NCBI GenBank assembly: GCA_001898645.1
Contig: MKUQ01000004.1
Coordinates: 124,001 to 188,000 of the forward strand
Length of the DNA stretch: 64,000 nt
DNA from: Burkholderiales bacterium 70-64
GTDB lineage: Bacteria; Pseudomonadota; Gammaproteobacteria; Burkholderiales; Burkholderiaceae_E
Direction of reading: 5' to 3'
Shown here piece by piece: positions 1 through 64,000 of the stretch. A model generated the notes under the pieces. The model worked only from the letters and a program-made list of their open reading frames with translations. It was not told where the DNA came from and ran no database searches. Made by a program: the position numbers and the translations under genes. Each line of letters opens with the position of its first letter. The first letter of the stretch is position 1.

Positions 1-1608
1 GGGTGCAGGTGCGGACGCGGGCGCGGCGGCCGAGGCGGCATCCGAGGCGGGGGCGGAGGCGGGGGCGGAGGCGGAGGCGGGCAGGGTGCCGGCTCCAACG
101 ACCGAGCGCGCGAGATCGCGCAGCGCGGCGCCGAGCCGTTCGCGAAGATCCGCCCCGAGGGGCGGCGCCCGGTCGTCGAGCGCCGGCACCTCGGGGCAGT
201 GCGCGGCCAACCAGGCGCCCAGCCCGGCCGAAAAGGCCTCGATGCGCTCGAGCGGCAGCTCGTCCAGCACGCCCTCGGCCGCGGCATGCAGCAGCGCCAC
301 CTGCTCGCCCAGCGCGAGCGGCGCAAACTGCCGCTGCGCCAGCACGGCGCGAATGCGCCGGCCGCGTTCGATCGCCTTGCGCGTGCGATCGTCCACCATG
401 GTGCCGAAGCGCGTGAACACCTCCAGCTCGAGGAACTGGGCGTATTCGAGGCGCAGGCTCTCGGCCAGCGGCTTGAGCACCGGCGCCTGCGTCTTGCCGC
501 CGACGCGCGACACGCTCTTGCCGACGTCGACCGCGGGCTTCTGGTCCTCGTAGAAGAGGCGCGGATCGAGGTAGACCTGGCCGTCGGTGATCGAGATCAG
601 GTTGGTCGGGATGTAGGCGCTGATGTTGCCCGCCTGGGTCTCGGCGATGGGCAGTGCGGTGAGCGAGCCGCCGCCGCGCTCCTCGGAGAGCTTCGCCGCC
701 CGTTCGAGCAGCCTCGAGTGCACGTAGAAGATGTCGCCCGGGTAGGCTTCGCGCCCCGGCGGGCGGCGCAGCAGCAGCGACACCTGCCGCCAGGCCGCTG
801 CGTGCTTGGTGAGGTCGTCGATGACCAGCAGCACGTCGCGCCCGCGCTCCATGAAATGCTCGGCCATGGCGCAGGCGGAATAGGGGGTGAGCCACTGCAG
901 GCCCGGCGCGGCAGTGGCCTCGCCGATCACGAACAGGCAGCGCTGCGGGGCGCCGTGGCGGCGCACCGCCTCGATCACCCGCGCGACCGACGACGCCTTC
1001 TGGCCGATCGCCGCGTACACGCAGATCACGCCGCTCGATCGCTGGTTGATGATGGCGTCGACCGCGATCGCCGTCTTGCCGGTTTCGCGGTCGCCGATGA
1101 TCAGCTCGCGCTGGCCCCGGCCCAGCGGGATCATGGCGTCGATCACCAGCAGGCCGGTCGCCAGCGGGCGCGTCACCGGCGCTCGATCGACGATCGCGGG
1201 AGCGGGCCGCTCCACCGGCAGGAAGCCCGTCGTCTCGAGCGGGCCCAGGCCGTCGAGCGGCGCGCCGAGCGCGTCGACGGCGCGTCCCAGCAGCGCATCG
1301 CCTACCGGCACGCGCGCCACCTCGCCCGTGCCGTGCACGAGGCTGCCGGCCGCGATGCCCTTGGCGTCGCCCAGCAGCACGCAGCCGATCGACTCCTCGC
1401 CGAGGTCGACGGCCATCGCGCGTACGCCGCCCGCGAAGACGAGGAGCTCGTCCAGGCGGGTGTCGGGCAGGCCCGCGACGCTGGCCACGCCGTCGCCGAC
1501 CTGCAGCACCCGGCCGACCTGCTCCAGCCGCGGCACGAGCGCCAGCGACTCGGCCCGCTGCCGGCTGCGCTCGGCCCAGCTTCGTAGCTCGTCAGCGAGG
1601 CTGGCCAT
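1..1608 (-). CDS. atpA: N-type ATPase subunit alpha (3' end outside window)
   Basis: Nucleotide-binding alpha subunit of the peripheral N1 sector. The reading frame is open from the ATG at 1608 to base 1 (536 codons), so the stop codon lies off the window. A P-loop GDRETGKT is visible at about residues 172-179, followed by alpha-family sequence. The visible C-terminal part ends in an Ala/Pro/Ser-rich stretch. The start overlaps the end of atpF by 17 bp, typical of tight coupling in this operon. In N-ATPase operons atpA is followed by atpG (gamma), which would lie beyond the left edge. Family identity is clear; that this is the N-type rather than the housekeeping F-type follows from operon order and the presence of atpQ and atpR. 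Confidence 0.93.
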   Translation of the reverse strand, partial: MASLADELRSWAERSRQRAESLALVPRLEQVGRVLQVGDGVASVAGLPDTRLDELLVFAGGVRAMAVDLGEESIGCVLLGDAKGIAAGSLVHGTGEVARVPVGDALLGRAVDALGAPLDGLGPLETTGFLPVERPAPAIVDRAPVTRPLATGLLVIDAMIPLGRGQRELIIGDRETGKTAIAVDAIINQRSSGVICVYAAIGQKASSVARVIEAVRRHGAPQRCLFVIGEATAAPGLQWLTPYSACAMAEHFMERGRDVLLVIDDLTKHAAAWRQVSLLLRRPPGREAYPGDIFYVHSRLLERAAKLSEERGGGSLTALPIAETQAGNISAYIPTNLISITDGQVYLDPRLFYEDQKPAVDVGKSVSRVGGKTQAPVLKPLAESLRLEYAQFLELEVFTRFGTMVDDRTRKAIERGRRIRAVLAQRQFAPLALGEQVALLHAAAEGVLDELPLERIEAFSAGLGAWLAAHCPEVPALDDRAPPLGADLRERLGAALRDLARSVVGAGTLPASASAPASAPASDAASAAAPASAPAP

Positions 1609-2431
1609 CGGAGCTGCCTTTCGCGCCGGTCTGCGCATCGTCCCGCTTATCGGTCTGCGCGCCAGCCTGTGCATCGGCCTGCGCACCGACCTCCGTATCG
1701 ATCTCCGCGCACGCGGCCTCCAGCGCGCTGCGCCACGACAACTGCAGGATCGCGGTCGGGAAGTGCAGCTCGGCGCCTGCGATGAGCCGGGCATCGGCTT
1801 CGAAGCCGATGGCGATGTCGCCGCCCAGCAGGCTGCGCAACCGCGTGCGCCATGTCTCGGCGGTGTCCGCCGTCAGCGGCGTGGCGGTGATCACGGTCAG
1901 GGGCGCGCCGCTGGCGAGCTGGCGTGCGAGCGCGTCGCGCTGCGCCTGCGGGAGGACGCCGAGGTGCTGCTCGATGCGGTCTAGCCATGCTTCGGCACGC
2001 AGCGGCGCCGGGATGTCGGCGAGCAGGCGCCGGGCGAACGCGGCACCGAGATCGAGGGCCAGCCGGCGTGCCTCCTCCAGGGCACGGGTGCGCTCGGTCG
2101 CCAGCGCCCGGCGCGTCGTTTCGGCCAGGGCCCGCGCGTCGCGCTCGGCCTGCGCCCGGCGTGCGGCGGCCGCCTCCTGCGCCTGGGCGGCGGCGCTCTC
2201 GAGAGTCTTGCGGCGTTCGTCGGCCAGGGCCGAGCGTTCGGCCTCGATGGTTGCCAGGCGCGCTGCGGCCTCCTCCCCGGCCGCCCTGGCATCGTCGTAC
2301 TGCCGCTGCACCTCGGCCTTGCGCGCGTCGACGACGCGCAGCACCGGCGCATAGAGGAAGCGATGCAGCAGCCACACCAGGATGGCGAAGTTGACCGTCT
2401 GCAGCGCGAGGGTCCACCAGTCGAAGTGCAT
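1592..2431 (-). CDS. atpF: N-type ATPase subunit b with delta-like C-terminal region
   Basis: Stator subunit of 279 aa, far longer than an ordinary bacterial b subunit (about 156 aa). One N-terminal membrane segment (about residues 8-28, including a WLLHRFLY motif) is followed by a long Ala/Arg/Glu-rich helix to about residue 130. A folded region of about 110 residues follows and resembles the C-terminal part of the delta subunit, ending near an AGAELHFP motif. The last 30 residues are a Gln/Ala/Asp-rich tail. N-ATPase operons lack a separate delta gene, so this extended b probably supplies the delta function; that is inference from length and context. ATG start at 2431. Confidence 0.9.
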   Translation of the reverse strand: MHFDWWTLALQTVNFAILVWLLHRFLYAPVLRVVDARKAEVQRQYDDARAAGEEAAARLATIEAERSALADERRKTLESAAAQAQEAAAARRAQAERDARALAETTRRALATERTRALEEARRLALDLGAAFARRLLADIPAPLRAEAWLDRIEQHLGVLPQAQRDALARQLASGAPLTVITATPLTADTAETWRTRLRSLLGGDIAIGFEADARLIAGAELHFPTAILQLSWRSALEAACAEIDTEVGAQADAQAGAQTDKRDDAQTGAKGSSDGQPR

Positions 2432-2490
2432 GGTCCGGCCCGTGAGTGTGGCGCGGCGTTGCGAGTCGAGCCGAGGTGTCGCCCGTGGCC

Positions 2491-2733
2491 TCAGGCGGCG
2501 TAGGGGTTGGCGAACAGCAGCAGCAGCGCGATCACCAGGCAGTAGATCGCCATCGTCTCGATCATCGCCAGGCCCACGAACAGCGTGCGCGAAATGGTGC
2601 CGGCCGCCTCGGGCTGGCGCGCGATGGCGTCCATCGCCGCGGCGACCGAGCGGCCTTCGGCCAGCGCAGGCCCGATGGAGCCGATCGACACGGCCACGAC
2701 CGCGCCGATGATCGACAGGAGCTTTGCATCCAC
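2491..2733 (-). CDS. atpE: N-type ATPase subunit c (rotor ring)
   Basis: Two-helix hairpin proteolipid of 80 aa forming the ion-translocating rotor ring. Helix 1 carries GPALAEG, the loop has the conserved ARQPE, and helix 2 carries the ion-binding Glu59 in MIETMAIY. Glu26 sits 33 residues before Glu59, the same spacing as the two ligand positions in Na+-binding c subunits, and Thr60 and Tyr64 occupy the other side-chain positions of that site. The ring could therefore bind Na+ through a two-carboxylate site, or bind H+, as was reported for a Burkholderia N-ATPase ring. Sequence alone does not settle which. Confidence 0.95.
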   Translation of the reverse strand: MDAKLLSIIGAVVAVSIGSIGPALAEGRSVAAAMDAIARQPEAAGTISRTLFVGLAMIETMAIYCLVIALLLLFANPYAA

Positions 2734-2746
2734 GACTTTTCCCCCT

Positions 2747-3418
2747 TCATTCCTTCCCGCCGCCGCCTACGGCGGCGCCGACGAACACGGTGGCGAGCAC
2801 GCTGAAGATATAGGCCTGCACCAGACCGACCAGGAGCTCGAGCGCCATCAGCGGGATCGGGACGAACAGGCCCGCGAGCGCCACCACCAGGCCCACCATG
2901 AACTCTCCGCTCATGACATTGCCGAACAGACGCACCATCAGCGAGAAGGTGCGCGTGATCTCCGACAGGACGTTGAGCGGCAGCATCACCAGCCGCGGCT
3001 GCGCGAAGCTCGCCAGGTAGCCGCGCCAGCCGCGCGCCCGCACGCCGAAGTAGTGCACCGAGAAGAAGACCACCAGCGCCAGCGCCGCGGGGGTCTCCAG
3101 CCGGCTCGTGGGCGCCTCGACGCCCGGTACGAGACCGCTGAGGTTGGCCGCTGCCAGGAACACGAACAGCGTGCCGAGGAGCGGCAGAAAGGGGCGCGGA
3201 TCCCTGCCGATGACCTCCTCGATCTGCCTTGCCATCCCGGTGACGAGCACTTCGAGCAGGGCCTGGCGCCCGCCCGGCAGCGACCCGAGGCGGCGCGTCG
3301 CCACGCGGCACGCGGCGGCAAGGGCGGCCATGAGCCCCCAGGTCGTCACCACGGGACGGGTGATCGGCACCGCGCCGAGGTGGAAGACGACGGTGCTGAC
3401 GAGCGGCGATGCCTGCAT
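2747..3418 (-). CDS. atpB: N-type ATPase subunit a
   Basis: Membrane stator subunit of 223 aa providing the ion half-channels against the c ring. Several hydrophobic segments are visible. The essential arginine is in the penultimate helix region, motif LMVRLFGN, followed by MSGEF. The ATG at 3418 is preferred because a GGAGG ribosome-binding site lies about 8 bases upstream; a GTG at 3424 is an alternative adding two residues. The start touches the atpR stop (TGATG arrangement). Ends 13 bp before atpE. Confidence 0.93.
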   Translation of the reverse strand: MQASPLVSTVVFHLGAVPITRPVVTTWGLMAALAAACRVATRRLGSLPGGRQALLEVLVTGMARQIEEVIGRDPRPFLPLLGTLFVFLAAANLSGLVPGVEAPTSRLETPAALALVVFFSVHYFGVRARGWRGYLASFAQPRLVMLPLNVLSEITRTFSLMVRLFGNVMSGEFMVGLVVALAGLFVPIPLMALELLVGLVQAYIFSVLATVFVGAAVGGGGKE

Positions 3419-3702
3419 CAGCACGCCCTCCGCGCGATGCGCAGCGCCACGGCGCGCGCCAGCAGCAGGCCGACGAAGGCCGCGATCAGCGGCGCCGCGC
3501 CCGCTCGCGCGGCACTTCCCAGGAACACCACGGCTGCGCCCAGGCGGCCGAGAGTGAGGGAGATCGCGGCGAGCCGCCCGCGGCCGGCGACGAGCAGCAC
3601 GGCGGTCCGGTACGCGAGCGCGAAATAGGCGAGGCCAAAGGCCAGGCCCGCCGGCGCCATGGCGAGCGCCGGCATGGGGACGGACGGGGCGGGCCAGCTC
3701 AT
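3418..3702 (-). CDS. atpR: N-ATPase accessory membrane protein AtpR
   Basis: Small membrane protein of 94 aa with three predicted hydrophobic segments and an Arg-rich C-terminus. It sits between atpQ and atpB, the position of atpR in the described N-ATPase operon order D-C-Q-R-B-E-F-A-G. AtpR is specific to N-ATPases and is thought to contribute to assembly or to the a/c interface. The ATG overlaps the stop of atpQ by 4 bp (ATGA). Identification rests mainly on position, size and hydrophobicity. Confidence 0.85.
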   Translation of the reverse strand: MSWPAPSVPMPALAMAPAGLAFGLAYFALAYRTAVLLVAGRGRLAAISLTLGRLGAAVVFLGSAARAGAAPLIAAFVGLLLARAVALRIARRAC

Positions 3703-4024
3703 TCGTCGTGCATCCTGCGCCAGGCGAACATACATCCTACGGCCAGCCCGGCCACCAGCAGTCCGAGGGTCCAGAAGATGCCGGAGGCGAAGTGGCGGTC
3801 GAGCCAGCGCCCCGCGAACACGCCGCCCAGGGTCGGCACCACGACGGTCCAGCCGAGAGCGCCGATCATCGCCAGATTGCGGCCGAGCGAGCGCTCGCCC
3901 TCGCGCTGCCAGCGCGCGCGTCGCTCGCGCCGCGTCCTCACCGCCTCGCCCAGGCGGTCGTGATTGCCGGGTGGCTGCGTCGGCGGCGGCTGTGGCACAG
4001 GCGGCTGCGTTATCGGCGGGTGCG

Positions 4025-4028
<4 letters not shown>
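3699..4028 (-). CDS. atpQ: N-ATPase AtpI-like protein AtpQ
   Basis: Membrane protein of 109 aa. The first 20 residues are Pro/Gln-rich, residues 25-48 are strongly basic, and two transmembrane segments follow (about 52-72 and 82-102). It belongs by size, topology and position to the AtpI-type proteins, called AtpQ in N-ATPase operons, which help ring assembly or cation transport. ATG overlaps the atpC stop by 4 bp, and its own stop overlaps the atpR start by 4 bp. Confidence 0.87.
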
Positions 4029-5943
<1,915 letters not shown>

Positions 5944-6158
5944 TCACCCCCTGCGATCGGAGCTGGCAAATAGCGGCGTTGCTCCTTGCCCGGGCCCGTC
6001 CGGCGCGCTCGCCCTTCCGGCCGGCAGGACACTGGCCACCGTCGACCGTGGGACGGTACCATCCTTCAGATCAAGCACAACTGCTCCCGGCGGCGATCCT
6101 CGCCTTCGATGGCGGCGAGCCTGTTCTTGCGCGGCCTCGTCGGGACAACGGATCGACC

Positions 6159-6821
6159 ATGGAAGACTTCCCCAAAGACATCTACACGGAACCCGAACCG
6201 GACGTCGATACGCTCGCCAATCTGGGACCGCTCACCGGGATGGCAGGCATCTGGACCGGTACGCGCGGCCTCGACGTCAGCCCGAAGCCCGACGGCCCCG
6301 AGAAGCAGGCGTTCATCGAGCACATGGAATTGCAGCCGATCGATGCGCAGACCAATGGCCCGCAACTGTTCTACGGGCTGCGCTACCACACGCGGATCGT
6401 CAAGCCCGATGACGTCGAGACGTTTCACGATCAGGTCGGCTATTGGCTATGGGAGCCGGCGACGGGAAACGTGATCCAGACGCTTTCGATACCGCGCGGG
6501 CAGACGGCGATGGCTGTCGGTCATGCCGCCGCTGACGCGAGAACGTTCCGCCTCCAGGCTGTCCGCGGGTCCGAAACGAACGGGATCGTGTCGAACCCGT
6601 TCCTGGAGTACGCATTCAGGACGGAGCGCTACACCGTCACGGTCTCGATCAACGACGATGGCACGTGGTCCTACGAGCAGGAGACCGTGCTGGTCATCCC
6701 GGGCCAGGCGGAACCGTTCCGCCATACGGATCGCAATACGCTCCGGAAGATCGGCGAGCCTACGCCCAACCCTACGGCGCAGGCAGCGGCAGCGAAAGCG
6801 GGGAAATCCCAGGCGCGTTAG
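6159..6821 (+). CDS. Nitrobindin-like heme-binding beta-barrel (FABP-fold) protein
   Basis: A 220-aa cytosolic protein without signal peptide. Near the N-terminus it has LGPLTGMAGIWTGTRG, the GxWxG signature of nitrobindin/THAP4-like barrels related to fatty-acid-binding proteins. The rest alternates polar and hydrophobic residues as in a beta-barrel, including YWLWEPATG and IPRGQ, which are typical of this family. Characterised relatives bind heme and handle nitric oxide or peroxynitrite; the ligand here is unknown. The first ATG after the divergent intergenic region is used. Base composition is visibly lower in GC than its neighbours, which could reflect a separate origin. Confidence 0.75.
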   Translation: MEDFPKDIYTEPEPDVDTLANLGPLTGMAGIWTGTRGLDVSPKPDGPEKQAFIEHMELQPIDAQTNGPQLFYGLRYHTRIVKPDDVETFHDQVGYWLWEPATGNVIQTLSIPRGQTAMAVGHAAADARTFRLQAVRGSETNGIVSNPFLEYAFRTERYTVTVSINDDGTWSYEQETVLVIPGQAEPFRHTDRNTLRKIGEPTPNPTAQAAAAKAGKSQAR

Positions 6822-6890
6822 TCACGCGCCATCAGGCGGGCACTGGATGAATGCGCAAAGTGGCGCGAAGTAGAATCCGTGGCCCCGACC

Positions 6891-6907
6891 AGCGGATATA
6901 GTCCGCT
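6891..6907. promoter_or_regulatory. Inverted repeat upstream of iclR-type gene
   Basis: AGCGGA-TATAG-TCCGCT, a perfect 6-bp inverted repeat with a 5-bp spacer, lies about 70 bases before the start at 6979. It could be an autoregulatory operator for the adjacent IclR-type regulator. Its sequence differs from the motif shared by the two catabolic operons. Confidence 0.35.
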
Positions 6908-6978
6908 TCGCGATGCAGTCCTGCCTGTGCCGAGCGCATCGTGAATCCACCCGCGGGGCGGGCTCGAGAGGGAGACGG

Positions 6979-7737
6979 ATGAACAACACTCTGGTCAAGG
7001 GCCTTCAGGTGCTCGAGGCCCTCGCGGGCAGCGAGCGGCCGCTGGGCGTGAGCGAGCTCGCGTCCATGCTCGAGATGGGCAAGAGCAACGTGCATCGCCT
7101 GCTTCAGGCCCTCGTCGAGCTGCGCTACGTGGTCAAGGACGAGTCGACGTCCGAGTACTCGGCCTCGCTCAAGGTCTGGGAGCTGGGCAACCGGCTGTCC
7201 CTGCGCCTGGCGATCCGGCACGCGGCGCAGATGCGCATGACCGAGCTGCTCGAGGCGACGCGCGAGACCATCCACCTGTCGGTGCTCGAGGGGCGCGAGA
7301 TTCTCTACGTGCACAAGCTCGACAGCCCGGAACCGGTGCGTGCCTATTCGGAGGTGGGTGGTCGTGCGCCCGCGCACTGTGTGGCTACCGGCAAGGCGAT
7401 CCTGGCCTGGCAGCCGCAGAAGCTCCTCGAGGACATGGCGGCCGGCGGGCTGACGCGATATACGCCCAATACCATCGTCGACGGCCCGGCCTTCCTGCGC
7501 GAGATGGAGCGGGTGCGCCACCAGGGTTACGCGGTCAATCGAGGCGAGTGGCGCGAAACCGTGTGGGGCATCGCGGCGCCGATCCGTGATTCGGTCGGTA
7601 CCGTGGTGGCGGCACTGGGCATCTCCGGTCCCTCGTCGCGCTTCAAGCCCGCCCGGATCAAGTCGCTGGCCGCGCTGGTGCGCGAGGCGGCCGATGCCGT
7701 CTCGCTCCAGCCGCAGGCTGTGCGCCGAAGCGCCTGA
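6979..7737 (+). CDS. IclR-family transcriptional regulator
   Basis: A 252-aa regulator. The N-terminal winged helix-turn-helix (about residues 1-65) has VKGLQVLEAL and MGKSNVHRLLQAL. The C-terminal effector-binding domain (about 80-245) carries APAHCVATGKAIL and NRGEWRETVWGIAAPI. The ATG at 6979 has a GGGAG ribosome-binding site a few bases upstream. It lies upstream of, and in the same direction as, the operon starting at 8153, separated by 415 bp containing a TGGAAC-N4-GTTCTG element. A matching element precedes the facing operon at 23398. I infer it is the local regulator of both; the effector is unknown. Confidence 0.93.
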   Translation: MNNTLVKGLQVLEALAGSERPLGVSELASMLEMGKSNVHRLLQALVELRYVVKDESTSEYSASLKVWELGNRLSLRLAIRHAAQMRMTELLEATRETIHLSVLEGREILYVHKLDSPEPVRAYSEVGGRAPAHCVATGKAILAWQPQKLLEDMAAGGLTRYTPNTIVDGPAFLREMERVRHQGYAVNRGEWRETVWGIAAPIRDSVGTVVAALGISGPSSRFKPARIKSLAALVREAADAVSLQPQAVRRSA

Positions 7738-8152
7738 GGCGGGGCCCGCACCGCACCCGAACCTCCTCCCGGGCCTCGCGCCGTGCCGCGCGGGGCCGTG
7801 TCATATGGCGCGGCGCCGGTCCTTGCCGTCCCGTCGCCGCGAGCCGGGCGCTTCTGCCCGCCCGTCCCACCTCGATCCGACCACCGGGCCGCCTCCCCGC
7901 CTGGCGTCCGGTGCCGTCGCACCGCGAGCCGGCTCGTGGGCGCCGCTGCCCCCGGAGCGCTTGACACCTGGATGCAGGTATGCCACGATTTGGAACGTAC
8001 GTTCTGTATATTAAAACTTCATATCAAGACTGCACAGGGCTCGAGTACGCAGGCACCGGCACGCGCCGCGAGGCCTGAGTGCCTTGGCACGATCCGCCGC
8101 CCCCTTCGCTCGATCCCCGCGCCGCGCGCGTCAACGCACAACAGGAGTCGCC
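7738..8152. other. 415-bp control region before the catabolic operon
   Basis: No credible gene. The first 200 bases are GC-rich and featureless. The last 190 are more AT-rich and contain a TTGACA at 7961-7966 without a convincing partner -10 box, a TATATT at 8007-8012, the palindromic element at 7991-8006, and an AGGAG at 8143-8147 just before the TTG start at 8153. Confidence 0.6.
7991..8006. promoter_or_regulatory. Candidate IclR-type operator (copy 1)
   Basis: TGGAAC-GTAC-GTTCTG. Its core GAACGTACGTTC (7993-8004) is a perfect 12-bp palindrome. It lies about 150 bases before the start of the aldehyde dehydrogenase gene. A matching element, TGGAAA-TGCT-GTTCTG, occurs at 23563-23578 ahead of the facing operon: 11 of the 12 arm positions are identical and the 4-bp spacer is the same. 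Known IclR-family operators are short imperfect palindromes with TGGAA-type half-sites. Confidence 0.6.
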
Positions 8153-9685
8153 TTGAGCACCGCCAGCCTCCCTCCCGTCACCCGCGAAACCGCAGCTCTT
8201 CTCGAGAGGCTGGGCGTACCGGCAGCAGCCGTGAGCGGCGGCACGCTGTCCGTCACCTCGCCGATCGACGGCAGCGAGATCGCCCGCGTGCGCGAGCACA
8301 CCCCGGAGGATGCGCGCGCGCAGATCGCCGCCGCGCACGACGCGTTCATCGAGTGGCGCATGGTCCCGGCCCCGCGCCGCGGCGAGCTGGTGCGCCTGCT
8401 GGGCGAGGAGTTGCGCGCTGCCAAGGAAGACCTCGGTCGCCTCGTCAGCATCGAGGCCGGCAAGATCCTCTCCGAAGGCCAGGGCGAGGTCCAGGAGATG
8501 ATCGACATCTGCGACTTCGCGGTCGGCCTCTCGCGGCAACTCTACGGCCTGACCATTGCGACCGAGCGGCCCAACCACCGCATGATGGAGACGTGGCACC
8601 CTGCCGGAGTGGTCGGTGTCGTCTCGGCCTTCAACTTCCCGGTGGCGGTCTGGTCATGGAACGCGGCGATCGCGCTGGTGTGCGGCGATCCGGTGGTGTG
8701 GAAGCCGTCCGAGAAGGCGCCGCTGACGGCGCTGGCCACGCACGCCCTGGTCGGGCGCGCGCTCGCGCGTTTCGGTGACGCTCCGGCCGGCCTGGCCGGC
8801 GTGCTGATCGGCCGCGCCGAGATCGGCGAGATCCTGGTGGACGATGCGCGCGTGCCGGTAGTCTCGGCCACGGGCTCGACGCGCATGGGTCGCATCGTGG
8901 CGCAGCGCGTGGCCGCTCGCTTCGGCCGCTGTGTGCTCGAGCTCGGCGGCAACAACGCGGCGATCGTCTGCCCCTCGGCCGACCTCGACCTCGCCCTGCG
9001 CGCCATCGCCTTCGCGGCCATGGGGACGGCCGGCCAGCGCTGCACCTCGCTGCGCCGCCTGTTCGTGCACAAGAGCGTGGCCGGCAAGCTGCTGCCGCGC
9101 CTGAAGAAGGTCTATCGGTCGGCGGCGATCGGCGACCCGCGCGAAAGCGGCACGCTGATCGGCCCGCTGCGCGACGAGGCCTCGTTCAAGGCCATGCAGG
9201 CCGCGCTCGACGAAGCACGCGCCGCGTCCGGTACGGTCACCGGCGGCGAGCGCATCGCGACGCCGGCCGGCGAAGTCGCCTACTACGTGCGCCCCGCGCT
9301 GGTGGAGATGCCGACGCAGGCCGCCATCGTCGAGCGCGAGACCTTCGCTCCCATCCTCTACGTGATGGTTTACGAGGAGTTCGACGCCGTGCTGGCCCTG
9401 CACAATGCCGTCCCGCAGGGTCTGTCGTCGTCGATCTTCACCACCGACATCCGCGAGGCCGAGCGCTTCCTGTCGGCCGCCGGGTCCGACTGCGGCATCG
9501 CCAACGTCAACATCGGCCCCTCGGGCGCCGAGATCGGCGGCGCCTTCGGCGGCGAGAAGGAAACCGGCGGCGGCCGCGAGGCGGGCACCGACAGCTGGCG
9601 AGCCTACATGCGTCGCGCCACCAACACCATCAACTACGGCAGCACCCTGCCCCTGGCCCAGGGCGTGAAGTTCGATGTGGAGTAG
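8153..9685 (+). CDS. Aldehyde dehydrogenase, ALDH7 (antiquitin/AmaB) type
   Basis: NAD(P)-dependent dehydrogenase of 510 aa that oxidises an aldehyde to an acid. The nucleophile is Cys297 in GQRCTSLRR, the general base Glu lies in LELGGNNA, and the cofactor region shows VSAFNFPVAVW and SATGSTRMG. GQRCTSLRR and the late segment FGGEKETGGGREAG resemble alpha-aminoadipate semialdehyde dehydrogenases (antiquitin, AmaB). The start is a TTG at 8153 with AGGAG upstream; the longer frame has no better site. First gene of a five-gene operon, 18 bp before the lyase. In this context it may oxidise a semialdehyde released from the island's substrate rather than one from lysine. Confidence 0.9.
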   Translation: MSTASLPPVTRETAALLERLGVPAAAVSGGTLSVTSPIDGSEIARVREHTPEDARAQIAAAHDAFIEWRMVPAPRRGELVRLLGEELRAAKEDLGRLVSIEAGKILSEGQGEVQEMIDICDFAVGLSRQLYGLTIATERPNHRMMETWHPAGVVGVVSAFNFPVAVWSWNAAIALVCGDPVVWKPSEKAPLTALATHALVGRALARFGDAPAGLAGVLIGRAEIGEILVDDARVPVVSATGSTRMGRIVAQRVAARFGRCVLELGGNNAAIVCPSADLDLALRAIAFAAMGTAGQRCTSLRRLFVHKSVAGKLLPRLKKVYRSAAIGDPRESGTLIGPLRDEASFKAMQAALDEARAASGTVTGGERIATPAGEVAYYVRPALVEMPTQAAIVERETFAPILYVMVYEEFDAVLALHNAVPQGLSSSIFTTDIREAERFLSAAGSDCGIANVNIGPSGAEIGGAFGGEKETGGGREAGTDSWRAYMRRATNTINYGSTLPLAQGVKFDVE

Positions 9686-9703
9686 GGCGGGATCGCGGCA
9701 TCC

Positions 9704-10876
9704 ATGAAAATCGACACCCTGCTCGCTCACGCGGGGCGCGACCCGCTGCGCTTCGGCGGACTGGTGAATCCACCGGTCAGTCGCGCCTCGACGATCCTGC
9801 ACCCGTCGATGGCGTCGTTCCGCCGGGCGCAGGCGGACAAGCACGGCCAGCCTTATTACGGCCGCTTCGGCACCGCGTCGCACCGGATGCTCGAGGAGGC
9901 GTGCATCGCGCTCGACGGCGGCTGCGGCGCCGTGCTGTTCCCCTCGGGGCTGGCTGCCTGTGCCGGGGCGCTGTCCGCCGTCACGGCGCCGGGCGCGCAT
10001 CTGCTGGTGGTCGACTCGGTCTACGGGCCGGTGCGCGAATTCTGCGAGGTGGACCTCGTCTCACGCGGAGTGGAAGTCGAGTTTTTCGAGCCGACGATCG
10101 GCGCCGCCATCGCCGGGCGCCTCAAGCCGTCCACGTGCGCGGTGTACTGCGAGTCCCCCGGTTCGCTGACCTTCGAGATCCAGGACCTGCCCGCCATCTG
10201 CGAGGCCGTTCATCGCCACGACGTGGCCGTGCTGGTGGACAACACCTGGGCCACACCGCTGTTCTGCCGGCCGCTCGCCCTCGGCGCGGACATCGCCATC
10301 CAGGCGGCGACCAAGTACCTGGTGGGGCACTCGGACGCGATGCTCGGCGTGGCGGTCGCGAACGAACGCCGGCTCGGTGCGTTGCGCGCGACGGCCGCCC
10401 GCCAGGGCACCTCGGTCGGCGCCGACGACTGTGCGCTCGCGCTGCGCGGTTTGCGCACGCTCGGCGTGCGGATGCGCCAGCATCAGGCCAGCGCGCTGAC
10501 CGTCGCGCAGTGGCTTGCCGGGCGGCCCGAGGTGCGCCGCGTCGACTATCCGGCGCTTCCGCAGGATCCCGGGTACGCGCGGTGGAAGCGCGACTTCAGC
10601 GGCGCTTCCGGCCTGTTCGGCTTCGAGCTGCATCCCGTTCCCGAGGCGGCCGTGGACGCCTTCATCGACGGCCTGGCGCTGTTCGGGATCGGTGTGAGCT
10701 GGGGTGGCTTCGAGAGCCTGGTGCTTCCCAGCCATCCGAAGCGCTCGCTCGCGCCGGCCGGCCATGGGCCGCTGCTGCGCCTGCACATCGGACTCGAGGA
10801 TCCCCAGGATCTGGTGGACGACCTGTCCCAAGGCCTGGAACGCTTCGTTCGTCCCCACCACGGCGCGTATGCCTGA
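9704..10876 (+). CDS. PLP-dependent cystathionine beta-lyase-like C-S lyase
   Basis: A 390-aa member of the Cys/Met-metabolism PLP family (fold type I). Motifs: YYGRFGTASHRMLE near residue 50, FPSGLAA, the aspartate of VDNTWATP that contacts PLP nitrogen, and the Schiff-base lysine Lys204 in ATKYLVGHSD. The late SWGGFESL matches cystathionine beta-lyases more than gamma-synthases. The reaction would be beta-elimination from an S-substituted cysteine, giving a thiol, pyruvate and ammonia. Placed two genes before a thiol dioxygenase, it is a good candidate to release the thiol that the dioxygenase oxidises. The natural substrate cannot be read from sequence. Confidence 0.88.
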   Translation: MKIDTLLAHAGRDPLRFGGLVNPPVSRASTILHPSMASFRRAQADKHGQPYYGRFGTASHRMLEEACIALDGGCGAVLFPSGLAACAGALSAVTAPGAHLLVVDSVYGPVREFCEVDLVSRGVEVEFFEPTIGAAIAGRLKPSTCAVYCESPGSLTFEIQDLPAICEAVHRHDVAVLVDNTWATPLFCRPLALGADIAIQAATKYLVGHSDAMLGVAVANERRLGALRATAARQGTSVGADDCALALRGLRTLGVRMRQHQASALTVAQWLAGRPEVRRVDYPALPQDPGYARWKRDFSGASGLFGFELHPVPEAAVDAFIDGLALFGIGVSWGGFESLVLPSHPKRSLAPAGHGPLLRLHIGLEDPQDLVDDLSQGLERFVRPHHGAYA

Positions 10877-10930
10877 CCGCGGCGCGGCCATCGGCCCGCC
10901 GCCCGACACCTTCAGCGGAGCCCTGCCGAC

Positions 10931-12115
10931 ATGAACCAGTCTCTCCCGGGAGCCTCGCCTCCGCCCCTGGCAGGGGTGCGCGTGGTGGAGTTTTGCCAGG
11001 TCGCGGCCGGTCCTTTCTGCGGCCTGCTGCTGGCGGACTTCGGCGCGGAGGTGGTCAAGGTCGAACCGCTGGAGGGCGACGGCCTGCGGCAGTGGCCGCC
11101 GATCAACGACGGCTTCTCGGAGAACTTCGCCTCGCTCAACCGCAGCAAGAAATCGGTCGCGCTCGATCTGAAGGATCCCGGCCATCGCGAGTTCGCGCGC
11201 GCCCTCGTGCTCGAGGCCCACGTGCTGGTCGAGAACAACCGGCCGGGCGTGATGGATCGCCTCGGCCTGGGCTGGGAGAGCTTCCGCGAGGCGCGGCCGA
11301 ACCTGGTCTACTGCTCGATCTCGGCGTTCGGCCAGAGCGGGCCGCGCGCCTCCGGTGGCGGCTTCGACCTGACGATCCAGGCTGCCGCGGGCGTGATGAG
11401 CGTGACCGGCGAACCCGAAGGTCCGCCGGTCAAGTGCGGCGTACCGGTATCCGACTTCACGGCGGGGCTGTACGCGGCCTTCTCCATCGCTTCGATGCTC
11501 GCGCGCGTGCGCGCCGGCGGGCCGGGCGGGCACCTGGACGTCTCGATGTTCGCCACCACGCTCGCCATCGGCGCACTGCAGACCAGCGAGTTCTTCGGGA
11601 CCGGCAACAGTCCGGGCCGGCTGGGCTCGGCACACCCGCGCAACGCGCCCTACCAGGCCTTCCGCGCGCGCGACGGCTGGTTCGCCGTGGCGGCCGGCAA
11701 CGACCGGCTGTGGCGTGCGGTGTGCGAGGTGGTCGAGATGCCCGAGTTGATGGAGGACCCGCGCTTCACCTCCACGCTGCTGCGCGCGCATAATCAGACG
11801 GTGCTCAAGGATCTGCTGGAAGCGCGCTTCGCCGGCGCCGATTGCGCCGACTGGCTGCTGCGCTTCGAGAGCGCCGGTGTACCGAACTCGCCGATCAACG
11901 ACTACGAGCGGGCGCTTGCCGACCCGCAGAGCATCCACCTGAAGCTGGTGCGCGACATGCACCTGCCGGGCGGTGCGCACACCCGCACCGTGGCATGCCC
12001 GGTCTGGATCGACGGCGCGCCGGTGGAAGTGGACACGCGCCCGCCGCTGCTCGGCGAGCACGCGCAGGCCCTGCGCGCAGAGCTCGCGACACGCGACAGG
12101 GAGGTCGCGCTATGA
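10931..12115 (+). CDS. Family III (CaiB/BaiF) acyl-CoA transferase
   Basis: A 394-aa CoA-transferase. The N-terminal LAGVRVVEFCQVAAGPF, GAEVVKVEP and NRSKKSVALDLK segments are typical of family III, as are ENNRPGVMDRLGL and CSISAFGQSGP. These enzymes move CoA between carboxylates through an aspartyl-CoA intermediate. The stop overlaps the thiol dioxygenase start by 4 bp (ATGA), so the two are translationally coupled. In known 3-mercaptopropionate breakdown, a family III transferase (Act) activates 3-sulfinopropionate, the product of that dioxygenase. I infer the same role here. Confidence 0.9.
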   Translation: MNQSLPGASPPPLAGVRVVEFCQVAAGPFCGLLLADFGAEVVKVEPLEGDGLRQWPPINDGFSENFASLNRSKKSVALDLKDPGHREFARALVLEAHVLVENNRPGVMDRLGLGWESFREARPNLVYCSISAFGQSGPRASGGGFDLTIQAAAGVMSVTGEPEGPPVKCGVPVSDFTAGLYAAFSIASMLARVRAGGPGGHLDVSMFATTLAIGALQTSEFFGTGNSPGRLGSAHPRNAPYQAFRARDGWFAVAAGNDRLWRAVCEVVEMPELMEDPRFTSTLLRAHNQTVLKDLLEARFAGADCADWLLRFESAGVPNSPINDYERALADPQSIHLKLVRDMHLPGGAHTRTVACPVWIDGAPVEVDTRPPLLGEHAQALRAELATRDREVAL

Positions 12116-12741
12116 CATCCGACGTACCCGACGCCATCGCGCCGTTGCGCGATTTCGTGATCGCGATGACCCGGCTGGTGGAACGCGAGACGCGCGAGGC
12201 ATCGATCATCGACGAGGCGCGGCCGCTTCTGGCCGCCCTGGTGCGCGACGACGGCTGGCTGCCGGAGGCGTTCGCCCGGCCGCACCCCGAGCACTACCAG
12301 CAGTACCTGCTGCATGCGGATCCGCTGGAGCGCTTCTCGGTGGTCAGCTTCGTCTGGGGCCCGGGGCAGCGCACGCCGGTGCATGACCATACGGTATGGG
12401 GACTGATCGGGATGCTGCGCGGCGCCGAGATGTGCACGCGCTGGGACGTCGTCGACGGCAGGTTCCGCGCGCTGGGTGCGCCCGCGCGGCTCGAGCCCGG
12501 CGAGGTCGACGTGGTCTCTCCGACCCTGGGGGACGTGCATCAGGTCGCCAACGCCTTCGACGAGCGCGCCTCGATCAGCATCCACGTCTACGGCGCGAAC
12601 ATCGGCGCGGTGGCTCGCCACGTGTTCGACGCTGCCGGCGCCCCGCGCGATTTCGTCTCCGGCTACTCGTCGCACCTTGCGCCGAACCTCTGGGATCGCT
12701 CGGCCGCGACCCGCCGGCGGCTCGCCCCGCATGGCCGCTGA
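12112..12741 (+). CDS. Gln-type thiol dioxygenase, probable 3-mercaptopropionate dioxygenase
   Basis: Cupin non-heme iron dioxygenase of 209 aa in the cysteine dioxygenase family. Iron ligands are His91 and His93 (PVHDHTVWG) and His143 (GDVHQVAN); the second-shell Ser-x-His-x-Tyr is seen in SISIHVYG. Cysteine dioxygenases place an arginine in a YTRNL motif to bind the substrate carboxylate. Here the matching segment is YQQYLL, with glutamine at that position, the mark of 3-mercaptopropionate dioxygenases. The expected reaction is 3-mercaptopropionate + O2 to 3-sulfinopropionate. The ATG at 12112 overlaps the CoA-transferase stop. Family is certain; substrate is inferred from the Gln residue and the neighbour. 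Confidence 0.88.
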   Translation: MTSDVPDAIAPLRDFVIAMTRLVERETREASIIDEARPLLAALVRDDGWLPEAFARPHPEHYQQYLLHADPLERFSVVSFVWGPGQRTPVHDHTVWGLIGMLRGAEMCTRWDVVDGRFRALGAPARLEPGEVDVVSPTLGDVHQVANAFDERASISIHVYGANIGAVARHVFDAAGAPRDFVSGYSSHLAPNLWDRSAATRRRLAPHGR

Positions 12742-13504
12742 GGGCGCCGGCACGCCGGCGACCACGCTCGAATTCGGCGCCGGCATCGCGCGCTGCCGCC
12801 TGGAATGCCACGGTCGGGGCAATGCGCTGTCGGTCGAGCTGGTACGCGGCGTGGCCGACGCGCTCGCGCAGGCCTGCGCCCGTACCGACGTCCATACGCT
12901 GCTGCTGCACGGCGCGGGCAGGCACTTCTGCACCGGCTTCGACCTGGCGAGCCTCCCCCAGGAAACCGATGCGAGCCTGCTCGCGCGCTTCGTCGAGATC
13001 GAGCTGCTGCTCGACGCGCTGTGGCGCGCACCGGTGCGCACCGTCGCCGTCGGTCACGGTGCGATCGTCGGCGCCGGTGCCGACCTGTTCGCCGCCTGCG
13101 ACGTGCGGATGCTCGCCTCCTCCGCATCGCTGCGCTTTCCCGGAGCCGGCTTCGGGATCGTGCTGGGCACCCGCCGCCTGGCATGCCGGGTAGGCCCGTT
13201 CCGGGCGTTGCGCTGGGTCTCCGAGGGCACGCAGGTGCCCGCGGCCGAGGCACTCGCGACCGGGCTGGCGACCGCGATCACCGAGATGGGGCCCGAAAAC
13301 GACGCGCACGTGGATGCCGCGCTGGCACTCCTGGGTGATCTCGGGGTGGCGCGCGAGACCTTCTCCGCGTTGCGCGCGACGACCGACGACGGCGCCGCCG
13401 ACGCCGATCTGGCGGCCCTGGTGCGTTCGGCCACCAGGCCCGGCCTCAAGGCGCGCATCGAAGCCTACGCGACCCGCACCGCAGCACGCCGCGGCGCGAA
13501 GTAG
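12731..13504 (+). CDS. Enoyl-CoA hydratase/isomerase family protein
   Basis: Crotonase-fold protein of 257 aa, last gene of the plus-strand operon, overlapping the dioxygenase by 11 bp. It shows GRHFCTGFDLASL (first oxyanion-hole segment) and GHGAIVGAGADLFAACDVR (second segment). The usual catalytic glutamates of true hydratases are not obvious: the GAGADL region lacks the common GGGxE pattern. It may catalyse another crotonase reaction on a CoA thioester. Given the upstream CoA-transferase, its substrate is probably the CoA ester made there, possibly in place of the acyl-CoA-dehydrogenase-like desulfinase known from other 3-sulfinopropionate pathways, which is absent here. Confidence 0.82.
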   Translation: MAAEGAGTPATTLEFGAGIARCRLECHGRGNALSVELVRGVADALAQACARTDVHTLLLHGAGRHFCTGFDLASLPQETDASLLARFVEIELLLDALWRAPVRTVAVGHGAIVGAGADLFAACDVRMLASSASLRFPGAGFGIVLGTRRLACRVGPFRALRWVSEGTQVPAAEALATGLATAITEMGPENDAHVDAALALLGDLGVARETFSALRATTDDGAADADLAALVRSATRPGLKARIEAYATRTAARRGAK

Positions 13505-13569
13505 CCCACCTGGCCCTGCCCGCGGGAAGGCAGCTGCCGCCTGGCGGCCCAGGCCGGTGTCCGGCGGGG

Positions 13570-14214
13570 TCAGTGCCCCACGGTTTGCAGGCGGCCGTCG
13601 GCGAGCCGGAACACGAACGCGATCGACGGGTCGCGCGCCGGCTCGACGCCGGCCAACCCGCCGACGCCCAGTCGATCCAGCACTCGTGCCAGCCCCGCGG
13701 CGTCCGGATGACGCAACTCGATGCCGACCAGCTCGGGGCCGAGGAACTGCATCCCCTGCGAGGGATGCGGGCCGGGCGACCATTCGATGAAGCCGGGGAC
13801 GAGCCCGTCGAACGGCGTCATGCCGTCGTCGGGCACCGTCAGGCGCCAGCTTCGCTCGCCGCGCGACATGCGCGTGATCCGTCCGAGCCCGACCGGGCTG
13901 GCGGCGGCCACGCGCTCGAGGCCGTCGGTCCGCACCACCCAGCCGACCCCGCGTGGCCGTGCGGCCAGCCGCGCGGCGACCCGTGGATCGTCGAGGCCGA
14001 ACCAGCGCTTCCTCGCCGCCGCGGGCGCATCGGGGGCGGTCGCGATGAGCTCGAGGAAGCGTTCGCCCCCGACGTCGAGCACGCGATTGTGCGTGCTCAT
14101 GTCGGGATGCCTGCCGCCGGGCGGCATGTCGACGCCCAGCACCTCGCGCAGGTGCGCGGCGCCGGCCTCGAGGCTCGATGCCCCGAGCGTGACGTGATCG
14201 AGGATCGGGCTCAT
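13570..14214 (-). CDS. VOC-family (glyoxalase-like) protein
   Basis: A 214-aa protein with the vicinal-oxygen-chelate pattern: LDHVTLGASSLEAGAAHL at the N-terminus, a HNRVLDVGGERFLELIA strand, and a second half with LVGIELRHPDAAGLARVL. It resembles the glyoxalase-like group of uncharacterised VOC proteins rather than lactoylglutathione lyase. The ATG at 14214 overlaps the stop of the upstream molybdoenzyme by 4 bp. Last gene of the long minus-strand operon, facing the plus-strand operon with a 65-bp gap that has GC-rich repeats but no clear terminator. Function unknown. Confidence 0.8.
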   Translation of the reverse strand: MSPILDHVTLGASSLEAGAAHLREVLGVDMPPGGRHPDMSTHNRVLDVGGERFLELIATAPDAPAAARKRWFGLDDPRVAARLAARPRGVGWVVRTDGLERVAAASPVGLGRITRMSRGERSWRLTVPDDGMTPFDGLVPGFIEWSPGPHPSQGMQFLGPELVGIELRHPDAAGLARVLDRLGVGGLAGVEPARDPSIAFVFRLADGRLQTVGH

Positions 14215-16559
14215 GAAGCGCTCCCGCCGGCGGCACGGCGCGGGAGGACGCTTTCGGGCCGCGGCACCACCGGCGGCGGCTCGAATGCGGTGATCGGCGG
14301 CAAGGGAGCATCCCAGCGCTCGACCTGCACCAGCGTGCTCTGCGCCGCGCAGCCTTGCCCCAGGCGCGAGCTCGGGCGGTCGGGAGTGAGCACGTTGGGA
14401 TTGCCGTGCTTGTCCAGCGTTCCCGCTACGCCGGGCTCGAGCGGGTCGTACCAGGCGCCGGTGGCGATCTGCACCACGCCCGGCCGGACCGCGTCGCTGA
14501 GCACCGCGGCAGCGAGGATCGCGCCGCGGTCGTTGAAGACGCGCACCACGTCGTGATGGCGGATGCCGCGCGCGGCCGCGTCGGCGGGATTCATCCGCAT
14601 CGGCTCGCGGCCGTGGATCTTGCTGTCGCGGCTGACCTTGCCGTGGTCGTACTGGCTGTGCAGGCGGAAGGCCGGCTGCGGCGTGAGCATGTGCAGGGGA
14701 AACTGCTTCGCGCGCGCGTCGCCGAGGAACTCGTCGCTGGGGTGCCAGACCGGGTGTCCCGGGCACTCCTCGTAGCCGTAGGCGTGCAGCTGCTCGGAGA
14801 ACAGCTCGATGCGCCCCGAGGGCGTGGACAGCGGATGCGCACGGGGATCGGCCCGGAAGTCCTTCAGCAGCGCCCGGGCCTGCTGCGGCCGCTCGTACTC
14901 GAGATGGCCGCGGGCCCAGAACTCGTCGAAGGGCGGCAGCCGGACGCCCGCGCTCTCGGCGCGCCCGAAGCTCTCCTCGTACAGATGGCGCAGCCATTGC
15001 ATGACCGTGCGGCCCTCGGTGAAGGCGTGCTCCTCGCCGAGCTTCGCGGTGATGGCGGAGAAGATCGCATAGTCGTCCCTGGCCTCGCCCGCGGGCGCGA
15101 CGATGCGCTTCATGGCGGTCATGAAGCCGTCCCCGGCTGCGCTGCCGATGTCGTCGCGCTCGACCATGACGGTGGCCGGAAGCACGATGTCGGCGAACTT
15201 CGCCTGCGCGGTCCAGTAGGCCTCGTGCACCACGATCGCCTCGGGACGGCGCCAGGCGCGGATGAGCTTGTTGATGTCCTGCTGGTGATGGAAGACGTTG
15301 CCGCCGGCCCAGTACACCAGGCGGATGTCGGCATAGCGGTACGGCTTGCCGTCGTACTCGAACGGCGCCCCCGGATTGAGCAGCATGTCGGAGACGCGCG
15401 CCACCGGAATGAAGCTCTGGACCGGATTGTCGCCCTGCGGCAGCCGCGGGCCGGAGAACTCGCTGCGCCCGCTGCCGATGTCGTTGAAGGTCGAGTAGCC
15501 CAGGCCGATCCCGCCGCCGGGTGTGCCGATCTGCCCCAGCAGCGCGGTGAGCGCGACCAGCGCGAAGAAAGGCTGCTCGCCCTGCAGCGCCCGCTGCAGC
15601 GACCAGGAGACGTTGGCCATCGTGCGCCGGCCGGCCATGCGCCGCGCGAGAGCGCGCAGCGCCTCGGCGTCGCAATCGGCCTGCTGCGCCGCCCACTCGC
15701 AGGTCTTGGGCTGACCGTCGGTCCGGCCCATCACGTAGTCGGCGAAGCGCTCGAACCCCACCGTGTGCGTCGCGACGAAGTCGCGCGCGTACAGCTCCTC
15801 GTCGATCAGGACATGGCACAGCGCGAGCATCACCGCGGTGTCGCTGCCGGGCCGGATCGCGAGCCATTGGGCCTGCGGGGCGGCGTCCATGTCGTCCCGG
15901 ATCGGGCTGACATTGACGAACTCCACGCCGCGTCGCGCGAGCTCTCCGATCCAGTACGGCACCGCATGATCATTGGCGCCGCCGGGATTGACCTGTGCGT
16001 TGCGCGTGGGCAGGCCGCCGAAGGCGACGAACAGCTCGCAATGCTCGGCGAGCTGCGACCAGGCCGCCTGGTGCAGCCGAAGCGCCTCCAGATCGCCGCC
16101 GATCGCATACGGCAGGATCCGCCGGCCGGCGGCGACGCTGTAGGTATCCTTGTAATAGGTGTATCCGCCGAGGACGTTGAAGAAGCGATGCACCTGGCTT
16201 TGCGCGTGGTGGAACCGCCCGGCGCTCGACCATCCGTAGGAGCCGCCGAAGATCGCCGCGTTGCCATGCTCGCGACGCACGCGCCCGATGTGCCCGGCCA
16301 CGAGGGACACGGCCTCGTCCCACGACACTTCGACGAAGGGTTCGCTGCCGCGCCCCTCGCGCGAGGCGATGCCGCTCTCGAGGAAACCGCGGCGCACGGC
16401 CGGTCGCAGGACGCGGCAGGGTGCCGTGACGCCGCCGGGCAGCGACTGGCCGATGGGCGAGGGCGCGCGGTCCCACTCGACGGGATCGATGCCGGCCAGC
16501 ACGCCTTTCTCGACGCGGGCCCGGAAGCTTCCCCAGTGGGTGGTGATGATGGGGTTCAT
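14211..16559 (-). CDS. Molybdopterin oxidoreductase, BisC/TorA (S- or N-oxide reductase) type
   Basis: A 782-aa bis-MGD molybdoenzyme of the DMSO-reductase family. It starts with TTHWGSFRARV and DPSPIGQ-like sequence (APSPIGQSLPGG), as in biotin sulfoxide and TMAO reductases. Ser141 in DTYSVAAG is at the Mo-ligand position of this subgroup. There is no N-terminal Cys cluster for Fe-S and no Tat signal, so it is probably cytosolic like BisC. Other landmarks are VHEAYWTAQAKFADIVLPAT and MNPADAAARGI. Likely reaction: reduction of a sulfoxide or N-oxide. In an organosulfur island, reduction of an S-oxide before C-S cleavage is plausible. It overlaps the VOC gene by 4 bp and follows the ABC genes by 13 bp. 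Confidence 0.88.
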   Translation of the reverse strand: MNPIITTHWGSFRARVEKGVLAGIDPVEWDRAPSPIGQSLPGGVTAPCRVLRPAVRRGFLESGIASREGRGSEPFVEVSWDEAVSLVAGHIGRVRREHGNAAIFGGSYGWSSAGRFHHAQSQVHRFFNVLGGYTYYKDTYSVAAGRRILPYAIGGDLEALRLHQAAWSQLAEHCELFVAFGGLPTRNAQVNPGGANDHAVPYWIGELARRGVEFVNVSPIRDDMDAAPQAQWLAIRPGSDTAVMLALCHVLIDEELYARDFVATHTVGFERFADYVMGRTDGQPKTCEWAAQQADCDAEALRALARRMAGRRTMANVSWSLQRALQGEQPFFALVALTALLGQIGTPGGGIGLGYSTFNDIGSGRSEFSGPRLPQGDNPVQSFIPVARVSDMLLNPGAPFEYDGKPYRYADIRLVYWAGGNVFHHQQDINKLIRAWRRPEAIVVHEAYWTAQAKFADIVLPATVMVERDDIGSAAGDGFMTAMKRIVAPAGEARDDYAIFSAITAKLGEEHAFTEGRTVMQWLRHLYEESFGRAESAGVRLPPFDEFWARGHLEYERPQQARALLKDFRADPRAHPLSTPSGRIELFSEQLHAYGYEECPGHPVWHPSDEFLGDARAKQFPLHMLTPQPAFRLHSQYDHGKVSRDSKIHGREPMRMNPADAAARGIRHHDVVRVFNDRGAILAAAVLSDAVRPGVVQIATGAWYDPLEPGVAGTLDKHGNPNVLTPDRPSSRLGQGCAAQSTLVQVERWDAPLPPITAFEPPPVVPRPESVLPRRAAGGSAS

Positions 16560-16572
16560 GCTGCTCCTCCCT

Positions 16573-17612
16573 TCACGAATGCGGGTCGCCGCCCGCTTGC
16601 GGCAGCGGCGCCGCGGGTGCGGACTTCACGCCCCAGGGGGTGGTTGCGCTGCCGTCGGCCTGAACCTCCACCCGGTGGCAGGCGACGGCTTCGACGGCCG
16701 ATACCGGCCGCAGCGGCGGGTAGCTTTCCCGGCACTGCGGCTGCACGTGCGGACAGCGGGTCGAGAAGCGGCAACCCGGCGGCGGATCGATCGCGCTCGG
16801 GATCTCGCCCTCGAGAACGGGCGGCGGCACGTAGCCCTCGTCGAGCACCTGCATCGTCGGCGTGGCCTGCTTCAGCGCCGCGACATAGGGGTGCAGCGGC
16901 GCGTTCCAGAACATGCGGCTCGACGAGCGCGCGACGACGCGCCCGAGGTACATGACCACCGTGCTGTGGGCGAGGTGCCGCACCACCGACAGGTCGTGCG
17001 AGATGAACAGGTACGAGATGCCCAGGTCGCGCTGCAGCCTGACCAGCAGGTTGATCACCTGCGCCTGCACCGACACGTCGAGCGCGGAAACCGGTTCGTC
17101 GCAGACGATGAGCTTCGGGTTCAGCGCCAGTGCGCGCGCGATCGCGATCCGCTGGCGCTGGCCGCCGGAGAACTCGTGCGGATACTGGCGCTCGGAGCCG
17201 CTGTCCAGGCCGACCATGCCCAGCAGCTCGCGCACCCGTTCGCGGCGCGACTGCGGCGTACCGACCTTCTGCACGAACATCGGCTCTTCGATGATGCGCC
17301 CGACGGTCAGGCGCGGGTTGAGCGAGCCGTACGGATTCTGGAACACCATCTGCACGGCCGGCCGCAACGGGCGCAGCTCCCGCTGGCTCAGGCCGACGAG
17401 CTCGCGTCCTTCCAGCTTGATCGAACCCCGGCTCGCCGGCGTCAGGCCCATGATGGCGCGTGCCAGCGTGGACTTGCCGCAACCCGACTCGCCGACGATC
17501 GCCACCGACTGGCCCGGCTCGACGTCCAGATCCACGCCGTCGACGGCGCGCAGGACCCGCCCGCCGGTGCGGTACTCGACCGCGAGATCGCGGCACGAGA
17601 GCAGGGCACCGC

Positions 17613-17616
<4 letters not shown>
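16573..17616 (-). CDS. Oligopeptide/dipeptide-type ABC transporter ATP-binding protein (OppF/DppF-like)
   Basis: Second ATPase of the importer, 347 aa. Walker A GESGCGKST, Q-loop FQNPYGSLNPR, signature FSGGQRQRIAIARAL, Walker B LIVCDEPVSALD. The C-terminal oligopeptide-transporter domain has CRFSTRCPH, a Cys-rich motif that binds a 4Fe-4S cluster in characterised Opp/Dpp ATPases. The start is a GTG at 17616 overlapping the preceding ATPase stop by 4 bp (GTGA). Longer in-frame extensions run into the neighbouring gene and are rejected. Confidence 0.92.
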
Positions 17617-18613
<997 letters not shown>

Positions 18614-18617
<4 letters not shown>

Positions 18618-19450
18618 CCCAGGCGGGGGTTGAGCGCGTCGTTCAGGCCCTCGCCCACGAAGCTGATGGCCAGCACCGTGAGCTGGATGGCGATCCCGGG
18701 GATCGCGGCGAGATACCACGCCGTTCTCAGGGACTGGCGGCCGAAGCCGATCATGGCCCCCCAGCTCATCACGTTCGGGTCGCCCAGCCCGAGGAAGGAA
18801 AGGCCCGCCTCCAGCAGGATGGCCGTCGCCACCATGATCGAAGCGGTGACGATGATCGGCGCCACGCAGTTCGGCAGGATCTGCGTGAAGATGATGCGCG
18901 GTGTGCTCATGCCGATGACCACGCAGGACTCGACGAAGGCGCGCTGGCGCAGCGTGAGGAACTGTCCGCGCACCAGGCGCGCCACCGGCGGCCAGGACAC
19001 GACCGCGATGGCGAAGCAGATCACCGTGATCGACGGCTGGAAGATCGCCACGAGCACGATGGCGAACAGGAAGTTCGGGATCGTCTGGAAGACCTCGGTG
19101 AAACGCATCAGCGCGTCGTCGATGAGCCCCCGGAAGTAGCCGGCGGCCGAGCCGACCAGCACGCCGATGAGCACCGCCGCGCAGGTGGCGGCCACGCCGA
19201 TGAACAGCGAGACGCGCGCGCCGTGGATCAGGCCGCTGAGCACGTCGCGTCCCATGCTGTCCGACCCGAGCGGATACGCCGGATCCTGCCCGGGCCAGAT
19301 GAACGGCGCGGCGACCATCGCCCAGGGATCGCCGCCGTAGACGATGGGGCCGACGAACGCGACCGCCATGACCAGCACGAGGATCACGAGGCCGACGATG
19401 GCCGTCGGGTATCTGCAGAAGCGCTGCCAGAAGGTGGCGCGCGCGATCAT
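18614..19450 (-). CDS. DppC-like ABC transporter permease
   Basis: Inner-membrane permease of 278 aa. An N-terminal transmembrane segment is followed by a short periplasmic loop with HPLGSDSMGRDV-like sequence (YPLGSDSMGRDVLS), a mark of DppC/OppC proteins, then five more membrane segments. The coupling-helix motif near EAGLSFLGLGDPN is characteristic. The ATG at 19450 overlaps the stop of the dppB-like gene by 4 bp. Confidence 0.93.
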
Positions 19451-20424
19451 GCGCCCACCTCGATGCGCGGATCGAGCCAGCTGTAGAGCAGGTCGACCGC
19501 GAGGTTGACCACGACGACGAGCGCGGAGGACATGAACAGGATGCCCATGAGCAGGTTGAGATCGCGCTGGAACAGCGCATCGAAGGCCAGCGTACCCAGG
19601 CCCGGCCAACCGAAGACGACCTCGACCACCACCGATCCGCCGAGGACCGCGCCGAGCTGGACGCCGAACAGGCTCACCAGTGGAAGGATGGCGTTGCGCA
19701 GCACGTGGCGATAGGCCACCTGGCGCTCGTTCAGGCCCTTGGCCTTCGCCGCACGCACGAAGTCCATGCCGTACATCTCGAGCATGGACGCGCGCATCAG
19801 GCGCGTGTAGGTCGAGAGGTAGAACAGCGCGAGCGTGATCGACGGCATGATCAGGTGGCGCGCCACGTCCAGCACCGCCTCCAGCGGGGCCAGGTCCGTG
19901 CCGATGGTCCGCATGCCGCTGCTGGGCAGCAGGTCCAGCTTGACCGACATGAGAACGATGAGCATCAGCCCGAACCAGAACAGCGGCGTCGAATAGCCCA
20001 GCAGCGCGAGCACCGAGATGGTCGAGTCGCGCGCCGAGCCGGGACGGCGCGCCGCGGCGACGCCCAGGACGATGCCCCCGATCAGCGCGATGCCGAGGCT
20101 CGAGAGCATCAGCAGCAGCGTGGCCGGAAAGCGCGAGAGGATCAGGTCCGCCACCGGCTCGTTGTAGCGGAACGAATGTCCCAGGTCGAGCGTGATCATG
20201 GCCTTCAGATAGCGGACCAGGCGCACCGGCAGCGGCTGCTCCAGGCCGTACTTCGCCCGCAGCGCCTGCATGTACAGCTCGTCGCCGGCCGACGATTCTC
20301 CCGCGATGACGTCGACCATGTCCCCGGGCGCCGCGCTGACGATCAGGAAATTGGTGCACGCGATGAGGACGAGCACCAGGAGCGCCTGGAGCGCGCGGCG
20401 GCCCAGGTAGCGCCATGTTTTCAT
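19447..20424 (-). CDS. DppB-like ABC transporter permease
   Basis: Inner-membrane permease of 325 aa with six predicted membrane segments, the APGDMVDVIAGE segment and the LDLGHSFRYNEPV motif usual in DppB/OppB. The EAA-like loop reads FVRAAKAKGLNERQV. It begins the cluster of transport genes after the nitrilase gene, with a 122-bp gap upstream that has no recognisable promoter or terminator. Confidence 0.93.
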   Translation of the reverse strand: MKTWRYLGRRALQALLVLVLIACTNFLIVSAAPGDMVDVIAGESSAGDELYMQALRAKYGLEQPLPVRLVRYLKAMITLDLGHSFRYNEPVADLILSRFPATLLLMLSSLGIALIGGIVLGVAAARRPGSARDSTISVLALLGYSTPLFWFGLMLIVLMSVKLDLLPSSGMRTIGTDLAPLEAVLDVARHLIMPSITLALFYLSTYTRLMRASMLEMYGMDFVRAAKAKGLNERQVAYRHVLRNAILPLVSLFGVQLGAVLGGSVVVEVVFGWPGLGTLAFDALFQRDLNLLMGILFMSSALVVVVNLAVDLLYSWLDPRIEVGA

Positions 20425-20546
20425 CGAATAGGCCCCGTCTGCCTGTTCACGAGCACCCCCTGCCCCCTGCAGCGGGGCAGGCCGGGCGAGCCGCGCATCT
20501 CATTCGTGACCGGCCCGCCGGCGCCTCCGGCGCACGATGCGCCGCG

Positions 20547-21734
20547 TCACTTCTTCTTGCCGTAGTTCGCCGCTTTCCTGATCCGGCTCCTGACCCCTTC
20601 GCTGATGGCATGCGGCTCCCATCCCGGCGGCGGAGTGTAGATGCCGAGATCCACCGCCCGGTTGATGTGATGCTTGGCGATCTCCTTGAACTCGGCTTCG
20701 GTGGGCGGCGCGTCTTCCATGCAGAGGTTCTTCTGATACATGCCGCCCTTCGCGGCCAGCGCGTCGTAGATGACCTTGTATTCCTCGACCCGAATTTCCT
20801 TGGCGAAGCTGATCCAGGGGCTCCTCACGCGGAAGTCGCGCAGGCCATCGATGTCGAAGATGCCGCTGACGAAGCTCTGACCGGTGCCCAGGACCTCGGA
20901 GATGAGGTTGCCGCGGTAGTCGTACATGCGGCTCTGGCCCCAGCTGACCCTGTGGTCGCGCGAGACCTCGGAGGCGCCGCCGCCCCCGGACGTCCGGTAC
21001 CCGTACACATCCGAGGCACAGGTGGAGATGACGTAGGCGGTGTTGAACACCGCGTGGGAGCGGTTCATGACCTCGAACATCCCGTTGCTCAGGTGGGGCT
21101 CCACGAAATTGGGGCGCCAGATGACTTCCGCGCCGTTCAGGGCCAGCCCCCGGGCCGCCTCGGGGAAGCTTCCCTCGGCGCAGATGATGATGCCGAGGTT
21201 GCCGATCTCGGTCTTCGCCACCGGATAGAGCGCCTCGCAGAGCTTGACCGGGTCGTCGCCGTACAGCTCCAGGTAGCGGTCCCAGATGTGGATGGGCTCG
21301 GTCATCTGCTCGACGAGGTTGGCCATCGCCGTCTTGTGATGCTTGAGGATCACCTTCCCGTTGGGATCGATGATGAACCCGATGTTGAAGATCCGGTCCT
21401 TCATCAGCTCGGGATCCCGCGCCTGCATCTGGCCCATCAGGTAGAAGTTGCCGTCCTTGCAGAGCTTGCCCAGGAACTCGGTCTCCGGACCCTCGATGTC
21501 CGGCGCCCAGTCCCGGTAGGCCTTCAGGTGCTGTTCGTTCCCGCCCGCCCACGACGCCCAGCCGCCGATCGCGCCTTCGGTCAGGGTCACCAGCCTGACC
21601 GGGAGATCCATTTCGGCGTACCGGATGGCACGGCTGATGTTGAAGGCCAGGCCGTCCAGGTTCTTCTTGCAGTCCGCCCTCGTATAAGCCGTCCAGATGT
21701 CGCTCTGAACCCCTACCGCACCGTATTGCAGCAT
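20547..21734 (-). CDS. Nitrilase-superfamily carbon-nitrogen hydrolase (amidase-like)
   Basis: Hydrolase of 395 aa. The Glu-Lys-Cys triad is recognisable: Glu in VTLTEGAIGG, Lys in KHHKTAM, Cys in IIICAEGSFPEAARG. The overall pattern is nearer aliphatic amidases and related branches than true nitrilases, with a C-terminal extension ending in a basic KAANYGKKK. It would hydrolyse an amide, carbamoyl or nitrile bond. The ATG at 21734 is chosen because AGGAG lies 7 bases upstream; an ATG at 21758 has no comparable site. Lying between the binding-protein and permease genes, it probably processes the imported compound. The catalytic specificity is unknown. Confidence 0.86.
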   Translation of the reverse strand: MLQYGAVGVQSDIWTAYTRADCKKNLDGLAFNISRAIRYAEMDLPVRLVTLTEGAIGGWASWAGGNEQHLKAYRDWAPDIEGPETEFLGKLCKDGNFYLMGQMQARDPELMKDRIFNIGFIIDPNGKVILKHHKTAMANLVEQMTEPIHIWDRYLELYGDDPVKLCEALYPVAKTEIGNLGIIICAEGSFPEAARGLALNGAEVIWRPNFVEPHLSNGMFEVMNRSHAVFNTAYVISTCASDVYGYRTSGGGGASEVSRDHRVSWGQSRMYDYRGNLISEVLGTGQSFVSGIFDIDGLRDFRVRSPWISFAKEIRVEEYKVIYDALAAKGGMYQKNLCMEDAPPTEAEFKEIAKHHINRAVDLGIYTPPPGWEPHAISEGVRSRIRKAANYGKKK

Positions 21735-21790
21735 TCCGCCACTCCTGTTGGTACACATCTTTCGAAGCCGGCCGCCGGACCTTCGCCGCG

Positions 21791-23398
21791 TCAGCCGCGC
21801 CGCAGGTTGACGAAGCCCCCGTACACGCCCTCGATGTCCTCGACGAGCCCGTGCAGCTGCGTGTTGTAGACCGTCGTGAGGTCGTCGTTGACGGTGGGGA
21901 TGATCGGCAGGTCCTTCATCGCCAGCGCCTGCATCGTGTTGAAGAGCTCGCGCCGCTTGGCCGTGTCGGCCTCCGACTGCGCGGCCTCCAGGATCCGGTC
22001 CATCTCGGCGCTCGTGTAGCCGGAGCCGTTGGTGAACGGAACCCCCTTGCGGATGTTCTTCGACCAGAACATCCGCTGCACCCCGATCGTCGGGTCCGGC
22101 ATGTTGAAGATCCCGTACGACGTCGTCTGGTAGCTGTTGTCGCCCCAGACGCGACGCTGGAACGTGGCCGCGTCGCTCATCCGGATCTCGACCTCGACCC
22201 CGATCTGCCGCATGGCTTGCTTGAAGTACTCGGGAAAGCGCCGTTGCTGCTCCGTGTAGGTGGCCGGATCGTGCGTGATGCGCATCCGCACCCCGCCGGC
22301 CTTGCGCGGGAAGCCGGCGGCATCCAGCAGCGCCTCGGCCTTCTTCGGGTCGTGCGGATACTTCGGCACGTCGGGGGTGTAGAACCTCGACAGGCGGCGC
22401 GAGATCGGCCCGGTGGCCGGCGAGGCATAGCCGAACCAGATGTTCTTGACGATGAACTCGCGATCGATCGCGTGGGCGAACGCCTGGCGCACCCGCACAT
22501 CCTGAAACAGCGGGTCGCGCATGTTGAACTCGAAATAGTGCATCGCCCCGAACAGCGCGTAGCCGTCGGTCGTGACCGCGAGGTTCGGGAGCTTGCCGAT
22601 CCTGGAGAGATCCGCCAGCGGGACCGGGTTTGCGCCGCCCACGTCCGCTTCGCCGGCCTCCAGCGCCACCGCCCGCGAGCCGGCGTCGGGAATGAAGCGC
22701 GCGATCACGGTCTCGAACGCCGGGTGCCCCTTGACCCAGTAGTCCGGGTTGCGCGCCAGCCGCACGAACCTGCCGCGCTGCCACTCGACGAACTTGAACG
22801 GCCCCGTGCCGACCGGCGCATTGTTGAGCGGGCTGGCCGCCGGATCGCCCTTCTCGTACAGGTGCTTGGGCAGCATCGGCGACTCGGACGCCGACAGCGC
22901 CGCCATGATGTAGGCCGAGGGCTTGGCCAGGCGCAGCACCGCCGTCAGCCGATCGGGCGTCTCGACGGCGGCCACGTTGGCGAATGTCGCGCGGCCGCGC
23001 GGATGGTGCTTCTTCAGGATCTCCTCGAACGTGTACTTCACGTCCGCCGAGGTGAACGGCGCGCCGTCGTGCCACTTCACGCCGTCGCGCAGCTTGAACG
23101 TCATCGAAAGACCGTCCGGCGCCACCTCCCAGCTCGTCGCCAGCGACGGCATCGGCTCGAAGTCCTTCGAGTAGGCGACCAGCCCCTCCAGCATCTTCGA
23201 GGAGATCTGCTGGACCTGGTGCGCGCTGTTGAATGCCGTGTTCAGCAGCGGCGGCTCCGGGGTCAGCACCCAGTTCAGCGTGCTGCTCGAGCGCCCCTGC
23301 GCCATCGCCGCCCGGGCCAGCATGCCCGAGCCGGCGAGGCTCGCACAGACCCCTGCGCCGCCGAGAAGCTTGAGCTTGTCGCGATGACTGATCTTCAT
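21791..23398 (-). CDS. Periplasmic substrate-binding protein, SBP family 5 (DppA/OppA-like)
   Basis: Extracytoplasmic binding protein of 535 aa for the adjacent ABC importer. The N-terminal signal ends near ARAAMA and carries HRDKLKLL, a Tat-like motif in which the first arginine is replaced by histidine. Family landmarks: TWNVLTPE-like start (LNWVLTPEPP), SWEVAPDGLSMTFKLRDGVKWHDG, VGTGPFKFVEW, and VRQAFAHAIDRE. Family 5 proteins bind peptides, opines, nickel and various amides. The ATG at 23398 has GAGG just upstream and is preferred over the ATG at 23413. First gene of the minus-strand operon. Confidence 0.93.
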   Translation of the reverse strand: MKISHRDKLKLLGGAGVCASLAGSGMLARAAMAQGRSSSTLNWVLTPEPPLLNTAFNSAHQVQQISSKMLEGLVAYSKDFEPMPSLATSWEVAPDGLSMTFKLRDGVKWHDGAPFTSADVKYTFEEILKKHHPRGRATFANVAAVETPDRLTAVLRLAKPSAYIMAALSASESPMLPKHLYEKGDPAASPLNNAPVGTGPFKFVEWQRGRFVRLARNPDYWVKGHPAFETVIARFIPDAGSRAVALEAGEADVGGANPVPLADLSRIGKLPNLAVTTDGYALFGAMHYFEFNMRDPLFQDVRVRQAFAHAIDREFIVKNIWFGYASPATGPISRRLSRFYTPDVPKYPHDPKKAEALLDAAGFPRKAGGVRMRITHDPATYTEQQRRFPEYFKQAMRQIGVEVEIRMSDAATFQRRVWGDNSYQTTSYGIFNMPDPTIGVQRMFWSKNIRKGVPFTNGSGYTSAEMDRILEAAQSEADTAKRRELFNTMQALAMKDLPIIPTVNDDLTTVYNTQLHGLVEDIEGVYGGFVNLRRG

Positions 23399-23562
23399 GC
23401 CGTCCTCTTTCATCGTGGGTTTCCGTTGAGGTGAGACTTGGCGCCCGGTGGGAGACCATCGATGCCCCGCCGGGCCATTGAGCACATCAGGGCCTCTTTG
23501 CCGCCAGATCGTCCGCAAGCGTCGCGAAACGGCGGCGCTTCACTGCAGGGTGATCCATATAA

Positions 23563-23578
23563 TGGAAATGCTGTTCTG
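23563..23578. promoter_or_regulatory. Candidate IclR-type operator (copy 2)
   Basis: TGGAAA-TGCT-GTTCTG, about 165 bases before the start of the binding-protein gene. It matches the element at 7991-8006 at 11 of 12 arm positions with the same 4-bp spacing. A TTATAT or CATTAT sequence on the minus strand just downstream could be a -10 box. Two copies, one ahead of each operon of the island, argue for shared control. Confidence 0.58.
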
Positions 23579-23582
23579 CACT

Positions 23583-23608
23583 TTGACACAATAGAAATCT
23601 AGTGTCAA
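23583..23608. promoter_or_regulatory. 26-bp inverted repeat upstream of importer operon
   Basis: TTGACAC (23583-23589) and GTGTCAA (23602-23608) form a perfect 7-bp inverted repeat with a 12-bp AT-rich spacer. Each arm contains TTGACA reading inward, so it may hold -35 elements as well as a regulator site. It lies 4 bases from the candidate operator. Confidence 0.45.
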
Positions 23609-23808
23609 CGAGGGATCGGGCACGGGGCGCCGATCGCCCGCCGGGCCTCTTCGGACCGGCCGGTGCCTGTGCAGGGGGGCGCCCTGCCGCGAACGGGGAG
23701 CCGGCCGGAAACCGGCCGGAGGTGGATGAAGAGCGGGCTCGGAAAGGCCGATCGGCTCGACCGGGCGTCGTCGATCGTGCGGGAGCGTCTACGCCGACGT
23801 GGAAATGA

Positions 23809-23841
23809 AACAGCCGGCGCGATTGCTCGCTGCCGGCTGTT
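23809..23841 (-). terminator. Probable intrinsic terminator of the initiator tRNA gene
   Basis: AACAGCCGGC (23809-23818) and GCCGGCTGTT (23832-23841) form a perfect 10-bp stem with a 13-base loop. On the minus strand it is followed by a T-rich TTTCATTTCC. It begins 10 bases after the tRNA 3' end. Confidence 0.75.
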
Positions 23842-23849
23842 CTCTGGGT

Positions 23850-23928
<79 letters not shown>

Positions 23929-23941
23929 TCTGGAATCAAAA

Positions 23942-23971
23942 ATTATACCTGGGAACGCCGCTTCCTCGCAA
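23942..23971 (-). promoter_or_regulatory. Promoter of the initiator tRNA gene
   Basis: On the minus strand, TTGCGA (23966-23971) is 18 bp upstream of a perfect TATAAT (23942-23947). The -10 box ends 14 bases before the tRNA 5' end, so transcription would start a few bases before the mature tRNA. Confidence 0.75.
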
Positions 23972-24052
23972 GCTCGCGCCGTCCGCCTCAGCGGCGCGGC
24001 GCCCGACTCCTCTACACTGCCCGCTCGCCGAACTCCCCCATCGCTCCGACCT

Positions 24053-24733
24053 ATGCCCATGCATCCGCTACCGCTCCTCTCGCTGCTCGAGGCGAGGGTG
24101 CTCGCCGTGCTCGTCGAGAAGGAGAGCACGGTGCCCGACACCTACCCGATGTCGCTCAATGCGCTCACCGCCGGGTGCAACCAGAAGACCAGCCGGCATC
24201 CGGTGATCTCCGCGTCCGAGGCCGAGGTTCAGGCGGCGCTCGACGGCCTGAGGCGGCTGTCGCTGGCGATCGAGTCGAGCGGCGGGCGGGTGATGCGCTA
24301 CGCGCACAACGCGCGGCGCGTGCTCGACATCCCGTCGGAGTCGGTGGCGCTGCTCGCGACGCTGGTGCTGCGCGGGCCGCAGACCGCGGCCGAGCTGCGG
24401 GTCAACTGCGAGCGGCTGCACCGATTCGCCGACGCCTCGTCGGTGGAGGCTTTCCTGCGCGAGCTGGCGGCCCGGGATGCCGGCGCGCTGGTCGTCGAGC
24501 TGCCGCGCCAGCCGGGCGCGCGCGAGACGCGCTGGGCGAGCCTGCTGTGCGGCCCGCCGGCGCAGGAAGCGGCCGGGTCCGCGCCGATGGCACCGGCCGC
24601 TGCGGCCGGCGGCGAGGCGCCGCCCGACAGGCTGGCGGCGCTCGAAGCCGAGGTGGCCAGGCTGGGCGGCGAGCTGCGATCGCTCGAGGCCGCCGTCGCG
24701 CAGCTGCGCGACGCGCTGGGTGTCGGATCCTGA
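24053..24733 (+). CDS. YceH-family protein (DUF480)
   Basis: A 226-aa cytosolic protein of the YceH family. Landmarks: LLEARVLAVLVEKE, YPMSLNALTAGCNQKTSR, and LVLRGPQTAAELR, which form the two winged-helix-like domains. The C-terminal 30 residues form a predicted coiled coil (RLAALEAEVARLGGEL). An ATG at 24053 or 24059 could be the start, differing by two residues; neither has a strong ribosome-binding site. The family is widespread and of unknown function. It is followed after 67 bp by the AAA+ protease gene and may be cotranscribed with it. Confidence 0.88.
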   Translation: MPMHPLPLLSLLEARVLAVLVEKESTVPDTYPMSLNALTAGCNQKTSRHPVISASEAEVQAALDGLRRLSLAIESSGGRVMRYAHNARRVLDIPSESVALLATLVLRGPQTAAELRVNCERLHRFADASSVEAFLRELAARDAGALVVELPRQPGARETRWASLLCGPPAQEAAGSAPMAPAAAAGGEAPPDRLAALEAEVARLGGELRSLEAAVAQLRDALGVGS

Positions 24734-24800
24734 TGGATGTCGGCTCCTGACAGCCGGGGTATGATTTCCCGGACCCGCACCGCTGTCAGGGATATCACCC

Positions 24801-26957
24801 ATGAGCAGCAATCTCCCGAAGAATTTCCCCGGCCGCCCGGCTTCGGCGGCAGCCTCGTCGCCGGGCGAGGCGGGGGCCGGCTCGCTGCCGAAGAACTTCA
24901 CCCCCGAGATGGCGCTCGCGGCCGCGGCGCTGCAGTCCACGGTCGCGGCCGGCGGCGCACCGGCGCAGCAGGGCACGCCGGTGCAGCAGGGCGTGGCCGC
25001 GGAGCAGGCGGGCAACGGGTCCGCGTCCGGCCCCGAGGTCACGCGGGCGGAGATCGCCGGCTACTTCGCACAGCGCATCGTCGAGCTGCGTGACGCGCTG
25101 CGCGGCGCTTCGGTGCGGCCGCGCCTGTACGCGATCGAGTTTCCCTTCGTCGATTTCGAGCGCGACGTCGCCTACGTGCTGGCGCGCGGGCTCGACGCCG
25201 CGCTGGCGGCCGGCGGCGTGCCGGCCGGCGAGGACGAGCCGCAGCGCCCGCTGGTGGTGGTCGATCGCGAGGTCGAGACGGCGCAGGAGCTCGAGCGCAT
25301 CGTGCGCTTCATCAACCACGGTCAGGACGCCTACGTGCTGTGCACGCGCGTCTGGCAGCTGCCGGATGCGATCATCGACCTGGTCGACGCGACGGTTGCC
25401 GTCCCGCGTTTCGACCCGCTGAGCTTCGCTGCGGCCTGCGTCGACTTCTACGAGCTGGCGGCCCCGCCCGTGCTCGGCGAGGGTGCGGGCGGCTTCTTCG
25501 CGCGCCTGGTCGGGGCGCGCGATTCCGGCGCCGACGTCGAGTGGGTGCACAACGTGGTGCCGCGCGACTTCCTGCTCAACAGCCAGGTGCCGCACGAGGC
25601 CGTCGTGGCCGCGGTGCGCGAGTCGGTGCTGCGGCGCCTGCGCCGCTACGCCACCGACGACGCGTTCGACTTCGCCGACCTCGCCGGCATGGACGAGGCA
25701 CACGAGTGGGCCCGCGGCTTGATCGACGAGGTCCGGCTGGCGCGCGCCGGCTCGATCTCCTGGGGCGAAGTGAGCGCGCGCGTGATCCTGCTGGGCGCGC
25801 GCGGGGTCGGCAAGACCACGCTGGCGCGGGCGATCGCCAAGGCGGCCGGCCTGCGCTATGTCGAGGCCTCGGCGAGCGCCTGGGCGCCCTCGGAAGACGA
25901 CGCCGGTGCCGGCTGGGCGCGCATGAACGCGCAGTTCCAGGAGGCGATCGCCGCCGCGCCGGCGCTGTTTTTCGTCGACGACGTCGACGTGTTCGCGCAC
26001 GCGCCGTGGTCGGGCATGCTGCCGGCCTTCCTCGCGGCGTTGAAGGGGCTGGTGCCCGAGGATCGCGTGGTCGTGGTCGCGGGTGCGCAGTCGGCCGAGG
26101 GCGTGCGCTTCGAGCTGCGCCGCCCGGGCGCGCTCGAGACGCTGCTCGTCATGCCCCAGCCGAATTCGCAGGCGCTCGCGAAGATGTACGAGGTGATGCT
26201 CCGGCGCAGCGGCAGCAGCCTGACGCAGGACGATCTCGAGCACGTCGGGCTGCTCTCTCTCGGCATGGGCGGGCGCGAGGTGGAGCTGGTGGTGCGCCGC
26301 GCGCTGCGGCGCGCGCGCAAGGACAACGGCCGCGCTGTCTCCAGGGACGACCTGGCGCAGGCCATCATCCAGGAGCGCCTGGGCCCGGAATCGCAGAGCC
26401 GCCGCCTGATGGCCGAGGACGAGCTGCGCAATACCGCCTACCACGAGGCCGGCCACGCGATCCTGGAGATGATGCGCGCGCGCGGACCGCGCCTGAGGTA
26501 TGCCAGCATCATCCCGCGCGAGAACGGCACGCTCGGCTTCGTTATGCCCGGCGTGGACGAGTCGCGCAGCTCCGAGACGCGGCGCGACATCATGGACTCG
26601 GTGCGCGCGCTGCTCGCCGGGCGCGCCGCCGAGGAGGTGTTCGCCGGACCCGAGGCCGTGACCTCCGGCTGCAGCAACGATCTCTGGAAGGCCACCCGGT
26701 ACCTGCAGCATCTGATGACGCGCAGCGGCTTCCAGGGCCTGCTGTTCCTCGAGCGGCGCTTCGAGGATGCGCCCGAGCTGCGCGAGCGCGCGGAGGCCAT
26801 CCTGCAGGCCGAGTACGCCGAGGTGGTCGCCCTGCTGCAGCGCCACCGCCCGCTGCTCGACCGCGTGGCGGGCCTGCTGCTCGAGCGCCAGGAGGTCTCG
26901 GGCGACGAGCTCGCGCGCGTCGTCGAGGAGTATCGCGCCTGCCAACCACTCGCATAG
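24801..26957 (+). CDS. Soluble FtsH-like AAA+ ATPase with M41-type zinc peptidase domain
   Basis: A 718-aa protein. Residues 1-80 are Ala/Gly/Gln-rich, 80-290 form an unrecognised domain, 290-480 an AAA+ module and 500-715 an M41 peptidase. The zinc site is intact: HEAGH at 548-552 and Asp627 in SGCSND. There is no transmembrane segment, unlike FtsH. The ATPase part has Walker A GARGVGKT (332-339), but Walker B reads FFVDDVD (391-396, Asp for the usual Glu). The RPGRFDR arginine region is RPGALET (441-447), the FVG pore motif is absent, and the sensor-1 Asn region reads AGAQS. Probably a cytosolic protease with reduced or altered ATP use. It is followed closely by a YbjN-like partner gene. 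Confidence 0.85.
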   Translation: MSSNLPKNFPGRPASAAASSPGEAGAGSLPKNFTPEMALAAAALQSTVAAGGAPAQQGTPVQQGVAAEQAGNGSASGPEVTRAEIAGYFAQRIVELRDALRGASVRPRLYAIEFPFVDFERDVAYVLARGLDAALAAGGVPAGEDEPQRPLVVVDREVETAQELERIVRFINHGQDAYVLCTRVWQLPDAIIDLVDATVAVPRFDPLSFAAACVDFYELAAPPVLGEGAGGFFARLVGARDSGADVEWVHNVVPRDFLLNSQVPHEAVVAAVRESVLRRLRRYATDDAFDFADLAGMDEAHEWARGLIDEVRLARAGSISWGEVSARVILLGARGVGKTTLARAIAKAAGLRYVEASASAWAPSEDDAGAGWARMNAQFQEAIAAAPALFFVDDVDVFAHAPWSGMLPAFLAALKGLVPEDRVVVVAGAQSAEGVRFELRRPGALETLLVMPQPNSQALAKMYEVMLRRSGSSLTQDDLEHVGLLSLGMGGREVELVVRRALRRARKDNGRAVSRDDLAQAIIQERLGPESQSRRLMAEDELRNTAYHEAGHAILEMMRARGPRLRYASIIPRENGTLGFVMPGVDESRSSETRRDIMDSVRALLAGRAAEEVFAGPEAVTSGCSNDLWKATRYLQHLMTRSGFQGLLFLERRFEDAPELRERAEAILQAEYAEVVALLQRHRPLLDRVAGLLLERQEVSGDELARVVEEYRACQPLA

Positions 26958-26971
26958 ATGGAGACACCGCC

Positions 26972-27430
26972 ATGGAATTCCGCAACGAGATGCAGAAGAA
27001 CGTCTACATCATGGTGGCGAGCTGGTTCGAGCCCGAGCTGCAAAGCGGCGCGATCCAGCGCTACGAGGACCAGCCGGCCTTCTTCGCGCGCGGCGGCAGC
27101 GCCGGCATCCGGATCTCGATCCTTCCCTACGGCGATGACGAGGCGGTGATCAACGTCCTGGCCACGGTGGTCAAGGGGGCCAGCCTCACGCCCGAGCTGA
27201 TGGGCTTCCTGCTGACCACCAACCGCGACAGCTGCTGGTTCGGCGCCTTCGGCTTCGACGGCAAGAGCGACACCGTCACGTTCGAGCATTCGATCGTCGG
27301 CTCGACCTGCGACCGCAAGGAGCTGCAGACCTCGATGGTCGCGGTGCTCGGCGCGGCGGACAAATACGACGACATGATCGTCGCCAAGTTCGGCGGCAAG
27401 AGCCTGCGCGCGCGCGAGTCGGGGCAGTAA
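26972..27430 (+). CDS. YbjN/CesT-like small protein
   Basis: A 152-aa protein whose alternating strands and helices suggest the YbjN/type III-secretion-chaperone-like fold: [38 protein letters not shown] and [17 protein letters not shown]. It has no signal peptide or membrane segment. It starts 14 bp after the AAA+ protease gene, so the two are surely cotranscribed. Proteins of this fold often act as chaperones or adaptors, so it may deliver substrates to the protease; that is inference. The ATG at 26972 is preceded by a GGAGA sequence. Confidence 0.7.
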
Positions 27431-27758
27431 GGGACGGGCGCCGCGGGTCGCGGCGCCTTCGTGTATCATCGCCGGTGTCGTCGATGCGGGTGGTGTGAAT
27501 TCCCGCGCGGCGGCGCGAGGGCTGCCGTCAAGACCGCGGCCTCGCGCTCGAACACGACGCACCGGTACGGCGGCGTCGCCGCGTGAAGCCGTCCGATCCG
27601 ATACCCGGCTGTCGAGAACCTGCCGTCCTCGTGGAGCGAGGCCTGGCCGGTTCGCAGCATGGGAGGCCGTGCCAGCGGGCACGGCGAAATGCCCGTTCGA
27701 CCGTTTTCGCACGAGTCGCGCCGATGAGCGCCTGCCAGCGCCGATCCGTATCGTTCCG
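27431..27758. other. 328-bp gap between the ybjN-like gene and scpB
   Basis: Begins with the terminator-like hairpin at 27437-27457. The rest is GC-rich and has several short open frames without a ribosome-binding site or any family likeness. A 64-codon frame on the minus strand (27466-27660) is the largest. I find no RNA gene. The promoter of scpB must lie here but is not evident. Confidence 0.5.
27437..27457 (+). terminator. Terminator-like hairpin after the ybjN-like gene
   Basis: GGCGCCGC (27437-27444) pairs with GCGGCGCC (27450-27457) around a 5-base loop, 6 bases after the stop codon. The downstream T-tract is weak (TTCGTGT), so termination efficiency is uncertain. Confidence 0.5.
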
Positions 27759-28721
<963 letters not shown>

Positions 28722-28760
28722 ACGTCCGAGTCCTCATCACCGAACTCAACGAGGATCTTC

Positions 28761-30737
28761 TTGAATACCGAATATCCGGGCGAGAGCCGCTACGACCTTG
28801 CAGCGTCCGACGTCGACGCCGCCGAGAAACCTCGTGCCGACGCCGACCGCGCCGACTCTGCCCGCTCCGAGGCCGGCCGAGCCGATGCCGCCCAGGCCGA
28901 CGCAGTCGCGGGGGAGGCCGCCGCGCCGTTGCCGGAGACCGAAGGTGCGGCCGGCGCCCGCGAGCCGCGCCCGCTGCGGACCATGTTCAACCGCCGCCGC
29001 GGCGGCAACCGGTCGGGCTCCAGGGGTCCGCGCGGCGGCCGGCGCGCCCCCGGGGAAGAGGCAGGTACGGCGGACGTCGATGAATCGACGGCGGTCGGAG
29101 CGGCGGCAAGCGGCGCCTCCGAGGCGCCGGGCCTCGGCAGCGAGGGTGCGACCCCGGCCGACGCGCTGCGAGCCGATGCGTCGGCCGGCGAGGCGTCGGC
29201 GGGTGGGGCGTCGTCGCCCGAGGTCGAGCCGCTGCCTGCCTATGCCAGCGGTCCCGCGATCGGGCTGGATGCGGCCGATCCGCGTCGCCGCGGCCAGCGC
29301 CGCCAGTCCGTCGAGGACCAGCCCAAGCTGCACAAGGTGCTCGCCGACGGGGGGCTCGGCTCGCGCCGCGAGATGGAGGAGCTCATCCTCGCCGGGCGCG
29401 TGTCGGTGAACGGCCAGCCGGCGCACATCGGCCAGCGCATCGGCCCGGGGGACCAGGTCCGCGTCAACGGGCGCACCATCAACCGCCGCGCCGCGCCGGC
29501 TGCGCCGCGCGTGCTGCTCTACCACAAGCCGGCCGGCGAGATCTGTACCCGCGACGATCCCGGCCAGCGCATCACCGTGTTCGAGAAGCTGCCGCGCCTG
29601 AAGGGCGCGCGCTGGGTGGCGGTCGGCCGGCTCGACTACAACACCGAGGGCCTGCTGGTCTTCACCACTTCGGGTGATCTCGCCAACAAGCTGATGCACC
29701 CGCGCTACGGCTGGGAGCGCGAATACGCGGTGCGCATCCTCGGGCGCATCGACGAGGCCGCGCGCGAGTCGCTGCTCGCCGGCGTGCAGCTCGAGGACGG
29801 CCCGGCGCGCTTCACCGCGATCGAAGACCTCGGCGGCGACGGCGCCAACGCCTGGTATCGCGTGGTGATCGCCGAAGGGCGCAATCGCGAGGTGCGGCGC
29901 ATGTTCGAGGTGGTCGGCCTCACCGTGAGCCGGCTGGTGCGCCTGCGCTTCGGGCCGCTGGCGCTGCCGCGCGGCCTGGCCCGCGGCCGCTGGGCCGAGC
30001 TGGGCGGCGCCGAGCTGCAGGCACTTTCCGAGGCCATCCGGCGCGCCAGCGCGCCGGCCGCGGGTGCCGGCAGGCCGGCGCGCGGCGGCGCCGCGGCCGA
30101 GCAGGTCCGCGGCATGGACGAGCGGGACGAGGAGCGCGACGACGATCGCCACGACCAGCACTTCGGCGAGGAGGGCGGCGACGGCGAGGAGGATCCGGCC
30201 GACTCGATCGGCAACCGCGCGCTGCCCGAACCCGGGCCCGAGCCGCACCATCTGAACGACGACGAGTGGCAGCCGCGCTCGGCCAACGCCCACCTGGAAG
30301 GCATCACGCGCGCGGTGCGCAAGGGCGACGGCTCGCAGCCGGCCGGCGGCAAGCGCTCGGCCTTCGCCCGGTCGAAGGGCGGGCGCGGCGCGCGTGCCGC
30401 CACGTTCACCGGGCCGATGGATACCGGCCGCTCGGGCGGGGTGACCGGCGCCTATGGCGGCGGCTACGGTCCGTCGGGCCAGCCCGGTTCGCGCAATCCC
30501 CAGGGGCCGCGCGACGGCAAGGGGCGTCGCGGCGGGCCGGGCGGACGCGGCCCGGCGGCACGCGGGGCGGGCCGCGACGGGCAGGGTCCGCGCGGCGGCC
30601 CGGCCGGGGCGCAGGGGCAGGGGCAGGGACAAGGGCAGGGACAAGGGCAGGGACGCAGCGGCCAGCCCGGCAAGGGCGGGCGGCGCGGCGGGCGCTCGCG
30701 CGGCCGCACGGGCGGCGGCGGCCATGGCAATACCTGA
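28761..30737 (+). CDS. rluB: 23S rRNA pseudouridine synthase, RluB type, with long disordered ends
   Basis: A 658-aa member of the RsuA/RluB family, in which the enzyme core is only about 250 residues (195-440). The S4 domain ([17 protein letters not shown]) is followed by the catalytic segment with the nucleophilic Asp in [12 protein letters not shown] and the late [12 protein letters not shown]. RluB modifies U2605 of 23S rRNA. Residues 1-190 and 450-658 are low complexity: Ala/Asp/Gly-rich first, then Arg/Gly-rich with a Gly-Gln repeat. The start is a TTG at 28761 with GAGG 7 bases upstream. RluB rather than RluE/F is inferred from the scpB neighbour. Confidence 0.9.
30611..30653 (+). repeat. 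In-frame tandem repeat encoding Gly-Gln
   Basis: Repeats of GGGCAG/GGACAA hexamers near the 3' end of rluB encode seven Gln-Gly pairs. Units are in phase with codons, so copy-number change would alter the length of the tail without a frameshift. Confidence 0.7.
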
Positions 30738-30767
30738 ACGGTGCCAACGCGTGACCGGCACGATCGC

Positions 30768-30797
30768 GTGACCGGTACGGTCGTTTCACGCTATAAT
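30768..30797 (+). promoter_or_regulatory. Promoter of the rimP-nusA-infB operon
   Basis: GTGACC (30768-30773) and a perfect TATAAT (30792-30797) with an 18-bp spacer, 31 bases after rluB stops. It gives a leader of about 190 bases before rimP. Confidence 0.65.
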
Positions 30798-30897
30798 TCG
30801 CTGCTTTAGAAATTCGCCGCTTCGGCAGGTTCGAGGCAGCGTCCCGGTCGACGTCATCCGGGGCGATGCGCATCCGGCACGGGCGGCGTGCTCGAAG

Positions 30898-30926
30898 AAA
30901 TGGGCTCGACAGGCCCATTTTTTTTT
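30898..30926 (+). terminator. Intrinsic terminator inside the rimP leader (possible attenuator)
   Basis: AAATGGGC (30898-30905) and GCCCATTT (30913-30920) form a perfect stem with a 7-base loop and run into nine T residues (30918-30926). It lies about 100 bases downstream of the promoter at 30768-30797 and 67 bases before rimP. Read-through must occur for rimP-nusA-infB to be expressed from that promoter. It may also stop transcripts coming from rluB. Confidence 0.85.
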
Positions 30927-30993
30927 CCCGAGGCGGCGGCGCGGGGCCGCCGCACGGGATGCGGCCGGCGCATGCCGGCAAGGGGGTTCGCGA

Positions 30994-31593
30994 GTGTCCG
31001 TACAGATGACGTCGACGCAGGCGATCATCGCACGCACCCTTGCGGCCATGGGTTACGAGCTGGTCGATCTGGAGCATGCCGCCGACGGCCTGCTGCGGGT
31101 CTATATCGATGCCCCGGCGGGCATCACGCTCGACGATTGCGAGCGCGTCAGCCGGCAGCTGTCGCACGTGCTGGCGGTCGAGGACGTCGACTACGCGCGG
31201 CTCGAGGTGTCGTCGCCGGGCCTCGACCGGCCGTTGAAGAAGGCGGCCGACTTCGAGCGCTTCGCCGGTTCGCAGGTGGCGCTGCGCATGCGGCGTGCGC
31301 TCGAGGGGCGGCGCAACTTCGAGGGTGTGCTCACCGTCGAGGCCGACGGGCAGTTCGGGCTCGAGCTGGTCGAGCGCGCGCCGGCGCCCCTGCGCAAGGG
31401 CGGCAGGGCCGGATCGGGGAAGTCCGCTGCGAAGGGCGCGGCGGGCAGGGCGGGGCAGGCGGCAGGGCAGGCGCCGAAGGCGCACGGGCATGCCGAGGCC
31501 GTGCCGGCCGCGGGCCGCAAGCTGGTTTTTTCCCTCGACGAGATCGAGCGGGCCCGGCTGGTGCCGGAGCTGAAGTTTCAGGAGGCGAGATGA
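30994..31593 (+). CDS. rimP: Ribosome maturation factor RimP
   Basis: 30S assembly factor of 199 aa. The N-terminal domain shows GYELVDLE and the C-terminal SH3-like domain has [12 protein letters not shown], the family signature. An Ala/Gly/Lys-rich insertion (about residues 132-168) makes it longer than the usual 150 aa. The start is a GTG at 30994 with AGGGGG upstream; an ATG at 31006 is possible. The stop overlaps the nusA start by 4 bp (ATGA). Expression probably depends on the leader terminator at 30898. Confidence 0.94.
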
Positions 31594-33107
31594 GCCGCGA
31601 AGTACTGTTGCTGGTCGATGCGCTGGCGCGCGAGAAGAACGTCCCGCGCGAGGTCGTGTTCGGCGCGCTCGAGAGCGCGCTCGCTTCGGCGACCAAGAAA
31701 CGCTTCAAGGAAGAGGTCGACGTGCGCGTGTCGATCGACCGCATGGGCGGCGAGTCCGAGTCGTATCGCCGCTGGCAGGTGGTGCCCGACGGCGAGCTGG
31801 AAGACCACGACGTGCAGGTGATCCTGTCCGAGGCGCAGAAGCAGATCCCCGACATCCAGGTCGGCGACTACATCGAGGAGGAGCTCGAGCCGGTCGATCT
31901 CGGGCGCATCGGCGCGCAGGCGGCCAAGCAGGTCATCCTGCAGAAGATCCGCGACGCCGAGCGCGAGCAGATCATCAACGACTTGTTCGCCCGCGGCGAG
32001 GCCATCCTGTCGGGCACGATCAAGCGCATGGACCGCGAGGGCGCCATCGTCGAATCGGGCAAGGTCGAGGCGCGCCTGCCGCGCGACCAGATGATCCCGA
32101 AAGAGAACCTGCGCGTCGGCGACCGGGTGCGCGCCTACGTGGCGAAGATCAATCGCGAGGGGCGCGGCCCGCAGCTGTACCTGTCGCGCACCGCGCCCGA
32201 CTTCATCCGCCACCTGTTCGCCAACGAGGTGCCCGAGATCGAGCAGGGGCTGCTCGAGATCAAGGCCGCCGCGCGCGATCCCGGCGTGCGCGCCAAGATC
32301 GCGGTGCTCTCGAACGACCGGCGCGTCGACCCGATCGGCACCTGCGTGGGCGTGCGCGGCTCGCGGGTGCAGGCGGTCACCGGCGAGCTGGCCGGCGAGC
32401 GGGTCGACATCGTGCTGTGGTCGGAGGATCCGGCGCAGTTCGTGATCGGCGCGCTGGCTCCGGCCAACGTGTCGTCGATCGTGGTCGACGAGGACAAGCA
32501 CAGCATGGACGTGGTGGTCGACGAGGACAACCTCGCGCTGGCCATCGGCACCAACGGGCGCAACGTGCGGCTGGCCTCCGAGCTGACCGGCTGGCAGATC
32601 AACATCATGAGCGCCGAGGAGTCGCAGGCCAAGAGCGCCGGCGAGCACGAGGCGCTGCGCCAGGTGTTCATCTCCGGGCTCGACGTCGACGAGGAGCTCG
32701 CCGACACCCTGATCGAGGAGGGCTTCACCAGCCTCGAGGAGGTCGCCTACGTGCCGATCAACGAGATGCTCGAGATCGAGGGCTTCGACGAGGACACCGT
32801 CAACGAGCTGCGCAAGCGCGCGCGCAATGCGCTGCTCACCGAGGCCATCGCCACCGAGGAGAGGATCGGCTCGACCGCCGAGGACCTGCTCTCGCTCGAG
32901 GGCATGGACCGCGAGCTGGCCGCCAGGCTGGCCGACGCCAAGGTGTACACGCGCGACGACCTGGCCGAGCTGGCGGTCGACGAGCTGGTCGAGGCGACCG
33001 GCATCGATGAGGAGCGCGCCAAGGATCTCATCATGAAGGCGCGCGCCCACTGGTTCGAGGAGCCGCCCGATGCCTCGCAGCCGGCTCAGGAGCGCGCCCA
33101 GGCGTAG
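31590..33107 (+). CDS. nusA: Transcription termination/antitermination factor NusA
   Basis: RNA polymerase-binding factor of 505 aa. Domains in order: N-terminal RNAP-binding domain (1-125, [21 protein letters not shown]), S1 (135-200), KH1 (230-300, [19 protein letters not shown]), KH2 (300-350, [20 protein letters not shown]), then two acidic AR repeats (365-420 and 440-495) as in proteobacterial NusA. GGAGG lies 6 bases before the ATG. In E. coli NusA controls its own operon through leader terminators, so the terminator ahead of rimP fits autoregulation. Confidence 0.97.
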
Positions 33108-33179
33108 CGCGAGGGCATCGGCGGTGGCGAGAGGGTCGCGGCAACGCGATTTTGCAGAAGTGGTGCGGGAAGGGTGAGC

Positions 33180-36035
<2,856 letters not shown>

Positions 36036-36051
36036 GGCGCCGGCGGGAATC

Positions 36052-36432
36052 ATGACGGCCAGGCATCGACCGGGAGGCGTGAGCCGCAGCGTGCGGGTCA
36101 CCGAGCAGGTGCACCACGAGCTCGCCGAGCTGGTGCGCGCCGAGCTCAAGGATCCGCGCGTGGGGCTGGTCACGATCACCGGCGTCGAGCTCACGCCCGA
36201 CTACGCCTACGCCACGGTGTACTTCAGCGTGCTGCCCGACGACGAGGCCACGGTGGCCGGCACGCTGGCCGGCCTGCGCCGCGCCGCCGGCTTCCTGCGT
36301 TCGCAGCTCGGACGCCGGGTGCGCATCCACACCACGCCCGAGCTGCGCTTCGTGCACGACGCCTCGGCCGGCCGCGGCATGGCCATGTCCAGGCTGATCG
36401 ACGAAGCCAACCGGCGCCACGCCGACGACTGA
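36052..36432 (+). CDS. rbfA: Ribosome-binding factor A
   Basis: 30S maturation and cold-adaptation factor of 126 aa with the type II KH fold. Motifs: VHHELAELVRAELKDPRVG, ITGVELTPDYAYATVYFSVL, and RIHTTPELRFVHD. Length and C-terminus match the family. The ATG at 36052 follows a CGGCGGGAA ribosome-binding site, 16 bp after infB ends. Confidence 0.96.
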   Translation: MTARHRPGGVSRSVRVTEQVHHELAELVRAELKDPRVGLVTITGVELTPDYAYATVYFSVLPDDEATVAGTLAGLRRAAGFLRSQLGRRVRIHTTPELRFVHDASAGRGMAMSRLIDEANRRHADD

Positions 36433-36448
36433 ACTGAGCACTACCCGC

Positions 36449-37440
36449 ATGCCGGTCGACGGCGTCCTGCTGCTGGACAAGCCGCGCGGCCTGAGCTCGA
36501 CCGGCGCGCTGGCGCGCGCGCGCCGGCTGCTCGGGGCGCGCAAGGCCGGCCATGGCGGCACGCTCGATCCCATGGCCACCGGCCTGCTGCCCCTGCTGTT
36601 CGGCGAGGCGACCAAGTTCGCCGACGACTCGCTGGCGGCCGACAAGACCTACCTGGCCGAGATCACCCTGGGCGTGGCCACCGATACCGGCGACGCCGAG
36701 GGCGAGCCGATTGCCCGGCGCGAGGTCCGCTGCGATGCCGCGGCGTTCGCCGCGGCGGCCGCTGCCTTCGTCGGCCGCATCGAGCAGGTGCCGCCCATGC
36801 ATTCGGCGCTCAAGCGCGACGGCCGGCCGCTGTACGACTATGCGCGGGCCGGCCTGGCCGTCGAGCGCGCCCCGCGCACCGTGACCGTCCACGCCATCGA
36901 GATGCTGGCCTGGGATGCTCCGCGCGCCAGCGTGCGCGTGAGCTGCAGCAAGGGCACCTACATCCGCACCCTGGCCACCGACATCGGCGAGCGCCTGGGC
37001 TGCGGCGCGCACCTGAGCGCGCTGCGCCGCGAGCGCGTCGGCGCCCTGTCGGTGGCCGACGCGATCACCCTCGAGGCGCTCGAGGCGCTCGCGCCCCACG
37101 AGCGGCAGGCCCGGCTCGCGCCGGCCGACGCGCTGCTCGCCGGCCTGCCCCGCGTGACGCTCGACGACGCCGGCGCCGCGCGCTTCCTGCACGGCCAGAA
37201 GCTGCGCGCCCCGCAGCCGCTGCCCGCGCCGGAAGGCGCGCGCCTGCGCGTGTATGCCGCCGAGCGCCTGCTCGGCGTGGCCGAGCTGCGCGGCGGCGCC
37301 CTGGTGCCGCGGCGGCTGATCGCCACCGGCGCCGGCGCGCCGGCCGGCGTCGAGGACCGGCCCAGCCCTGGGGCGCCAGCCCGCGCGGACCCCGCCGGCA
37401 CTGGCGCGCCCGGCGACCCATCTCCAGACAGAAGCACCCC

Positions 37441-37444
<4 letters not shown>
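36449..37444 (+). CDS. truB: tRNA pseudouridine-55 synthase
   Basis: Makes pseudouridine 55 in the T-loop of tRNAs. The 331-aa protein shows [31 protein letters not shown] (catalytic Asp in GTLDP), KTYLAEI, and [15 protein letters not shown]. The family's C-terminal PUA-like region is followed by a Pro/Gly/Ala-rich tail of about 35 residues. The stop overlaps the typA start by 4 bp (ATGA). Confidence 0.96.
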
Positions 37445-39318
<1,874 letters not shown>

Positions 39319-39512
39319 GCATCGCCCTCTGATGCGTCGAACTGCGTCTCCGATACAACACTCCCGACGAACGGCGCATCGATTCCGCTTGTTTTTGTTG
39401 GCGTTACGTGCAAGACGCGTCATGCTTCGCTCCTGTGGAGAAGGCGCGTTTTCCCTCTGAAGCCGCGCTGTTCGAAACGAACACCGCACTCACGGATTCA
39501 GGAGGATCCAGC

Positions 39513-39968
39513 ATGGCCACTGCCAAGAAGGCTGCCAAGAAACCCGCCGCGAAGAAGGCTCCGGCCAAGAAGCCGGCTGCCAAGAAACCGGCCGTGAAGA
39601 AAGCCGCCAAGGCGCCCGCCAAGAAGGCGGCCGCCAAGGCACCGGCGAAGAAGGCCGCCGTCGCCAAGAAGGCGGTCAAGAAGGCCGCCGCGAAGAAGCC
39701 CGCTGCGAAGAAATCCGCCCGCAAGCCCAACGCCGCCTTCATGAAGGCGCTGACCCCGAGCGCCGCGCTGGCCTCGATCGTCGGCGACAAGCCGCTGCCG
39801 CGCACCGAGGTGGTCAAGCGGATGTGGGACTACATCAAGAAGGGCAAGCTGCAGGACGATGTCAACAAGCGGCTGATCAACGCCGACGACAAGCTGCGGC
39901 AGGTGTTCGGCAAGGCCCAGGTCAACATGTTCGAGATGACCGGCCTGGTCGGCAAGCACCTGAAGTAA
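39513..39968 (+). CDS. SWIB-domain protein with histone H1-like lysine/alanine tail
   Basis: A 151-aa protein. Residues 1-72 are almost only Lys, Ala and Pro in repeats of AAKKPAAKKA type, like the tails of histone H1-like bacterial proteins. Residues 73-151 form a SWIB/MDM2-fold domain: ALTPSAALASIVGDKPLPRTE, MWDYIKKGKLQD, and MFEMTGLVGKHLK. The combination occurs in Chlamydia and several betaproteobacteria and suggests a nucleoid-associated DNA-binding protein. An AGGAGGA ribosome-binding site lies 7 bases before the ATG, and a strong terminator follows, so it is a single-gene, probably highly expressed unit. Confidence 0.92.
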   Translation: MATAKKAAKKPAAKKAPAKKPAAKKPAVKKAAKAPAKKAAAKAPAKKAAVAKKAVKKAAAKKPAAKKSARKPNAAFMKALTPSAALASIVGDKPLPRTEVVKRMWDYIKKGKLQDDVNKRLINADDKLRQVFGKAQVNMFEMTGLVGKHLK

Positions 39969-39989
39969 GACGTCTTGGGCCGCGTGCCG

Positions 39990-40016
39990 GGGGCAGCCGC
40001 CGAGGCTGCCCCTTTT
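39990..40016 (+). terminator. Intrinsic terminator of the SWIB-protein gene
   Basis: GGGGCAGCC (39990-39998) and GGCTGCCCC (40004-40012) form a perfect 9-bp stem with a 5-base loop followed by TTTT, 21 bases after the stop codon. Confidence 0.9.
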
Positions 40017-40019
40017 CAT

Positions 40020-40721
40020 TTGAGGGCCGGGCAGGCGCGCCGCTGGCACCGCGGGGCGCTCGCGCTGGCCGCCGCTGCGCTGCTGGCCATCGTCGGAGCG
40101 CTGATGCGCAGCCGCGGCCAGCTCGACGCCTGGACCCTCGCGCACTGGATCGGCAAGCCGCTGGCCACGGCGGTGCTGGTGGCGCTGGTCTGGCGCCACG
40201 GCGGCGACGCGCCGCCGCGGCTGCATCGCGCCGTGCTGGCGGGGCTGGTCTGCTCGCTGGCGGGCGACGTGCTGCTGATGCTGTCGCCACGGCTGTTCGT
40301 GGGCGGGCTGCTGGCCTTCCTCGCCGCCCACCTCTTCTATCTGCGCGCCTTCACCGCCGACACCCGGTTGTTCGCGCGTCCACTCGCGCTCGCGCTGCTG
40401 GCGGGCGTCGGCGGGCTCATCCTGGCCTTCCTGTGGAGCGGCGTGGCACCGGTGCTCAGGGGGCCGGTGCTCGCCTACGTGGCGGTGCTGGTGGCGATGG
40501 CGGCGCAGGCGGTGGCGCGCTGGCGCGTGCATCCCGGGGCGCGGGCAGGCATGGCCGCGGCCGGCGGCCTGCTGTTCGTGGTTTCCGATTCGCTGCTGGC
40601 GATCGATCGCTTCCGCACGCCGATCGCCGCCGCCCCGCTATGGGTGCTCGGCACGTACTGGGCGGCGCAGTGGGGCATCGCGCAGAGCGTGCGCGGCGAA
40701 GGCGGGCCCGGCCGGGCGTAG
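40020..40721 (+). CDS. YhhN-family membrane protein (lysoplasmalogenase-like)
   Basis: Polytopic membrane protein of about 233 aa with around eight hydrophobic segments. Landmarks of the YhhN family are KPLATAVLVAL near the start, SLAGDVLLML, FLAAHLFYLRAF, and VSDSLLAI near the end, which carry conserved acidic residues of the proposed active site. Eukaryotic TMEM86 relatives hydrolyse lysoplasmalogens; the bacterial substrate is uncertain. The TTG at 40020 is the first start after the terminator. An upstream TTG at 39975 would place the terminator inside the gene and is less likely. Confidence 0.78.
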   Translation: MRAGQARRWHRGALALAAAALLAIVGALMRSRGQLDAWTLAHWIGKPLATAVLVALVWRHGGDAPPRLHRAVLAGLVCSLAGDVLLMLSPRLFVGGLLAFLAAHLFYLRAFTADTRLFARPLALALLAGVGGLILAFLWSGVAPVLRGPVLAYVAVLVAMAAQAVARWRVHPGARAGMAAAGGLLFVVSDSLLAIDRFRTPIAAAPLWVLGTYWAAQWGIAQSVRGEGGPGRA

Positions 40722-40756
40722 CAGTCTGTCGGTCCTAGGGCGTCCCGGCGCCCCGG

Positions 40757-41659
40757 TCAGCGCCAGTACGCCGGGTTGCCGTAGGTGTTCTTCAGGTGGT
40801 CGATGAACATGCGCGCCCGCAGCGGCAGGTGCTTGCGCTGCGGGAACACGGCGTGGATGGCGTTGTCGGGCGCAGCATAGGCATCGAGGACGGTGCGCAG
40901 CCGCCCGGCCCTGAGGTCCGCGCCGACCTCCCACATCGAGCGCCAGGCCAGGCCGCGTCCGGCCAGGGCCCACTCGTGGAGCACCGCGCCGTCGTTGCAC
41001 TCCATCGACCCGGTCACGCGCAGCGACTCCGGCCGCCCGTCGATCACGAACTGCCAGCCGCGCGCCTGGTTGCCGTAGGTGCCGAAGGTGAGGCATTCGT
41101 GGTGCACGAGGTCGGCAGGCGTGACGGGCGCGCCGTGGCGCTCGAGGTAGGAGGGGCTGGCCACGACCACGCGGCGGTTGTCGGCCAGCTTCAGGCCCAC
41201 CAGGCTGGAATCGTCGAGCGCGCCGATGCGGATCGCCACGTCGATGTTCTCGTTGACGATGTCGGTGAGCCGGTCGGCCAGGTCGAGCGAGATCGATACG
41301 TCGCGGTGGGCGTCGAGGAATGCCGGCAGCAGCGGCGCCACGTGCGCGCGCCCGAAGCCGGCGGGCGCCGTCACGCGCAGGTGGCCGCTGGCCTTCACCC
41401 CGCCCAGGGACACCGATGCCTCGGCGTTGTAGAGGTCGTTGAGCAGCCGCTGGCTGTCCTCGAGGAAGGCGCTGCCCTCGAAAGTGAGGGTGATGCGGCG
41501 CGTCGTGCGCACCAGCAGCTTCACGCCGAGGCGCTCCTCGAGCGCATCGATGCGCCGGCCGATCACCGCCGGCGCCACGCCCTCGGCTTGCGCGGCGGCC
41601 GACAGGCTGCCGCGCGTGGCGACAGCGACAAAGGTCTCGATCTGCTTGAACCGGGCCAT
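40757..41659 (-). CDS. LysR-family transcriptional regulator
   Basis: A 300-aa regulator. The N-terminal winged helix-turn-helix (FVAVATRGSLSAAAQAEGVA) is followed by the co-inducer domain from about residue 90 (GHLRVTAPAGFGR, VGLKLADNRRVVVASPSYL, VHHECLTFG). This is the pattern of the AaeR/DsdC-like branch common in Burkholderiales. It is divergent from aceB across 113 bp, so it probably regulates malate synthase, itself, or both; the inducer is unknown. Confidence 0.93.
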   Translation of the reverse strand: MARFKQIETFVAVATRGSLSAAAQAEGVAPAVIGRRIDALEERLGVKLLVRTTRRITLTFEGSAFLEDSQRLLNDLYNAEASVSLGGVKASGHLRVTAPAGFGRAHVAPLLPAFLDAHRDVSISLDLADRLTDIVNENIDVAIRIGALDDSSLVGLKLADNRRVVVASPSYLERHGAPVTPADLVHHECLTFGTYGNQARGWQFVIDGRPESLRVTGSMECNDGAVLHEWALAGRGLAWRSMWEVGADLRAGRLRTVLDAYAAPDNAIHAVFPQRKHLPLRARMFIDHLKNTYGNPAYWR

Positions 41660-41772
41660 TACCCCGCGATTATTGCCGAAAAGTAAAAGCTGAACTGTTC
41701 CGGGAGGGATTTTCAGGACATTTTAGTGAGGATACGCTTTCCCCGATCCCATTCCCCATGAAAGAGGCAAGC

Positions 41773-43374
<1,602 letters not shown>

Positions 43375-43382
43375 GGCGGCAG

Positions 43383-43404
43383 GGGCCCGGCGCACGCCGG
43401 GCCC
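43383..43404. terminator. Bidirectional hairpin between aceB and the ABC-2 genes
   Basis: GGGCCCGGC (43383-43391) pairs perfectly with GCCGGGCCC (43396-43404) around a 4-base loop, 8 bases after the aceB stop and 16 bases from the end of the convergent permease gene. No T-tract, so it is terminator-like rather than certain. Confidence 0.6.
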
Positions 43405-43420
43405 TGCGCTCACGCCGGGC

Positions 43421-44182
43421 TCAGTTCTTGAGCCGGTAGCCGGTGCGCAGCATCCACGCCGCGAGCGCCAGCGCGCCGGCCAGGAAGACCGCGGTCATGC
43501 CCAGGCTGATCGCCACGCTCACGTCCGAGTGGCCGTAGAAGCTCCAGCGGAAGCCGCTCACCAGGTACACCACCGGGTTGAACAGGGTGAGCGCACGCCA
43601 GAACGGCGGCAGCATGTCGATCGAGTAGAAGCTGCCGCCGAGGAAGGTGAGCGGGGTGACGATCAGCAGCGGCACCAGCTGCAGCCTCTCGAAGCCGTCG
43701 GCCCAGATGCCGATGATGAAGCCGATCAGGCTGAAGGTGACCGCCGTGAGCACGAGGAAGAGGATCATCCACAGCGGATGGTCGATGCGCAGGGGCACGA
43801 ACGCAGCCGCGGTGGCGAGGATGATCAGCCCGAGCAGGATGGACTTGGTGGCGGCCGCCCCCACGTAGCTCGCCACTGCCTCCAGGTGCGAGACCGGCGC
43901 CGAGAGCAGCTCGTAGATGGTGCCGGTGAACTTCGGGAAGAAGATGCCGAAGGAGCCGTTCGAGATGCTCTGCGTGAGCAGCGACAGCATGACCAGGCCG
44001 GGCACGATGAAGGCGCCGTAGGGAATGCCGTCGATCTCCTGGATGCGCGAGCCGATCGCCGCCCCGAAGACCACGAAGTAGAGCGCGGTGGAGACCACCG
44101 GCGCCACCACGCTCTGCAGCAGGGTGCGCCAGGTACGCTCCATCTCGAAGCGGTAGATCGCGCGCATGGCGTACAGGTTCAT
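43421..44182 (-). CDS. ABC-2 type transporter permease
   Basis: Membrane component of 253 aa with six predicted segments, containing [18 protein letters not shown] and [18 protein letters not shown], which are typical of ABC-2 exporters of the YadH group. Paired with the ATPase at 44179-45111 through a 4-bp overlap. The cargo is unknown; YadGH-type pumps have been linked to lipids, polysaccharides or drugs in different bacteria. Confidence 0.92.
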
Positions 44183-45111
44183 GGCGGGCTTCCGGTTCGC
44201 GTCAGCTGCACGAAGATGTCCTCGAGCGAGCTCTGGGCCGTATGCAGGTCCTTGAAGCGGATGCCCGCCGCATCGAGGTCCTTGAGCAGCCGGGCGATGC
44301 AGGCGCGCTCGCCCGGCGCGTCGTAGGTGTAGACCAGCTCGCTGCCGCCGCCGGCGAGCTGCAGGCGGTAGCCCGCCAGCGCCGCCGGCACCTGCTCGAG
44401 CGCGTGCTCGAGCTGCAGGGTGAGCTGCTTGGTGCCGAGCCGGCGCATCAGCTCGGCCTTTTCCTCGACCAGCACCAGCCGGCCCTTGTCGATCACGCCG
44501 ATCCGGTCGGCCATCTCCTCGGCTTCCTCGATGTAGTGGGTGGTCAGCACGATGGTCACGCCGGTATCGCGCAGCGAGCGCACCAGGGCCCACATGTCGC
44601 GCCGCAGCTCGACGTCGACCCCGGCGGTCGGCTCGTCGAGGAACAGCAGCCGCGGTTCGTGCGACAGCGCCTTGGCGATGAGCACGCGGCGCTTCATGCC
44701 GCCCGACAGCGCGATCATCGGGCTGTGCCGCCGCTCCCACAGCGACAGCGCCCTGAGCAGCTTCTCCAGGTGCGCCGGATCGGGCGGCTTGCCGAACAGG
44801 CCGCGGCTGAACGAGACCGTCGCCCACACCGTCTCGAACGCGTTGGTGGTCAGCTCCTGGGGCACCAGGCCGATCAGGGCGCGCGTGGCGCGGTAGTCGG
44901 CGACGATGTCGCGCCCGTCCACGCGTACCTCGCCCCCGCTCGCCCTCACCAGGCCGCACACGATGCCGATGAGCGTCGTCTTGCCGGCGCCATTGGGCCC
45001 CAGCAGGGCGAAGATCTCGCCGCGCCGGATCTCCAGGTCGACGCCGTCGAGCGCGTGCAGGCCCGAGGCGTAGGTCTTGGAGAGCCTGGAGATGGAGAGG
45101 ATCGGGTTCAC
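44179..45111 (-). CDS. ABC-2 type transporter ATP-binding protein
   Basis: ATPase of 310 aa, YadG-like. Walker [11 protein letters not shown]-loop [11 protein letters not shown], signature LSGGMKRRV, Walker [13 protein letters not shown], switch His in [10 protein letters not shown]. The start is a GTG at 45111; the frame continues upstream over the divergent glycosylase gene and is rejected there. It is divergent from the glycosylase gene at 45199 with 87 bp between them. Confidence 0.92.
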
Positions 45112-45198
45112 GGCCGCGATGATAAGCCGGGGTGGGCGTTTCCCGGCGCCGCCCGCTTTTTTCGGTATCGTGTCGTCCTCCTCGTTACCCAGGAACGG

Positions 45199-45915
45199 AT
45201 GCACCGGATGGCCGCCGTCATCGTCACGGCCCGCGGCGACGCCGATCGCGCGCCGGCGGGCGCGCCCGATCCCGCCGGCGGGCACCGGCTCGGCCGCGAG
45301 GCCTTCGAGCGACCCACGCTGCACGTCGCGCGTGCGCTGCTCGGCAAGTACATCGTGGTGCGCGGCGACGACGGGTGGGAGCGCGCCGGCATGATCGCCG
45401 AGGTCGAGGCCTACCGCGGGCCGCGCGACCGCGCCGCGCACACCTGGGGCGGGCGCCGCACGGCGCGCGTCGAGCCGCTCTACGGCGAAGGCGGCACCGC
45501 CTACGTCTATCTCGTCTACGGCATCCACTGGCTGCTCAACTTCAGCACGGTGGGCGCGGGCATTCCCGAGGGCGTGCTGGTGCGCGGCATCGCCGCCGAT
45601 ACCGCGGACGGGCCGCGCGCGCTGCTCGGGCCGGGCAAGGTCACGCAATACCTCGGCATCGGCAAGCGCCTGGACGGCGTCGATGCCACCACCTCGCCGC
45701 TCATCCGCCTCGAGGACCGCGGCGTGCGCATCCCGGCGCGCCGCATCAGGAAGGGGCCCCGCGTCGGCATCGACTACGCCGGGCCGTACTGGGCGGCGCG
45801 CCACTGGCGCTTCTGGATCGACATCGCCGCACTCGCCGGCGGAGGCGGCAAGGCGCGCATGCGCCGCAATGCTGCCGCGGGTACGCCGGACGCGACACTC
45901 CCCGACGTTCCATGA
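45199..45915 (+). CDS. DNA-3-methyladenine glycosylase (AAG/MPG type)
   Basis: Base-excision repair glycosylase of 238 aa removing alkylated purines. Motifs: [30 protein letters not shown] with the catalytic Glu in [19 protein letters not shown], and [11 protein letters not shown]. The family Asn/His pattern fits. The ATG at 45199 has AGGAA nearby. The stop overlaps the next gene by 4 bp (ATGA), so repair enzyme and secreted protein are coupled. A second alkylation-repair gene, ogt, lies 7 kb downstream. Confidence 0.93.
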
Positions 45916-46817
45916 GGAAGGGGGCGGTACTGCTGGCGGTCGCGCTGGCATGGGCGAGCGCAGCTGCCGCGGCGCCCGTGGCGCCGCTCGGCGAGCGGCC
46001 GGCCTACCTGCAGGGCGCGCCGGGCCTGCCCCCCAACGCCTCGGCCATCGATCGCACGATCTGGGCGCCGGACCTCGACCGGGGCTACGTGCCGCAGGGC
46101 CTGGCCTGGGGCGGCGGCGCGCTCTACCTGTCGGCCTACCGCAGCGACGATCCGAAAGTCGGCACCGGGCCGTGCCGCCTGTTCCGCATCGATCCGGAGA
46201 GCGGCGACACGCTCGGGCGTTTCGACCTGCCCGCGGCATGCGGGCACGCGGGAGGGCTGGCCTGGCTGGGCGGCGGCGTGCTGCTCGTCTCGGACACGCG
46301 GCGCCTGTACCGCATCGACGCGGCAGCGGCCTTCGGCCCTGCCGGCGGGCCGCGGGCGGTGACGGCCAGCGTGGCGCTGGAGGGCAGCCTCAAAGGCTCG
46401 TTCGCCAGCTTCGACGGCAAGGCGCTGTTCGTCGGCACCTACAGCCGAGATACCGAGACGGCGAAAGGGTTTTTCCTCGCGCCTTCGGTCCTCGACGCGC
46501 CGGCCGGGGCGAGCCTGGACGAGACCGCTGCGCTGCGCGCCATCGCGCTGCCGGCGCACGCGCAGGGCGCTGTCTTCGACCGTGCCGGCAGGCTCTGGAT
46601 CAGCGCCGGCGGCAGCCGCTTCGGCCGGCTGTGCCGGCTCGACGACACCGACGGCGAGGCGGCAGTCTGCTACGCGACGGCCGCAGGCGTCGAGGGCCTC
46701 GCCTTCGACGACCGCGGCCGCCTGTGGGCAGTCTCCGAGGCCGGGTCGCTGCGCTGGCGCAACTGGCCCGCCACCTTCCCGCTGCTTTTCCGCCTCGATC
46801 CGGACCGGCTGCGCTGA
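45912..46817 (+). CDS. Secreted beta-propeller-like protein of unknown function
   Basis: A 301-aa protein with a Sec signal peptide ([16 protein letters not shown], cleavage near AAA-AP). The mature part has repeated [20 protein letters not shown] and [10 protein letters not shown] segments, as in SMP-30/gluconolactonase-like or NHL propellers. Cysteines occur in pairs (GPCRLFR, LPAACGH, RLCRLD, AVCYAT), consistent with periplasmic disulfides. Translationally coupled to the glycosylase gene. No catalytic residue can be assigned. Confidence 0.65.
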
Positions 46818-46905
46818 CCTTGCGGCCAGACAGGTTGCGCGGATCCCGCGTGTACCATTCGGCTTTCCCCGACGAGGTCCGTCACCAGGAGGAACCAGCA
46901 ACGTG

Positions 46906-48438
46906 ATGCGCCTCTGCGAAGGGCCGAGCACGCCGTTCGCCGCAGTCGCCCTGGGGGCGGCGCTGCTGGCCGGCTGTGCCAGCGGGCCCGACTTCCATAC
47001 ACCGCCGGCGCCTGCCGCCGAGCGCTATACCGCCCAGACGCTGCCCGCCGAAACGGCGGCCGCGCCCGGGCCGGCCGGACAGGCGCAGCGCTTCGTGAGC
47101 GGCCGGGACATCCCCGGCGAGTGGTGGACGCTGTTTCGCTCCGAGCCGCTCGACCGGCTGATCCGCCAGGCGCTCGCCGACAGCCCGACGCTGGCGGCGG
47201 CCCAGGCCACCCTGCGCCAGGCGCAGGAGGAGCTGCGCGCGGGCTCGAGCGCACTCTTTCCCCAGGTCGATGCCGGCGTCGGCGCCGCGCGCCAGCGCGC
47301 CAACGTACCCACGCCCACCGATCCGCGCGCCACGGGCGTGTTCAACCTCTACAACGCCTCGGTGCAGGTCTCGTACACGCTCGACGTCTTCGGCGGCGTG
47401 CGGCGCCAGATCGAGGCGCTGCAGGCCCAGGCCGATTACCAGGACGACCAGCTCGAGGCCGCCCATCTCGCGCTCACCGCCAACCTGGTGACCACCGCCG
47501 TGCAGGAGGCCGCGCTGCGCGCGCAGCGGGCGGCCACGCAGGACATCGCCGCCATCCAGCAGAAGCAGCTCGATCTCGTCGAGCGGCGCTTCCAGCTCGG
47601 CGGCATCGCGCGCAGCGAGGTGCTCGCGCAGCAGGCGCTGCTCGCGCAGACGCGCGCCGCGCTGCCGGGGATCGAGCGCAGCCTGGCGCAGACGCGCCAT
47701 CGGCTGGCGGTGCTCGCCGGCCGGCTGCCCGATGCCGCCGACCTCCCCGAGTTCACGCTCGAATCGCTGCAGCTGCCGGTCGAGCTGCCGGTGAGCGTGC
47801 CCTCGGCCCTGGTGCGCCAACGCCCCGACATCCGCGCCGCCGAGGCGCTGCTGCATTCGGCCAATGCGCTGGTCGGCGTGGCCACCGCGAACCTGTACCC
47901 GCAGATCACGCTCTCGGGCAGCTACGGCTTCGCCGCGACCAGCCCGGGCCGGCTGTTCGACGGCAATTCGGTGCTGTGGAGCGCCGGCGCCTCGCTGCTG
48001 CAGCCGCTGTTCCACGCCGGGCAGCTCGATGCGCGGCGCGCCGCCGCCGTGGCCGCGCACGATGCCGCCGCTGCGCAGTACCGTTCCACCGTCCTGCTCG
48101 CCTTCCAGAACGTCGCCGATACGCTGCGTGCGCTGGAGGCCGACGCGCTCACCCTGCAGGCGCAGGCCGAGGCCGAGGCCACCGCCCGCGCCAGCCTCGA
48201 CCTGGCCACGCGCCAGTACCAGCTCGGAGCCACCAGCTCGCTGGCCGTGCTCGATGCCCAGCGCCAGTACCAGCAGGCGCGCGTCGCGCTGGTGCAGGCG
48301 CAGGCAGCGCGCCATGCCGATACCGCCGCCCTGTTCCAGGCGATGGGCGGCGGCTGGTGGAACCGTCCCGATCGCGTGGCCGAGGCGCGCGACCGGCCGG
48401 CCGCCGAAACCCGGCGTCCGAATCGAACCGAACCGTGA
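46906..48438 (+). CDS. Outer-membrane efflux lipoprotein, NodT/OprM family
   Basis: Outer-membrane channel of 510 aa for the RND pump that follows. The lipobox LLAGCASG gives Cys at about residue 25. Landmarks: WWTLFRSEPLDRLI, QVSYTLDVFGGVRRQIEA, RQRPDIRAAEALL, and the repeated half-motif ending in TSSLAVLDAQRQY. Two outer-membrane-factor domains of TolC type are complete. AGGAGG at 46887-46892 suits a GTG at 46903 slightly better than the ATG at 46906; the difference is one residue. No regulator gene is adjacent. Confidence 0.92.
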   Translation: MRLCEGPSTPFAAVALGAALLAGCASGPDFHTPPAPAAERYTAQTLPAETAAAPGPAGQAQRFVSGRDIPGEWWTLFRSEPLDRLIRQALADSPTLAAAQATLRQAQEELRAGSSALFPQVDAGVGAARQRANVPTPTDPRATGVFNLYNASVQVSYTLDVFGGVRRQIEALQAQADYQDDQLEAAHLALTANLVTTAVQEAALRAQRAATQDIAAIQQKQLDLVERRFQLGGIARSEVLAQQALLAQTRAALPGIERSLAQTRHRLAVLAGRLPDAADLPEFTLESLQLPVELPVSVPSALVRQRPDIRAAEALLHSANALVGVATANLYPQITLSGSYGFAATSPGRLFDGNSVLWSAGASLLQPLFHAGQLDARRAAAVAAHDAAAAQYRSTVLLAFQNVADTLRALEADALTLQAQAEAEATARASLDLATRQYQLGATSSLAVLDAQRQYQQARVALVQAQAARHADTAALFQAMGGGWWNRPDRVAEARDRPAAETRRPNRTEP

Positions 48439-48451
48439 CCGATCTCCAGCG

Positions 48452-49627
48452 ATGAACGCGGAAACCCCGACCGGAAAGAAGAAGAAGCCCTCCATGACCA
48501 GGCGGATGATCATCATGCTGGTCGTGGTGGCCGTGGTGGCGGGCGCCATCGTCGGGTTCAACGCCTTCAAGGCGCGCATGATCCGGCAGTTCATGGCGAG
48601 CAACGCCGCGCCGCCGGCCACCGTCACCACGCTGACCGCCGAGGTGCAGGAATGGCAGCCGCAGATCGCCGCGGTGGGCAGCCTGCGTGCGGTACGCGGC
48701 GTGGACGTCACCACCGAGATCGCCGGCATGGTGCGCAGCCTGCACTTCAGGTCGGGCGACGAGGTCAAGGCCGGCCAGCTCCTGGTGCAGCTCAACGCCG
48801 ATGCCGACGCGGCCCAGCTGCGCTCGCTGCAGGCCGCTGCCGACCTGGCCGCGAGCGTGCTCGAGCGCGATCGCGCCCAGCTCGCCGCCCAGGCCATCAG
48901 CCAGGCGCAGGTCGATGCCGACGTGGCCGACCTGGCGAGCAAGCGCGCGCTGGTCGCCCAGCAGCAGGCCACCCTGGAGAAGAAGTCGATCCGCGCGCCG
49001 TTCGCCGGCAAGATCGGCATCACCACGGTGAACCCCGGGCAGTACCTGAATCCCGGCGACAAGATCGTGACGCTGCAGGCGCTCGATCCGGTGTACGCCG
49101 ACTTCAGCCTGCCGCAGCGCCAGGCGGTGGACATCGCCGTCGGGCAGGTGGTCAGCGTCGCCAGCGACGCCCATCCGGAGGACCGCTTCGCCGGACGCGT
49201 CAACGCCATCGATCCGCGCATCGACACCGCCACCCGCAACCTGATGATCGAGGCCGCCGTGCCCAATCCGCGGCGCGCGCTGGTGCCCGGCATGTTCGTC
49301 GACGTGCGCATCGACACCGGCGAGAAGAAGCGCTACCTCACCGTGCCGCAGACGGCGATCACCTTCAACCCCTACGGCGCGACGGTGTTCCTCGCCCAGG
49401 ACAGCGGCAAGAAGGATGCGCAGGGCAACCCGGTGCTGGAGGCGCGGCAGGTGTTCGTCAAGCCCGGGCCCACGCGCGGCGACCAGGTCGCGATCCTCGA
49501 CGGCCTGGAACCCGGCGCCACGGTGATCACCAGCGGCCAGCTCAAGCTCAAGAACGGCACGCCGCTGGTCGTGAACAACGAGGTGGTCCCGGCCAACGAC
49601 CCCAACCCCCGGCCGCGCGACGAGTGA
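48452..49627 (+). CDS. RND efflux periplasmic adaptor (HlyD/MFP family)
   Basis: Membrane-fusion protein of 391 aa. It has a basic N-terminus with a single transmembrane anchor (about residues 20-40), no lipobox, then a lipoyl half (GSLRAVRGVDVTTEIAGMV), a short hairpin coiled coil (about 130-175), and IRAPFAGKIGITTVNPGQYL. The C-terminal beta-barrel and membrane-proximal domains follow. The start is 14 bp after the NodT-like gene, and the permease follows after 16 bp. Confidence 0.93.
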   Translation: MNAETPTGKKKKPSMTRRMIIMLVVVAVVAGAIVGFNAFKARMIRQFMASNAAPPATVTTLTAEVQEWQPQIAAVGSLRAVRGVDVTTEIAGMVRSLHFRSGDEVKAGQLLVQLNADADAAQLRSLQAAADLAASVLERDRAQLAAQAISQAQVDADVADLASKRALVAQQQATLEKKSIRAPFAGKIGITTVNPGQYLNPGDKIVTLQALDPVYADFSLPQRQAVDIAVGQVVSVASDAHPEDRFAGRVNAIDPRIDTATRNLMIEAAVPNPRRALVPGMFVDVRIDTGEKKRYLTVPQTAITFNPYGATVFLAQDSGKKDAQGNPVLEARQVFVKPGPTRGDQVAILDGLEPGATVITSGQLKLKNGTPLVVNNEVVPANDPNPRPRDE

Positions 49628-49643
49628 AGGGGGCGGCGCGGCC

Positions 49644-52600
49644 ATGCACTTCACCGATCTGTTCATCCGCAAACCGGTCATCGCCGGCGTCATCAGCCTG
49701 CTGATCCTGGTGCTCGGCCTGAGGTCGCTGTTCGGCCTGCCGGTGGGCCAGTATCCGAAGACCGAGAACGCCGTCGTGACGGTGACCACGACCTACTTCG
49801 GCGCCGACGCGCAGACCATCGCCGGCTTCATCACCCAGCCCCTCGAGGCGGCCATCGCGCAGGCGCAGGGCATCGACTACCTGTCGTCCACCAGCGTGAG
49901 CGGCGTGTCCACCATCACCGCCACGCTGCGCCTGAACTACGACGCCAACCGCGCGCTCACCCAGATCAACACCCAGGTCGCCTCGGTCAGGAACCAGCTG
50001 CCGCCGCAGGCCCAGCAGCCGGTGCTCACGGTGGAGGTCGGCCAGACCACCGACGCCATGTACCTGGGCTTCTACAGCGACGTGCTGCCCTCGAACAACG
50101 TCACCGACTACCTGCTGCGGGTGGTCAAGCCCAGGCTCGACGCGCTGCCGGGCGTGCAGACGGCCGAGATCCTCGGGGCGCGCCAGTTCGCGCTGCGCGC
50201 CTGGCTCGATCCCGACCGCATGGCGGCCCACGGCGTCGCGGCCAGCGACGTCTACACGGCGCTGGCGGCCAACAACTACCTGGCGGCGCTGGGCAACACC
50301 CGCGGCCAGATGGTGACCGTGGCGCTCACCGCCGGCACCGACCTGCATACCCTGGAAGACTTCCGCCAGCTCGCGATCAAGCAGAGCGGCGACGCCATCG
50401 TGCGCCTGCAGGACGTCGCCAACGTGACCCTGGGCGCGGAGAACTACGACTTCGGGGTCGCCTTCGGCGGCAAGGAGTCGGTGTTCATCGGCATCAAGGT
50501 GGCGCCCGACGCCAACATCCTCGACGTGGCCGCCAGCGTGCGCGACGCCTTCCCGTCGATCCAGGCGCAGCTGCCGACCGGGCTGTCGGGGCAGATCGCC
50601 TACGACGCCACCGACTTCATCAACACCTCGATCAAGGAGGTGGTCAAGACGCTGCTCGAGGCGCTGCTCATCGTCACCGTCGTGATCTACCTGTTCCTGG
50701 GCACGCTGCGCGCGGTGATCGTGCCGGTGATCGCGATGCCGCTGTCGCTGATCGGCGCCTTCTTCATCATGCTGGTGCTGGGCTACACCATCAACCTGCT
50801 CACCCTGCTCGCGCTGGTGCTCGCCATCGGGCTGGTGGTCGACGACGCCATCATCGTGGTCGAGAACGTCGACCGACACATGAAGGAGGAGGGCAAGACG
50901 CCGCTGCAGGCGGCGCTGCTGGCCGCGCGCGAGCTGGGCGGGCCGATCCTCGCGATGACCGTGGTGCTGGTGGCGGTGTACGTACCGATCGGCTTCCAGG
51001 GGGGGCTCACCGGGGCGCTGTTCACCGAGTTCGCCTTCACGCTGGCGGCCGCCATCACCGTTTCGGCGGTGATCGCGCTCACTCTGTCGCCGATGATGTG
51101 CTCGCGCTTCTTCAGCGCGGAGCAGGAGAGCGGCCGCTTCGTGCGCTTCATCGACCGCCAGTTCGACCGGCTGCACCGGGGCTACGAGCGGATGCTGCAC
51201 GGCACGCTCGACACCTGGGTGGTGCCGGTGGTCATGGGCGCGCTGCTGCTCGGGGTGCTGGTCTACCTGTTCCAGACCTCCCAGTCGGAGCTGGCGCCCG
51301 AGGAAGACCAGGGCATCGTGCTGGCGCAGATCCAGGGCGCACCCGACGCCACGCCGCAGCAGATGCAGACCTACGCCCACCAGGTCTTCGAGATCGCCAG
51401 CTCGCTGCCCGAATACCACCAGATGTTCCAGCTCACCGGCGTGCCGGCCATCAACGCCGGCATCGGCGGGGCGATCTTCAAGCCCTGGGACCAGCGCAGC
51501 CGCAGCGCCGCCGAGCTGCAGCAGGTGCTGCAGAAGGAGTGGAACTCGATCGCCGGGGCGCGCGTGGCGGCGTTCCAGTTCCCGCCGCTGCCGGGCGCGC
51601 GCGGGCTGCCGGTGCAGGTGGTGATCAACACCACCGAGGACTTCACCGCCCTGGATGAAGTGGCGCAGGCAGTGGTCCGCAAGGCCAGCGAGAGCGGCAT
51701 GTTCTTCTTCGTCGATTCCGACCTGAAGATCGACAAGCCGCAGGTCACCGTGGTCCCCGAGCGCGACAAGATCGCCGCCCTCGGGCTCACCCAGCAGGAC
51801 GTCGGCAGCGCGCTGGGCGCGGCGCTGGGCGGCGGCTACGTGAACTACTTCTCGATCGCGGGCCGCTCGTACAAGGTCATTCCGCAGGTGCAGCAGGTCG
51901 ATCGCCTGAACCCCGACCAGGTGCTCGACTACTACATCCGCACCCCGGGCGGGAAGGTGATCCCCGCGTCCACCGTGGCGACGCTGCGCCACCAGGTGGT
52001 GCCGCAGTCGATCAATCACTTCCAGCAGCTGAACTCGGCCACCATCTCGGGCGTGACCGCGCCCGGCGTCTCGCAGGGTCAGGTGCTGACCTTCCTGCGC
52101 GACGCCGTGCAGGAGGCGGCGCCCAGCGGCTACTCGGTGGATTACGCGGGGCCGTCGCGCCAGTTCATGCAGGAGTCGGGCGGCTTCCTGGTGACGCTGA
52201 TGTTCGCCGTGATCATCGTGTTCCTGTCGCTCGCCGCGCTGTTCAACAGCTTCCGCGACCCGGTGGTGATCCTGGTGTCGGTGCCGATGGCCCTGTTCGG
52301 CGCGATGCTGTTCATCAACCTCGGCTTCTCCTCGCTGAACATCTATACCCAGGTGGGTCTGGTCACGCTGATGGGACTGATCAGCAAGCACGGCATCCTG
52401 ATCGTGCAGTTCGCCAACGACATGCAGCGCCACGGCATGCCCAAGCGCGAGGCGATCGAGCATGCCTCCGCGGTGCGCCTGCGCCCGATCCTGATGACCA
52501 CCGCCGCCATGGTGCTCGGCGTCGTGCCGCTGGTGATCGCCTCGGGCGCCGGCGCGGCGGGGCGGCATGCGATGGGGCTGGTGATCTTCACCGGCCTGTC

Positions 52601-52754
52601 GATCGGCACGCTGTTCACGCTGTTCGTGGTGCCGGCGATGTACATGTTCCTGGCCGCCGACCACGCCCGCGAGCGCGCCGCGCAGGCGGGCGACGCGGAC
52701 GCCGGCGATGGCGGCGCGGCGGGCGCGGGCGGCCCGACGCAGGCGTCGACATGA
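49644..52754 (+). CDS. RND efflux permease, HAE1 family
   Basis: Inner-membrane proton/drug antiporter of 1036 aa with twelve expected membrane segments and two large periplasmic loops. The proton-relay pair is in GLVVDDAIIVVENVDRH (TM4), and the TM10-12 region shows GLISKHGILIVQFAND. Opening residues FTDLFIRKPVIAGV are usual in this family. The group resembles MexK/MdtB-like pumps; substrate is unknown. The stop overlaps the ogt start by 4 bp (ATGA). Confidence 0.94.
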   Translation: MHFTDLFIRKPVIAGVISLLILVLGLRSLFGLPVGQYPKTENAVVTVTTTYFGADAQTIAGFITQPLEAAIAQAQGIDYLSSTSVSGVSTITATLRLNYDANRALTQINTQVASVRNQLPPQAQQPVLTVEVGQTTDAMYLGFYSDVLPSNNVTDYLLRVVKPRLDALPGVQTAEILGARQFALRAWLDPDRMAAHGVAASDVYTALAANNYLAALGNTRGQMVTVALTAGTDLHTLEDFRQLAIKQSGDAIVRLQDVANVTLGAENYDFGVAFGGKESVFIGIKVAPDANILDVAASVRDAFPSIQAQLPTGLSGQIAYDATDFINTSIKEVVKTLLEALLIVTVVIYLFLGTLRAVIVPVIAMPLSLIGAFFIMLVLGYTINLLTLLALVLAIGLVVDDAIIVVENVDRHMKEEGKTPLQAALLAARELGGPILAMTVVLVAVYVPIGFQGGLTGALFTEFAFTLAAAITVSAVIALTLSPMMCSRFFSAEQESGRFVRFIDRQFDRLHRGYERMLHGTLDTWVVPVVMGALLLGVLVYLFQTSQSELAPEEDQGIVLAQIQGAPDATPQQMQTYAHQVFEIASSLPEYHQMFQLTGVPAINAGIGGAIFKPWDQRSRSAAELQQVLQKEWNSIAGARVAAFQFPPLPGARGLPVQVVINTTEDFTALDEVAQAVVRKASESGMFFFVDSDLKIDKPQVTVVPERDKIAALGLTQQDVGSALGAALGGGYVNYFSIAGRSYKVIPQVQQVDRLNPDQVLDYYIRTPGGKVIPASTVATLRHQVVPQSINHFQQLNSATISGVTAPGVSQGQVLTFLRDAVQEAAPSGYSVDYAGPSRQFMQESGGFLVTLMFAVIIVFLSLAALFNSFRDPVVILVSVPMALFGAMLFINLGFSSLNIYTQVGLVTLMGLISKHGILIVQFANDMQRHGMPKREAIEHASAVRLRPILMTTAAMVLGVVPLVIASGAGAAGRHAMGLVIFTGLSIGTLFTLFVVPAMYMFLAADHARERAAQAGDADAGDGGAAGAGGPTQAST

Positions 52755-53365
52755 GCGCGCACCCGGCTGCCGTCGAGCGTGGCGCGCCCGCCGGCGCCCG
52801 TGCGCGGACGGCGAGCGGCTGCACGCTGTTCGACACTCCGATCGGGCGCTGCGGCGTCGCCTGGGGCGCGCGCGGCATCGTCGCGGTGCAGCTGCCCGAG
52901 GCCGACGACGCGCGCACCCGCGCGCGCCTGCTGCACGGCCTGGGACGGGTGCCCGATGAGGCGCCGCCGCCGTCCGTGCGCAGCGCCATCGTGCGCATCG
53001 TGGCGCTGCTGCACGGCGAGCGCGACGACCTGCGCGACATCGTGCTCGACATGACCGGGGTGCCGCCGTTCCACCAGCGCGTCTACGCAGTGACGCGTGC
53101 CATCGATCCGGGACTCACCCTCACCTACGGCGAAGTCGCCGCCCGGCTGGGCGAGCCGGGCGCTGCGCGCGCCGTCGGCAGGGCATTGGGCCTGAACCCC
53201 TACGCCCCGGTGGTGCCGTGCCACCGCGTGCTGGCCGCCGGCGGCCGGCCGGGGGGCTTCTCGGCGCTGGGCGGTGCGGCCACCAAGCTGCGCATGCTGC
53301 GCATCGAGGAGGCGTGCACCGGCGCCGCCGACCTCTTTCATACGGTTTCGCGTTCGCCCGCATAA
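52751..53365 (+). CDS. ogt: Methylated-DNA-protein-cysteine methyltransferase
   Basis: Suicide repair protein of 204 aa moving the alkyl group from O6-alkylguanine to its own cysteine. The active site is VVPCHRVL with Cys157. The DNA-binding motif LTYGEVAARLGEPGAARAVG and NPYAPVV precede it. The ATG overlaps the RND permease stop by 4 bp, so repair and efflux are coupled. The final nine codons form one arm of a long palindrome (53340-53444). Confidence 0.94.
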   Translation: MSAHPAAVERGAPAGARARTASGCTLFDTPIGRCGVAWGARGIVAVQLPEADDARTRARLLHGLGRVPDEAPPPSVRSAIVRIVALLHGERDDLRDIVLDMTGVPPFHQRVYAVTRAIDPGLTLTYGEVAARLGEPGAARAVGRALGLNPYAPVVPCHRVLAAGGRPGGFSALGGAATKLRMLRIEEACTGAADLFHTVSRSPA

Positions 53366-53443
53366 CCGCGTTGGGGCGCCTTGCCGTGCTGCAGCACTGT
53401 CTGCGGCGCCCCGCCTTGTTCTGCGGACGAACGCGAAACCGTA

Positions 53444-53444
<1 letters not shown>
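53340..53444. repeat. 105-bp nested palindrome between ogt and acnA
   Basis: Outer arms ATACGGTTTCGCGTTCG (53340-53356) and its exact reverse complement (53428-53444), 17 bp each. Inside are GGGGCGCC (53373-53380) with GGCGCCCC (53405-53412), and GTGCTGCAGCAC (53386-53397) at the centre. All three share nearly the same centre, so the whole could fold as one imperfect hairpin. The left arm encodes the last residues of ogt; the right arm ends at the stop codon of convergent acnA. Probably a bidirectional terminator or a small palindromic element. Confidence 0.8.
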
Positions 53445-56371
<2,927 letters not shown>

Positions 56372-56414
56372 GTGCGGCACCTCCCGTCGAAGAGGCGAGG
56401 CGCCGCGCCGGGCC

Positions 56415-58571
<2,157 letters not shown>

Positions 58572-58575
<4 letters not shown>

Positions 58576-58985
58576 CCGCCGCCGCGCGTGCGCCGCGCGT
58601 TCGGGAGGACGAGATCGAGTTCACCGCGATCCGCGCCCAGGGCGCGGGCGGCCAGAACGTCAACAAGGTCTCCAACGCGGTGCAGCTGCGCTACTGCATC
58701 CACGCCGGCTCGCTGCCCGAGCGTCTCAAGCAGCGGCTGCTGGCCCTGGAAGACCGGCGCATCTCGGGCGACGGCATCGTCGTCATCAAGGCCCAGCGCT
58801 TCCGCAGCCTGGAGAAGAACCGCGCCGATGCGATCGCCCGCCTGCAGGCGCTGCTCGATCTGGCTGCCTACGAAGCGCCGGCGCGGCGCCCGACGCAGCC
58901 GACGCGGGCGGCGCGTGCCAGGCGGGTCGACGAGAAGGTGCAGCGCGGCCAGGTCAAGGTGCTGCGGCGCCGGGTGTCGGAGTAA
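58572..58985 (+). CDS. arfB: Alternative ribosome-rescue peptidyl-tRNA hydrolase ArfB
   Basis: Rescue factor of 137 aa that frees stalled ribosomes. The catalytic GGQ is at residues 26-28 in GAGGQNVNKVSNAV. The basic C-terminal tail (RAARARRVDEKVQRGQVK) is the part that enters the mRNA channel. GTG start at 58572 overlaps the upstream stop by 4 bp. Length and tail separate it from RF1/RF2. Confidence 0.93.
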
Positions 58986-59105
58986 GGGGGGCGGAGCAGG
59001 GAGCCGGCAGGGCACCGGAGCGGGGCTGCGGTGGCGCCCCGGCGCAAGAGTCGCGACAATAGCGGTTGGCACGATCGCCGCCGCAACGCATGGGAGGATC
59101 ACGCA

Positions 59106-59288
59106 TTGGCAAAACCGAACTACGCATACGCGAAACGACAGCGCGAGCTGGCCAAGAAACAGAAGAAGGAAGAAAAGCTCAAGCGCAAGGCGGAACAGCC
59201 CGAGGAGACCGGCTCGGAAGCGCCCGCCGACGGGCAGCCCGGCGAAGCCGGCGGCGAGGCACCGGACGAGGCGCCTCCGCGCGAGTGA
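59106..59288 (+). CDS. Small charged conserved protein
   Basis: A 60-aa protein beginning MAKPNYAYAKRQRELAKKQK, a pattern I recognise from short uncharacterised betaproteobacterial proteins. Residues 1-35 are Lys/Arg-rich and probably helical, and residues 36-60 are Glu/Pro/Gly-rich. Start is a TTG at 59106 with GGGAGGA 5-10 bases upstream. Its function is unknown; the basic half suggests nucleic-acid or ribosome contact. Confidence 0.7.
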   Translation: MAKPNYAYAKRQRELAKKQKKEEKLKRKAEQPEETGSEAPADGQPGEAGGEAPDEAPPRE

Positions 59289-59322
59289 TACCGCTTCGCA
59301 TTCGATAAACAAGACATGACCC

Positions 59323-59353
59323 TCATCCACGGACTTCGAGGGGTCGTGGATGA
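59323..59353. terminator. Hairpin between convergent genes
   Basis: TCATCCACG (59323-59331) and CGTGGATGA (59345-59353) form a perfect 9-bp inverted repeat with a 13-base loop. It is 35 bases after the small-protein gene and 71 bases from the end of the convergent lipoprotein gene. No strong T-tract. Confidence 0.5.
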
Positions 59354-59423
59354 AGGACGCCCTCGGGCAGGGGCCGGCCGCGCTCGAGCCAGGGCCCTGC
59401 CGGTCGGGCAGGCCGCCGGCGCC

Positions 59424-60446
59424 TCAGATCGCCGCCAACTGCGTCCAGGTCATCGTTTGCGATGACTCGAACACCCCGTCTGCATTTCCGTCGAGGTCGA
59501 CCGCCACGTTCGCGGCAGAGTTCACGGTCAGCCGCGCGGCAGTTCCGTCGGATGCCGTCGCCGTGATCGCCCCCGTCGTCGGATACGAGCCGATGTTTCC
59601 TGCGAGGGTCCTCGGCGTGGCCAGGGTGATGGCATCCGGCAGGCCCGTTCCGGATATCGCCCCGGCGACGCCGTACGCATAGGTACCGGCAGTGATGTCT
59701 ATGAAGATGTTGGCGGAGAACTGCGCCAGCGTTTCCGTCCAGTTGTTCTCGGCCAGGACGAGTTTCGTTCCGCTGACCGCGAGGTCGAGCGAATAGGGTG
59801 CGAAGTTCGTGATCGCCGCCTGGACCGAGAAGTCGCCGTTGACCGACGCAGAGTCCTGGTTGAGCGTGGCCCGGAAATTGCTGAACGTGAAGGTCGCCCC
59901 GAGAGTTTGCGACGGCGTGACGGAAGAGCCGGTGTAGGACAAGTTCGAGAAAGAGAAAGTACCGTCGTACCGTATGCCGTCCGAGTCCACGCAATTGGTG
60001 AAGGTGATGGAGCCGGTATCGCCGGAAGTCAGCGTGCCGCTGTCGTCGGCATCGTTCGCGGTCAGGGAAATCATCCCTCCCAACGGGCACGGCTCGCTAT
60101 CGGATACGATTGCCTTGCCCACGACCCCTCCGCTCCCCGCGCTCCCGCCTCCAAGGTTCAGCAGCCTGCGCACCGCGAACTCGGCGAGATTCAATCGCAC
60201 GCCGTTCGAAGGGCCGCCGACGGACTTCATCGCCGACGTTGCGGCGGAACCGGTCGAATACAGCGCGTCGGCGACCGAATATGCCCGGCTCGCGACTACC
60301 GCGCTATTGCTCGAATTTATCTTCGGCGCCGTCGCAGAGCCGCCGCCATCGCCTCCGCCGCCTCCACATCCGCCCAGCGCGAGTGCAGCAGCGGAAACAA
60401 CGATCCGCAAGCCATTTCGAATCCGCGAACTCTCTTTCGCTCGCAT
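59424..60446 (-). CDS. Secreted lipoprotein of unknown function
   Basis: A 340-aa protein with a lipoprotein signal ending in LALGGC, followed by a glycine run and a Ser/Thr/Asn-rich mature region, probably beta-rich. It contains an EF-hand-like acidic segment NDADDSGTLTSGDTG and repeated Thr/Ala strands. Base composition is clearly lower in GC than neighbours. The pattern resembles the many secreted lipoproteins of betaproteobacteria with no assigned role. It is preceded by 233 bp without a gene. Confidence 0.75.
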   Translation of the reverse strand: MRAKESSRIRNGLRIVVSAAALALGGCGGGGGDGGGSATAPKINSSNSAVVASRAYSVADALYSTGSAATSAMKSVGGPSNGVRLNLAEFAVRRLLNLGGGSAGSGGVVGKAIVSDSEPCPLGGMISLTANDADDSGTLTSGDTGSITFTNCVDSDGIRYDGTFSFSNLSYTGSSVTPSQTLGATFTFSNFRATLNQDSASVNGDFSVQAAITNFAPYSLDLAVSGTKLVLAENNWTETLAQFSANIFIDITAGTYAYGVAGAISGTGLPDAITLATPRTLAGNIGSYPTTGAITATASDGTAARLTVNSAANVAVDLDGNADGVFESSQTMTWTQLAAI

Positions 60447-60679
60447 CTTTCCATCCCCCTTTTCTATTGGCTTCGCTTTTTGTCCGGCCGGAAAAACCCC
60501 CGAGGGATAATAGTATTCGTACCTACATTTCGTCTACGGCTTTCATCTTCGTGCGCGAGTGCGCGCTGGCGGCGGCGATCGAAGACGACCGGATCAGGAT
60601 CCGCGAGCGTGAGCCGGCCGGCGAACGCGGCGCGCCGCTGTCCGATCGAACGCGAAGGGGGGCGGGGGCGTTCTGCCCG

Positions 60680-61846
60680 CTACAGCCGCGACAGGCGCTC
60701 GAGCGCCTGTTCGAGCGTCTGCTCGGTCTTGGCGAAGCAGAAGCGCACCACCCGGTTCTGCACCGGCTGCTCGTAGAAAGCCGACAGCGGGATTGCGGCC
60801 ACGCCGATCTCCGTGGTGAGCCAGCGGGCGAAGCCGGCCTCGTCGAGGTCGGAGATCGCGCTGTAGTCGACCAGCTGGAAGAAGGTGCCCTCGCAGGGCA
60901 GCAGGCGAAAGCGCGTGGCCGCCAGGCCGCCGCGGAAGAGGTCGCGCTTGCGCTGGTAGAAAGCGGGCAGGCCGCGCCACGGCGCGGGGTCTTCCATGTA
61001 TTCGGCGATGCCGTACTGCATCGGCGCGTTGGCGGTGAACACGTTGAACTGGTGCACCTTGCGGAACTCGGCCATGAGCGGCGCGGGTGCGGCGCAGTAG
61101 CCGATCTTCCAGCCCGTGGCGTGGAAGGTCTTGCCGAACGAGGAGACGACAAAGGAGCGCGCGGCCAGCGCCGGGCGGCGGCTCACCGACTGGTGCGCCT
61201 CGCCGTCGTAGACCATGTGCTCGTAGACCTCGTCGGAGATGACCAGCAGGTCGTGCTCGAGCGCGATCGCCTCCAGCTCGCGCAGATCGGCCTCGCGCAG
61301 GATGGTGCCGCTCGGGTTGTGCGGCGAATTGACCATGATGGCGCGCGTTCGCGGCGTGACGGCGGCGCGCACCGCGGCCCAGGGCACGCGGAAGCCGGCG
61401 TCCATGGGCACCGCGACCGCCGTGCCGCCGGCCAGCTCGATGCTCGGGATGTAGCTGTCGTACACCGGCTCGAGGACGATCACCTCGTCGCCCGGTCGCA
61501 CGACGGCGAGCACCGCGGTGAAGATGGCCTGCGTGGCGCCGGCGGTGACGGTGATCTCGGCGTCCTGGTCGTAGCGCATCCCGTAGAGGGCTGCGATCTT
61601 CTCGGCGATGCGCTGGCGCAGGGGCGCCACGCCGGCCATGGGCGGGTACTGGTTGCGGCCGGCGCGCATGGCGCCGGCCACCGCATCGACCAGGCGCGGG
61701 TCGCAATCGAAGTCGGGAAAGCCCTGCCCGAGGTTGACCGCCCCGCGCTCGGCGGCCAGGGCCGACATCACCGTGAAGATGGTGGTGCCGACCTTGGGCA
61801 GCCTGGTTCCGATCGACGGTGCGGCAAGGCCGTGCGCTGCGTTCAT
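60680..61846 (-). CDS. Methionine-type aminotransferase (class I/II, YbdL-like)
   Basis: PLP aminotransferase of 388 aa. The Schiff-base lysine is in SSFGKTFHATGWKIGY, and NSPHNPSGT and SDEVYEHMVYDG are fold-type I landmarks. The start, LPKVGTTIFTVMSALA, and the FGKTFH motif match methionine/aromatic aminotransferases such as YbdL. It would convert methionine to its 2-oxo acid. It is followed on the chromosome by an OmpA-like gene upstream on the same strand, 47 bp apart. Confidence 0.88.
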   Translation of the reverse strand: MNAAHGLAAPSIGTRLPKVGTTIFTVMSALAAERGAVNLGQGFPDFDCDPRLVDAVAGAMRAGRNQYPPMAGVAPLRQRIAEKIAALYGMRYDQDAEITVTAGATQAIFTAVLAVVRPGDEVIVLEPVYDSYIPSIELAGGTAVAVPMDAGFRVPWAAVRAAVTPRTRAIMVNSPHNPSGTILREADLRELEAIALEHDLLVISDEVYEHMVYDGEAHQSVSRRPALAARSFVVSSFGKTFHATGWKIGYCAAPAPLMAEFRKVHQFNVFTANAPMQYGIAEYMEDPAPWRGLPAFYQRKRDLFRGGLAATRFRLLPCEGTFFQLVDYSAISDLDEAGFARWLTTEIGVAAIPLSAFYEQPVQNRVVRFCFAKTEQTLEQALERLSRL

Positions 61847-61893
61847 GGCGAAGCTCCTCGATCGGCGGGTGCCGCCGGGCTGCCGCCGCGGCC

Positions 61894-62424
61894 CTACCTG
61901 ACCGGGTAGACCTCGACGCGCCGGGCCTCGCGGTCGTCGGCGCCGCCGGTGGCTTCCTGCGGCTTGACCATCACGATGCGCTCGGTGGCCACACCGGCAC
62001 CGATCAACGCGTCGCGCGTGGCCGCCGCCCGGTTCCTCGCCAGCGCGGCGTTGGCGGCGGCATCGCCCTGCTTGTCGTGGAAGCCGGAGATGCCGAGCCG
62101 GGCCGAGGGTTCGGTCCTGGCCCACTCGATGATCGCGGCCAGCTGTGCCGGGGCATCGGCCGCCAGCGCGTACTTCGCGGTCTCGAAATACAGGCGCACG
62201 CCCTGCGGATAGCCCGGGCCGGTGGCCGCCTCGGGTGCGAGGTCGACCTCGATCACCGCGGCGCCCGCCGCGGGTGCCGCCTCGGGCGCCTTCGCGGTGG
62301 CGCCGCCCAGGCCGCTCATCACGCCGGTGACCAGCGATACCGCGATGGCGATCGCGACCGCAATGCCGAGAATCCAGGCGATGAGCACGCCGTGTTCGTT
62401 CTGCTGTTCGTCGTCCATGGCCAT
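61894..62424 (-). CDS. OmpA-family protein with N-terminal membrane anchor
   Basis: A 176-aa protein. A short cytoplasmic end (DDEQQNEHG) precedes a single membrane segment (about residues 14-37), then a peptidoglycan-binding OmpA-like domain: VRLYFETAKYALA, ISGFHDKQGDAAANAALARNRA, and VMVKPQEATG. It is an inner-membrane protein that may touch peptidoglycan, as in MotB- or TolR-linked systems. Start at 62424 or 62418; no clear ribosome-binding site distinguishes them. Confidence 0.82.
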   Translation of the reverse strand: MAMDDEQQNEHGVLIAWILGIAVAIAIAVSLVTGVMSGLGGATAKAPEAAPAAGAAVIEVDLAPEAATGPGYPQGVRLYFETAKYALAADAPAQLAAIIEWARTEPSARLGISGFHDKQGDAAANAALARNRAAATRDALIGAGVATERIVMVKPQEATGGADDREARRVEVYPVR

Positions 62425-62482
62425 GTCTGCGGGGAAACCCCGCATTATAGCGGGCGTGCCCGGGGTGTCGGCGTGCGTGCCG

Positions 62483-63307
62483 CTACGCGGCCGGCCTCGC
62501 ATTCAGGGGAGCGCCGAGCTCCCTGCTGATGCGATCCGCCGCCGCCTGCACTTTCTCGACATAGCTGCCGATGTTGGAGAGCTGGATGCGGGAGGCCGAG
62601 CCCGCGATCGTCAAGCTGGCGACCACGCGCTGGTCATGGCTGTAGATGGGCGCCGCCACGCAACGCAACCCGATCTCCAGCTCCTCGTTGTCCAGTGCGT
62701 ACCCGTTGATCCGGATCTTGGCCAGCTGGCCCTTCAATGCCGACTTGGTCGATATCGAATAGGGCGTCGGCGCCTCGAGATCTTCGTCCGGGTAGAGCAT
62801 GTCCAGCGCCCGGTCCGACAGCCCTGCGAGCAGCACCTTGCCCATGGAAGTCAGGTGCGCGGGGCTTCTCTTGCCCACCCACGAGTGCAGGCGAAGCGAG
62901 AACGAACCGTCGATCAGGGCGACGGTGACCGCGTCGGAACCCTCCAGCACCCCGAGGTGGCAGGTCTCGCCGGTGCTCTCCGCGAGCATCTGCATGATGG
63001 GCTCGGCGACGTTCGTCAGCGACGTATCGATGACCGCGATGCTTCCCAGACGGGCCAGTTTCCCTCCCAGCTGGAAACCGGACGACTTCGGAGCCACGCG
63101 CAGATAGTTCAAGGCCACCAGCGTCGCCGCGATTCTCGATGCGCTGGACTTGTGGAGCCCCAGGTGCTTCGCGATTTCCCCGACCGTCACGACCGTATGG
63201 TCACGGCTGAACATGTCGAACACCTCGAGCCCCTTGTGCAGCGAGCCGATCAGCCCCGGCTCGCGCGACGGGCGCGCGTCGTCGTGCTTGGGCGATGCAT
63301 CATGCAT
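62483..63307 (-). CDS. IclR-family transcriptional regulator (second copy)
   Basis: A 274-aa regulator. Winged helix-turn-helix near residues 20-85 (GEIAKHLGLHKSSASRIAATL), effector domain about 95-265 (HLTSMGKVLLAGL, IGLRCVAAPIYSHD). The ATG at 63307 has GGAGG about 10 bases upstream; a start at 63325 would include that site in the coding region. It lies downstream of, and in the same direction as, an SDR gene, 60 bp apart, so it probably regulates that operon. It is not closely similar to the regulator at 6979. Confidence 0.92.
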   Translation of the reverse strand: MHDASPKHDDARPSREPGLIGSLHKGLEVFDMFSRDHTVVTVGEIAKHLGLHKSSASRIAATLVALNYLRVAPKSSGFQLGGKLARLGSIAVIDTSLTNVAEPIMQMLAESTGETCHLGVLEGSDAVTVALIDGSFSLRLHSWVGKRSPAHLTSMGKVLLAGLSDRALDMLYPDEDLEAPTPYSISTKSALKGQLAKIRINGYALDNEELEIGLRCVAAPIYSHDQRVVASLTIAGSASRIQLSNIGSYVEKVQAAADRISRELGAPLNARPAA

Positions 63308-63367
63308 GAAAGCGGTTCCTCCCATGGGGCATTGTTCGGGCGCACGGGGTCGCCAGTCGCACCGGCG

Positions 63368-64000
63368 TCAGATCATGCCACCATTCGGCTGGACGATCTG
63401 ACCGTGCACCCACGACGCGCGCGGCGATACGAGGAACGCCACGACCTCGGCCACCTCGTCCGGGGTTCCGATGCGGTCGAACGGGCTGAGTGCCGCCGAG
63501 CGGCGCTTCGCCTCCTCGGTCTTGCCCGCATGGAACAGCTCGGTGTCGATGGGGCCGGGCGCGACCCCGTTGACGCGCACCCTGCGCGCGGCCAGCTCCT
63601 TGGCCATCGATCGCAGCAGGCCTTCGACGGCCGCCTTGCTCGCGGTATAGGGGCCCAGGCCCGCCACGGCGTGGCGCACCATCGACGTGGTGAGGGCGAT
63701 GATGGCGCCGCCGTCCTCGACCCGGTTGGCGGCTTCCCGCAGCACGTTGAAGGCTCCGACGATGTTCGTCTCGACGAGTGCACGGAAATCGGCGGGGTCG
63801 AATCGTCCGAGCGGCCCCGGCGGCACGCTGATTCCTGCGTTGGCGATCACGCAATGCGGGGCGGGCCCGAACTCGCGCTTCGCGAAGGCGAACGCTTCGG
63901 CCACCGCGGCCGGCTCGCGGACATCGGCCGGAACACCGGCGACGCGCGTGCCGGTGGCGGCCCGCGAGGCTTCGGCTGCCAGGGTCCGCGCGGCGTTCGC
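63368..64000 (-). CDS. Short-chain dehydrogenase/reductase (5' end outside window)
   Basis: NAD(P)-dependent oxidoreductase of the SDR family. The frame is open through base 64000, so the Rossmann glycine motif and start codon are off the window; 210 residues are visible. Seen: NAG motif (CVIANAG), catalytic Ser in ALTTSMV, and Tyr and Lys in GPYTASKAAVEG, then RVNGVAPGPIDTELF. The C-terminal HGQIVQPNGGMI is typical of classical SDRs. Substrate unknown. Confidence 0.9.
   Translation of the reverse strand, partial: ANAARTLAAEASRAATGTRVAGVPADVREPAAVAEAFAFAKREFGPAPHCVIANAGISVPPGPLGRFDPADFRALVETNIVGAFNVLREAANRVEDGGAIIALTTSMVRHAVAGLGPYTASKAAVEGLLRSMAKELAARRVRVNGVAPGPIDTELFHAGKTEEAKRRSAALSPFDRIGTPDEVAEVVAFLVSPRASWVHGQIVQPNGGMI

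Follow-up and report, generated by a model that had tools for sequence, protein, structure and literature searches.

FtsH enzymes are ATP-driven machines. FtsH (HflB) is a membrane AAA+ zinc protease in which an AAA domain is followed by an M41 peptidase domain, and one or more N-terminal transmembrane segments are typical of it, according to a published account (PMC9020784). The FtsHi proteins of plants are related to FtsH but presumed to have lost one of its two activities (PMC8197885). The CesT-type fold is found in YbjN, AmyR, DR1245 and TY-Chap1 as well as in class I type III secretion chaperones (ExsC, CesT, SycE), and in complexes it usually forms a dimer with unstructured chains wrapped around it, according to one source (PMC5398634).

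The window analyzed here, i.e., a stretch of 64,000 nucleotides from Burkholderiales bacterium 70-64, carries a gene for an AAA+/M41 protease followed by a gene for a CesT/YbjN-fold protein. The protease shares with FtsH the order of the AAA and M41 domains, the HExxH plus Asp zinc site and Walker A, at 27-31% identity over residues ~285-716. Unlike FtsH, it has no membrane segment and a different N-domain, and FVG, the Walker B Glu, the sensor-1 Asn and RPGRFDR are all altered. It is also the reverse of the plant FtsHi proteins, which lose the zinc motif, whereas here HEAGH is kept and ATPase residues are lost. It also resembles soluble AAA-M41 proteins with canonical ATPase residues (annotated 'AAA family ATPase' in two loci, L015 and L016), which likewise lack a membrane segment. 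Judged by sequence, it differs from this soluble group in the altered ATPase residues, an LPKNF tail and the CesT/YbjN neighbor.

The Protease Gene

The protease gene lies at 24801-26957 on the forward strand, the strand of every feature given window coordinates below, and is an open reading frame of 718 aa with an ATG start. The initial annotation put the N-terminal region at 200 residues, while about 285 precede the AAA+ domain: a low-complexity tail (aa 1-79; 24801-25037) with two copies of LPKNF, and an N-domain (aa 80-285; 25038-25655) recognized by a profile-profile match to that of soluble relatives. In the alignment columns, the AAA+ domain (aa 286-535; 25656-26405) is degenerate at its catalytic residues, with Walker A as the exception. 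The zinc peptidase domain of M41 type (aa 536-718; 26406-26954) carries H548/E549/H552/D627. Pfam scores were 90.2 bits for M41 (cut-off 29.9) and 51.7 bits for AAA (cut-off 21.2), with nothing before residue 308 at E<=1, and the FtsH of PDB entry 8vw9 matched residues 289-710 (E=1.8e-39). With the FtsH equivalog TIGR01241 (FtsH_fam) of NCBIfam the protein scored 159.2 bits, under the cut-off of 600. In PHROGs, one family without name or function (147 bits) spans the AAA-M41 part. The best 19-residue hydropathy mean was 1.32 versus 2.14-2.41 in four membrane FtsHs, and the protease is predicted to be soluble.

Comparison of one gene pair, the window versus genome G355, gave dN/dS values of 0.27 for the AAA part and 0.33 for M41, with a range of 0.27-0.36 over the folded domains; to the extent of this single pair, selection is equally strong on the AAA and peptidase parts. 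The partner gene gave 0.62, above the values of the protease domains. A monomer structure model of the protease built from three sequences was poor (mean pLDDT 45); pLDDT was 24-36 across residues 1-80, which fits disorder, although the whole model is poor. The strands predicted in the same model hint at an alpha/beta N-domain.

Zinc Site and ATPase Residues

The comparison set consisted of the three orthologs (window, G355, G364), four membrane FtsHs (L018 is a membrane FtsH) and 12 soluble relatives: P0007, G373, G461, G493, G506, G508, G596, G606 and the proteins of L014-L017. P0007 is open at its 3' end and readable to sensor 1, G596 is 5' incomplete, and a TAG within the G461 match, just past the open frame, was taken as the gene's own stop. 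The zinc site, HEAGH (H548-E549-H552) with D627 as third ligand, is intact in the window as first described, and HExxH with the third Asp is present in 3/3 orthologs, in the M41 peptidase of 11/11 readable soluble relatives and in 4/4 membrane FtsHs.

The alteration of the ATPase site, read initially from the Asp in VDDVD and from RPGALET, holds across the three orthologs. Walker A is kept in all of them (K338, T339). Walker B reads FFVDDVD, with D394 in place of Glu in 3/3, and RPGALET at 441-447 replaces RPGRFDR, the first arginine finger (position 444) being A/A/G and the second (position 447) T/T/S. Sensor 1, overlooked in the initial annotation along with the doubling of LPKNF in the tail, has Gln430 instead of Asn, again in 3/3. 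Soluble relatives keep the Walker B Glu (12/12), the sensor-1 Asn (12/12) and the first Arg (11/11 readable), whereas the orthologs lack all three. The changes exceed chance, since the same residues are altered in every ortholog. Loss of the second Arg says little, because 6/11 canonical soluble relatives lack it too.

The FVG pore motif is absent from the alignment columns of the protease. Its absence and that of a membrane part were correctly noted at first but are not peculiar to this protein, as both are common to soluble AAA-M41 proteins with normal ATPase residues. At position 361 all three orthologs have a Trp, as do 12/12 soluble relatives; in membrane FtsHs this place, just before the pore motif, is taken by the Phe of SDFVE/SEFVE. 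An Asp at Walker B may permit slow ATP hydrolysis. A regulatory rather than threading use of ATP, proposed initially, is plausible from these residues and is better founded once the losses at sensor 1 and at the first arginine finger are counted as well.

The N-Domain

The N-domain had been considered of unknown type. Our profile comparison (hhalign) of residues 80-290 with the N-domain of a ~910-aa soluble type plus P0007 gave a probability of 92.65; the score over 164 columns was 49.9, while none of 20 column shuffles scored above 21.4. This N-domain is thus homologous, by profile, to that of some canonical soluble relatives; the ~910-aa type extends further at its N-terminus. There was no match with the L014-L017 type alone (score 15.2, shuffled maximum 18.7). 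A degenerate second AAA domain was also considered and dropped, as hhalign found no match to the AAA domains of the canonical soluble proteins (13.2, shuffled maximum 20.6), of FtsH (11.1, 20.0) or of the protease itself (13.2, 18.7). The idea of a YbjN-like domain fused within the N-terminal part of canonical relatives was rejected likewise (12.6, shuffled maximum 18.9).

The Partner and the LPKNF Tail

The partner gene (26972-27430, ATG start, 152 aa) follows after an intergenic gap of 14 bp (26958-26971), in which a Shine-Dalgarno-like GGAGA lies 7 nt before the ATG. The initial assignment of this neighbor to the YbjN/CesT fold is borne out by Pfam, with scores of 41.7 for TY-Chap1 (PF22551, cut-off 27) and 28.2 for YbjN (PF10722, cut-off 22), and both other partners likewise exceed the TY-Chap1/YbjN cut-offs. 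No solved chain was found for the partner by sequence. Its AlphaFold2 model (monomer, pLDDT 89) matched ExsC (3kxy) with a VIA Z of 13.8 (rmsd 2.9, 130 aligned), CesT (5z38) with 12.5, DR1245 with 12.0, YbjN (6vu7) with 11.5, AmyR (5frk) with 11.2 and SycE (7eva) with 10.6; the structural matches span 111-132 residues at 7-15% identity. According to the model, then, the partner has the CesT/YbjN fold, that of peptide-wrapping chaperones. Unlike the YbjN and type III chaperones compared, it is encoded beside a protease.

The two LPKNF copies (aa 5-9, 24813-24827; aa 29-33, 24885-24899) are invariant in 3/3 orthologs, while the remaining tail differs in length and sequence. In whole-genome searches with the coding pattern of LPKNF, the protease gene held 2/2 matches in the window's genome (G000), 2/2 in G355 and 2/4 in G364, and no LPKNF was seen in the frames of canonical soluble relatives. 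The motif could also bind something other than the partner, or the protease itself.

Conservation and Distribution of the Pair

The partner adjoins the protease in 3/3 readable loci (window, G355, G364), with gaps of 14, 15 and 29 bp, so that the pairing noticed at first in one genome proves to be conserved. The window's protease is 73% identical to that of G355 and 61% to that of G364. Across the loci, the pair is conserved at identities of 57-73% and in two distinct gene contexts. The full orthologs that count as independent number three here: L005 and L013 (G355) are one locus, because L005 lies wholly inside L013, and L007, a close relative ending at a contig end at residue 165, was left out of the counts because its catalytic residues and neighbor are unreadable. 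The three proteases form one clade (support 100/100) in a tree built without the truncated P0007 and carrying a long-branch warning for three rows; its join to any single relative stays without resolution. No match to the partner profile (E<0.05) was found in the DNA around 11 canonical soluble genes, a set that omits P0007, which adjoins the pair, and covers one side only for G596 and short upstream DNA for G506 (0.5 kb) and G606 (1.3 kb); the profile comprises three sequences, and a remote YbjN-like neighbor could escape it.

Both genes were found in the same 2/74 family genomes only and each in 1/300 order genomes, with an ortholog in 1/398 phylum and 1/350 class genomes; these draws overlap and include the window's own genome. 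Among 385 genomes of the class of G364, G364 itself and seven canonical relatives were found. Up to 15 candidates per genome at 1e-45 were scored in the family scan, and two to three at cut-offs of 1e-55 or 1e-60 in the order, phylum, class and G364-class scans, so that orthologs may have been missed; distant ones may be missing as well, since the scan of genome contigs used the window protein alone. The initial description of the pair as unstudied is consistent with the open-licence literature among the matches listed, which is no proof.

The pair is present or absent between congeners at a tRNA-Met/scpB site, and scpB follows the partner in the window and L005. Between tRNA-Met and the pair lies a gene (24059-24733, an open reading frame) that we take to be of DUF480/YceH type. 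It occupies the same place in G355, where DNA homologous to 24012-24556 is found, but is not beside the pair in L006 and stands outside the conserved pair; tblastn gave no match to it in 7/7 larger stretches with scpB from congeners that lack the pair. A phage or plasmid origin was considered and set aside, as none of 142 viral-contig stretches matching one of two short patterns encodes a relative. Phage and plasmid matches stayed below 60% identity, no record had one place covering 80% of the query, and the partner had no plasmid match at E<=0.01.

Possible Mechanism and Alternative Explanations

Our best explanation, to which we give a chance close to but short of even, is that the pair is a dedicated cytosolic module, in which a soluble M41 protease with an ATPase that would bind but hardly hydrolyze ATP works with a chaperone docking on its tail, presenting extended clients or both. 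The AAA ring would bind ATP (or ADP) and hold the hexamer and peptidase in shape, while hydrolyzing little or nothing. Folded proteins would therefore not be threaded, we infer, and clients would have to arrive already extended. The partner would be a dimer, as are other proteins with this fold, and would bind the disordered tail of the protease, each protomer taking one of the two LPKNF motifs, much as type III chaperones hold the unstructured chains of their clients; once docked, it would gate the peptidase or deliver extended clients. The lost motor residues and the chaperone neighbor together suggest that the protease may cut without the usual unfolding engine. A more specific version, in which the motor has turned into a nucleotide-bound scaffold and a hydrolysis-independent peptidase is fed by a partner that stands in for the motor by keeping clients extended and docks on the doubled LPKNF tail, is possible but on the unlikely side.

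The protease might instead be an ordinary ATP-dependent soluble enzyme that tolerates the Asp at Walker B and the other replacements and still threads, with the partner as an adaptor. Walker A and the whole AAA domain are indeed well conserved and W361 is kept as in the soluble relatives, but three positions invariant in the readable soluble relatives are jointly altered in 3/3 orthologs, and we consider this rather unlikely. Alternatively, the protein might be a non-motor subunit that shares a hexamer with a canonical paralog, in the way that plant FtsHi proteins work in complexes with FtsH12. In G364 the canonical soluble protein P0007, whose N-domain is part of the profile matching that of the protease, has its gene 0.6 kb upstream of the pair in divergent orientation. 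However, the other M41 matches are three membrane FtsHs in the window's own genome (98% complete), and a membrane FtsH plus an ordinary FtsH-type fragment of 365 codons in G355 (86% complete). Mixing with a membrane FtsH may be envisaged, but we regard the mixed hexamer as improbable.

The rare, patchy occurrence in the family and between congeners, and a STAND/TPR-type ATPase gene 46 bp downstream of the pair in L006 (G364), would fit a toxin/antidote-like system, in which the CesT-like partner covers the tail or the active site and the protease stays inactive until released by a signal. Yet in the window and L005 that position is taken by scpB, and defense and toxin-antitoxin searches gave little: the best PADLOC match of the protease was IetA (26.1 bits), in which no single stretch passed alone, the others were weaker and mostly P-loop, the partner had no PADLOC match, and toxin-antitoxin families had no specific match for the pair. 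Such a system therefore appears quite improbable. Finally, the loss of several catalytic residues could mark a gene decaying toward a pseudogene, but the identical losses in orthologs diverged down to 61% identity, the open frames, the dN/dS over the folded domains and the intact zinc site make this very hard to believe.

If the scaffold reading is true, the protease and the plant FtsHi proteins would be mirror images of each other, and type III-chaperone-like proteins would be linked to a zinc protease. With a conserved clade that keeps the peptidase but lacks the hydrolysis residues, nature provides a test of what an AAA ring does when not acting as a motor, and LPKNF is a short motif by which the role of the partner can be probed. 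The pair thus suggests a concrete role, in client delivery or gating, for a protein of the YbjN/TY-Chap1 type.

Protease-Partner Pair and Its Genomic Setting

The protease variant is real, rare and conserved, and its alteration is clearer than the initial annotation had described. In the window, the protease gene (24801-26957, + strand, 718 residues) and the partner gene (26972-27430, + strand, 152 residues) are separated by 14 bp containing GGAGA. The protease exceeds the Pfam cut-offs for the AAA domain (51.7 bits) and the peptidase M41 domain (90.2 bits), and zero Pfam families match upstream of residue 308 at E<=1. By sequence, its nearest solved relatives are the cytosolic domains of FtsH (E=1.8e-39, residues 289-710), while against the NCBI FtsH model it reaches 159 bits, the cut-off being 600. 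The partner exceeds the cut-offs of both TY-Chap1 and YbjN.

Scanning the collection with the window protease as query returned three related loci. L005 comes from a Burkholderiaceae MAG and is the same sequence as a stretch of G355, whose genus is that of the window; it encodes a protease and a partner with 73 and 69% identity to those of the window, with a gap of 15 bp. In L006, from G364, which is filed as an alphaproteobacterial MAG, the respective values are 61 and 57% and the gap is 29 bp. L007 ends with its contig at residue 165 and was left out of the partner count. Preceded by a DUF480 gene, it is closely related to the first part of the gene in G355, and its contig, in a MAG filed as Microbacteriaceae, is probably misbinned. 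The proposed pairing held, as the partner adjoins the protease in all three readable loci (window, L005 and L006). Protease and partner profile matched the same 2 of 74 family genomes, and in draws of 300 genomes from the order each was found once, both times in the window's own genome. No partner-profile match (E<0.05) was present in the stretches around 11 canonical soluble relatives of the protease.

L005 resembles the window in having a gene upstream of the pair, which in both we take to be of the DUF480/YceH type, and scpB downstream. This three-gene block, located between tRNA-Met and scpB (window 23945-27430), is present in the window and G355, and its G+C content is 72% vs. 71% for the window. 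Neither pair gene occurs within 1.5 kb of scpB in the 14 other congener loci. Moreover, in six of the seven congener loci taken at greater length, tRNA-Met and the start of scpB are approximately 0.4-0.5 kb apart and the stretch contains neither the pair nor the DUF480 gene, and thus the block has been gained or lost at a site flanked by tRNA-Met and scpB; in the seventh (G102) a tRNA match was not found. The window tRNA-Met (23852-23928, - strand) points away from the block and scpB. Its orientation is towards scpB in G355 (L013) and in those congeners that gave a tRNA match, so that the window may differ through an inversion confined to this spot or through an effect of assembly on the tRNA. 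At the end of the gene that follows scpB (window 28761-30737) is a low-complexity tail rich in Gly, Gln and Arg and containing GQ repeats (approximately 30500-30737, + strand), and the L005 counterpart of this gene has a similar tail.

In L006, the gene of a canonical soluble AAA protein, truncated where the contig ends (2-1837, - strand), lies divergently 0.6 kb upstream of the pair, and an 848-aa AAA_16/TPR STAND-type ATPase (4978-7524, + strand) follows 46 bp after the partner, so that the pair and its two flanking genes look like a four-gene island. Since the pairing is conserved and yet this setting differs from that of the window and L005, the two genes seem to travel as one unit.

ATPase and Zinc Sites

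In FtsH, the two arginines considered here act as fingers. The three orthologs were aligned with four membrane FtsHs and twelve soluble relatives. Walker A (GxRGVGKTT) is kept in all three, while the Walker B Glu is replaced by Asp at 394 and the sensor-1 Asn by Gln at 430 (the AAA motif set in general is described in PMC7226402). The first arginine-finger position (444) is Ala, Ala and Gly, and the second (447) is Thr, Thr and Ser. The altered ATPase site reported initially thus extends to sensor 1 and the first finger in every ortholog, and the zinc site is indeed intact, with its ligands present in 3/3. All 12 canonical soluble relatives retain the Walker B Glu and the sensor-1 Asn, and all 11 readable ones the first arginine; at the second finger position just 5 of the 11 have Arg, and loss there is therefore the least telling.

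Other features considered peculiar in the initial annotation, namely the missing FVG, the missing membrane segment and the N-domain, were all found in soluble relatives too and look inherited. The soluble proteins examined all lack FVG and share a Trp at position 361, vs. Phe before the pore motif in membrane FtsHs. Best hydropathy was 1.00-1.75 in 15 soluble proteins vs. 2.14-2.41 in 4 membrane FtsHs. For the N-domain, profile comparison showed homology to the N-domains of P0007 and of the soluble relatives of approximately 910 residues (probability 92.65; score 49.9 vs. at most 21.4 after shuffling) and detected none to those of the proteins in L014-L017. L014, a Rhizobium leguminosarum plasmid locus, also holds a 310-codon M41 frame (5662-6591, - strand), convergent to the canonical soluble AAA-M41 gene and matching the query only over the peptidase part, which may be a stand-alone peptidase or a frameshifted gene.

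Decay of the gene could also be considered, but it is unlikely, given that the same losses are shared by the orthologs, the reading frames are open and selection acts on the gene. Between the window and G355, dN/dS was 0.27 for the AAA part, 0.33 for M41, 0.36 for the N-domain, 0.37 for the tail and 0.62 for the partner, these being rough values (Nei-Gojobori, one gene pair, G+C-rich genes); constraint on the AAA part is as strong as on the peptidase part. The orthologs are monophyletic (support 100/100) on a long stem, in a tree whose deeper branching order lacks resolution and which carries a long-branch warning. Alternatively, a canonical soluble subunit could form a mixed ring with the altered one, as is conceivable in G364. 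This is not general, since the window's own genome (98% complete) has three further M41 matches, all of them membrane FtsHs, and G355 has two, one a membrane FtsH and one a fragment of the ordinary FtsH type. Those of the window's genome are located on contigs C1, C44 and C50 (L001-L003), and the C44 and C50 proteins group with a Sinorhizobium plasmid copy, not with C1.

Partner Fold and Proposed Mechanism

By sequence alone, the partner matched no solved chain. Its AlphaFold2 model from three sequences (pLDDT 89), for which Foldseek was also run, has ExsC as top structural neighbor (Z 13.8, rmsd 2.9, 130 aligned), followed by T110839 of Synechococcus (Z 13.7), PA14_16140 (Z 13.4) and several type III chaperones; YbjN (Z 11.5) and AmyR (Z 11.2) are also among the neighbors. 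According to the AmyR paper, complexes of this fold usually consist of unstructured or partly structured chains wrapped round the dimer (PMC5398634), and DR1245 is described as a dimer (PMC3575483). TY-Chap1 has been defined as a predicted peptide-binding chaperone of ADP-ribose-related systems (PMC9503650). Other CesT-like proteins have been placed beside AAA+ proteins and PspA, in an article in whose main text the words FtsH, M41 and protease are absent (PMC11237479). Among the matches listed from the open-licence literature, nothing concerned an M41-YbjN pair or a soluble M41 protease that has lost residues of its ATPase; the nearest case found was the plant FtsHi family, in which the loss is opposite to that of this clade (PMC8197885).

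Residues 1-79 of the protease form a low-complexity tail of variable length among the orthologs, in each of which LPKNF occurs twice (aa 5-9 and 29-33 in the window). The entire genome of the window contains two instances of the LPKNF coding pattern, and so does G355, always within the protease gene; as G355 is 86% complete, further copies may exist in its missing part. G364 has four occurrences, two in the protease gene, one in a 43-codon frame and one outside frames of at least 40 codons. The reversed pattern has 0 occurrences in these three genomes.

It appears that the AAA ring may bind nucleotide without appreciable hydrolysis; folded clients would then not be threaded, and the peptidase would act on extended chains. 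The doubled motif, the seemingly disordered tail and an adjoining chaperone whose fold wraps tails are suggestive of docking of the partner on the tail, and the partner may either gate the peptidase or bring clients to it.
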